From assembly GCA_021790195.1 (NCBI GenBank), contig JAJYIF010000026.1:1-41720 (forward strand): a stretch of 41,720 nt of DNA. Direction: 5' to 3'. Position numbers and translations under genes: made by a program. Positions 1 through 41,720 of the stretch are shown here, piece after piece. The stretch comes from Nitrospirota bacterium (lineage in GTDB: Bacteria > Nitrospirota > Thermodesulfovibrionia > Thermodesulfovibrionales > UBA9159). The first letter of the stretch is position 1. Every line of letters begins with the position of its first letter. The notes under the pieces are model-generated. The model was given only the letters and a program-made list of their open reading frames with translations. It searched no databases and was not told where the DNA came from.

Positions 1-41
1 GACGCCGCAGTGGAAACCAAGTCAAGACTGACTTGCAATCT

Positions 42-128
42 GAAGAACACTAAGGAAATGATTCTATTTTGATTTCCGATTAGGTACGCTTTTTCTCTTG
101 ACAGCCAAGGGCCTTATAAGTGTTGTGC
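42..128 (-). repeat. attC of cassette 6 (tentative)
   Basis: The outer core GTTGTGC at 122-128 is the complement of the start of cassette 6 at 738-744. Inside it AAGTGTT pairs with AACACT at 46-51. The far core, GAAGAAC at 42-48, keeps only the invariant AAC and fits the consensus poorly. The outer end is certain; the inner end and length (about 87 bp) are inferred. Confidence 0.5.
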
Positions 129-137
129 GTTGCTGTC

Positions 138-704
138 TCATTGTTTCCTATCTCTTAGTTCGGGATGCCTATCATAAAAACCCCTTAGGTCTTCAAGTAG
201 CCCGTCGCATTTTGGGCACCGCCTAGTCTTGACCTGACGTGACGCATAAGACTCCAAACAATTAACGCAAATGAGATAGTCGGGAGCCGCAAGGCGTTTA
301 TTCTTGATGTTCATCGGCAACAAAAGGGTCGATATGATACCGAAGATACCTATCCCGATAGCAATCTTGCCGTATGAAATTGCCTCCTGCCCTCGAAAAT
401 GAACCAGACGAAAGATGACTTCCTGTTTCTCAATGACTTCAAAGCCCCATATGATCGCATAAACTGAGATCAACACGACATAGACATTCATAAGGGAAAT
501 AACGCGTCTGTAATCTTCCTTGTATGAATTGTAGGCAATTAATGAGCCGACAATGAAAAGTGATATCACTCCCAATATTTGCCATGGGACGAATGACCAG
601 AAAGGCTCATTCAGCGAATAATTATATATGCCAAAAGCATAAACGGCAGCGACGCAAGAAGCGACGCCACCAAGCAGCCCGCCGATTGATTTTGATTTAA
701 TCAT
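138..704 (-). CDS. Cassette 6: four-TM protein with C-terminal zinc ribbon
   Basis: 188 residues. Four hydrophobic segments (about 7-28, 35-58, 68-90 and 112-131) are followed by a cytoplasmic-type zinc ribbon with Cys146-x2-Cys149 and Cys163-x2-Cys166, so this is an inner-membrane protein with a metal-bound tail. No named family is recognised. It is the gene of the sixth visible integron cassette. Its ATG lies about 40 bases inside the cassette start at 744, and the attC follows its stop directly. No strong ribosome site is visible. Membrane proteins of unknown function are common in chromosomal integron cassettes. The fold is seen; the function is unknown. Confidence 0.8.
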   Translation of the reverse strand: MIKSKSIGGLLGGVASCVAAVYAFGIYNYSLNEPFWSFVPWQILGVISLFIVGSLIAYNSYKEDYRRVISLMNVYVVLISVYAIIWGFEVIEKQEVIFRLVHFRGQEAISYGKIAIGIGIFGIISTLLLPMNIKNKRLAAPDYLICVNCLESYASRQVKTRRCPKCDGLLEDLRGFYDRHPELRDRKQ

Positions 705-738
705 TGTTGTCTTACCGGTTGATATTAAAATTTATGCC

Positions 739-829
739 GCACAACGAGATGCGTCACCCGCGCGGGAAAAGACCTTTGACAAAACGAAACCAGCTTTATT
801 CCGCGTCGGTGTGGACGCTTTTGTTAGAT
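739..829 (-). repeat. attC of cassette 5
   Basis: On the + strand GTTAGAT (823-829) is the outer core and GCACAAC (739-745) the inner core. The arms between them form an imperfect palindrome: ACGAGATGCGTCACCCGCGCGG near 744-766 pairs with bases about 801-823 with a few unpaired positions. The outer core complements the start of cassette 5 (ATCTAAC, 1274-1280), and identity extends to GTTAGATC. Confidence 0.85.
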
Positions 830-862
830 CACTGCTATTTCATGCTTTTGTATATTGGCTCC

Positions 863-1249
863 TTATTTGCCAACGAGAAGTTCCCTGGTCTTGATGAATA
901 CGTTTTCTAGCGCTATCTGATTTTCCTGAACCCTTGCTTCTGTCCATGCTTCAGGTTCCAGCCAATAGCTACCTTTGAGGAAACATATATCTGCCAATTC
1001 ACGATCGATTTTACGAAGTGGCACACTCGCATCGTGCCACAGCCGCGCTAAATTATATTCTGTATTTCGGTTTCTTTTCTTTCCCAGGTTAAGCGAAGTG
1101 ACATAGACCTTTGTTTCTGAAAGTGCTGTATAGAGAGCGTGAAGGGAATTATCAATTTTGTCATCTCTTTTTATCTTGCCTTCTCTTATCAATCCCAGCA
1201 CGTTCAGCACTTTGTCGAAAATCGTTAAAACCACGGTGGTGTCCGGCAT
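863..1249 (-). CDS. Cassette 5: hypothetical soluble protein
   Basis: 128 residues, mostly predicted helical and charged, with no signal peptide, membrane segment or recognised motif. The ATG at 1249 has a good ribosome site (AAGGAG, six bases before the ATG), which lies just inside the cassette that starts at 1279. The attC follows 34 bases after the stop. The gene is thus a complete, intact cassette passenger. No function can be proposed from sequence. Confidence 0.75.
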   Translation of the reverse strand: MPDTTVVLTIFDKVLNVLGLIREGKIKRDDKIDNSLHALYTALSETKVYVTSLNLGKKRNRNTEYNLARLWHDASVPLRKIDRELADICFLKGSYWLEPEAWTEARVQENQIALENVFIKTRELLVGK

Positions 1250-1273
1250 ATTCTTCTCCTTATAATTTCTTAG

Positions 1274-1333
1274 ATCTAACGCTTGAATTCACGGGGAGGG
1301 TTTTACCCGATCCCGTGAAATGAATCGTTATGA
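1274..1333 (-). repeat. attC of cassette 4
   Basis: A 60-bp attC. ATCTAAC (1274-1280) and GTTATGA (1327-1333) are the two cores. CTTGAATTCACGGG (from 1282) pairs with CCCGTGAAATGAATCG with one bulged base, the classic extrahelical-base pattern. The outer core complements the start of cassette 4 at 1868-1874. Confidence 0.9.
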
Positions 1334-1337
1334 GTTT

Positions 1338-1871
1338 TCATTTTATAAGTATGGTTCTATTTTTTTCTTTTGGAATCCATTCTGCGTCTTCAGATGTCTT
1401 ATCTTCAATGCGAACGGTAATCAGAAACAATAATCCACCATCTTTGGGCTTGTTAATTTTGTAATCAAAATAACAGTTTGTTGCAATGCCAGCCGGTTCA
1501 TAAACAGGAAAGCGTGCGAGTTCTTCTAAATGATTTTCAATCCTATAGACCGTCAGATATTGAGTAGTAGAGTGTGTGCCACGACCTTGGGCGGTTTTTA
1601 AAATAAGAAAGTTGATTCCACGACTGTCCTTGATGATTTTGGCATCGCTAATGCCATAACTTGAACAAAATTCATCAGTAATCTCTTTTTTATTAATTTT
1701 TATTCTTAGGATTAGGTTATCCTCTGAAAAGCCGCCGCATTCTTTTGCATCAGTATTCAAATGAGGCCATTTCTGTTCTATTGTTACCTGGGGCTCGGCA
1801 GCAAATACAATGCTCACGACGGCTAAAGACATACCTAATATTATTGCAGTTATTTTTTTTATTTTATTCAT
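1338..1871 (-). CDS. Cassette 4: exported protein of unknown function
   Basis: 177 residues from the ATG at 1871. It starts with a typical Sec signal peptide (MNKIKK, a hydrophobic core, then VFAAEP), so the product should be periplasmic or secreted. A longer frame exists upstream to 1973, but those bases belong to the attC of the previous cassette. The ATG is formed by the recombination core itself (G/TTATGA), so no ribosome site lies inside the cassette; translation must rely on the preceding cassette. Two cysteine positions in the mature part (ECGG; FCSSYG) could form a disulfide. No family is recognised. Confidence 0.75.
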   Translation of the reverse strand: MNKIKKITAIILGMSLAVVSIVFAAEPQVTIEQKWPHLNTDAKECGGFSEDNLILRIKINKKEITDEFCSSYGISDAKIIKDSRGINFLILKTAQGRGTHSTTQYLTVYRIENHLEELARFPVYEPAGIATNCYFDYKINKPKDGGLLFLITVRIEDKTSEDAEWIPKEKNRTILIK

Positions 1872-1948
1872 AACGACCAGCATGAGGGGCGGGGAATGAA
1901 AAAAACTCCGACAGCTATTCCCCGTCCCTCTCGATGCGCTTGTTGTAC
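1868..1948 (-). repeat. attC of cassette 3
   Basis: An 81-bp attC. TCATAAC (1868-1874) and GTTGTAC (1942-1948) are the cores. GCATGAGGGGCGGGGAAT (from 1880) pairs with ATTCCCCGTCCCTC and ATGC on the other arm, leaving a TCG bulge. The outer core complements the start of cassette 3 (GTACAAC at 2627-2633). Confidence 0.9.
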
Positions 1949-2023
1949 GCTGTCGTATATTCTTGGTTTTCAAAAAATTAGCTGCTCTATCTTCTTATCA
2001 TTCTTCTTATCATTTAGTACATC

Positions 2024-2548
2024 TTATTCGGTTAGTCGCAGTTTTTCCAATCGCCAGCCATCATCATATTTCTTAAATTCAGCATTGCCCCTAATGCCAT
2101 TTTTAGTCTTTGATTTACTAACAATTAGTTCCCCAAGTTCATTGAGTTTAACATGCCCTGTGAAATCTGCGACCTTATAACCCTGGGACATCGGGGCATC
2201 GGATATGCCCGTAATATCATCAGCCACGATATCACCGAGAGATAGATCTACACTGTCGCCTTGTTTGTGAACAATCATGGATGAAGGCATTTTGTCAGTG
2301 AAATGTGCCTTGAAGCCGATTGATGATGGTGTAACTATTGCGTAACCAAGCTGCTGGAGAGCGCTAAAAACATTCCAAAACTGATCACCCTTAAGAAAGT
2401 ACGCAGGTTCAGTGAACACACTAACAGTTACGTGCCGTTTGCTGCTATTAATGATACTCTTAGCTGAACTTCTGGAGAGTTCCTTGCTGCTACAAGCGAG
2501 CAGGGCTAACAATAACACGAAACCAAAAGTCAGTGCTAATTTTTTCAT
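2024..2548 (-). CDS. Cassette 3: predicted lipoprotein
   Basis: 174 residues. The N-terminus is a lipoprotein signal: MKKLALTFGF, a hydrophobic core, then LLALLAC with Cys19 as the lipidated residue, followed by SSKE. The mature part is mixed alpha/beta with no motif I recognise. The ATG at 2548 has a clear ribosome site (AAAGGAGT, six bases upstream). The start lies 84 bases inside the cassette, and the attC begins 76 bases after the stop. It should be anchored in the inner or outer membrane facing the periplasm. The second residue after Cys is Ser, so the E. coli rule would predict outer membrane. Confidence 0.8.
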   Translation of the reverse strand: MKKLALTFGFVLLLALLACSSKELSRSSAKSIINSSKRHVTVSVFTEPAYFLKGDQFWNVFSALQQLGYAIVTPSSIGFKAHFTDKMPSSMIVHKQGDSVDLSLGDIVADDITGISDAPMSQGYKVADFTGHVKLNELGELIVSKSKTKNGIRGNAEFKKYDDGWRLEKLRLTE

Positions 2549-2626
2549 ATTTCACTCCTTTGATTTTGAAACTTGAAAGCTATTAGCGACAATGCCGCCT
2601 TTTTCAGTTTTAATATTTGTATATTC

Positions 2627-2771
2627 GTACAACGCGCGGCAAATGAGCCGCCGTCTTTATGGACGGCTCGATTTGCTTGTTGGCGCAACTGTTTATCTTT
2701 TCTGCGCCATTAAGCATTATCGTCTTTGTCTCTATCATGGCACTTGTTGTTCTATCTGCCGCGCGTTGGCG
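2627..2771 (-). repeat. attC of cassette 2, with a second outer core
   Basis: The canonical 59-bp attC is 2627-2685. Cores are GTACAAC and GTTGGCG; arm GCAAATGAGCCG pairs with CGGCTC-g-ATTTGC, where the lone g is the extrahelical base. A second copy of the outer core (GTTGGCGCTGAC, 2765-2776) lies further out, and CAACGCGCGGCA (2630-2641) pairs perfectly with TGCCGCGCGTTG (2757-2768). The distal copy shares 12 bases with the complement of the cassette start (3264-3275), the proximal copy 8. The site may therefore fold either as a short attC or as a branched 145-bp one. Confidence 0.85.
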
Positions 2772-2788
2772 CTGACGTGCTGTTTCTA

Positions 2789-3124
2789 TTATTTCACATT
2801 CTGTTTTGAAGGAGGTTGTTGATTATGGATATCATTTTTAAATTTGTTGTTCTCGTTGGCTTTGTTGTTGTTATTTTTTTGTTGATTCAGGATTTGCGTA
2901 TTGGATTGCGACGGGAGAAGTTGTTGTGGAGACTTATTGAGAAGATTTAGCACCCCGACAATAACGGCTAATATGCCAATGAGGACTCCTATAATTTTTA
3001 TCTTCTTGTCTCTGCGGTCGAGTTCGGCTTTCGCTTCGGCACTTCGCATTGGTGTGGATGCGTATGTATCTACGATACGCCTGTGTAATTCTGTGCGGGA
3101 GACTTTCTTGATATTTTCTGTCAT
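2789..3124 (-). CDS. Cassette 2: small single-TM protein, Gln/Asn-rich tail
   Basis: 111 residues from the ATG at 3124, chosen because GGAGGG stands seven bases upstream; an upstream extension in frame lacks a ribosome site. A charged N-terminal half (residues 1-42) leads into a membrane segment (IIGVLIGILAVIVGVLNLL, about 44-62) and then a tail very rich in Gln, Asn and Lys. The tail is antisense to a second ORF on the + strand (2825-2950), so its odd composition may be a consequence of coding on the other strand. No family is recognised. The gene lies wholly inside cassette 2. Confidence 0.7.
   Translation of the reverse strand: MTENIKKVSRTELHRRIVDTYASTPMRSAEAKAELDRRDKKIKIIGVLIGILAVIVGVLNLLNKSPQQLLPSQSNTQILNQQKNNNNKANENNKFKNDIHNQQPPSKQNVK
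2825..2950 (+). CDS. Possible 41-residue membrane peptide, antisense in cassette 2
   Basis: ATG at 2825 follows AAGGAGG with a nine-base gap. The peptide has a strong membrane helix (IIFKFVVLVGFVVVIFLLI, residues 3-21) and an amphipathic basic tail (DLRIGLRREKLLWRLIEKI). It overlaps the tail of the cassette 2 gene on the opposite strand. The composition and the ribosome site argue for a real product; the overlap argues against. It runs against the cassette promoter, so it would need its own promoter. Small hydrophobic peptides with basic tails include type I toxins, but no such family is recognised here. Confidence 0.35.
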   Translation: MDIIFKFVVLVGFVVVIFLLIQDLRIGLRREKLLWRLIEKI

Positions 3125-3180
3125 TTTGTTTCCCTCCTTGTTTTCTGCGCACTGGCTACGCCGTGGCGCGATGAATGCGT

Positions 3181-3209
3181 ATGTCTGTGCGGTCGTATTG
3201 CACAGACAT
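3181..3209. terminator. 10-bp perfect stem-loop in the cassette 2 leader
   Basis: ATGTCTGTGC (3181-3190) pairs perfectly with GCACAGACAT (3200-3209) across a nine-base loop. On the + strand it is followed by TTTAATCTCTTT, so it could end + strand transcripts such as that of the possible 2825-2950 gene. On the - strand it lies in the 5' leader of the cassette 2 gene, where it has no U-tract and might instead shape read-through or translation. Confidence 0.5.
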
Positions 3210-3268
3210 TTAATCTCTTTAATTATTACTGCGCTCTGTCGCGGCTTTGCGCGACCTGCGCTTGTCAG

Positions 3269-3384
3269 CGCCAACGCGGCGAATGAGCGGAGTCCCGAAG
3301 GGACTTTTGCTCGATTCGATTGTTATGGCGCTGGTTGCCGCGCCATGTTCTTACAATCGAATCATCTCATTCGTCGCGTTATGG
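3269..3384 (-). repeat. attC of cassette 1, with a second outer core
   Basis: The canonical 60-bp attC is 3269-3328. Cores are CGCCAAC and GTTATGG; GAATGAGC pairs with GCTC-g-ATTC, with an extrahelical g. Its loop carries an extra small hairpin (GTCCC-gaa-GGGAC). A second outer core, GTTATGGCGCTCAC, lies at 3378-3391. The outer arms around 3272-3287 and 3366-3380 pair, and inside them GATTCGATTGT pairs perfectly with ACAATCGAATC. The distal copy matches the cassette start for 14 bases, the proximal for 11. Confidence 0.87.
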
Positions 3385-3440
3385 CGCTCACTATCGTTTG
3401 TTGTGCGCGTATTTCTGCGCTCTATTTTTAGGAGGTTTGA

Positions 3441-3584
3441 ATGATTGATATGATTGCCGTTGGCAAATACCGTTTTGTATTTCAGTTTATTTTCTGTTTG
3501 GGTTTTGCGATTGCCTATCATGATGGGGCACTCTTTGTTTTGATTGGCCCTTTTGGTTTGGAGATATACCGTCATGATGATTAA
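3441..3584 (+). CDS. Cassette 1: 47-residue hydrophobic protein, reversed
   Basis: ATG at 3441 follows AGGAGG (3430-3435) with a five-base gap, a near-ideal ribosome site. The product is 47 residues, with a hydrophobic middle (FVFQFIFCLGFAIAY, about 12-26) and a glycine/proline-containing end (VLIGPFGLEIY). It is the only convincing gene in cassette 1 and points towards intI, against the cassette promoter, so it probably has its own promoter. No family is recognised with certainty. It was missed by a longer-ORF cutoff but its ribosome site and clean boundaries inside the cassette support it. Confidence 0.6.
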   Translation: MIDMIAVGKYRFVFQFIFCLGFAIAYHDGALFVLIGPFGLEIYRHDD

Positions 3585-3629
3585 TTCCGCGCTCTGCCGG
3601 TCGCGGAGCGGACGGCCTGCGCGTGAGCG

Positions 3630-3653
3630 CCATAACATAGTTCTATGGGAACT
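3630..3653 (-). other. attI recombination site core
   Basis: CCATAAC at 3630-3636 (GTTATGG on the - strand) is the junction between the fixed integron platform and cassette 1. Beside it AGTTC-TATGG-GAACT (3639-3653) is an inverted repeat that could be a simple-site arm for integrase. Its place between intI and the first cassette, and the match of its core to the attC of cassette 1, define it as attI. The outer limits, including any extra integrase-binding repeats, are not resolved. Confidence 0.75.
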
Positions 3654-3669
3654 TCCCCTCCATGTCGGA

Positions 3670-3698
3670 AATATAGCACAAGGGATTATTGTGGTCAA
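3670..3698 (-). promoter_or_regulatory. Cassette promoter Pc
   Basis: On the - strand TTGACC (3698-3693) and TATATT (3675-3670) are separated by exactly 17 bases. The predicted start, about 3663, is some 27 bases before the cassette 1 junction, the right position and direction to drive the cassette array. Confidence 0.7.
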
Positions 3699-3786
3699 GA
3701 AATATCTCTTGAAATGTCTTTTAAAAACAAAAGGGTCAAATATTTTCCACTTGCCTTGCGGTGACGTTTGGTGGATAATAACCATC

Positions 3787-3808
3787 ATATGCGACGTTCG
3801 CATATAAT
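3787..3808 (+). promoter_or_regulatory. intI promoter -10 overlapped by a perfect palindrome
   Basis: TATAAT at 3803-3808 is a consensus -10 box, 18 bases before the intI ATG. It overlaps a perfect inverted repeat, ATATGCGA-CGT-TCGCATAT (3787-3805). A repressor bound here would block intI. Integrase genes in Vibrio and class 1 integrons are LexA-controlled, but this palindrome does not match the E. coli LexA box, so the identity of the repressor is open. No good -35 box is seen. Confidence 0.6.
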
Positions 3809-3825
3809 GGGGGGGATTCTCTGAA

Positions 3826-5121
3826 ATGGACCTAAAATCGGTTTTGCCGGACTTCCAGGAGTTTCTGACTTCCAAAAAGTTGGCGCCCGCAAAGAACGTT
3901 CCTTATCTCGCAAACTGGGTCAGTCAGTTCCTCGCTTTCTCTAACAGCAGGCCGCAGGCAGACGCAAACGTTCTGATTGCAGAGTTTCTGAACTCGCTTG
4001 AAGCCAACCAAAATATCGACGATTGGCAAATTCGACAGGCGAGCGAAGCCATAGCTCTCTATCTCAACCATTTCAAGGGCGAAGTTGCGAATGCCTTTCA
4101 GTGTGAGCGTAAACTGAAAGCTAACCTTTCCGACAGTAAGGCCCTCTTGGCTGAAATGGAGAGACTGTTGAGGCTGAAACACTTTGCCTACAACACTGAA
4201 GTTTCTTATCTTGACTGGGTTAAGCGCTTCTTCTCTTACGTGCTTGATACAACCAATGGCGACGGGAGGATAGACCTTACGCCTGCTTCTGCCCAGAACT
4301 ATCTCAGTCATCTTGCCATTAATAAGCAGGTCGCTTCTTCAACTCAAAATCAGGCGCTATGCGCACTTCTGTTTCTCTTCCGGGACGTGCTTGGACAGGA
4401 GCTTGGGGATATTTCAGGTATGGTGTGGGCCAAGCGAGGGAAGAAGCTCCCTGTAGTGCTCTGGGTTGAGGAGGTAAGGTCGCTGTTCAGGCACCTTTCG
4501 GGCACTACACATTTGATGGCACAGCTTCTTTACGGGGCTGGTTTGCGTATTACGGAACTCTGCAGGCTGCGCGTCTTTGATGTGGATTTTGAGGGCGGTC
4601 TTATAACTGTGAGAAACGGTAAAGGAGACAAGGACAGATCTACAATTTTTCCCGAGGCTGCGAAAGAGCCGCTTAGTCTTCATCTTCCAGGGGTGAAGGC
4701 CTTGCATGAGCGGGATATTGCGGCAGGACATGGCGAGGTGTATCTTCCGAGCGCTCTCGAAAGAAAATATCCCAATGCTGCCAGGGAATGGAAATGGCAA
4801 TACGTTTTTCCATCTGCGAATCTATCTGTTGATCCCAGAAGCGGCAAAGTGAGGCGTCACCATATGAGCGACAAGGCCTTGCAGGTGGCTGTTTCCGAGG
4901 CGGTTAAGAAAGCAGGTATAACAAAACATGCCACTGTACATACCCTCCGCCACAGCTTTGCCACGCATTTGCTCATGAGCGGCGTGAATATCAGGGAAGT
5001 GCAAAGCCTCCTCGGGCACAAGAACGTCGAGACGACCATGATCTACACACATGTTATGCGCGACATGGCCAACGCGCCAAAGAGCCCACTGGATGTCCTT
5101 TATGAAAATTCGCAGTCATAG
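3826..5121 (+). CDS. intI: Integron integrase IntI, long form
   Basis: 431-residue tyrosine recombinase that joins and excises cassettes at attI and attC. Catalytic residues are visible: Arg241 (GAGLRITEL), a Lys near 265-267 (GKGDKD), His372 and Arg375 (HTLRHSF), His398 (LLGHKN) and Tyr407 (TMIYTHV). The integron-specific insert, which separates IntI from XerC/D, is at about 309-330 ([19 protein letters not shown]). Usual IntI proteins have about 320-340 residues; here about 100 extra residues precede the normal core-binding domain (from about 105) and themselves resemble a second SAM-like core-binding domain (10-83). A G-rich stretch precedes the ATG at nine bases. Intact and apparently functional. 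Confidence 0.95.
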
Positions 5122-5240
5122 GCGCACGAAGATCAGAACGGAAAATGTCTCTGGAACTGTAGACAAAAATGCTATCATATGAGAAAAAAGAATAGGGATT
5201 TTGATAGGATCAAGAAGCTTGAACTGGCTGTATAAGCTGT

Positions 5241-5411
5241 ATAAAGAGAAAAGACTTGATCAAGAAGATAACCGCGTTCGGTTGTATCCTTGAGAGGCAC
5301 GGGAGTAACCATGACCTATACAGGAATCCCGCCACGGGCAAAAACAGCCTGTTCCAAGTCATAATGAGATAGATGAAACTCTTGCGCCACATTCTGAAAC
5401 AACTGCGTTGA
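5241..5411 (+). pseudogene. hicA: hicA toxin relic with two frameshifts
   Basis: Frame 1 from 5241 reads (I)KRKDLIKKITAFG, then CILERHGSNHDLYRNP and GKNSLFQV. This is the HicA double-stranded-RNA-binding fold with its GSNH active-site histidine (usual form GSHH). The first codon is ATA instead of ATG. After FQV the frame is lost: HNEIDETLA continues in a second frame and HILKQLR in a third before a stop at 5409-5411. All three pieces are in the right order for HicA, an mRNA interferase of type II toxin-antitoxin modules. The gene cannot make the full toxin. No intact hicB antitoxin is seen; a 17-codon ORF at 5176-5229 may be its tail. Confidence 0.75.
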
Positions 5412-5422
5412 CTTGACAAAGG

Positions 5423-5449
5423 CCGGAGATACACACAACAATTCTCCGG
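5423..5449 (+). promoter_or_regulatory. Stem-loop in the tilS leader
   Basis: CCGGAGA (5423-5429) pairs with TCTCCGG (5443-5449) across a 13-base loop, ending 12 bases before the tilS ATG. A TTGACA hexamer lies at 5413-5418 but no convincing -10 box follows. The role is unknown. Confidence 0.35.
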
Positions 5450-5461
5450 ACGGACAATTGC

Positions 5462-6844
5462 ATGCATAATACACTCCTCGAAAAGGTCAGAGCCGCCATC
5501 TCCAAACACGCCATGCTCTCGGGCGGGGAGACGGTACTTATCGGTCTCTCCGGCGGTCCGGATTCAGTCTGTCTTCTCATAGCTCTCGACAAGCTGAAAG
5601 AAGAGCTGAATCTGAAACTTCACGCGGTCTATATAGACCACGGACTGAGGCCGGGGGAAACACCTGCCGAGATAGAATTTTGCAAGAACCTGTGCGAGGG
5701 GCTCTCCGTTCCTTTCATTACGAAGGCGATCGATGTGAAGGCTTACGCAAAAGAGAAGGGCATGAACAAGCAGGAGGCCGCGAGGGAATTGCGCTATAAG
5801 ATCTTCGAGGAAGTCTCCGCCGGGATAAGGGCCGACCGCATCGCGCTCGGCCATACCGCTGACGACGAGATCGAGACATTCTTCATGAGGTTCTTCAGGG
5901 GGGCCGGCCCCGGCGGTCTTGCCGGCATTCCTCCCGTGCGGGGAAGGATAATCCGCCCGCTGATAGAAGTCCAAAGGAAAGAGATAGAGGAGTTCCTCGA
6001 TGACCAGAAACAGAACTATATTGTCGATTCGTCCAACCTGAAGGAGGACTATTTCAGAAACAGGCTCAGACTCTCGTTCCTGCCCGAGATCAAACGTATG
6101 AACCCAAACATAGTCCAGACCGTCTCCAGGACCATGGAGATCTTAAGGGAGGAGGAGAGATATTTCGCCATTCAGGTCACAAAGACCCTAATGAAACTGA
6201 TATGCAGGAAGAGCGACCTGAAAATAGAATTGTTCCTCACTCCTATGGAGATGATGGACAAGGTGATGCTCAGGCGTGTCCTGAGGCGTGCGATCGATGA
6301 GACTAAGGGGCTGCGCGGCATGGGCTTCACGCATATCGAAGACATCATCGGGCTCATAAAGCAGGGGAGACCCGGGGACAGGATATATCTTCCAAAGGGG
6401 CTGAGGGTGATCAAGAACTACGGGACGCTCACGATCACCTCCGAAATCCCTCGAAGGCTCGGCGTGTTCACCCTGGATGTCCCGGGCGAGGCTGTTCTGA
6501 GGGAGATCAGGGCCGTGATAACGGCAAGCATAGAAGACAAAATAGAGGCGCTCGGCGACGGGAAGAAGATTGCCGTCTTCGATGCTGATAAGTCAGGCAC
6601 TGTCCTTTCCATCAGGCCGAGGGGGAAGGGAGACTTTTTCTATCCGCTTGGGTTCGGCAGGCGGAAGAAGCTGCAGGATTTCTTTGTGGATGAGAAAGTC
6701 CCGAGGGATGAACGGGACTCGATACCGGTCATTGCGTCCGGCGACTCTATTATCTGGATCGCGGGATACAGGGGAGATGAGAGGTTTAAGGCGACAGAAG
6801 CTACGAAGAGGTTTCTGAGGCTGGAGTTTAAGCAGCAGTTGTGA
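5462..6844 (+). CDS. tilS: tRNA(Ile)-lysidine synthetase
   Basis: 460 residues. TilS attaches lysine to C34 of the CAU anticodon of a minor isoleucine tRNA, using ATP, so that it reads AUA and accepts isoleucine. The PP-loop ATP-binding motif SGGPDS is at 30-35. Other family signatures are YIDHGLRPGE, GHTADDEIETFFMRFFRG and GLAGIPPVRGRIIRPL. The C-terminal third carries the TilS substrate-binding domain. Length is normal. The ATG at 5462 starts directly before the conserved N-terminus; no strong ribosome site is seen. The gene is essential in most bacteria. It stands alone, with a relic upstream and about 260 bases before gltX. Confidence 0.95.
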   Translation: MHNTLLEKVRAAISKHAMLSGGETVLIGLSGGPDSVCLLIALDKLKEELNLKLHAVYIDHGLRPGETPAEIEFCKNLCEGLSVPFITKAIDVKAYAKEKGMNKQEAARELRYKIFEEVSAGIRADRIALGHTADDEIETFFMRFFRGAGPGGLAGIPPVRGRIIRPLIEVQRKEIEEFLDDQKQNYIVDSSNLKEDYFRNRLRLSFLPEIKRMNPNIVQTVSRTMEILREEERYFAIQVTKTLMKLICRKSDLKIELFLTPMEMMDKVMLRRVLRRAIDETKGLRGMGFTHIEDIIGLIKQGRPGDRIYLPKGLRVIKNYGTLTITSEIPRRLGVFTLDVPGEAVLREIRAVITASIEDKIEALGDGKKIAVFDADKSGTVLSIRPRGKGDFFYPLGFGRRKKLQDFFVDEKVPRDERDSIPVIASGDSIIWIAGYRGDERFKATEATKRFLRLEFKQQL

Positions 6845-6932
6845 GACTGTCGTTGGATACAAGCGAAAAAGGACTCGTCTCAAAACTTTTATAATGCGAT
6901 TGGCTCTTGAAAATGGACTTGTTGAGGAATAA

Positions 6933-6948
6933 CCTAACTTAAGTTAGG
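6933..6948. promoter_or_regulatory. 16-bp perfect palindrome between tilS and gltX
   Basis: CCTAACTTAAGTTAGG is perfectly self-complementary. It could be an operator for a dimeric regulator. The halves also resemble integron core sites (GTTAGGC follows on one side), but no cassette-like gene adjoins, so that reading is weak. Confidence 0.35.
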
Positions 6949-7047
6949 CGGGATATTTGTCTGTAGGGCGCTGATGTTCGAAAAGGTATCGCTATAAAAG
7001 GTTTTCGCCGCATCCTTCTTCAGTATAGGGCTCTTCGTCATAGTCAG

Positions 7048-7079
7048 GGAGACTTTGAGGTCTCCTTTCGGGTTATAAT
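7048..7079 (+). promoter_or_regulatory. Possible gltX promoter region
   Basis: A TATAAT hexamer at 7074-7079 lies 27 bases before the gltX ATG. Just upstream GGAGAC (7048-7053) pairs with GTCTCC (7060-7065). The -35 region is poor, so the promoter call is tentative. Confidence 0.4.
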
Positions 7080-7106
7080 AGGTGTCATCATGAGGAGGAA
7101 ATTATA

Positions 7107-8531
7107 ATGGTGCGTGTTCGTTTTGCCCCGAGTCCGACCGGCTATCTGCATATAGGCGGGGCGAGGACCGCTCTTTTCAACTGGCTCTTTGCCCGTCATC
7201 AGGGCGGAACTTTTATATTGAGGATCGAAGACACCGACAGGACCCGCTCCACGGATGACTATATCGAGGCGATCATAGAGGGAATGAAATGGCTCGACCT
7301 CGACTGGGACGAAGGACCTTTCAGACAGACGGACAGGTTCGATATCTACAGGAGCTACGTCGAGAGGCTGGTAAAGGAAGGCAAGGCGTATAACTGTTAT
7401 TGCACTCCCGAGGAACTGGAGCAGAGAAGGCAGGAGGCCCTGGCCCAGGGCAGGCCGCCGAAGTATGACGGAAGGTGCAGAGGACTGAAAGAGCCGGTTC
7501 CGGGCCGGTCTCCGGCAGTTCGGTTCCGGATGCCCCAGGAAGGGCAGACGGTCGTCAACGACATGATCAAGGGGAGCGTCACGTTTGAGAACAATCAGCT
7601 CGACGACCTCATCATTATGAGGTCCGACGGCACCCCCACATATAATTTTGTGGTTGTAGTGGATGATGTGGACATGAAGATAACCCATGTGATCAGGGGA
7701 GACGACCATCTCAATAATACGCCCAAGCAGCTGCACATTTATAAGGCCCTGGGGTATGAGATCCCGCAGTTCGGACATCTCCCCATGATCCTCGGCTCGG
7801 ACAAGGCAAGGCTCAGCAAGAGACACGGCGCAACATCCGTAATGGCTTATAAAGAGATGGGCTATCTCCCGGAGGCGCTCATGAATTATCTGGTGCGCCT
7901 CGGATGGTCGTACGGCGATCAGGAGATATTCACGAGGGAAGAGCTGGTCAAATACTTTTCCTTCGAGAGCGTAGGGAAGTCCTCTGCGGTATTCAATCCG
8001 GAAAAACTTATCTGGCTCAACAGCCAATACATAATGAACACCGCTCCGGAGAAGCTCGCCGGTCTTGTTATGCCGTTTCTTGTGCAGGAGAAGATCCTGT
8101 CCGAAGGGCAGACGCTTGATATGCAGTGGCTTTCGAAGGCGATAGTCACATTGAGAGAGCGGGCAAAGACCCTGGTGGAGCTGGCCCATTCGCTGCGGTA
8201 TTATATTTCGGAGGATGTGGAATACAACGAGAAGGCGAAGGCGAAGTTTCTCAATGAAAAGAGTCTCCCTTATCTCGTCGAGTTGAAGGATGCCCTCGCC
8301 CTTATCCCGGATTTTTCGAGTCAGGAGATCGAAAAGGTCTTTAAGGCAATTACGGAGAAACACGGCGTGAAGCTCGGCAACGTGGCGCAGCCGGTGCGCG
8401 TGGCTATCACAGGCGGAACAGAGAGCCCCGGGATATTCGAGGTCCTTGAAATCGTAGGCAAAGAAAAGACCCTGAAAAGGCTGGAGAAGGCGATCCGGAA
8501 TATAGGTGTGCCTTCGGGAAAGGAAGCCTGA
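7107..8531 (+). CDS. gltX: Glutamyl-tRNA synthetase
   Basis: 474 residues, the normal length. Class I synthetase that charges tRNA(Glu). The ATP-binding HIGH-type motif HIGG is at 15-18 in [20 protein letters not shown]; the second signature, ARLSKRHG, is at about 234-241. A strong ribosome site (GAGGAGG) precedes the ATG. glnS starts one base after the stop, so the two are cotranscribed. Having both a bacterial gltX and a true glnS implies direct charging of tRNA(Gln) rather than a need for the GatCAB amidation route. A 519-codon frame on the opposite strand is a shadow. Confidence 0.97.
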
Positions 8532-8532
8532 T

Positions 8533-10224
8533 ATGGCAGAGGTTCCCGAAAAGCCCTCCGACTTTATCAGGGAGATCATCGCCAGGGACAACGAGACCGG
8601 CAAGTTCGGCCAGCGCGTTCACACCCGTTTCCCTCCCGAGCCGAACGGGTATCTTCATATCGGACACGCCAAGTCCATCTGCCTGAATTTCGGCATTGCG
8701 AGGGACTCCGGCGGTCTCTGCAATCTGCGGTTCGACGACACCAATCCCACCAAAGAGGAAGTGGAGTATGTCGATTCCATCAAAGAGGACGTTCGCTGGC
8801 TCGGGTTCGACTGGGAGGACCGTCTTTTTTACGCCTCGGATTATTTCGGGAAACTCTACGAATATGCCGTGCAGCTCATCAAGGCCGGAAAGGCCTATGT
8901 CTGTGATCTCACCGCCGATGAGATAAGGGAATACCGGGGCACTCTCACCGAGCCGGGCAAAGAAAGTCCCTACCGGGACCGCTCCGTGGAAGAGAGCCTT
9001 GATCTCTTCAGACGCATGAGGGAAGGGGAGTTCCCCGACGGCTCGCGCACCCTAAGGGCTAAGATCGACATGGCGTCCGGTAACATAAATATGCGCGACC
9101 CCGTAATGTACCGCATCCTTCACGCCGAGCACCACAGGACCGGCAGTAAGTGGTGCATATACCCGATGTACGATTACGCCCACTGTGTTTCGGATTCTCT
9201 CGAAGGGATCACCCATTCGATTTGTACGCTCGAATTCGAGGACCATCGCCCGCTGTACGACTGGTTTCTCGACGAACTGAAGGCATATCATCCGCAGCAG
9301 ATAGAGTTCGCAAGGCTTAACCTGAGCAATACTGTACTCAGCAAGAGGAAGCTCATCCGGCTGGTGAGGGAAGGTCACGTGAAGGGATGGGACGATCCGA
9401 GGATGCCTACGATATCGGGCTTCCGGAGACGCGGCTATACGCCGGAGGCGATCAGGAATTTCTGCGACCGCATCGGGGTGGCAAAGAGAGACAGCACGGT
9501 GGAAGCTGCGCTCCTCGAACACTGCATCCGGGAGGACCTCAATAAGCGGGTCCCGCGCGCCATGGCTGTGCTCAGGCCACTGAGGGTGGTGATAACAAAT
9601 TGTCCCGAAGGTCGGGAAGAAGAGCTTGAGGCCGTAAACAATCCGGAAGACCCTTCTATGGGTGTTAGAAAGGTGTCTTTCTCAAAAGTCCTATACATCG
9701 AGCGGGATGACTTCCGCGAGGACCCTCCGAAGGATTTTTTCCGTCTTGCCCCGGGAAGGGAAGTGCGCCTGAGATACGCCTATTTCATTACGTGTACGGG
9801 CTTCGTCAAAGACCCGGCGACAGGCGAGATAGTTGAGCTCCAATGTGTCTACGACCCTGCCACGCGCGGGGGCGACTCGCCGGACGGCAGGAAGGTAAAG
9901 GCGACCCTTCACTGGGTTTCGGCGTCGCGCGCATTGCCTGCCGAGGTCCGTCTATACGATTATCTCTTTCTCACGGCCGAGCCGTCGGGTCCGGCAGAAG
10001 GGGATTTCGCATCCTCTCTTAATCTGAATTCGCTTGAAACTCTGACCTCGTGCTACGTTGAGCCGGGACTCAGGGACGCTGCGCCGGGGAGCCGCTGGCA
10101 GTTCGAGAGACAGGGCTATTTCTGCGTCGATCCCGATTCCGGAGATGAAAGGCTTGTCTTTAACAGGACCGTGACTCTGAAAGACACCTGGGCCAAGATC
10201 GAGAAGAAGCAGAAGAAACATTAG
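8533..10224 (+). CDS. glnS: Glutaminyl-tRNA synthetase
   Basis: 563 residues from the ATG at 8533; an earlier in-frame start (8506) would overlap gltX and adds nothing conserved. AAGGAAG precedes the ATG. GlnRS signatures are present: [17 protein letters not shown] with HIGH at 42-45, and VLSKRKL at 268-274, the KMSKS equivalent. The C-terminal anticodon-binding beta-barrels are complete (normal family length about 550). GlnRS is thought to have entered bacteria by transfer from eukaryotes and is patchy among bacterial phyla. It is cotranscribed with gltX. Confidence 0.97.
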
Positions 10225-10260
10225 CCGGATTATTCATGGACTTCGTTGCATGACGGGCAG

Positions 10261-10425
10261 TTACAGTCCTCGCGTAGTTGATCCAATGTGAACGAATGTG
10301 TCAAGCGAAGGCGGCTGCCTTGTCTCATCCGTGCTGCTTCTTTCTCCGCAACCGGTTACAGCACATATCAGTGCGCAGAAGAAAACACCCAAAAGAAAGC
10401 CCCGCAACTTCTTGTTCCCTCGCAT
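10261..10425 (-). CDS. Small lipoprotein
   Basis: 54 residues from the ATG at 10425, chosen because GGAGGGG stands just before it. The signal is basic (MRGNKKLRG), then hydrophobic (FLLGVFFCALICA), with lipobox AVTGC and the lipidated Cys at residue 26. The mature peptide is short and polar (GERSSTDETRQPP onward) with no fold to recognise. It lies downstream of the glucan operon on the same strand, 224 bases after its last gene, and may be its tail or an independent unit. Confidence 0.7.
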   Translation of the reverse strand: MRGNKKLRGFLLGVFFCALICAVTGCGERSSTDETRQPPSLDTFVHIGSTTRGL

Positions 10426-10648
10426 TTCCCCTCCTTTGCTCCCGTTAATCATGTACTCCAAAAAAGCCGTTATATCGCGCAAAGCGCTAAGAAGAGATCA
10501 AATAGTTCTCACCCCGATCTTCTAAAGTCTACAACGGGGGAGGAGAAACGTAAATAACCCGACATGGGTATTTTAAGGGTACATGAAAATTCAGGGCCGC
10601 GTCGAAAGCCCGGGAGTGTTGTCATCCCGACAGTAAATAGCGTTACCG

Positions 10649-12256
10649 TTACGCTTTAAGTGTACTGTCAGTGACAGGCAGGAACGCCTGGGGATCGATC
10701 CCCGGGAATATATTGTCCTGACCCTCGATCTCAGAAAGCCTGCCCTCGTCGATCTTCCCCCTTTCGATCTCTTCTTTCAGCCTGAGCAGGCGATGCAGAT
10801 GGGTCCTGACCCTTGTTTCTGCGTATTCCGTCATGACTCCTCTGTTGAGCATGAACGCCCAATCGCTCGCCTGCGCCAGCAGCAATTCCCTTGCGGCCTG
10901 CTTCAGGGCCCGCTGTTTCAGGCCGTTTGCGTCCCGAAACCGCCTCGCAAGATCTTCCATTATTACCGCGCCGCGATGGAGATGGGGGTAGATCCAGTCG
11001 TTGCTTCCGTTGAGCCATACATTATGAAAGCCCTCGTGGCCCCAGCTGGAGGCCGAGGGAACGGAGAGCTGATTGACAGGGTATTCCTCGAGATATTCCG
11101 AAAGCGTGATCATACGGACCGACTTCTGTCCCAGGCATATCTTCCTTATCACGTTCTCCAGCCATAGCGGGCCCTCATGCCACCAATGGCCGAAAAGCTC
11201 TGCGTCGTACGGCGCCACTACCAGCGGCTTGCGGTCCATGTTTTTTGAGAGGAGTCCGATCTTCTGCGACCTGTTGAAGACGAAGTTCCCCGCATGGATT
11301 TCAGCTTTCTTCCTCGCTGCCTCGTGGATGTAGACTTCCTTATTGTCGGTCTTGCCGGTTATGCGGAAATACTTAAAGCCCGTATCGATGCGGATGCCGT
11401 CTCTGTGGATGTAAGGCCTTATGTAATCGAGATCGAGATCATAGGCTATGTCGCGATAGAATTCCCTGTAGTCATGATCGCCGGGATAGCCTTCGGTGGA
11501 GCTCCAGACCTGTTTGGAAGATTCGGGGTCCCGTCCGAAGACGGCAAGGCCCGACGGGCAGTACAGGGGGGCATGAATACCATGTTTAGGCCTGGGCCTT
11601 GCGTGGGTGACGCCATGGGTCTCGAGTATTATGAAGCGGATCCCCAGCTCCTTCAATATAATGTCCAGCCCGGGATAGAAACCGCACTCCGGCAGCCAGA
11701 AGCCGTCGGGCCTTCTGCCGAACATATGACGGTAATTGTCGATGCCGAGCCGTACCTGGGCGCTGACCGCTGATCCATTCAATGCCAGCAAAGGCAGATA
11801 TCCGTGGGTGGCCGCGCTTGCGATGATTTCGATCTTACCTGTATCCTGAAGGCGCCTGAAGGCCTTTATAAGGTCCCTGTCATAACGGTCGAGGAAAGCG
11901 GCGCGCACCTCAATAAGACGTTTATGGTACATGCGGGCGAGCCTGCTGAAAGCGGGTTCCGGCCTTGTCCGTCTGCACTCTTTATCGCCAAGCTCTATGA
12001 GCTTTTCAAGTCTTCTCAAATAGCGCGACTGGAGAAGCTGATCATTCAGCATCGAGGCCAGGGTGGGGGTGATGGATAAGGTAAGCCGGAAGTCGGTTCC
12101 CTGCTCTTCAAGGGTATCGAGGGCAAGGAGGAGAGGGATATAGGTCTCGGTTATTGCCTCGAAGAGCCAGTTTTCTTCAAGGAAACCGTCATGCTCCGGG
12201 TGTCTTACAAAGGGAAGATGGGCATGAAGGACAATCGCCAGATAACCTTTTGCCAC
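10649..12256 (-). CDS. GH57 1,4-alpha-glucan branching enzyme
   Basis: 535 residues, the usual size of bacterial GH57 branching enzymes. It cuts alpha-1,4 chains and rejoins them by alpha-1,6 bonds. The N-terminus, AIVLHAHLPFVRHPE, is the GH57 motif 1. The nucleophile is Glu190 in GFWLPECGFYPG, and the acid/base is Asp351 in APYDAELFGHWWHEG; both spacings fit the Thermus and Thermococcus enzymes. The start is GTG at 12256 with a GGGGGA ribosome site. It is the last gene of the five-gene glucan operon, 33 bases after the DUF4912 gene. Amylase-type GH57 members cannot be fully excluded, but the motif set favours branching. Confidence 0.88.
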   Translation of the reverse strand: MAKGYLAIVLHAHLPFVRHPEHDGFLEENWLFEAITETYIPLLLALDTLEEQGTDFRLTLSITPTLASMLNDQLLQSRYLRRLEKLIELGDKECRRTRPEPAFSRLARMYHKRLIEVRAAFLDRYDRDLIKAFRRLQDTGKIEIIASAATHGYLPLLALNGSAVSAQVRLGIDNYRHMFGRRPDGFWLPECGFYPGLDIILKELGIRFIILETHGVTHARPRPKHGIHAPLYCPSGLAVFGRDPESSKQVWSSTEGYPGDHDYREFYRDIAYDLDLDYIRPYIHRDGIRIDTGFKYFRITGKTDNKEVYIHEAARKKAEIHAGNFVFNRSQKIGLLSKNMDRKPLVVAPYDAELFGHWWHEGPLWLENVIRKICLGQKSVRMITLSEYLEEYPVNQLSVPSASSWGHEGFHNVWLNGSNDWIYPHLHRGAVIMEDLARRFRDANGLKQRALKQAARELLLAQASDWAFMLNRGVMTEYAETRVRTHLHRLLRLKEEIERGKIDEGRLSEIEGQDNIFPGIDPQAFLPVTDSTLKA

Positions 12257-12289
12257 GTTTTCGATCCCCCTTTATATTCCGGACGCACA

Positions 12290-13126
12290 TTAAACGGCAA
12301 AAAGCCGCTTCCTCTTGGGGAGGGCCCGGCGGGCTTCTGAGGATATGCCGGGGATGAACGCCCTCTCGCCCATTTCGGCAAAATCAGGCCCGTGCTTTTT
12401 AACATGAAGAGATGGGGCCCCGGAAGCACCGGGTCGTCCGTGTTCCGCGAGGCACGGCGGAATTGCCGGAGCATCACGGGGAATATCTTTCCGGACAAGG
12501 AACGGCAAGTTCTCGACAACTTCGTAGACGCCTTTCACCAGCATATAGTTCGCCTCGCCTTCTTCGGCGCTCATGGCGGGAGGCGTGTGCGCAAAGTTCG
12601 ATTTCGCTATAGGATGGAACTCTCCTCCGCCGGTTCTGAAGCCCAATTCAGCGAAATAGGATTTCCCGGGTCTCCATAGGTTGACATACCAGTTTCCGGC
12701 CTGGAGGTCGATGTTTACATCAAAGGAGCTTTTTGAGTTCGTACCGTCAAAGACTACGCCTGTTACGTCATAAAACCTCAGCACAGAGTCAAAAAGGGCG
12801 ATGTCCTTTCCGGTCGTCCTGCTCAAATCCTCAAGGGCGGAAGGGGTCACTTCCCAATAAGCGTGGATCAGATAGGGCCCTATCGGGACCAGGGCCACCA
12901 TGGTTTCTCCATACGTCGACGGGAGCGCTGCGGACCTCGATATCTGGGCCGGAACCGGACCTGCCGACGTTACGCTCCTTCTTGTTTCTTTTTCGGTTTT
13001 CAGGACTCCTGCCGACCGGCGCGCAGTGGACCTCTTAATTCCCTTTGGAGCAGACACCTTTGATCGGGGTTTCCTGGTCTTTTGCTTTTTTTCTTTTTTC
13101 TCTTTGTTATTCAGCTTTCTTTTCAT
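12290..13126 (-). CDS. DUF4912 domain protein
   Basis: 278 residues. The first 60 are extremely basic and low in complexity (Lys/Arg/Ser), probably disordered. The middle (about 70-195) is a DUF4912 domain, recognisable from GPYLIHAYWEVTPSAL and the later GNWYVNLWRPGKSYFAELG. The fold is thought to be a beta-sandwich, and the aromatic residues suggest a ligand- or glucan-binding role. DUF4912 genes often neighbour GH57 enzymes, and this one lies between the GH13 gene and the branching-enzyme gene. A binding or scaffold role in glucan metabolism is inference. No clear ribosome site is seen. Confidence 0.8.
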   Translation of the reverse strand: MKRKLNNKEKKEKKQKTRKPRSKVSAPKGIKRSTARRSAGVLKTEKETRRSVTSAGPVPAQISRSAALPSTYGETMVALVPIGPYLIHAYWEVTPSALEDLSRTTGKDIALFDSVLRFYDVTGVVFDGTNSKSSFDVNIDLQAGNWYVNLWRPGKSYFAELGFRTGGGEFHPIAKSNFAHTPPAMSAEEGEANYMLVKGVYEVVENLPFLVRKDIPRDAPAIPPCLAEHGRPGASGAPSLHVKKHGPDFAEMGERAFIPGISSEARRALPKRKRLFAV

Positions 13127-13214
13127 GGACAGACGCAGAAAAACTCGGATATTTCCGAAAATGCTTTATTAAAGTTTAAGTGATAGACAACCAAAAACTC
13201 AAGGCGTATCATGC

Positions 13215-15560
13215 TCAGTCTTCGGGAACGGAGTCCCTCGATGTAATAAGCACTTTTCCCTGGCCAGGCATGAGGTCGTAAGAAAAAGGGGACGGAATAT
13301 AATCCATCCGGTATTCCGGAGATATATCGATCAGCGGGGCCCCGGCCTGAAGATACCTTTGCAGGGAACCTGCGTAGAAACGCTGTTTGTTGTAAATGTC
13401 CTTGTTGAATATGAGCAGCGACTCCTCAGGAGAGCTTGCAGAGGCCTTCCACACCACAAGGACCTTAGGGTTGTCAGGACTTGGGAATTCCGTAGGGGCG
13501 TCTTCCTGAAAGATCAAATGCCCGGACTTGATCATGTTGACCTCGGCGATGAAAGGCGTAAGGTCGATGCCCGTCTCTTCCCAGTCTTCCGGCCTCGTCT
13601 TAACGACATGGAGCCTTTTGCGGAACCCGAATTCGAACCCGATCGGCATCATGACGCCGGCGGAAAACAGGGCCGAAAAAAGATAGCGCTGTTTGAGTCC
13701 GTCTATATTGCCGTTGAGCTCCTCGCAAAGCCTGACCGTATCATGGCTTTCGGGGAAACTGATCGAAGGCGCTATCTCCCGCGTGAGCGCATATTGTTGT
13801 ATCAGCCACTGGCTCTCGAAGTCCCACCATTTGGAGCTGTTGAATATGTAGTCGAAACCCGCGCTCGCAGTCTTCCTCGTCAGGTCCGGGGTCGTGCCGA
13901 GAGTCTCGGCAAGGAAGAACAGGCCGGGATATGATTTTCTCGCTTCCCTGATGAGCCTCTCCCAGAGGCCGCCCTGGACCTGATAGGCCGCGTCACACCG
14001 GAATCCCTTAAAGCCGAGCTCCGCGAGGAATTTGATTACTTCGAGGAAGAAGTTAAAGAGCCCTTCCTTGTCCCTTGTGTTCCGGTGATCGAATTTTGCC
14101 AGGTCTTTCCAGACCACTTTCCTGCCGTTTTCATTTGCATAAGGGTTTGCGACCCTGCCGCCCTCCCACAGGAACCATTCGGGATGCGACTTGAGCAGCG
14201 CAGAATCGACGGAGCAATGATTGATCACAAGGTCCACCATCATCCTGAGCCCAAGCCTTTCGGCGGCTTCTATGGCCTCCTTCGCCTGCGCTTCAGGAGG
14301 CTTTGGGCTTTCGGCATCCAGAAGCAGGGGATTGAAACTGAAATAGTCCTTTATCGAATAGATGCTCCCGGAAGGGCCCGGCAGTTGAACAGGATTGACA
14401 AAGACCCAGTTGAAACCCATTCGGGACGCCCTCAGGAGGTGGTCCTCCCATTCTGAGAATTTCCCAGCAAGGAGCGGGAACAGATTGTATATAATCATCA
14501 GGCGCTCACCTTTGAAGACCTTTTCTTTCTTCCCGCAGCTCTTCAGCAGGAGCCGCTGGTTCTCGCAGAGTGAGGAGAGCCAGAAATTCATCCTCTCCGC
14601 GTTTCCCTTATCTGTCCAGTGGTCGAAGAGATAAGAGGCGTTGCCGAGCGGAAGCCTTCCATCGCGGGGATGGATCTCAAGGGTAAAGGACAGGAGATCG
14701 GGGCCTGCAAGCGCCAGGGAATCGCCGACGATCCTCGAAAGCCCCGAAGGACCGAACATCGTATCGAGGTGGCTCCTGCCCTCGTATTTGAAAGGAAGGC
14801 GTATCTTGTCGAGGAAGCCCAGGTGGTCTGATATGCCGAAAGGGCCCTTCCAAAGAGGGTGAGCGTCGTGGAGGTGAAAATGCAAGGGCTTGCCGAGACC
14901 GCTGATCTCGCGCGCCATATATAATACGACCTCCACGGCAGATCGCAGCGAACCCTGCATATCTTTGATAATACCGGGCAGACGGGGATCCCCCGGAGCA
15001 AACGCAAATATATCTTCTCCAGGCCTGATGCGGGAGAACTCGCTCCCGGCCTGGCGGAGTCCCACATGTCCGATATCCAGACAAGCGCTTATACGATCGA
15101 GCCCCTGTATCTCCCTGAAGAGGTCTATGTAGGTGTCAGGCTCCAGACCGGCTGCGTATTCTATGAACAGAAGAGGCGCTCCCCGGATTTCTTCTAATCT
15201 CGGCGCGAGGTCGCGGAGGATTGACAGGTATTCTTTAAAGCGGCCTGCGATCTCGGCCTGATCATGGACCACCATCCCGAAAATCCTGTCTTTGTATCTT
15301 TGGGCAAACTCGATTATGAGCTCGCGGCGGCGGCGGTCAAAGAGATCGGCATTCCTTGGAAGATGGATTATCGCCGGAGTTTCAGGGGAGGGCATGAATT
15401 TCAAAAGCCAATCGGCTGTCGCAGGCGTCTCGGCATAGATCTCTGCTCCCAGACCGGCCTCCCTGAAGCGAAGCCCCGCCAGCTGAAGAAGCGCGTCGTC
15501 GCCCTCTATCCTTTTTTCGAAAAGCGCAAGGATGCGCGGACATCGTAAAAGATTGTTCAT
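13215..15560 (-). CDS. TIM-barrel / GH13 alpha-amylase-family fusion
   Basis: 781 residues in two parts. Residues 1-345 resemble the xylose isomerase/AP endonuclease IV TIM barrel and keep likely metal ligands: Glu134 (FIEYA), Asp162 and His165 (CLDIGH), His229/His231 (HFHLHD), Glu295 (TLEIH). Residues 350-780 are a GH13 barrel with the VINH region I (445-448) and all three acids: nucleophile Asp523 (GFRCDAA), Glu552 (FLAETLG), Asp607 (ESHDTV). The exact GH13 reaction is not clear; hydrolysis, transglycosylation or GlgE-like maltosyl transfer are possible. The start overlaps the upstream stop (ATGA) with AGGAGGGG before it, so the pair is translationally coupled. Confidence 0.87.
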   Translation of the reverse strand: MNNLLRCPRILALFEKRIEGDDALLQLAGLRFREAGLGAEIYAETPATADWLLKFMPSPETPAIIHLPRNADLFDRRRRELIIEFAQRYKDRIFGMVVHDQAEIAGRFKEYLSILRDLAPRLEEIRGAPLLFIEYAAGLEPDTYIDLFREIQGLDRISACLDIGHVGLRQAGSEFSRIRPGEDIFAFAPGDPRLPGIIKDMQGSLRSAVEVVLYMAREISGLGKPLHFHLHDAHPLWKGPFGISDHLGFLDKIRLPFKYEGRSHLDTMFGPSGLSRIVGDSLALAGPDLLSFTLEIHPRDGRLPLGNASYLFDHWTDKGNAERMNFWLSSLCENQRLLLKSCGKKEKVFKGERLMIIYNLFPLLAGKFSEWEDHLLRASRMGFNWVFVNPVQLPGPSGSIYSIKDYFSFNPLLLDAESPKPPEAQAKEAIEAAERLGLRMMVDLVINHCSVDSALLKSHPEWFLWEGGRVANPYANENGRKVVWKDLAKFDHRNTRDKEGLFNFFLEVIKFLAELGFKGFRCDAAYQVQGGLWERLIREARKSYPGLFFLAETLGTTPDLTRKTASAGFDYIFNSSKWWDFESQWLIQQYALTREIAPSISFPESHDTVRLCEELNGNIDGLKQRYLFSALFSAGVMMPIGFEFGFRKRLHVVKTRPEDWEETGIDLTPFIAEVNMIKSGHLIFQEDAPTEFPSPDNPKVLVVWKASASSPEESLLIFNKDIYNKQRFYAGSLQRYLQAGAPLIDISPEYRMDYIPSPFSYDLMPGQGKVLITSRDSVPED

Positions 15561-18500
15561 GGCCCCTCCTGTAGCCGCGACTGGACCAGATATACCGTAT
15601 CTCCCGAGACGGCCCCCTCTATGTCCTGAGGACTTTTCATGGCGTCTTCGATGAAACAGCCTATCCGCGAAAGCAGGGAGCAGAGATGGTCCCTGAAGGC
15701 ATCGTCTCTTGAGAATTTGATCGATGAGTAAGCCACTGTCCTGTGTGCCACTCCCCCCTTCGGGTCAGGCCACGCCGCTTTGCTGAAGCTGGCAAAGGCC
15801 AGCAACCGTCCCCTTCCGCTATCTTTTTCCAGGACTATTTGATAAGGCACGCCGGGGGTCGCGCCTGAAGTCAGGGTCTCGCCGAGGCCGACCGCGAGTT
15901 CGACATAGATTTCTCCTCGGGCACGATTCAGAGGATTGACGGTGTGCATGACAAAGGAAAGATCGGGGACGATCATCTTTTGTATGAGGACAGCCATATG
16001 GGCCGTGTTATGGGGGATGCCCGAGTTCTGTCTGCCCTTGACTGCCCGGTCGTTCCAGAGCGATGCCCATACGGCGCGGACAGCTCCTGCTGCTTTCAGG
16101 CGCGATACATTGGCGAATGAGTCATAGAGCCCAGCCCCTGACAGCATATCCCCATCTTCGCAGTTAGAGCTCGATCTCACCATCAGTCTTTCATCTTTGC
16201 CAAACTCCTTATAGATGCCGTCCAGGATCTCGGAAGGCACATGGATTTGACTTATCATCTTCCTGATTATTTCGGACAACATGCGGTCGTCCTGCGGCGG
16301 CCCATTGATCAAGCGCTTATGTTCTCTTTCCAGGTCAGGACGAGAATGAAGGCACGCGTCCAGGACGCCGAAAGGTATCACAAGCCCCTTCGGCGTCCTG
16401 AAGCCCGCTCCCTCTCTTTGCGAAAGCTCTTCAAGCTTCCTGGCCCCGAAGGCCTTATAGCCCCCCGTTTCCGGAGTGACACGGTCCAGAGCGAGCAATA
16501 CCGGCCTGCGGGGAAGCACCGCAGGGGACGGCTCGACATGCTTTCTTTCCTCCCGTGTGACACTTTCTTCCGCCTTCGCTGCCCCGACCATGGAGGAGAG
16601 CCTGAGGGCCGCATCCTCGGAAGACGCATCGAGCATGGCCTGTTTCCCTGAATAGGTTTTCAGGTCCGAAAAGAGATCTGCATCGTCACATGCTGCAAAG
16701 ACTATTCTTCTTTGTCTGGCCCTTATCGCAAGGTGAGAGAGGACGGATGTTGCGCCGGACGCGACAATGCCGACGGTGTTTAGCGGGATCTCCTCGCAGC
16801 CTTCGATGTTATCAACCAGAACGATCGCTGGCCCGTTTCCGGGGTTTGAGAAGTCCCCGATACCGGAAACTGAAACGACGCGGCCGGAGACCCTTCCGGG
16901 AGAGATAACCTCCCACGGAGAGAGTGAGGCCAGGCACCTGACCTTTGTTGAGAGAAGACCGACGAGTCTGGAAAGCTGAAAGACAAGGTGCCTGCGTATA
17001 TCGGCTTCTGAGAAGACCTTTACCGAAGCCTCCGGGACCTTGAGTGCCCGGCCCAGTTTGGCGGCCCTCTCCGGAAAGAGTTCGAGGACCTTTGCGCAGT
17101 AAGTCTCCACAAGTCTCCTGCACCTGTCAACCGTTGCCTTCAAGCGCAACAATTGTTCGCGGTCTTTATGATCGAAACCGGCAGACCATAATTTCAATTC
17201 GGCATCTATGGCCTCGCACTCCTCGACATCGAATCCGCTGAGACGCAGATTCTCTATCGAAAGGGAGAGGGATTCAAGCGCCGGACCCCAAGGCAAATCT
17301 CCTGCAGCACCAAAATGATTTATCAGGCGGCCCGCAAGTACGAATGAAAAGTCCTCCAACCCAATGTCCAGAAGCCGGAGCCTCTGCGAATCAGAATCTT
17401 TGCTTGTTCCGAGCCTTCTGTCGAGTTGAATGCGGATATCGGTCAGAACCCTGAAGGTTTTCAAAACCTGTTCTGGCGAGTCAGGGGTCTTTCTGAAAAG
17501 GAGGAAATCGGCTATCAGGTCCTTTTCTATCTCAGTGCCCTTTCTCGATAATGTCTCAAGCTGTTCGTCCAGGGAAAGGGCATTAAAGAATTCCTTAAGC
17601 TCTTCATGGAACCTCCTGAAATCCGCGACAAAGGAAGGCGGAAAGTCTGCGCCGCTCGCCGTTATCTTTTTCAGCAGCGCCTCTGAAACCGCGAGGTCCT
17701 CGGGTCCTGCGGAGCGGTGCAGTTTATTCTGAAGAGTGGTCTTTATCTCCTTTTTCAGCTCCTGAGATATATCGCTTCTGTGAGCTATATTTCGAATGAG
17801 GGTCAAGGGTTCGGACCTCAAAAAGACACTGTCAAAGGACGGCAGCCAGGGGAGAATCTTTCTCAGGATAAAAGAGTTTTCGGGAGTATTGTCCTTCATG
17901 AGGCACTCATAAATCTTTTGCGATATCCTGGCGTGATAGGACGGGCGGTGATGCCCTCCGTCCTCTTCGCAAGGTATCTCGCGCGTGCCCATGAAGCGCA
18001 GATAGATCGCGATATAGACGAGCCGGTCGAGATCAAGCGCCGGCGTATCGCATACGGACTTCCGTATCCATTCGAGTCTTTTCCTCCAGCTCAGATACTG
18101 TCTGTTCGCCCCGGCTATGCTCGCAGCGAAATCCCGGGTCTCAGGGTCTTCTCTTTCAGGAAGCCTGCCGGTCATCTCAAGAAGCCGCCTGCGCGCCTCG
18201 TCGAGCAGCTCCGGGGGGTGCGGCCATTGCTCAAGGATGATGGAGCCCGAGAAAGCGTGGCCCTTCAGGCGCTCAAGGAGGCCCTCGACTCCGGAGGGGT
18301 CCTTTTCCGCCGGACCTGTAAAGACCGTCAGGTGGCTGTCATGGTCTCCATAGTTTTCGTGCATATGAAGATGGACTATCGGCACCTCCCGGCTAAGAAG
18401 GTCGACGTATTTCAGGTAGTCGTTCCGGGTCCTCCAGCAGAGGTTGGCATGTCCCGTGTCGAGGCACATGCCGGTGGCAGAAACATCGACGGAACTAGGA

Positions 18501-18973
18501 GAGCGCAGGACCTCGAACAGTGCATTGATATCCTCGGGTGTCGTGTCTATGGTGTTTTCGATCGACAGTCTGATGCCGGCTCTTGAGAGAGATTCTATCA
18601 GGGGGCTGATCGCCTCGACGTACGGTCCTGCTCCCTTATCCGGGCAATAATGGATATTGAAAAGCCCGGCCCCGATGTCCATCGCAAACTCGATCTCCTT
18701 CACGAATGGCTCGCCTCCGTCCGAAAATAGGTCTGACCTAAGCGAGGCGTGAACCGAGAGTGAGATATCTTTTTCGATAGCGGTCTTCCTTATAGCTTCG
18801 CGCATATCCTTCGGGATCTCCCCGACCGTCCATCCGGCTCCTGACTCTTTTTTGTCCGGGAACCATTCGAAGGCATCGAACCCGTGGGCCGCAGCGTATT
18901 CAAAAGGGGCTGTCACGGGAAAGGCCGAAGAGGCGGTCTGGTTGCCTATCCGGATATGTCCTCCCTTAGCCAT
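15557..18973 (-). CDS. TIM-barrel / PWD-type glucan dikinase fusion
   Basis: 1138 residues from the ATG at 18973, which overlaps the upstream stop. Residues 1-270 are a xylose-isomerase/endonuclease-IV-like barrel with likely metal ligands Glu139, Asp172, His175, His201/203 and Glu248. The rest follows plant phosphoglucan water dikinase (PWD, GWD3): PWLPSFDSVFL, then a segment ending QNKLHRSAGPEDL, then the phosphohistidine domain with His747 in SVLSHLAIRARQ, then the ATP-binding domain with RLMVRSSSNCEDGDML, VWASLWNDRAV and DIEGAV. Such enzymes move the beta-phosphate of ATP through His to a glucan; PWD acts on glucan already phosphorylated. The plant enzyme has a CBM20 where the barrel is here. 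Confidence 0.88.
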   Translation of the reverse strand: MAKGGHIRIGNQTASSAFPVTAPFEYAAAHGFDAFEWFPDKKESGAGWTVGEIPKDMREAIRKTAIEKDISLSVHASLRSDLFSDGGEPFVKEIEFAMDIGAGLFNIHYCPDKGAGPYVEAISPLIESLSRAGIRLSIENTIDTTPEDINALFEVLRSPSSVDVSATGMCLDTGHANLCWRTRNDYLKYVDLLSREVPIVHLHMHENYGDHDSHLTVFTGPAEKDPSGVEGLLERLKGHAFSGSIILEQWPHPPELLDEARRRLLEMTGRLPEREDPETRDFAASIAGANRQYLSWRKRLEWIRKSVCDTPALDLDRLVYIAIYLRFMGTREIPCEEDGGHHRPSYHARISQKIYECLMKDNTPENSFILRKILPWLPSFDSVFLRSEPLTLIRNIAHRSDISQELKKEIKTTLQNKLHRSAGPEDLAVSEALLKKITASGADFPPSFVADFRRFHEELKEFFNALSLDEQLETLSRKGTEIEKDLIADFLLFRKTPDSPEQVLKTFRVLTDIRIQLDRRLGTSKDSDSQRLRLLDIGLEDFSFVLAGRLINHFGAAGDLPWGPALESLSLSIENLRLSGFDVEECEAIDAELKLWSAGFDHKDREQLLRLKATVDRCRRLVETYCAKVLELFPERAAKLGRALKVPEASVKVFSEADIRRHLVFQLSRLVGLLSTKVRCLASLSPWEVISPGRVSGRVVSVSGIGDFSNPGNGPAIVLVDNIEGCEEIPLNTVGIVASGATSVLSHLAIRARQRRIVFAACDDADLFSDLKTYSGKQAMLDASSEDAALRLSSMVGAAKAEESVTREERKHVEPSPAVLPRRPVLLALDRVTPETGGYKAFGARKLEELSQREGAGFRTPKGLVIPFGVLDACLHSRPDLEREHKRLINGPPQDDRMLSEIIRKMISQIHVPSEILDGIYKEFGKDERLMVRSSSNCEDGDMLSGAGLYDSFANVSRLKAAGAVRAVWASLWNDRAVKGRQNSGIPHNTAHMAVLIQKMIVPDLSFVMHTVNPLNRARGEIYVELAVGLGETLTSGATPGVPYQIVLEKDSGRGRLLAFASFSKAAWPDPKGGVAHRTVAYSSIKFSRDDAFRDHLCSLLSRIGCFIEDAMKSPQDIEGAVSGDTVYLVQSRLQEGP

Positions 18974-21900
18974 CCTGCAGTCCAACCTGGGGACGGGTCT
19001 GCACTACGAAGTATTTGCCCTTGGAGAAGGCCCCCTCTATGTCCTGAGGGTATTTCATCGCACCTTCGACAGTCTCGCCTATCGCCGCAATCTTATTCAG
19101 GAGCCGCCTCCGGAAGTCGTCATCCCATAATAGGGGGTCCGAAGTATAATCCAGAACCGCTCTTCGGGGCTGAGGCAGGACAAAGCTGTCATAAAGGCCT
19201 GCCCCTGCATAGTGCGCCAGATCTTCACCGTTTGAATCGGAACGGAAGATCAGTCCTCCTCCGTACAAGCCGATGCTCTTGCTCGGGAAGGACAGGAGAT
19301 GCAGTTCCCCGCTCCCCTTTCCATAAGTAAAACCCATCGCCTTACCCGGATAGTTGGCCGCCAGGGTCTCGCCGAGGCCGAGGACCACTTCCGAGTAAAT
19401 CTCGTCTTTCTCACCCGTAAGAGGGTTTATGGTATGGATGACGAAACTGTAGTCCGATTCGACTGCCCTCTGGACGAGCACGGACATTGACAGGTCCTCA
19501 TGTGGGATGCCGTTTGCCTTCCGGCTGAGATATGCACGCTCATTCCATTTAGAGCCCCATACCCGCTTGATGCAGGTCCATGCCTCGTCCCAATTCACAG
19601 GCAAGGCCATTCCGGCCCCTTTCATGACCTCAGAGAGTGATGATATAAGTATTTCAGGCGACTTGAGCTCGAGGATGAGCTTCTGAAGCCCGGCAAGCGC
19701 TTCGACCCGCTTATCTTCTCCTCTGTCTATCCGCGCGAGCATCTCCTCATATTTCTCAGCAGTCTCCCTGTTCATTTCGTCCGAAAGGACTTTTTCAAAG
19801 ACACCGAAGGGCAGCGCCACAGAGGCCGGAATATTTATCCATTCGGGCAAGCGGGCGCGGACACCCTTCAGCTTTGTGGATTTATATCCGACATTCTGCT
19901 CGCTGAAATCCCTCATAGGGACCGCATAGGCGGTAAACCCGTGTCTTGCCAAAGAACGGACAGCCACGCGCTGCTGTTTGATAACGCTTAACTCTTCGCT
20001 GCTTTCTTCAAAGACAACGTCGTTTGCCCCGCCTACTCTCATCTTCAATATGCGCCCGCCAAAGGCCCTCAGTCGGTCGATCGTATCGCTGTTATAACAA
20101 GAAGCAAAGAGAATCCCTGCATTTCTTGCCCGTATGGCGAGGTGAGACAAGCCGTCTATGGCCTCCGGCGTAATGATCGCGGACACCCCGCCCGGTATCT
20201 CTTCGTTACCCGTTATCTTATCAACAATGAGGATCACGGGTCTTTCAAAACTCTTTCCCTGGACCGACTTAAGCGAATCTGCCGTATTTACCTCTCCGAC
20301 TGCCTCTCCTCTGCTTATCAGCTGCCAATCGCCGAGGTCAGCCTCTTTCCGCAATACAGGGTCCAGGTAGCGCATGACCAGGGAAAGGGCGAACGCGGGA
20401 CGACCCCGCATCACCTCTTCGCTGAAGAGACCGATTGCCCATGGGTCTGCGCCAAAGGCATTGCCGAGGTACACTGCTTTCGGCTGGACGAGCTGATAAT
20501 AGCGGTCCGTCAAAGAGCCGGCGGCGCGTCTGATGCGGTCAAGGACCGCCTCCGCATGAAGCGGCCATTGCCGCCCCGAACCGGCCGTCTCTCCGAGGCG
20601 GCCCCAATGTCTGAGACAATAAAGGAGCTCTTCGTCATTGTCGGAGAGAGAGAGATTATCGAGCATAACCGAAACAAGCTCCACCAGTTCATCACGGCTT
20701 GATTTCCGGCCGAGCCGTTGCTCAACCATATTGCGCAGGAAATCCTCCAGTGCTATGTCGAGGAACAGAAGGTCCCGCACTTCATGGGAAGGACCCTCAA
20801 GTCTTCCGGAAATGTATCTGCGCGCCCCGGTTATCTTCTTTGCAAGCGAAGGCAAAGGCGTCCCGGGGTCGTCCCGGTGGGACCAGATGAAGTCCATCAG
20901 GCCGTTCATCGCGGCGTCCAAGAGCCGCCTCGATGAATTGATTGCGATTCCGAGGTCGGCGCCGGAATGCACCTCTTTAAGGATGCCCAGGAAATTCTGA
21001 AAATCATATATCAGGGCATCTTTGAGATGGGGGATAAAATCCGGTTTGGACCTTATCGGACGCTCATAGCCTTCGAGCCTCTCCTTTGTTATGCCGCTCT
21101 GCTCGAGTCTCTCGTAGAACCTGTCGGCGTTGCCGTTGCTTTTCAGGAATTCGAGATAGGCCTCGCATATGGCTACATCATCGGGCGTGGTATTGTTGTG
21201 GAGCTTCTGGTGCCATTCCTCCATGAAATGGCCCGAGACCTCCTTGATGCTGTGGCGGTGCATTATATTCAGGACCTCGTCTCTCACGCGCTGTGCATTG
21301 CTGCCGCGTCCGAGGGTCGTCATCATCAGTCTGATCATCCCGCGCCCTTCCCGTTCTTCCGTGTAGCGGCCCGCGAGTTTGAGCGTGAGGCGTTCCATTG
21401 CATGGCCGAGCTCCCTCGGTTTTGTGTTGTAGTTCCTCTGCCAGTCCAATTGCCTGATGGCCGAATAACGGAGCCACACGAAGATAAGGGCGAGACCTTC
21501 AACATTGTTCAGTGGGACCTTGTCCAGAAGTTCATAACAAAGGTCGAAGCGGTGCATCAGGGTCCACGAACCGCGGCCTACTTCCTTATCAATGATCTCG
21601 TTCGCAATGCCTTCAAGCAAACGGTCGTCCAGTGAAGGCCCGGAAGCCGCCTGCGCCGGGATCTCGATCCTGTAATTGTTCCCGCGATTGTTGTCCCAGC
21701 GGTTTTCCCCGGGGAAGAAGAGCACGAAATCCATAAACCTGAAGCCGAAGGAAAGGTCTAACCGGAATGAGATCTCGTCTTTGCCGTCTCTTCTTATGAA
21801 AGGGGTCTGTACGGCTGAATGGTCGAATGCGCGGCTGCCTTCAGGCCACACCGCCTGAGGCGGGACCTGCCAGGCGCCGTAAGGACGCTGCCGAAGTCCC

Positions 21901-22022
21901 CAATGAAGCAGCGAACCCCTGCCTTCATCCGTCCGGATCAGGACCTCAACGACATCTTCATGCAGGCCCTTTTCTATGAGGAGCTCAATGCCGCTTTCCG
22001 ATGTGATCTTTTCCGTACCCAT
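18966..22022 (-). CDS. Plant-type alpha-glucan water dikinase
   Basis: 1018 residues. An N-terminal starch-binding-like beta domain (about 10-122; LLHWGLRQRP, AVQTPF, RWDNNRGNNY) precedes a helical region with MEEWHQKLHNNTTPDDVAI (267-285), a hallmark of plant GWD1. The phosphorylated His627 is in DGLSHLAIRARNAG. The C-terminal ATP-binding domain carries VWGSKWNERAY, LSMSVLVQ, LGLGETLAANYPGKAMGF and FRSDSNGEDLAHYAGAGLYD in the plant order. GWD transfers the beta-phosphate of ATP to C6 of glucose units in crystalline starch. It is the first gene of the glucan operon, and the next start lies inside its last codons. No ribosome site is seen; the transcript may be leaderless. Confidence 0.92.
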   Translation of the reverse strand: MGTEKITSESGIELLIEKGLHEDVVEVLIRTDEGRGSLLHWGLRQRPYGAWQVPPQAVWPEGSRAFDHSAVQTPFIRRDGKDEISFRLDLSFGFRFMDFVLFFPGENRWDNNRGNNYRIEIPAQAASGPSLDDRLLEGIANEIIDKEVGRGSWTLMHRFDLCYELLDKVPLNNVEGLALIFVWLRYSAIRQLDWQRNYNTKPRELGHAMERLTLKLAGRYTEEREGRGMIRLMMTTLGRGSNAQRVRDEVLNIMHRHSIKEVSGHFMEEWHQKLHNNTTPDDVAICEAYLEFLKSNGNADRFYERLEQSGITKERLEGYERPIRSKPDFIPHLKDALIYDFQNFLGILKEVHSGADLGIAINSSRRLLDAAMNGLMDFIWSHRDDPGTPLPSLAKKITGARRYISGRLEGPSHEVRDLLFLDIALEDFLRNMVEQRLGRKSSRDELVELVSVMLDNLSLSDNDEELLYCLRHWGRLGETAGSGRQWPLHAEAVLDRIRRAAGSLTDRYYQLVQPKAVYLGNAFGADPWAIGLFSEEVMRGRPAFALSLVMRYLDPVLRKEADLGDWQLISRGEAVGEVNTADSLKSVQGKSFERPVILIVDKITGNEEIPGGVSAIITPEAIDGLSHLAIRARNAGILFASCYNSDTIDRLRAFGGRILKMRVGGANDVVFEESSEELSVIKQQRVAVRSLARHGFTAYAVPMRDFSEQNVGYKSTKLKGVRARLPEWINIPASVALPFGVFEKVLSDEMNRETAEKYEEMLARIDRGEDKRVEALAGLQKLILELKSPEILISSLSEVMKGAGMALPVNWDEAWTCIKRVWGSKWNERAYLSRKANGIPHEDLSMSVLVQRAVESDYSFVIHTINPLTGEKDEIYSEVVLGLGETLAANYPGKAMGFTYGKGSGELHLLSFPSKSIGLYGGGLIFRSDSNGEDLAHYAGAGLYDSFVLPQPRRAVLDYTSDPLLWDDDFRRRLLNKIAAIGETVEGAMKYPQDIEGAFSKGKYFVVQTRPQVGLQDG

Positions 22023-22028
22023 TTATTA

Positions 22029-22057
22029 AATTTATCATTTATCAGGACTTCTCACAA
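22029..22057 (-). promoter_or_regulatory. Candidate promoter of the glucan operon
   Basis: On the - strand TTGTGA (22057-22052) and TAAATT (22034-22029) are 17 bases apart. Transcription would begin at about 22022, the A of the dikinase ATG. That gives a leaderless mRNA and fits the lack of a ribosome site. Confidence 0.45.
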
Positions 22058-22301
22058 ATGCTCTTATTTGCAGGATATCGGTCTTTGTGATACATTTCTT
22101 TTAAAAACGCAATCAATATCCTACGCTGCAACTTCTACTGGGGAAGCAGGAGGGGGGTGCAGTTCGTCTTTGACGACATCGAGAAAGCGTACCGCCTGTT
22201 GGACACGGCGAAGGAATTATTGACAGCCTCAATGTAGCATCTGCAGACTGTCCGCCATACCTGCCCTTTTTGGACCTGCCGGAGCTATAATAAGTCAAGT
22301 G

Positions 22302-24260
22302 ATGAAAAAGGTCCTCCGGAAGCCCCGAAAGCTGACTACGAAATTCATGCTCGGACTCGGGATAATCCTTCTGTGCGCCGTCAGTATAGTCTCGCTCCTT
22401 TTCTATGAGCATCTGAAGAGCCTCTATATAAAAGAAACATACCAGAAGACGGACCTCGTGCTGAGACATATCGATGCGACTATGGAATACGTCCGCGACG
22501 AGTTGAGACCGCAGATGTTCCATGTGCTGCCCAAAAAAGAATTCATCAGAGAGGCGATGTCCACGTCATTTGTCAATAAGGGGATCATGAAAAGATTTGC
22601 GAAGAGGTTCCCCGATTTTATTTACCGGAGGGTCGCCATAGACCCCATCAACCCGGCAAACAGGGCTGACGACTTTGAGGCGCGCTTCATACGGGAGTTT
22701 TCCGGGAACAGGGGCGGCAGGAACGAATGGAAGGGCCTGATAACTAAGGGGGACGGCAAGGAGTATTTCGCGCATCTTAAGGCCATCTACATGGAGGAGC
22801 AGTGCGAGATGTGTCACGGAGATCCCTCGAAGGCCCCGCTGTCTCTGATCAAGCGTTACGGGAAGGGTCACGGCCACTTCTGGAAGGTGGGGGACGTGGT
22901 AGGTCTGGAATCCGTCGCCATCCCTGTGGACGAGACGTTCTACCATATACGCCAGGTCGCCTTCTCGATTTTTCTGCTGGGACTGGCAGGGATGACCATC
23001 CTCTTCCTGGTCCTCAATTATTTCTATTATGCGATCGCGGTGAGGCCCCTGAAAAAGGCGAGCGCCTTCTTTCAGTCAATCGCCGGCGGACGGAAGGGCC
23101 TAGATGTGAGGTTCGACGCGAAAGACCACGATGAGATATCGGAGCTCGCGGAGTCTTTCAATCTGATGATAGACAACCTGAAGAAGTCCCAGGAGGAGCT
23201 CACCGTGTCCGAGATGAAATACCGCCGCATCTTCGAAGGTTCGAAGGACGCGATAATCGTGGCCGATTGCCAGGGGTTTATAATAGATATAAACAATTCC
23301 GGCGCGGAACTTTTGGGTTTCGCAGGAAAGCCCGATCTGGTAAATAAGGCGTCCATACACGATTTTTTTGCGAGCAAGGGATGTCTCGGCGAACTCCTTG
23401 GCCGCATGGAAAAGGAAGGCTTTGTGAAGGACTACGAGGCCGTGCTCAGGAAAGAGGACGGGAGCGAGATACACGTCCTGATCAGCGCCACTTACCGGAA
23501 GGACGAGCACAACGACGTCTGCGGCTACGAATGCATCTTCAAGGACATTACCGAGAGAAAGAGGATGGAAGAAGAGATAAGGCAGGCGGACAAATTGGCC
23601 TCGATCGGCCGGCTGGCGGCGGGCGTGGCGCACGAGATCAATAACCCCCTTAGCATCGTGCTCGGATATACCGGGCTCCTGATGAAGGAGAGCGAAGGTC
23701 AGGCAAGGGAAGACCTTGCGGTGGTCCAGAACAATGCCGGACTCTGCAAGAAGATCGTCGAAGACCTGCTTAACTTTGCGAGACAGACAAAACCGAGATA
23801 TGAAAAGGCCGACATCAATGTCTTGATAGAGTCCGTCGTCTCTGTCGTTGAAAACAGGTTCTCCGGGAGCGGGATGAGCATAGTGAGAGATTACGATCCT
23901 CTTTTGCCGCAGATCGTCGTGGACGTGAACAAGATAAAACAGGTCGCAATGAACCTTCTGCTGAATGCCCATCAGGCCCTGCAGCCGGGAGGAAAAGTGA
24001 CCATTTCGACCAGCTATGACACTACGCGGGACGGTGTATCGATCCTCTTTTCGGACACGGGAAAGGGCATCCCTGAAAGCATCCTGGGCCGCATATTTGA
24101 GCCGTTTTTTACCACAAAGGAGCCGGGAGAGGGTACCGGGTTGGGCCTTGCTGTGACTTATGGCATAATCAGGGAGCATAAGGGAGAAATAACGTGCGAA
24201 AGCGAGGAGGGCAGGGGCACGGTATTCAGAATCTGGCTGCCGGGGCTTGACCGGTCATGA
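22302..24260 (+). CDS. Haem-sensor histidine kinase (DUF3365-HAMP-PAS-HisKA)
   Basis: 652 residues from ATG 22302 (a GTG lies one codon earlier). Membrane helix about 18-36; periplasmic DUF3365/Tll0287-like domain to about 215 with a haem c motif CEMCH (Cys168, Cys171, His172); second helix about 218-245; HAMP to about 297; PAS about 303-420; HisKA with phospho-accepting His444 ([12 protein letters not shown]); HATPase with DTGKGIPE and [10 protein letters not shown]. The domain set senses redox state or a ligand through periplasmic haem. The stop overlaps the start of the response-regulator gene (ATGA), so this is a cognate pair. It is divergent from the glucan operon. Confidence 0.93.
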
Positions 24261-25666
24261 AGATGTCGGTGCTGATAGTCGACGACATGGCGGACATGCT
24301 GAAGTTACTCGAAAGGGTCGTCCGCAAAGAGCTGGGCGTCAATGTGCTCACCGCAGGCAGCGGAGAGGAAGCCCTCAGGATTGTTTCCGGCAGTGCGATA
24401 AGCATCGCGCTTGTGGACATGAGGATGCCGAGGATGGACGGCATGGAGCTTCTCGGCCGTATCAGGAAGACGGACGACTCCGTCATCGTCATTATGATGA
24501 CCGCCTATGGAAGTATTGAGGACGCCGTCGAATCGCTTAAGCTCGGGGCGTATGATTATATTACCAAGCCCTTCGACGAAGAGAGGCTGCTCCATACTGT
24601 CAGAAGGGCGATGGACCATCAGGCCCTCATTCAGAAAAACCGCGCTCTCGAAAGAAGGATCAGGGAGAAGGAAACTCCCGAGAGTTTTATCGGCGCCTCT
24701 CCTGCAATCAGAAAGCTCGTCGAAACCATACAGCTCGTTGCGAAGACCGACGTGACCGTGCTGATCACCGGTGAAACAGGAACGGGCAAGGAACTTACCG
24801 CGAGGACGATACACGCATTGAGCAGCAGGGCTGACAAGCCCTTTGTTACTGTGAACTGTCCTGCGATACCGGAAAACATATTGGAGAGCGAGCTTTTCGG
24901 CTACAGGAAGGGCGCTTTTACAGGGGCCGCGCAGGACACGGAGGGCCTCTTCCATGCCGCCCGCGAGGGGACTATCCTTCTCGATGAGATCGGAGACATA
25001 TCCCCGGTGCTTCAGGCAAAACTCCTAAGGGTGTTGCAGGAGAAGGAGATAAAACCGCTCGGTGACAACCGTTCCTACAAGGTGAATGTGAGGATACTCG
25101 CCTCAACGAACCAGAACCTCGCGGATAAGATCGCCTCGGGCCTGTTCAGAGAGGACCTTTATTACCGGTTGAACGTCGTCACGGTCCATACGCCTTCTCT
25201 AAAGGAGGTCCCGGAAGATATACCCCTCATCGCAAACCATTTCATTTCGCTTTATTGTTCGGAGCTAGGCATACCCCAGAAGAAGTTTTCCGGGGAGGCG
25301 CTGAGAAGGCTGGCCTCACGGCCATGGGGAGGCAACGTCAGGGAGCTCCAGAACGAGATAAAGAGGGCCGTTATATTTTCGAAGGAAGATACGATAAGCG
25401 CGGACCATTTAGGCGGTGAACCGTTCATGGCGACCCTCGACGAAAAGGACATTCTCGCAGCCGGAAGCCTTGGATATAAAGATGCAAGGAGAGAAGTCCT
25501 TGCGAAATTCAATGTCAGCTATGTCGCCCGTCTGCTTGAGGACTCTGAGGGCAATGTCACAATGGCCGCTAAAAGGGCGGGCATTGAAAGGCAGTCCCTC
25601 CAGCACCTGATGAGAAAATACGGCATCGACGCGGACAACTTCAGAAAGACCGCAAACAAAGAATAG
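24257..25666 (+). CDS. NtrC-family sigma-54-dependent response regulator
   Basis: 469 residues. Receiver domain 1-120 with acidic pocket Asp9/Asp10, phospho-acceptor Asp54 (ALVDMRMP) and Lys104 (ITKPF). AAA+ domain about 142-375 with Walker A GETGTGKE (172-179), sigma-54 contact loop GAFTGA (219-224) and Walker B ILLDEIGD. C-terminal Fis-type HTH (EGNVTMAAKRAGIERQSLQHLMRKYG). When phosphorylated it should activate sigma-54 promoters. A near-consensus sigma-54 site lies 118 bases after its stop, in front of the rhodanese-exporter operon, which is therefore the obvious target. Confidence 0.95.
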   Translation: MKMSVLIVDDMADMLKLLERVVRKELGVNVLTAGSGEEALRIVSGSAISIALVDMRMPRMDGMELLGRIRKTDDSVIVIMMTAYGSIEDAVESLKLGAYDYITKPFDEERLLHTVRRAMDHQALIQKNRALERRIREKETPESFIGASPAIRKLVETIQLVAKTDVTVLITGETGTGKELTARTIHALSSRADKPFVTVNCPAIPENILESELFGYRKGAFTGAAQDTEGLFHAAREGTILLDEIGDISPVLQAKLLRVLQEKEIKPLGDNRSYKVNVRILASTNQNLADKIASGLFREDLYYRLNVVTVHTPSLKEVPEDIPLIANHFISLYCSELGIPQKKFSGEALRRLASRPWGGNVRELQNEIKRAVIFSKEDTISADHLGGEPFMATLDEKDILAAGSLGYKDARREVLAKFNVSYVARLLEDSEGNVTMAAKRAGIERQSLQHLMRKYGIDADNFRKTANKE

Positions 25667-25783
25667 CACCGCAATATAATTTTTGCGCCTGATTTACTTT
25701 CCGTTTCGGCACCATCTCTTTTCTCCAGACTCTAACCGCCTGAAAATTCTCATTTCCTTGTGATGATCTGCCGGGAAAGACTC

Positions 25784-25799
25784 GGGCACACCTCTTGCT
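25784..25799 (+). promoter_or_regulatory. Sigma-54 (-24/-12) promoter of the rhodanese operon
   Basis: GGGCACACCTCTTGCT matches the consensus TGGCACRNNNNTTGCW at every defined base but the first. GG (25785-25786) and GC (25797-25798) have the required 12-base offset. Transcription would start near 25810 and give a leader of about 95 bases before the rhodanese ATG. An imperfect palindrome TGAAAATTCTCA at 25741-25752 is a candidate upstream activator site. Confidence 0.75.
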
Positions 25800-25905
25800 C
25801 AGGATCAACTGTCCGGGGGAAAGGAGGCCAAGGAAGGTGACCCGGTGTAACGTGCCTATGGAGAAGCATTCCGATAATACAACGAAAGACAAAGGAAAGG
25901 TAACG

Positions 25906-26820
25906 ATGAAGCGCATATTCAAGTTTTTGGGGATGACCTGTGTATTCTCTTTACTGGCTGCATCTGTATACGCGGCTTCCTCTCAACCCCTGGTTGACGC
26001 AGGGTGGATGGCCCGGCACAGCGGTAAGATCGTGATTGTGGATGTGCGGGACAGGGCCGCTTACGAAAAGGGACATATACCGGACGCCATAAATGTCCCG
26101 GTCAACGACCTTCAGAGCAGGCCCGATGCGATCATGTATCCCGTCCATCAATGCGAGAAGATCCTGGGGGAGAAAGGCCTGGACATCGACAAGGATGTGG
26201 TCCTGTATGGCGCGGGCAAAGAAGCGGCCTACCTGGAATTCTGGATGCTTGATTACATGGGCATGAGGGATATACATGTGCTTGACGGGGGCATAGAGGA
26301 ATGGAAAGGGCAGATCTCGACCGTCGAGGCAAAAATTCCTCCAGCCGTGTTCTTGGCCAGGCATGATCCGGACAAGTACGCAACTACGGCATACGTCAGG
26401 AAGGCGCTCAGAAACCACAATATCATCTTGCTGGATGTACGCACCGCCGGCGAGTACAAGGGCACTGATGTAAGGGCACTGAGAGGAGGGCATATACCCG
26501 GCGCAATAAATATAGACTTCAAGGAGAACTATCAGGATGGTTCGACAAGATTAAAGTCCATGCGCGAGCTGGCAAGACTCTACGGGTCCCTGGACAAAAA
26601 GAAAGAAATTATCGTGTATTGCCAGACAGGAACGCGGGCTGCGAATACCTACTTTGTTCTCAGGGCACTGGGGTTCCGGAAGGTGCGCGATTACGACGCG
26701 TCATGGATCGAATGGGGAAGCGACCTGAGCTTGCCTGCGGAGGATGTCAGCTACTTTAACTTCGTATCGGTCATTAAGGCGATCAAGAAACTTGAAAAGG
26801 GGAACCAAAAGCATCAATAA
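25906..26820 (+). CDS. Exported tandem-rhodanese sulfurtransferase
   Basis: 304 residues from ATG 25906, chosen for its signal peptide (MKRIFKFLGM, hydrophobic core, SVYA/AS) and the AAAGGAAAGG before it. Two rhodanese domains follow. The first (about 28-130) lacks the catalytic Cys (VVLYGAGKEAA) and is probably structural. The second (about 150-275) has an active loop CQTGTR starting at Cys239. Such proteins move sulfane sulfur from thiosulfate or mercaptopyruvate-like donors to an acceptor; the signal peptide places it in the periplasm. It is the first gene behind the sigma-54 promoter, 19 bases ahead of the exporter gene. Confidence 0.92.
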   Translation: MKRIFKFLGMTCVFSLLAASVYAASSQPLVDAGWMARHSGKIVIVDVRDRAAYEKGHIPDAINVPVNDLQSRPDAIMYPVHQCEKILGEKGLDIDKDVVLYGAGKEAAYLEFWMLDYMGMRDIHVLDGGIEEWKGQISTVEAKIPPAVFLARHDPDKYATTAYVRKALRNHNIILLDVRTAGEYKGTDVRALRGGHIPGAINIDFKENYQDGSTRLKSMRELARLYGSLDKKKEIIVYCQTGTRAANTYFVLRALGFRKVRDYDASWIEWGSDLSLPAEDVSYFNFVSVIKAIKKLEKGNQKHQ

Positions 26821-26839
26821 ACCAAAGGAGGAGGACAAG

Positions 26840-28213
26840 ATGGCTAATAATGAAATGGAAAAGTCACCGGCTATGGGATGGAAAGAGCTGTATCTGAAAG
26901 AGGACTGGTGGGCGATATATCTTGGGATCGGCATTGTGTTCATATCTCTCATCGCCTTTCTTAACGGCAGTTCCATAGTGAAGGCGCTGACTATAAACCC
27001 CGGGGGACTGAAATGGTCGTCCTTCGATCAGTTGTCAGATCACTTCGGCAAGAACATCAACTTGTACGCGCTTCAATTGGTGTCCTGGCTGGTAATATTC
27101 GGCATCTCCACAAGGATAATGGGCATCAAGACATCCGAATTTGTCCCCTCCTTCATAATACTCTATGTGTTGTCGATCATCATGTTCGCGATCGGCGGTT
27201 GGGTGGATGCTGCGAAGTACAACCTGGAGCCTCCGCTTGTTGCGCTAATAATCGGGCTTATAATAGCGAATGTGGTCCCCCTTCCAAAGTGGATGGATTC
27301 GGGTTTCAGGGTTGAATACTATATCAAGACTGGGATAGTCCTCCTCGGAGCGACCTTCCCGATAGCCCTTATAGCCTCTGCGGGACCAGTGGCCCTTTTA
27401 CAGGCCACTGTTATTTCCCTTGCAACTTGCCTTACGATCTACTTCGTCGCAACAAAGATGTTCGGACTCGACAGGAGGCTTGCCTCGGTCATCGGCGTGG
27501 GAGGCGCTGTCTGCGGCGTGTCTGCGTCAATGGCTATAGCGAGCTCGGTTAAGGCGAAGAAGGAGCACCTGTACATTTCCGTGACCCTTGTGGTCGTATG
27601 GGCACTCGTGATGATATTCTTTATTCCCTTCGTATCGAAGCTCCTTAATCTGAATCCCGGCGTGGCGGGCGCATGGGTGGGGACGTCGGAGTTTGCCGAC
27701 GCCGCAGGTTTCGCCGCGGCTACCGCCTACGGCAAGATGGCCGGCAATGAGAACGCCGCGATTCAGGGATTCACCCTCATGAAGGTCATAGGCAGGGACA
27801 TGTGGATAGGCATATGGTCGTTTATCTTTGCCATGATCTCCTGTCTGAAATGGGAAAAAGAGGAGTGCGGAGTGAAGCCGAGCGCCATGGAGATATGGTG
27901 GAGGTTTCCCAAATTCGTTATCGGGTTCTTTGTAGCTTCTCTGCTGATGACCGGAATAACCGCCGGCTACGCGGCAGCGGACTTCAACAAGATCGTGAAA
28001 CCGGGGCTGATCCTGCCTATAGTCTCTCTCAGGACCTGGGCGTTCATATTCTGCTTCCTCAGCATAGGGCTCACGACAAGGTTCAGGGAGCTGAAGTCCG
28101 CAGGATGGAAACCCTTCGGAGCCTTCACCATCGGCGTATTGATCAACGTCGCACTCGGGTTCCTGCTTTCGGATTTTGTGTTCGGAAGTTACTGGATGAA
28201 CCTGGGCAAGTAG
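26840..28213 (+). CDS. YeiH-family putative sulfate/sulfur-anion exporter
   Basis: 457 residues with about ten to twelve membrane helices. It belongs to the YeiH/UPF0324 family, recognisable from VEYYIKTGIVLLGATFP, the GVGGAVCGVSASMAIAS stretch and VGTSEFADAAGFAAA. Family members are annotated as putative sulfate exporters, and some are implicated in sulfonate or taurine metabolism; the substrate is not proven here. GGAGGAGG precedes ATG 26840. Lying between a periplasmic sulfurtransferase and a small cysteine protein, it probably exports or balances a sulfur oxyanion. It contains an extra N-terminal stretch of about 70 residues with its own helix, longer than E. coli YeiH (about 350). Confidence 0.88.
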   Translation: MANNEMEKSPAMGWKELYLKEDWWAIYLGIGIVFISLIAFLNGSSIVKALTINPGGLKWSSFDQLSDHFGKNINLYALQLVSWLVIFGISTRIMGIKTSEFVPSFIILYVLSIIMFAIGGWVDAAKYNLEPPLVALIIGLIIANVVPLPKWMDSGFRVEYYIKTGIVLLGATFPIALIASAGPVALLQATVISLATCLTIYFVATKMFGLDRRLASVIGVGGAVCGVSASMAIASSVKAKKEHLYISVTLVVVWALVMIFFIPFVSKLLNLNPGVAGAWVGTSEFADAAGFAAATAYGKMAGNENAAIQGFTLMKVIGRDMWIGIWSFIFAMISCLKWEKEECGVKPSAMEIWWRFPKFVIGFFVASLLMTGITAGYAAADFNKIVKPGLILPIVSLRTWAFIFCFLSIGLTTRFRELKSAGWKPFGAFTIGVLINVALGFLLSDFVFGSYWMNLGK

Positions 28214-28239
28214 AACGCGGCAGAGGAGGACTTCCTGTG

Positions 28240-28455
28240 ATGAAAAGGATTATGACCCTCGCGTGCAGAGACTGCAGGTTCTTTAACGGAGATCCGGCAT
28301 CCATTGAGGCCGAATTCCCGGGACTGAAATCCCTGAGCTCGGCCTACTCATCGGTCAGGGCCGATGCCGGAATATGCAACCTGCGGGAGTTGTTCGTTTC
28401 CCCGTCAAGGGGATGCAAGGATTTTGAGAGAACAGCCGAGTTCCACGCTGGCTGA
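28240..28455 (+). CDS. 71-residue cysteine-containing protein
   Basis: ATG 28240 follows GAGGAGG at about ten bases. The peptide has Cys9-x2-Cys12 (ACRDCRFF), Cys46 (GICNLRE) and Cys59 (RGCKDFE), a spacing that suits one bound metal ion. There is no signal peptide or membrane helix, so it should be cytoplasmic. It is the third gene of the sigma-54 operon, 26 bases after the exporter stop. No family is recognised; an accessory role in sulfur handling or export is inference from position only. Confidence 0.75.
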   Translation: MKRIMTLACRDCRFFNGDPASIEAEFPGLKSLSSAYSSVRADAGICNLRELFVSPSRGCKDFERTAEFHAG

Positions 28456-28486
28456 AGAAGCAACCGCGCTTTAAGTTTGAGATGTA

Positions 28487-28512
28487 CAGGGGCGAACCGT
28501 GGTTCGCCCCTG
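28487..28512. terminator. Bidirectional terminator between convergent genes
   Basis: CAGGGGCGAACC (28487-28498) and GGTTCGCCCCTG (28501-28512) form a perfect 12-bp stem. It lies exactly between the stop of the 71-residue protein gene and the stop of the cytochrome gene on the other strand. The flanking T-tracts are short. Confidence 0.75.
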
Positions 28513-28523
28513 GAGTTTCCCTC

Positions 28524-29375
28524 TTAGAGACCTACGCCGTATCTTCCTTTGAGTATGCTTACTCCCGTGCCGAATGGTCCGGGTGTGGGAACCTTATCGC
28601 CGTGGCAATCAGTACAGTTGTTCTGAGATGTTATATGGTTGGCGAGGGAAGGGGCCTCGTGCTTGGCCTCGAATTTGCCCTCTTTCCATTGATTCAGTAA
28701 CTCGAGAGTCTTCATGGCCATATTGGCTGCCATCCTGGCGCACCTGTCCATCTGCTGGGGGCTCAGGAACCCGACGCCTTCGGGGCCTTTGTCCTCCGCA
28801 ATCCCTTCGGCCTTCATCCACTTGCCAACGGAGATGTGGCAGAGAATGGTATTGGCCGTGCTCGTCGCCTTGAGGTCTTTATATGCTATCGCGCTGGCCG
28901 GAACAAAAGTCGGAAGCGCCGTGTCCGCGTAATAATAATTGACCTCATTGGTTATATTTTCGGCATCTTTATGACCTGACACAAGCGAAGCGCCGATGCC
29001 GGCCCCGATCAATGTTCCGCAGGTCCCGCCCCAGCCGGCTGTCCCGCCATGTGCGAACATGATGGCCTCCATGGGAAAAGTCCTGTACGGTCCGCCTACT
29101 TTCTCCGCTAGGGTTTTCACTATTCCGCTTAAGGTTGCGTAAGCGCAAAATCCCCTGAACCAGCTGTCATAAGCGATCTCCCCTGCCCGTTTTATCTCAG
29201 CATCGCTCAATTTCTTATACGGCCAGGGAAGCTTCGATGACTTCTTACCGGCGCCTTCTACATTCGATAAGAGACCCAGTCCCCCCGAAGCCGCGATAGC
29301 GAGTCCTCCTATGCCGATGGTCTTGATAAGTCCCCTTCTTGACAGCTTCTCGTCGAATATCTTTCTGTTTTCCAT
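28524..29375 (-). CDS. Tat-exported split-Soret-like cytochrome c
   Basis: 283 residues. It starts with a twin-arginine signal (LSRRGLIKTIGIGG), so it is exported folded to the periplasm. One haem c site, CTDCH (Cys254, Cys257, His258), lies near the C-terminus. Other cysteines at 77 (FCAYAT), 119 (GTCGTLIGAG), 179 (CH) and 212 fit the C_GCAxxG_C_C redox domain family, to which the split-Soret cytochrome c of Desulfovibrio is related; there the haem and a second redox centre share a dimer. The length fits. GGAGGAG precedes the ATG. Convergent with the sulfur operon, it may take part in the same periplasmic redox chemistry. Confidence 0.8.
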   Translation of the reverse strand: MENRKIFDEKLSRRGLIKTIGIGGLAIAASGGLGLLSNVEGAGKKSSKLPWPYKKLSDAEIKRAGEIAYDSWFRGFCAYATLSGIVKTLAEKVGGPYRTFPMEAIMFAHGGTAGWGGTCGTLIGAGIGASLVSGHKDAENITNEVNYYYADTALPTFVPASAIAYKDLKATSTANTILCHISVGKWMKAEGIAEDKGPEGVGFLSPQQMDRCARMAANMAMKTLELLNQWKEGKFEAKHEAPSLANHITSQNNCTDCHGDKVPTPGPFGTGVSILKGRYGVGL

Positions 29376-29399
29376 GAATCTCCTCCTACATAGTTTTTC

Positions 29400-29415
29400 G
29401 ATTTCAGCTGAAATC
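29400..29415. promoter_or_regulatory. 16-bp perfect palindrome upstream of the cytochrome gene
   Basis: GATTTCAGCTGAAATC is fully self-complementary and lies 25 bases before the cytochrome ATG. It may be an operator or a leader hairpin. A smaller inverted repeat, TCTCAA-N6-TTGAGA, is at 29453-29470. Between 29376 and 29523 no gene is seen. Confidence 0.4.
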
Positions 29416-29523
29416 TCTCATTCCGTGACAGGAAATTCGCGCCCCTCCTCAATCTCAAGAAACATTGAGACTTTCCCACAGGTATTGTTGATATCACCTC
29501 CTTTCTATCCACATCGGTTTTGT

Positions 29524-29876
29524 TTATCGTATTGTCTTCGGAGTTGACCATATAAAGAAATCTGTGTCCGGGGCGAAACAGGAGGCATGAACCTGCCTCT
29601 TCCCGGTCTTTATCGAAATGCTCTTCACGCCCTCCTGTTTGCTCGCATTTGATATTCTATCTCGCTGTAAGAAAAGAGACAATACAATCTTACCGCGCAT
29701 AGGGGTCAGAATCAAGCTGATGCAAAGCAGCAAAGTGGTTTTCCCTGAGCCGCTTGGGCCAAGAAGTGCGACCAGTTCGCCGCCGGAAACAGAAAGGTTA
29801 ATGTCCTGTAAGGCCCGGACTTCCAGATGCCCGGAGCTCGAAAGCCGCCGCGTCGCCTCTCTGGAACCGCTCTATT
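29524..29876 (-). pseudogene. ABC transporter ATPase relic
   Basis: Reading the - strand from about 29876, an open frame without a usable ATG gives SSGHLEVRALQDINLSV, then GGELVALLGPSGSGKTTLL with a perfect Walker A motif, then CISLILTPMRGKIVL. This is the first ~60 residues of an ABC importer or exporter ATPase. Beyond that the frame continues to 29524 without any signature or Walker B motif, and two stops precede it. The rest of the gene is gone. It lies directly downstream of chrA on the same strand. Confidence 0.75.
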
Positions 29877-29907
29877 AATTGTCCGTCGTCCGGCGCGCGT
29901 TCCATAT

Positions 29908-31110
29908 TCAAAAAACAAAGGCAGAGACGAGGGCCGTCACAAGAACAACGTAGAGAATGTCTATCTTTCTCACAAGAGCCCAAAAAGCTGCACATGCCAA
30001 CAAAACCCTGAGAACATCCCATGGCACGGCCGCGGCAAATTTCACCGTTACAAAGAAGAGAAGGCCCACAAAAGACGCGAGTATGCCTTTTGTCGCCTTT
30101 AAGAAATGTTCGGAAGTTTTCAGCTTGTCCATTACCGGCGTCATGAAGATTACCATCAGGAAAGACGGTGTAAATATCGCGACGGTTGCTGCAAAGGCGC
30201 CCGGTATCCCATTGGTCAAATATCCAACAAATGTTGAAGTGATAACAATCGGTCCGGGCGTGACCTGTCCGAGGGCTATCCCGTCCATAAAGGTCTTACT
30301 GTCCATCCAGTTCCTGATATTCACTACCTCATGAAGCATCAACGGGACAGACGCAAACCCACCGCCGAAGGCGAATAAATCGATTCTCATCATAAGGGCC
30401 GAAAGATCAAACAGCCGTTTGTCGATGAAGTAGAGCGAAAAGAATCCTGAAAGCAGGGCCAGGACAAAAATGGACAAATACTTGACGCCGTATCCGTTTG
30501 TTTTCTTGTCGCTCGCGGATAAGGCAATGGGCGCTTCGCTTCCTGGAAGCATAGTTCCGGCGAAAGCAGCGCCTATGATCACGATGAAAGGACTGACTCC
30601 TGCCCAAAGGAGAACGGATGCTGCTCCCGCAAGGAGGATGTCTTTGTAGCTCTTGAAAGTGCTCCTGCTGAAGGAATAGGTTGAATTTGCGACAATGGCA
30701 ACCACTATCACTTGCAGGCCGTTGAAGAGTGAAATGATCCTGGGGACATGGTGATACTTTGTATATAACGAGGAAAGTGCCAGCATCAAGACGAAGGCCG
30801 GCAGCCCGAATCCGACAAACGATGAAAATGCTCCGGCAATACCGTTTGATCTGAGACCGACGTAAGCGGCAGTCTGCATGGCGGTCGCGCCGGGGATGGA
30901 CTGGCAGAGCACTACGCCCTCCTTAAAGGTTTGTTCATCCAGCCACTTGTGGCGTGCCACTGACATCTCTTTTATGTATGCAACCATGGCAGGGCCTCCG
31001 AAAGCCGTCAGGCCGAGCCTCAGGAAAGATAAGAAGAGACTTAGAATGGACGGACGGCATACGGCGACGGTCCTGCGGGGAGGGATAGGCACGGGCAAGG
31101 TTTTTCTCAT
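29908..31110 (-). CDS. chrA: Chromate transporter family protein ChrA
   Basis: 400 residues, the normal size of two-domain CHR proteins. Both halves start with the family motif: FLRLGLTAFGGPAMVAYIKE in the first, and the related LMMRIDLFAFGGGFASVPLMLHEVV in the second; the LGQVTPGPI signature follows. The halves have opposite topology in known members. ChrA extrudes chromate; some CHR proteins handle sulfate or related oxyanions, which may be relevant beside the YeiH-type gene. No chrB regulator gene adjoins. A perfect palindrome at 31211-31226 upstream is a candidate operator. Confidence 0.93.
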   Translation of the reverse strand: MRKTLPVPIPPRRTVAVCRPSILSLFLSFLRLGLTAFGGPAMVAYIKEMSVARHKWLDEQTFKEGVVLCQSIPGATAMQTAAYVGLRSNGIAGAFSSFVGFGLPAFVLMLALSSLYTKYHHVPRIISLFNGLQVIVVAIVANSTYSFSRSTFKSYKDILLAGAASVLLWAGVSPFIVIIGAAFAGTMLPGSEAPIALSASDKKTNGYGVKYLSIFVLALLSGFFSLYFIDKRLFDLSALMMRIDLFAFGGGFASVPLMLHEVVNIRNWMDSKTFMDGIALGQVTPGPIVITSTFVGYLTNGIPGAFAATVAIFTPSFLMVIFMTPVMDKLKTSEHFLKATKGILASFVGLLFFVTVKFAAAVPWDVLRVLLACAAFWALVRKIDILYVVLVTALVSAFVF

Positions 31111-31210
31111 AGTAATACTGCTCTTTCCATCAGCCTATGTCTATCATATCAGAAATCTATTCCATGACTCAGACCCGGATGTCTTCAGAATCACTGACAA
31201 AATTTTCATT

Positions 31211-31226
31211 GAGACAAGCTTGTCTC
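31211..31226. promoter_or_regulatory. 16-bp perfect palindrome between chrA and a kinase gene
   Basis: GAGACAAGCTTGTCTC is fully self-complementary. It lies in the 220-base gap between divergent genes, 101 bases from the chrA start and just upstream of the candidate kinase promoter, a typical place for a shared operator. Confidence 0.45.
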
Positions 31227-31248
31227 TCGCCGTGAGAACTGCGTCCTA

Positions 31249-31277
31249 TTGGAGATTTCATTCAAGTCATGTAAAAT
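31249..31277 (+). promoter_or_regulatory. Candidate promoter of the second sensor kinase
   Basis: TTGGAG (31249-31254) and TAAAAT (31272-31277) are 17 bases apart. The predicted start, about 31284, leaves a leader of some 47 bases. Confidence 0.5.
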
Positions 31278-31330
31278 CTATGCAGAGGGAAAAGGCTTGA
31301 GGAGCGCAGGATTCGGAGCGAGATGATTTA

Positions 31331-33184
31331 ATGTCGGTTATGGCTGAGAATAAAGCAGCGAGGGGGATCCCGGATATCTATTCATCCTACCTGTTCGCGG
31401 CCTGGACTGTTCTCATTCTGGTTTCCGTGCTTTGGAACTTCTATCAGACCCGGCAGGACACGAAGGCCAAGGCCCTCCTGGAAGCCGAGACTATCCTGGA
31501 AACCAATCTCGCCTACCGGAGGTGGAACACGATGCATGGAGGGGTCTATGCGCCGGTCAGCGAAAAGAACAAGCCCAATCCTTACGTCATTGCTCCAAAC
31601 CGGGACGTTACGACGACGACGGGCCTGCGCCTGACTCTCATCAACCCCTTCCAGATGACCAGACAGGCCTATGATCTTCTCAAGGAGCAGATGCCCCTCA
31701 CAGTCATCAACAGGACCATCAGCCTGCGGCCGTTGAACCCGGCTTCCGAGCCGGACGCCTGGGAGAGGGACAAGCTTCTGGAGTTTGAAAGAGGCGCGGT
31801 CGAGGCCCATGAGATCATAGCTGTCAACGGAGAGCCGTATATGAGGGTGCTCAAGCCCTACATAACGGTCGAGGGATGCTTGAAGTGTCACGGCGTACAG
31901 GGCTATAAGGTGGGAGATATCAGGGGGGCCATGAGCATTTCCGTACCTATGAAGCCATATCTCGACAGCGATAAGAAGACGTTCGGGACAATAATCCTTA
32001 CGCATCTTTTGATCTGGTTTGCGGGAGTCGCGGGGATCTTGACGCTTTCCCGCAAGGTCCGGAAGAAACAAGAGAGTCTTGTAGAGAGCGAGTGGAAGTT
32101 CAGGACCCTTTCCGACTTCACCCAGGACTGGGAGTACTGGATCAAGGACAACCTTGAGATAATATACATGTCGCCTTCCGCAGAGAGGATAACCGGCTAC
32201 ACTGCTCAGGAGTTCATTGACAATCCTAAGCTGCTCGACGAGGTCGCACACCCGGAGGACGACCTCTCATGCCGGAAACACACGCAGGACCTGAGGTCCG
32301 CGTGTTACGAGAAGGAATTCAGGATATTCAATAAGGACGGCGAGATGCGGTGGCTGTCCCATATCTGCGAGCCGATTTATATTGAAGGCCGCTTTTTCGG
32401 AAGGCGGGTAAGCAACCGCGACATCACAGACAGGAAGGTCATGGAGGGCCAGCTGATCCAATCACAGAAGATGGAGTCTCTCGGTCTGCTTGCTGGAGGG
32501 ATAGCGCATGATTTCAGAAATCTGCTGACCGTAATGTCCGGGACTGCCGAGATGCTTCTTGACGAGCTTGGCGGCGAGGACCATAGGGCGAGACAATACG
32601 GCGAGCAGATAGTTGCCGTCTGCGGAAAGGCCCAGGAATTGCTCAACAGCCTTCTCGCCTTCAGCAGAAAACAGCCTTTGAGCCTCAAGCCGGTGAATAT
32701 TAACGAAGTAGTGAAGAACGCGTTGCCGCTTCTTGAGCCTCTGGCGCACGAGAACATCAAGGTCGGGGCGGAGCTGCAGACCTTCGGCGAACTCATTTAT
32801 GCCGACCCCCTCCAGCTGGAGCACGTTATCATCAATCTGGCGCACAATGCCCGCGATGCCATGCCGCAGGGAGGAACGCTTACTTTCAGGACCGCCCTGG
32901 CATCTCTTGAACCCGGCTACGCCGAACAGCATGAAGTGAGGCAGGGGAAGTACGCTGTGCTGGCGGTCAGCGATAGCGGGCAGGGGATAGAGAGCAAGGA
33001 CCTTCCGCACGTATTCGAACCCTTCTACACTACGAAGGAGTCAGGCAGGGGGACCGGGCTGGGACTTTCGATGTCATACGGAATCATCAGACAGCACGGA
33101 GGCTTTATAACTGTGGATAGCCTCAAAGGCCGGGGGACCACCTTCAAGATATACCTGCCTGTTCACGAGCAAAGAAAGACTTGA
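31331..33184 (+). CDS. Orphan haem-sensor histidine kinase (DUF3365-PAS-HisKA)
   Basis: 617 residues. Membrane helix about 18-37; periplasmic DUF3365 domain to about 215 with haem c motif CLKCH (Cys183, Cys186, His187); second helix about 219-240; PAS with PAC about 255-372 (WLSHICEPIYIEGRFFGRRVSNRDITDR); HisKA with His393 in GGIAHDFRNLLTVM; HATPase with DSGQGIES and GRGTGLGLSM. Unlike the first kinase it has no HAMP domain, and no regulator gene follows, so its partner is encoded elsewhere. The core HDFRN has Arg where HDFNN is usual. The start could also be the ATG at 31340. Confidence 0.92.
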   Translation: MSVMAENKAARGIPDIYSSYLFAAWTVLILVSVLWNFYQTRQDTKAKALLEAETILETNLAYRRWNTMHGGVYAPVSEKNKPNPYVIAPNRDVTTTTGLRLTLINPFQMTRQAYDLLKEQMPLTVINRTISLRPLNPASEPDAWERDKLLEFERGAVEAHEIIAVNGEPYMRVLKPYITVEGCLKCHGVQGYKVGDIRGAMSISVPMKPYLDSDKKTFGTIILTHLLIWFAGVAGILTLSRKVRKKQESLVESEWKFRTLSDFTQDWEYWIKDNLEIIYMSPSAERITGYTAQEFIDNPKLLDEVAHPEDDLSCRKHTQDLRSACYEKEFRIFNKDGEMRWLSHICEPIYIEGRFFGRRVSNRDITDRKVMEGQLIQSQKMESLGLLAGGIAHDFRNLLTVMSGTAEMLLDELGGEDHRARQYGEQIVAVCGKAQELLNSLLAFSRKQPLSLKPVNINEVVKNALPLLEPLAHENIKVGAELQTFGELIYADPLQLEHVIINLAHNARDAMPQGGTLTFRTALASLEPGYAEQHEVRQGKYAVLAVSDSGQGIESKDLPHVFEPFYTTKESGRGTGLGLSMSYGIIRQHGGFITVDSLKGRGTTFKIYLPVHEQRKT

Positions 33185-33189
33185 CTGCC

Positions 33190-33227
33190 GAGAAACCGTC
33201 CTTAAGAGTACGGATGCGCTGTTTCTC
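33190..33227 (+). terminator. Probable terminator after the second kinase
   Basis: GAGAAAC (33190-33196) pairs with GTTTCTC (33221-33227), enclosing CCGT/ACGG. It starts just after the kinase stop and ends just before the next promoter. The U-tract is poor. Confidence 0.45.
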
Positions 33228-33233
33228 ACCTGA

Positions 33234-33262
33234 TTGACAAGGTGCCTCTTTTCTTTTACTAT
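33234..33262 (+). promoter_or_regulatory. Sigma-70-type promoter of the CBS gene
   Basis: TTGACA (33234-33239) and TACTAT (33257-33262) are 17 bases apart. The -35 box is consensus. Transcription would start near 33269, about 54 bases before the ATG. Confidence 0.7.
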
Positions 33263-33322
33263 TAAATCAAGATTGGAAGATTCCCTTTTTAGCAATCAAC
33301 ATCCTTGAAAGGAGCAGTAGAG

Positions 33323-33724
33323 ATGATTCGCGCAAAGTACATAATGTGCAAGAGAACGGCAGTGGCAAAGAATACGGCGGGACGGGAGGTCGTATACAAG
33401 ATGATGGCGAGCGGCTGTCCGGGGATCCCGGTTGTGGACGAGCAATCCAATGTCATAGGGATCGTAAGCATGTGCGACATTCTTAAGACGGCGAAGGAAA
33501 AAGGCAGGGAGATCGAAAAAATTACCGCCGAGCAGATAATGTCCAGGACACCGATAACGGCCGACATCGAGACCTCTCTGGATGACCTCGCAAAGATCAT
33601 GGTCGAGAACAATTATTCCGTGATCCCCATAGTCAAGGGAAAGAAGCTCGTCGGGATAGTAAGCGCCCGAGAAATCATCGACACCTATGTCGAGCCGCAT
33701 CTCTTCAGCGCTTTTGAGGAGTAA
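33323..33724 (+). CDS. CBS-pair protein
   Basis: 133 residues, made of two CBS motifs and little else (about 1-60 and 68-128; signatures GIPVVDEQSNVIGIVSMCDIL and YSVIPIVKGKKLVGIVSAREI). Such Bateman modules bind adenosyl nucleotides such as AMP, ATP or SAM and act as energy sensors. ATG 33323 is preferred over an in-frame TTG six codons upstream because AAAGGAG lies nine bases before it. It has its own promoter and no operon partner, so its target is unknown. Confidence 0.9.
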   Translation: MIRAKYIMCKRTAVAKNTAGREVVYKMMASGCPGIPVVDEQSNVIGIVSMCDILKTAKEKGREIEKITAEQIMSRTPITADIETSLDDLAKIMVENNYSVIPIVKGKKLVGIVSAREIIDTYVEPHLFSAFEE

Positions 33725-33757
33725 TAAGGGCCGCTTTCTATAACGCAGGCGCCTTGC

Positions 33758-33846
33758 TCACAGCCCGACCCTTTTCGCCCTGCATATTCGGCAGAGGGAT
33801 ATCTCTTCCGGAAGTTTGAGCTTTGCGGCGATATCTATATTGTCAT
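33758..33846 (-). pseudogene. C-terminal tail of a lost gene
   Basis: Between the CBS and GNAT genes the - strand reads NDNIDIAAKLKLPEEI, then SLCRICRAKRVGL and a stop at 33758, 29 codons with protein-like composition and a CxxC. No start exists: the frame closes at the GNAT stop region. It looks like the 3' end of a gene cut off when the following segment was inserted. The family is not recognised. Confidence 0.4.
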
Positions 33847-34403
33847 TTCAACCTAAAGGCAAGGGTGTTGTACTTCTCACCGCCAAACTCAAATTCATCA
33901 ACAATCCTCATGCCTAATTTTGATGTGTGTGCTTGAAGGGAGCGGGGATTCTTGAGAGATACAAACGCTATCCCAAAATCATAATTAGCCTTGAGAGTTT
34001 CTTTCATGATCCCAAATAATCCTTCAAGGATGCCCTGTCCCCTGTATTGTTTATCGATGCAGACAGGTCCATAGACAAACAAACAACAAAATAATAATGG
34101 TACACCATCAAATTCAACATTCTTCAGCTTTTTGAGCATATGAGCTATTAGTGGTGCCCCAACGGCAAACTCCACGGATTCAGCCATAAGGTATCCCATA
34201 ATCGCCTCGCCCTGAACAGCAACAAAAATACCAAGTTCATTGTTCACTTTGTGAAGTTGCTCCCTTGAAAACTCTATGGACAGGAATCCCTGCGACAGGT
34301 CTTCCCCTGTGAGAATAGTAATAAGATTCTGATGCTGAAGATGGAGGATGCCCTTAAAATCAGCAGGTGTTGCTTTACGGTATTGGAGCTGGGATTGTGT
34401 CAT
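33843..34403 (-). CDS. GNAT-family N-acetyltransferase
   Basis: 186 residues. The acetyl-CoA-binding motif A is visible as VCIDKQYRGQGILEGLFGIM (Q/RxxGxG/A type), with a preceding beta strand and a later SLKNPRSLQAHTSKLGMRIV that fits motif B. It transfers an acetyl group to an amine; the acceptor is unknown. The base composition looks more AT-rich than in genes before 33724. No ribosome site stands before the ATG; the palindrome with a -10-like core at 34410-34425 lies just upstream. Confidence 0.85.
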   Translation of the reverse strand: MTQSQLQYRKATPADFKGILHLQHQNLITILTGEDLSQGFLSIEFSREQLHKVNNELGIFVAVQGEAIMGYLMAESVEFAVGAPLIAHMLKKLKNVEFDGVPLLFCCLFVYGPVCIDKQYRGQGILEGLFGIMKETLKANYDFGIAFVSLKNPRSLQAHTSKLGMRIVDEFEFGGEKYNTLAFRLK

Positions 34404-34409
34404 TAAGGT

Positions 34410-34425
34410 TTCTATTATAATAGAA
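34410..34425. promoter_or_regulatory. 16-bp palindrome with -10 core between divergent genes
   Basis: TTCTATTATAATAGAA is perfectly self-complementary and contains TATAAT on one strand and TATTAT on the other. It lies seven bases before the GNAT ATG and 87 before the flavoprotein ATG, so it could combine promoter and operator for one or both. Confidence 0.45.
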
Positions 34426-34511
34426 CATATGTCAAATGAACATCACAAGAAATTTACCTGCATCCCATTTCTGCATGAAATAAATCGAACCGCAAAAACA
34501 GGAGGCATCAC

Positions 34512-35159
34512 ATGAAAATCATGGCATTCAATGGAAGTCCGAGGAAGAAGTGGAATACGGCAACCCTACTGGGCAAGGCTCTCGAAGGAGCTGCCTCAAA
34601 AGGAGCAGAAACCGAACTCATCCATCTTTATGATCTTGAATATAAAGGATGCATAAGTTGCTTTGCCTGTAAAACCATTGGGGGGAAAAGCTATGGCAAG
34701 TGTGCCGTTCAGGATGACCTGACTGATGTTTTCAATAGGGTTGAACAGGCTGATGCCATTGTCTTGGGTTCCCCGATTTATTGGGGTGATATCTCTGGCG
34801 AGATGAAATCATTTATAGAACGTCTAATGTTTCAGTACGCCACCTATACCGATCCGCCAGGTTCACTTTTCCCCCAGAAGATGAAGACAGCGTTTATCTA
34901 TACCATGAATGTCACTGAGGAAGTCATGAAGGAATGGCAGTACGCTGTTAATTTCAACCGTTATGAAAATGCACTCAGGAGAATCCTTGGTGAGTCCGAA
35001 TATATGTGCAGTTTTGACACCTACCAGTTTGATGATTATTCAAAAGTGCTTGCTACACGTTTTGATCCTGCGAAGAAGAAAGAAAGGCATGAGAAAGTAT
35101 TCCCCTTAGATTGTCAGAAGGCATTTGATATGGGTGTGAGGCTGGTTGGCGGTAAGTAA
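34512..35159 (+). CDS. Flavodoxin-fold NADPH:FMN reductase / iron-sulfur flavoprotein
   Basis: 215 residues. The N-terminus MKIMAFNGSPRKKWNTATLL is the FMN-phosphate loop of the NADPH-dependent FMN reductase family. CISCFAC and a following KCAVQDD (Cys48, 51, 54, 63 or close) resemble the compact cysteine motif of archaeal-type iron-sulfur flavoproteins, so a 4Fe-4S cluster is possible. VLGSPIYWGDISGEMKSFIER is the second flavin-contacting loop. It probably reduces quinones, flavins or another small acceptor. AGGAGG precedes the ATG. Divergent from GNAT. Confidence 0.85.
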   Translation: MKIMAFNGSPRKKWNTATLLGKALEGAASKGAETELIHLYDLEYKGCISCFACKTIGGKSYGKCAVQDDLTDVFNRVEQADAIVLGSPIYWGDISGEMKSFIERLMFQYATYTDPPGSLFPQKMKTAFIYTMNVTEEVMKEWQYAVNFNRYENALRRILGESEYMCSFDTYQFDDYSKVLATRFDPAKKKERHEKVFPLDCQKAFDMGVRLVGGK

Positions 35160-35196
35160 CAAGATGGCAGGGGATCAGGATTTCTTTCTTTTTGGG

Positions 35197-35571
35197 TCAC
35201 CAGGTTTGAGTAATGGAATCGATGGTAACGGCAAATGTAGCGCGCAGCCAACTGAACTTTTCCTTCATGAAATCAAAATCAGGTCCAGCTTTTATAAAAG
35301 TTGCCTTTCCCTTAATCAAAAAACCAGCCCCAGCCCCGTGCAAGCCTTTAACCTTGCTGCTTCCCAATGTAATCAGCACATTGGGATTAAAGGCAACATT
35401 AGCCTCTGTCTTGTGCATGTAGCCAGCAGGAATGAATAAGCGACCGTCTGATGAGATCCTTAAATAGCTATTCCAGGTATTAACCAAATGCTGTCCATCC
35501 CTTCCTAGTGTTGCAATCGCAACGACACCGTCCTGTTTCATTATTTCCAACAATTTGTCGGGGATATCCAT
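35197..35571 (-). CDS. Pyridoxamine 5'-phosphate oxidase-like protein
   Basis: 124 residues. A small split-barrel flavin-binding protein: VVAIATLGRDGQHLVNTW is the first strand pair, RLFIPAGYMHKTEANVAFNPNVLIT the central part, and GFLIKGKATFIKAG the barrel end. Such proteins bind FMN or F420 and act as small oxidoreductases. AGGAGG, which is formed by the end of the preceding small gene, gives the ribosome site. It is the last gene of a - strand group (36740 to 35197) that also includes a quinone-reductase-like flavoprotein. Confidence 0.85.
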   Translation of the reverse strand: MDIPDKLLEIMKQDGVVAIATLGRDGQHLVNTWNSYLRISSDGRLFIPAGYMHKTEANVAFNPNVLITLGSSKVKGLHGAGAGFLIKGKATFIKAGPDFDFMKEKFSWLRATFAVTIDSITQTW

Positions 35572-35573
35572 GA

Positions 35574-35732
35574 TTACCTCCTATTGTTTCTCTTCCGTTC
35601 TAATATAATATTCTCTTTTATATATCTCCTGCATTTTTTGCTTTCCCACGCCACAGGAAACCCCACCCATGCTCCCACGAAGATAGATGGCCCTGCAGCC
35701 AAACCAAGCCCGATCAATATAGCTGGGTTCAT
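35574..35732 (-). CDS. 52-residue single-TM protein
   Basis: Reading the - strand, ATG 35732 opens a frame of 52 codons: a membrane segment (PAILIGLGLAAGPSIFVGAW, 3-22) and then a very basic tail (KKCRRYIKENIILERKRNNRR). Its last codons contain the AGGAGG that serves the PPOX-like gene, which starts two bases after its stop, so the two are coupled. The ribosome site of this gene itself is weak. No family is recognised. It was not found as a long ORF but its position and composition support it. Confidence 0.55.
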   Translation of the reverse strand: MNPAILIGLGLAAGPSIFVGAWVGFPVAWESKKCRRYIKENIILERKRNNRR

Positions 35733-35783
35733 CCTGAAGGGATTCTACAGTCCGGCGAAGCGGATGCGTTTTTGTTTTCGTGC

Positions 35784-36368
35784 CTATAATAACTTCTCCT
35801 TTACCAACACTCTCAATTCCTTCAGCATTTTCTTCCTGTCCTGCTGCGATACATATGGTACAGCAGAAAAATATTTATGCCCTATGACCTTCATTCCGCT
35901 AAACTGAAATATAGCCATATCCATCGACATGTTCATCATCTTGAACGCCCCCATGCTCTCATTATCCTGCTTGGATGCACCTGTTGTGCTTACCAGGAAT
36001 ACCTCCTTGCCTTTCAATAACCCTATAACCGCATCTTCCGTGATGTCGTAAGCAAATCCAAGGGAAAACACTCTGTCGATGTAGCCCTTAAGCATGGCTG
36101 GCATAGAAGACCACCAAATCGGAAAGACAATAATAAGAATATCTGCCTTGCTGATGTAATCCTGTTCCTTCTTTATATCTTTGGGAACAGCACCATTCTG
36201 AATTGCCAATAGATCTCCTGATGAAAGAACAGGGTCGAAACCAATCTTATACAGGTCTCTCACTTTGAATTCCTTTTTCTTCTTTTTTAATTCCCCCGTT
36301 ATTGTTTCCAGGATGGCATGGTTAAAACTCTTGGGGTTGGGATGTGCATAAATAATTAAATATTTCAT
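35784..36368 (-). CDS. NAD(P)H:quinone reductase-type flavoprotein
   Basis: 194 residues of the flavodoxin-like NQO/KefF/MdaB family. MKYLIIYAHPNPKSFNHAILETI is the flavin phosphate loop; ADILIIVFPIWWSSMPAMLKGYIDRVFSLGFAY is the hallmark second loop; LVSTTGAS follows. It should reduce quinones or related compounds by two electrons. AAGGAA precedes the ATG. It stands in the same - strand group as the PPOX-like and PF03013-like genes, 42 bases after the latter. Confidence 0.9.
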   Translation of the reverse strand: MKYLIIYAHPNPKSFNHAILETITGELKKKKKEFKVRDLYKIGFDPVLSSGDLLAIQNGAVPKDIKKEQDYISKADILIIVFPIWWSSMPAMLKGYIDRVFSLGFAYDITEDAVIGLLKGKEVFLVSTTGASKQDNESMGAFKMMNMSMDMAIFQFSGMKVIGHKYFSAVPYVSQQDRKKMLKELRVLVKEKLL

Positions 36369-36410
36369 AATGGTTTCCTTGGTCGTTTCTGCATATTCTA
36401 CTCTTCCTAT

Positions 36411-36740
36411 TCAAACATCACAACTACACCCCTTTTGTTTCAGAAGTTCTACCTGCCTCTCAATAGGGTCAACAAATTCATCCTGAGTCCTCTTGCCTTT
36501 GGCAAGTTTCTTATCCAAAGGACTCTTGTGATGGTATCCCCTTGCCAGCATCTCCCGGACAATTGCCTCATGGACATAAAACAGAACTTTCAGCCTTCCC
36601 CTCCATCTCTTTGTCTCAGGATGATTTGAATAGCCCTTCCTGTCCTGAGTCACGATATTCCATATGGCATGAAGTTCATTGTGTTCACCCAGAAGATGAT
36701 TGCGACAAAGTCTATCCGGAGGAATGTCCCATATTCTCAT
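36411..36740 (-). CDS. Pyrimidine-dimer DNA glycosylase-like protein (PF03013 type)
   Basis: 109 residues. The N-terminus MRIWDIPPDRLCRNHLLGEHNELHAIW has the L-x6-HLLGEHxEL pattern of the small T4 endonuclease V-related family, in which the N-terminal region binds damaged DNA. The rest (HPETKRWRGRLKVLFYVHEAIVREMLARGYHHKSPL) fits the same family. T4 endonuclease V removes UV-induced pyrimidine dimers. Activity of bacterial members of this kind is largely unproven, and the call rests on motif resemblance. First gene of the - strand group. Confidence 0.65.
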   Translation of the reverse strand: MRIWDIPPDRLCRNHLLGEHNELHAIWNIVTQDRKGYSNHPETKRWRGRLKVLFYVHEAIVREMLARGYHHKSPLDKKLAKGKRTQDEFVDPIERQVELLKQKGCSCDV

Positions 36741-36925
36741 TGGGTCTCTATCCTTACTGCTAGTTTAGAACATAAAGGATGCCCGCTGCCACGCAAGATG
36801 ATTGATCTGCCATATACTAACACCGTTTGTTAATAAGTCGTGGATAGAAAGCAGGAGCCTCAGACACGACAAGTACTTCTCCAAATTGCCTGAGAAATGA
36901 CCAACCTTTTTTGTATACTATTGCC

Positions 36926-37438
36926 ATGAGCATGATATTCACAAACCCCAATCAACTTGAAGAATGGGTAGAAGCCTCTCTGGGGATACAGGAACGGTAC
37001 GGAATTGAAAAAGCCCTTGGATATGTCATCGGAGAAAAGTTCTACAACCTGGTTGACACCCTTCATTTCGCCCGGAAAAGGGTGCGCCAGATTGAAGAAG
37101 AAAGGAAGAAACCAGACTATAATCCTATAGTTGACAGGTCAACCAAGAAGCGTAAGCATGTTGAAAATCTTGATGAGACCTATGAACGTAAGAAAGTAAT
37201 TATCTTGGAAGCGGAGGGGTTATTGCTCAAGTTTGCCTTCCTGATTAATCAGGCATTTGAACCCTATGAAATCCGCAAGTACTTTGAATCACATCCAAGG
37301 CTGGGCGTTCACGGTCATGTCGGTACAGATGAACAGTATGAGTTTATGGTGAAGCATGGGGCTATAAATCACTCCATTGAAACTGAGGTTGAAGACGCTC
37401 TGATTTTTGGGGATATGTTGAAGTATTTTGGAATGTGA
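36926..37438 (+). CDS. Hypothetical helical protein
   Basis: 170 residues from ATG 36926; a TTG five codons earlier is less likely. Mostly helical and charged, with no signal peptide, membrane segment or motif I recognise; GVHGHVGTDEQYEFMVKHG near the C-terminus is distinctive. A TATACT box at 36914-36919 puts the transcript start at about the ATG, and no ribosome site is visible, so the mRNA may be leaderless. Composition matches the AT-rich islet. Confidence 0.7.
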   Translation: MSMIFTNPNQLEEWVEASLGIQERYGIEKALGYVIGEKFYNLVDTLHFARKRVRQIEEERKKPDYNPIVDRSTKKRKHVENLDETYERKKVIILEAEGLLLKFAFLINQAFEPYEIRKYFESHPRLGVHGHVGTDEQYEFMVKHGAINHSIETEVEDALIFGDMLKYFGM

Positions 37439-37754
37439 TGAAGAAGTTGATTATTTTGTTAAATGGATTATGGCGTCAGGAAAGAAGCATGAGATGAAAC
37501 CAGACGTGTCAGCCGAATGCTGAATCATTGGAAAACTGCTGCGGAGCAGTTGCCCTTGAAATCGGTCTGGCAACGTGTCTGCGAGCACATTATAACTGCC
37601 GTGACCGGCTTCAGATTGCATTCAAAGTTGCTTTTGCCACTTCATCTGGGCGGGTAACTGCGGTTTTTAGGTTCATAGATATTTAGTGCTGGTTTAGTGT
37701 GGCTGTGGGATTTCTATGAAGAAAGTGGTCTCCTCTGAGGGAGAGGATCTAAAA
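37439..37754. other. Intergenic stretch with one hairpin, no gene seen
   Basis: No convincing coding frame was found. A perfect stem-loop AACTGCT-GCGG-AGCAGTT lies at 37534-37551. The stretch ends where a truncated permease gene begins, so it probably holds the join between the islet and the older chromosome. Confidence 0.5.
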
Positions 37755-38353
37755 CTAACTTTACCTTTAATTTCCTGCTGACTGTGATCATTTCAGGGAT
37801 CATGTACGCGAAAGGGGAGATGGCTGCGTCAGGCGCACTGACTTTTGCACGACGCCTGGCTGGAAAGCATGGTGAGGAGGTCATGATTCTCGCGGCAAAG
37901 GCCATTCGAGGGGTGGCGCTGGGTATTGTCCTGACGGCCTTCATTCAGGCCGTTTTTGGAGGAATAGGTCTTTTGGTCACCGGCGTGCCGGCGGCGGCTC
38001 TCCTGAGCGCGGTGATGTTCATGCTATGCCTGGCGCAGATCGGACCGGCGCTTGTGCTAGTGCCCTCGATCATATGGCTCTATATGGACGAAGAGCCGTT
38101 ATGGGGGACGGTCCTGCTGGTTTTTTCGATTCTGGCCGTTACGTCCGACAATATAGTCCGTCCCATCTTCATCAAAAAGGGCGCGCACCTGCCGCTCATA
38201 ATGGTCATCGCCGGCGTGATCGGCGGTCTCATCGCCTTCGGAATCGTAGGGCTGTTTATTGGTCCGGTGGTACTGGCGGTCACCTTCACGCTTCTGAAGG
38301 CATGGGTGTCTGCAGATACAGCCGGCAATGAGGTGGTATCGAGTGACGGATGA
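37755..38353 (+). pseudogene. 5'-truncated YdiK-type AI-2E family permease
   Basis: The frame is open from about 37755 (NFTFNFLLTVIISGIMYAKGE) to 38353 and matches the C-terminal half of YdiK-like permeases: RRLAGKHGEEVMILAAKAIRGVALGIVLTA, GVPAAALLSAVMFMLCLAQIGP and the final membrane helices. Full-length members have about 350-370 residues; here the first ~165 are missing and no start with a ribosome site exists (first ATGs at about 37784 and 37802). It was probably beheaded by the rearrangement that brought in the islet on its left. Confidence 0.8.
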
Positions 38354-38486
38354 GAAACATCTCGGGCTGTAAGTATATTGCTACATCCTAACGGACAATT
38401 GCCTCATCAACGATCTTTTTGAAGGCCCATGTATAAGGCGGCCGGACCGTATTCCGATGCATGACGAAATCATTGGAAGAGGTGAC

Positions 38487-38744
38487 ATGAAGAGAATTGT
38501 CTTACTCAGACATGGCGAGAGTATCTGGAACAAGGAGAATCGCTTCACAGGATGGACCGACGTGCCGCTGTCTGATAAGGGGGTCGATGCGGATATCGCG
38601 GAACTTAATATTCCTACGGCGACACCCTTGATATACGAGCTTGAGGACGATATGAAGCCGATCCGGCGGTACTATCTCGGCAGTCGGGACGATGTGAAGA
38701 ATGCCTCGGAGGCTGTTAGGGAGCAGTCAGGGGCAAGGGCATGA
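38487..38744 (+). pseudogene. gpmA: gpmA with large in-frame internal deletion
   Basis: The 85-codon frame starts with a perfect GpmA N-terminus, [20 protein letters not shown] and [12 protein letters not shown], including the phospho-acceptor His of RHGE. It then jumps, at about residue 33, to the normal C-terminus ([38 protein letters not shown]). Compared with the ~250-residue 2,3-bisphosphoglycerate-dependent phosphoglycerate mutase, about 165 residues are missing without a frameshift. The second catalytic His and the rest of the active site are lost, so it should be inactive. Confidence 0.85.
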
Positions 38745-38837
38745 ATGGAGACAGGAAGGAGAGAATCAGACAATCAGACGGTCTATAGCGAACTGCGAAA
38801 TTCTTCTGTATCATTAAACGAAAAAGGAGATAACGCC

Positions 38838-39293
38838 ATGAAGATCCTTACCACGCCGAGAATGGAGCGCTGCATAGGATGCCATTCGTGCTCTCTGGCC
38901 TGCGCACGGCTCGTGCATAAGCGCCTGTCCTGGGACACCGCAGGAATACGCATCCGGTCCTCAGGGGGCCTTTCTACAGGGTTTGAGGCCAGACTTTGTC
39001 TGGCCTGCGATCCTGCGCCTTGTGTCGCGGCCTGTCCGACCGGGGCATATTCGCAAAGGAAGGGAGGGGGCGTATTGGTAAGAATGAAGCTCTGCATCCG
39101 CTGCGGGGCCTGTGCAAAGGCCTGTCCCGTAGATGCGGTCTATCTCGACCCGTCCGGTGAACCATCTGTCTGCATACATTGCGGCAGATGTGTGCCTTAC
39201 TGTCCGCACGACTGTCTGGAGCACACGGAGTTCTTAAGAGGGACAGTTTCCGTAGCAGAAGAGGCCGCTGCGTCCGGGGAGGTGCAGTCATGA
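38838..39293 (+). CDS. Four-cluster 4Fe-4S ferredoxin, AOR partner
   Basis: 151 residues from ATG 38838 (AAGGAG nine bases upstream). Sixteen cysteines form four ferredoxin-type motifs: Cys12/15/18/22, Cys54/57/62/66, Cys86/89/92/96 and Cys112/115/118/122. The layout matches the HycB/NrfC-like electron-transfer subunits often found beside AOR-family enzymes. The stop overlaps the oxidoreductase start (ATGA), so the two are made together; this protein probably passes electrons between the tungsten enzyme and a ferredoxin or quinone pool. No signal peptide, so it is cytoplasmic. Confidence 0.92.
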   Translation: MKILTTPRMERCIGCHSCSLACARLVHKRLSWDTAGIRIRSSGGLSTGFEARLCLACDPAPCVAACPTGAYSQRKGGGVLVRMKLCIRCGACAKACPVDAVYLDPSGEPSVCIHCGRCVPYCPHDCLEHTEFLRGTVSVAEEAAASGEVQS

Positions 39294-41053
39294 TAAGGGA
39301 CCATTTCAGAGTGCTGCTGGTCGATCTTTCCACGGGGCGAAGGTCCATCACTGATGTTGACGGCAGGAACACCGTGGCTGGCGGAAGCGGTCTTGCAGCG
39401 ATGCTCTTCGGGAAATACGGCATGCTCGATAAGCCATGGAATGAACCCGGACAGCCGCTCATCTTCACGATCGGTCCGCTCACGGGATACTTCCCTCTTA
39501 TGAGCAAGACGGTCTGCGCCTTTAAATCTCCCTACCACGATCAATATGCCGAGAGCCATGCCGGCGGGCGATCCGCACTCTCGATGAGGTTCGCGGACTA
39601 TGACGCGATCGTGATTACCGGAAGAGCCAAGTCGCCCTCCGCCCTCGTAGTGGGGTCACGACAGATAGAAATCAAAGACGTGCATTACCTGTGGGGCTCC
39701 GACCTCTATGTTGCGGGAAAGGCGCTCAGGCGTATGCTGCCCGGCTCAGGCCATCGGACGATCCTCAGGATCGGTCCCGCAGGCGAGCGGCAATCGCCTA
39801 TTGCCTGCATCAACGCAGACAGCTATCGCCACTTCGGAAGACTCGGCGCCGGCGCGGTAATGGGCTCCAAGAACCTGAAGGCGATAACGATCCACGGCGA
39901 CGGGTCGTTTCTTATTCCGGAGGGCAACGAATATGTCAAGATCTTTGACAAGGTCTACAAGGACATGACAGACACGGACATGATGAGTAAATACCATAAT
40001 CTTGGCACACCGGGCAACGTCAGGGTTATGAACGACCTCAAGGCCCTGCCGATCAGGAACCTGCAGGCCACTACCGACCCTGCATCCGAGGGCATTAGCG
40101 GAGAGCGTTTCGCGGAGGTGGCCCTCCTTAGAAACGCGGCGTGTGCGGGTTGCCCCGTGGGCTGCATCCATATCGGTTTTGTGAGAGAGCGCTTCCGGGA
40201 AGAAAACCGCTACATCTATCGTCAGATATCGTACGACCATGAACTTATTTTCGCTGTAGGCTCAATGCTTGGCGTGATGGACTGTTTCGAGGTATTGAAG
40301 CTTATCGACGTGGCCGAAAAAATGGGGATGGATGTCATGTCGCCGGGTGTCGCGCTGGCGTGGGCAACAGAGGCCCTCACCAAGGGTCTGGTCACCGAGA
40401 AAGAGACCCTTGTGCCTCTTTCCTTCGGCGACTCAAAGTCTTATCAGACGGCGCTTTGGCACATGGCTTACGGGACAAATGAGTTCTATCAGGTTTTGTC
40501 CCAGGGCACTGCAAAGGCTGCGGAGAGATACGGCGGCGGCGATTTCGCCTGTGTCCTCGGGCAGGAGATGGCCGGGTATGCAACGGGTGAAACATTCTTT
40601 GTCTCCCAGGCCCTTGGACTGCGCCACTCGCATCTCGACGCCGGCGGATATTCCTACGACCAGAAACCCAAGGGCAAGACAATCGAGGATGCCGTGAAGT
40701 TTCTGGTTCAGGATGAGAAGGGAAGGGTCTTCCTCACCTCGATGGTATCGTGTTTATTCGCGAGAGGTGTGTACACGGATGAAGTGCTCGGCAGTTGCCT
40801 TAAAAGTGTCGGCTACGGAACTCTGGCCGACAACATGGGCGTCGTTTCGAGCGGGATACAGAAGCTGAGGTGGAAGATGCGTGTTGGATCAGGGTACCGG
40901 CCCGAGGATGTATCGATACCGAACCGGTTTACCGAGATCACTACATGGAAGGGACAGATCGACATAGGCTTTCTTAACGGGCTCAAGGACCAGTATGCGA
41001 AGGCAATTTGGTCCCTTGCCGCCGATACGGAAAAGGCGGAAAAATCAGGTTGA
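39290..41053 (+). CDS. Aldehyde:ferredoxin oxidoreductase family protein
   Basis: 587 residues from ATG 39290 (GGGGAGG upstream). N-terminal AOR domain with LLVDLSTGRRSI, GGSGLAAMLF, and GRSALSMRFADYDAIVITGRA, which binds the tungsto-bispterin cofactor. The 4Fe-4S cluster ligands CAGCPVGC are at Cys285/288/292, with a fourth Cys further on (probably SMVSCLFARGVY). The enzyme family oxidises aldehydes to acids, or reduces acids, using tungsten; other members act on glyceraldehyde-3-phosphate, benzoyl-CoA or sulfur compounds. Length is slightly short of 605-620. The substrate cannot be told from sequence. Confidence 0.92.
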   Translation: MIRDHFRVLLVDLSTGRRSITDVDGRNTVAGGSGLAAMLFGKYGMLDKPWNEPGQPLIFTIGPLTGYFPLMSKTVCAFKSPYHDQYAESHAGGRSALSMRFADYDAIVITGRAKSPSALVVGSRQIEIKDVHYLWGSDLYVAGKALRRMLPGSGHRTILRIGPAGERQSPIACINADSYRHFGRLGAGAVMGSKNLKAITIHGDGSFLIPEGNEYVKIFDKVYKDMTDTDMMSKYHNLGTPGNVRVMNDLKALPIRNLQATTDPASEGISGERFAEVALLRNAACAGCPVGCIHIGFVRERFREENRYIYRQISYDHELIFAVGSMLGVMDCFEVLKLIDVAEKMGMDVMSPGVALAWATEALTKGLVTEKETLVPLSFGDSKSYQTALWHMAYGTNEFYQVLSQGTAKAAERYGGGDFACVLGQEMAGYATGETFFVSQALGLRHSHLDAGGYSYDQKPKGKTIEDAVKFLVQDEKGRVFLTSMVSCLFARGVYTDEVLGSCLKSVGYGTLADNMGVVSSGIQKLRWKMRVGSGYRPEDVSIPNRFTEITTWKGQIDIGFLNGLKDQYAKAIWSLAADTEKAEKSG

Positions 41054-41089
41054 TGCGGGGTTGGCTAATACTCCGGCTAATATATTATT

Positions 41090-41662
41090 GAGAGCTGCAT
41101 AAGTAATGTCCTATTTAACGCGCAAAGAAAGGCCTGTCTCTTTGAAGAATGAACGAAGAAGTTCTTTTTTGTATTGTAATGACCGCAGATTGCTCCGGCT
41201 TATTGCGGCAAGACTATCAACATCCAAGGCAGTCAAATTGGCCATAGGATTCATCTTCGTATGTGACCATACATTTTCGACCGGATTGAGTTCCGGAGCA
41301 TAGGGAGGCAAGAACTCGTGATGCAGTCGAGTCTCAGCAATGAAAAGTTCCCGAACTTTTTGGGCACGATGAGGCTGGAAACGGTCCCAAACGATAATAA
41401 TGTTGCCTGCCAGTTCGTTGAGTAGGCAACGGAGGAAGAAAATGACCAGCGTAGAGTTAATATTGGTATCGGGATGCAGGCGGAAGTACAGACCGAGACG
41501 GCTCTTGCAGGGGGCGATGCAAAGGGCGGCTATTACGGAGACTTTTTTGTGAGAGCAGGTTTTTTGGTACAGAATAGGCGTGTGCCCTTTCGGACTCAGA
41601 GGTGGACCCCAATGGTTGGACAGTTTTGGGGCTGAATTAAGGTGGAAACCACCTGTCTTCAT
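41090..41662 (-). mobile_element. IS630-family transposase remnant
   Basis: The - strand frame 41662 to 41111 (183 codons) is the C-terminal catalytic half of an IS630 transposase: SPKGHTPILYQ, KVSVIAAL, LGLYFRLHPDTNINS, then IIIVWDRFQPHRAQK with the second Asp, and LPPYAPELNPVENVWSH with the catalytic Glu. The usual first Asp (FxDE) is absent and a stop near 41708 closes the frame, so this is either the second of two ORFs or a decayed copy. The element end probably lies near 41090-41110, where GAGAGCTGCATAAGTAATGT could be the terminal repeat; the other end is outside the window. Confidence 0.8.
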
Positions 41663-41720
41663 GCCGCCAGTTTTACCGGGATGCCGGGACGTGGCAGTTT
41701 CCAGTATGCCTCAAAAGGCG

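Follow-up and report, generated by a model that had tools for sequence, protein, structure and literature searches.

Results

Gene content of the locus

The window, by which we mean the whole 41,720-nucleotide stretch of Nitrospirota DNA analysed here, carries five close-packed genes on its minus strand (22022→10649), which encode, in this order, a GWD1-type α-glucan, water dikinase, a PWD-like dikinase, a GH13 protein, a DUF4912 protein and a GH57 protein. The ORF coordinates, which confirmed all five ORFs of an earlier sequence-only reading in their places, give overlaps of 20 bp between the GWD and PWD genes and 4 bp between the PWD and GH13 genes, followed by gaps of 88 bp and then 33 bp. 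Given the common strand, the two overlaps and the two short gaps, the genes most likely form a single operon. That reading had not included two TIM barrels, both on the minus strand: TIM-A, a xylose-isomerase-like barrel fused to the N-terminus of the PWD-like protein (aa 1-290; 18116..18985), and TIM-B, a divergent second barrel that forms aa 1-345 of the GH13 protein (14520..15560).

Upstream of the GWD operon and divergent from it lie genes for a sensor histidine kinase of the Tll0287 type (haem) with PAS/HAMP (22299-24260, plus strand) and for a sigma-54 response regulator (24257-25666, plus strand); a second Tll0287-type kinase is encoded at 31331-33184. Scanning the window for sigma-54 promoters gave two matches, fewer than expected by chance, neither of them in the intergenic stretch before the GWD gene. 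A phage-type integrase gene (3826-5121, plus strand) lies near the beginning of the window, where the GC content is lower.

The catalytic part of the GH13 protein (13215..14519, minus strand) is hDGE-amylase-like, matches Pfam hDGE/GH13 and has Asp523, Glu552 and Asp607 in place. With 61-73% identity across phyla it is more conserved than its partners, and it is probably a glucanotransferase or an α-glucan hydrolase. The DUF4912 protein (12290..13126, minus strand; Pfam E=1e-29) adjoins GH57 in other loci as well and is possibly a glucan-associated accessory; at one locus (L069:15580-17280), DUF4912 is fused to a glycosyltransferase. The last gene (10649..12256, minus strand) encodes a putative GH57 1,4-α-glucan branching enzyme with Pfam matches to Glyco_hydro_57 and BE_C, the residues Glu190 and Asp351, and matches to NCBIfam branching protein families that lie below the curated cut-offs. 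The organism's own genome also contains two strong GT5 (glycogen-synthase-type) matches, a full-length phosphorylase (1124 bits) and one weak single-domain DSPc protein (204 aa, 37 bits); a long SEX4-type DSPc protein was not found in it.

The two dikinases

The GWD1-type protein (18966..22022, minus strand; 1018 aa) consists of an Ig_N_CWD1 domain (aa 6-121), a central domain (~131-560), a phosphohistidine domain (566-677) and an ATP-grasp domain (~690-1018), with Pfam matches to Ig_N_CWD1 (7e-19), GWD1_pHisD (5e-33) and PPDK_N. Its motifs HQKLHNNTTPDD at residue 271, YKSTKLKG at 713 and FRSDSNGEDL at 926, as well as the catalytic His627, bear out the GWD1-type features and positions proposed earlier. 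In a profile search, the solved central domain of plant GWD1 (9ha9) matched residues 141-561 with E = 7e-92, which is far beyond chance, and the solved GWD1 structures 9ha9 and 9qvi both match the protein at E<=3e-91. The N-terminal starch-binding domain that characterises GWD1 is represented by one Ig_N_CWD1 here and by two stretches in the homologue at locus L061. The catalytic column is His in all 73 GWD and all 59 PWD-like homologues that could be aligned there, and central-domain identity to plant GWD1 is ~41% for the bacterial GWD and ~23-30% for the PWD-like set. A tree of 122 central domains, obtained by a quick search with no bootstrap and with GWD1 as the single plant sequence (9ha9, taken from its profile alignment), separates 64 bacterial GWDs plus plant GWD1 from 57 PWD-like sequences with an SH-aLRT of 100. 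Within this sample, plant GWD1 branches outside the group of all 64 bacterial GWDs (SH-aLRT 89), which disfavours a recent transfer. Judged by its central-domain identity, its side of the split, its N-terminal domain and its catalytic His, the GWD1-type protein is a genuine GWD.

In the PWD/GWD3-like protein (15557..18985, minus strand; 1142 aa), TIM-A is followed by a central domain (291-680), a phosphohistidine domain (691-794) and an ATP-grasp domain (851-1137); the Pfam matches are AP_endonuc_2 (1e-18), GWD1_pHisD (9e-25) and PPDK_N (1e-36). It carries QNKLHRSAGPEDL at 419 and VRSSSNCED at 936, and its catalytic residue, His751 when numbering begins at the TTG, is the His747 reported earlier together with the PWD-type motifs, since that count began at an internal ATG. 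The motif QNKLHR[SC]AGPED occurs in 65 of 69 PWD-like sequences and presumably resembles the QNKLHR motif of plant PWD. In the tree, whose single plant sequence is GWD1, this paralogue forms a separate, fully supported clade on a very long branch from the GWD clade. The second dikinase probably acts like PWD. CBM20, a feature of plant PWD (PMC6805951, PMC8703398), was not detected in the protein by the Pfam scan, and the AP_endonuc_2 barrel stands in its place. The 'full plant motif order' that the sequence-only reading had ascribed to both proteins consequently holds for the catalytic parts and fails for the rest of the PWD-like protein. We use the label 'PWD-like' because the comparison covered GWD1 as the single plant sequence and because CBM20, a defining feature, was not found.

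The TIM barrels

Among 26 TIM-A sequences, the residues H79, H112, E143, D176, H179, H205/H207/H209, D216, H218 and E252 are invariant, and in the AlphaFold model (pLDDT 88) they lie at the C-terminal ends of strands 3-8. We compared them with the nine metal ligands of E. coli endonuclease IV (EndoIV), which are, after Hosfield 1999, H69, H109, E145, D179, H182, H216, D229, H231 and E261, and whose letters were checked against the E. coli sequence. All nine have counterparts in TIM-A (H79, H112, E143, D176, H179, H207, D216, H218 and E252), the columns of H69, H216 and E261 having been set by hand and by strand order at places where the alignment programs were off by a gap. The E. coli epimerase UlaE is without counterparts of H112, H179, D216 and H218; in single-sequence alignment, UlaE gives TIM-A a higher overall score than EndoIV does. 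The best profile match of TIM-A is MJ1311 (3wqo; E=2e-14).

Profile comparison (E=9e-10) identifies TIM-B as a homologue of TIM-A. The TIM-B residues that are invariant in 24 sequences (H66, H99, E134, D162, H165, H227, H229, D245, H246 and E295) are placed at beta-3 to beta-8 of an AlphaFold model with a pLDDT of 94.5, in a pattern that resembles EndoIV with no direct sequence match to it, and the TIM-B profile gave no match at E<=1 to PDB sequences. Structure searches with both barrels returned the xylose-isomerase-like fold and ranked MJ1311, (viral) AP endonuclease and ketose epimerases almost equally, so that the fold alone does not decide the function of the barrels. The endonuclease IV-type site suggests phosphoester hydrolysis. 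A phosphoester hydrolase of the EndoIV fold outside DNA repair has been described in CbiR (PMC7733943).

Distribution and co-occurrence

A scan of 84,980 GTDB genomes for the PWD central domain gave 61 loci, a lower bound given the two peptide patterns used, and two of these loci were confirmed over part of the query only. They belong to Nitrospirota, Desulfobacterota and other deltaproteobacterial groups, Planctomycetota (including Scalindua and Anammoxibacter), Verrucomicrobiota and Gammaproteobacteria; with at least five phyla represented, the PWD-like gene is not a one-off. The PWD gene was called in 58 loci and is fused to TIM-A in 48 of them, with GWD at the same locus in 38 and TIM-B in 35, the missing partners being partly due to contig ends (10 and 11 loci, respectively). 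One locus of Candidatus Anammoxibacter (L099) has two copies of TIM-A, of which one is part of a PWD fusion and the other is a separate gene next to GWD and GH13.

GWD scored above the cut-off in 39 of the 396 Nitrospirota genomes, the phylum of the window. All 12 PWD-positive genomes of this phylum are also GWD-positive, and 27 of the 39 GWD-positive genomes are without PWD; furthermore, GWD1_pHisD was matched in all 37 PWD-locus genomes searched, most of which had a second GWD-strength match. PWD is essentially confined to genomes with GWD, consistent with the dependence of plant PWD on GWD. Among 289 Verrucomicrobiales genomes, Luteolibacter marinus NBU1238, named as a strain and not as a metagenome assembly, is the only one with GWD above the cut-off and TIM-B. 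Genomes of family f8 are mostly without TIM-A and PWD, and three of them (G386, G392 and G146) each have two divergent GWD copies (L046/L051, L047/L060 and L058/L059).

The barrels follow the dikinases. By Fisher tests, which ignore shared ancestry and which the patchy spread over families and phyla makes conservative only in part, the association across the 396 Nitrospirota genomes is 2e-42 for TIM-A with GWD (33 of 39 GWD-positive vs 0 of 357 GWD-negative genomes), 4e-16 for TIM-B with PWD (9 of 12 PWD-positive vs 0 of 384 PWD-negative genomes) and, within GWD-positive genomes, 1e-6 for TIM-B with PWD, TIM-B being found in none of the 27 that are PWD-negative. TIM-A scores are bimodal: the 33 genomes reach >=159 bits, and the sugar isomerases of the background stay at <=63 bits. 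In ~15 of the 33 genomes TIM-A does not adjoin GWD, so the co-occurrence is not due to linkage. In family f9, the unlinked TIM-A lies beside GH13 and a glycogen-synthase-type GT5; its neighbours in family f7 (NmrA, antiporter and tRNA synthetase) gave no functional hint. TIM-B was present in 41 of the 48 genomes that carry the remaining loci of the PWD scan, in several of them on a different contig, and is directly fused to PWD at L098:1-3987 and L116:8987-12886, the L098 reading frame comprising PWD, TIM-B and a TIM-A truncated at the contig end. Five GWD-positive genomes of family f8 are without TIM-A and two PWD-positive genomes (G154 and G174) without TIM-B; neither barrel is obligatory, and in these genomes either other phosphatases serve or the barrels do something else. 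GH13 tracks GWD less strictly (24 of 39 GWD-positive and 2 of 41 GWD-negative genomes), and part of family f7 either lacks GH13 and the barrels or has them at unlinked positions.

Discussion

In plants, GWD phosphorylates starch at C6 and PWD then at C3 before degradation, and glucan phosphorylation by these two enzymes has been ascribed to plants and algae. The bacterial gene set reported here is real, conserved and surprising, and its GWD and PWD-like proteins are very probably glucan dikinases. The bacterial GWD resembles plant and algal GWD1 (EC 2.7.9.4) in its central domain, in Ig_N_CWD1 and the GWD1 phosphohistidine domain, in the placement of FRSDSNGED after the ATP-grasp core and, in ~1160-aa bacterial forms such as that of L061, in a tandem Ig_N_CWD1. 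In contrast to the plant enzyme, it is encoded in an operon and has no transit peptide, and this copy has a single N-terminal domain instead of the tandem pair. The PWD-like protein shares with plant PWD/GWD3 (EC 2.7.9.5) that it is a GWD paralogue with the same catalytic domains which co-occurs with GWD and has not turned up in its absence; however, it has an endonuclease IV-type TIM barrel at the N-terminus and no detected CBM20. Its nesting in GWD genomes is consistent with a C3 phosphorylation that would need prior C6 phosphate. In a literature search that fell short of most subscription journals, we found no papers on bacterial GWD or PWD or on a bacterial glucan phosphatase.

We propose the following hypothetical cycle, in which (i) GWD would place phosphate on the glucan, at C6 by homology; (ii) the PWD-like enzyme would next phosphorylate the pre-phosphorylated glucan, at C3 by homology; (iii) the phosphate would make the polymer accessible to GH13 and to the glucan phosphorylase whose gene lies at another place in the genome, and GH57 would branch the glucan; (iv) both barrels, TIM-A as the companion of GWD, here joined to PWD, and TIM-B as the companion of PWD, here joined to GH13, would strip off the phosphate before GH13 and phosphorylase act, which would allow breakdown to go on. 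According to this scenario, which we favour with some reserve, the operon would encode a bacterial, plant-like cycle of phosphorylation and dephosphorylation on a storage glucan, in which EndoIV-fold enzymes replace SEX4/LSF2. The sequence-only reading is thereby borne out in part: the kinase-phosphatase cycle to which the two barrels point was no element of it, and the semi-crystalline, starch-like form that it proposed is one that the glucan may or may not have. The kinase part of the cycle is well supported. For the phosphatase part, we infer from fold, metal ligands and co-occurrence that TIM-A and TIM-B are a first and a second phosphoglucan phosphatase, a proposal to which we give about an even chance. 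The barrels would fill the same step as SEX4, LSF2 and laforin; those are dual-specificity phosphatases, whereas TIM-A and TIM-B are metal-dependent TIM barrels of unrelated fold. TIM-A shares fold and nine metal ligands with the group of endonuclease IV, MJ1311 and CbiR, but the barrels are coupled to glucan dikinases and not to DNA repair or cobamides. More generally, activities, C6 and C3 positions, phosphatase role and physiology are inferred here.

The superfamily of these barrels consists mostly of isomerases and epimerases, and TIM-A and TIM-B could accordingly be enzymes of this kind acting on phosphorylated sugars released from a glucan on which the dikinases do act. The Pfam AP_endonuc_2/xylose isomerase-like fold, the many ketose 3-epimerases in the Foldseek and VIA results and the better E-value of UlaE over EndoIV point in this direction; the invariance of the nine EndoIV ligands in TIM-A, including the four missing from UlaE, and loci that show no evident pathway for an epimerised glucose phosphate argue against it, and we consider such a role unlikely, though a serious contender. 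We assign a similarly minor share of probability to a PWD-like enzyme that is a GWD paralogue with another acceptor, such as an oligosaccharide or a glycan other than starch or glycogen, and not a C3 phosphoglucan kinase. The undetected CBM20 and the very long branch between the clades, in a tree whose single plant sequence is GWD1, would fit this reading, but the protein sits with GWD and α-glucan enzymes in five phyla, is essentially limited to GWD genomes and has in 65 of 69 sequences a motif that presumably resembles that of plant PWD.

More fundamental objections concern the origin and the identity of the dikinases. GWD is described as plant and algal, and a 2019 study reported no clear GWD homologue in the cyanobacterium Gloeomargarita (PMC6805951), both of which would speak for a recent plant or algal transfer or for eukaryotic contamination. 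Such an origin is nevertheless highly improbable given the position of plant GWD1 outside the 64 bacterial GWDs at ~41% identity, the operon with its overlapping genes, an arrangement repeated in dozens of genomes, and the glutamyl/glutaminyl-tRNA synthetase and two-component genes that adjoin it on the same contig. That the dikinases are PEP synthase/PPDK-type enzymes acting on pyruvate, a grouping that the sequence-only reading had named as fatal to its proposal, has the PPDK_N domain and NCBIfam PEP synthase matches in its favour. These matches are confined to the ATP-grasp part and fall far below the curated cut-offs, a PEP/pyruvate-binding C-terminal domain is absent, and the GWD central domain and GWD1_pHisD match; we rejected this identity, whose probability is negligible, because the match is limited to the ATP-grasp part, and the proteins side with GWD, not with PPDK or PEP synthase.

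In summary, bacteria seem to possess a control step that has been regarded as specific to plants and algae. With both paralogues adjoining in one operon and in at least five bacterial phyla, the origin of the GWD/PWD pair becomes directly testable, and any ancient transfer of GWD may have run in either direction. The bacterial pair offers soluble, intron-free enzymes for this family, for which a 2026 review (PMC12892837) still lacked any full-length structure, and the presence of the gene set in the cultured strain Luteolibacter marinus NBU1238 makes an experimental test practical. The widest reading, namely a new class of EndoIV-fold phosphatases with one member per dikinase, a complete bacterial cycle and a GWD/PWD duplication older than, or shared beyond, the Archaeplastida, is tentative and in our estimate falls a little short of even. 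If the barrels are phosphatases, they would carry out a known step in a new way, and the fusion of a kinase and a phosphatase acting on a storage polymer would be unusual.
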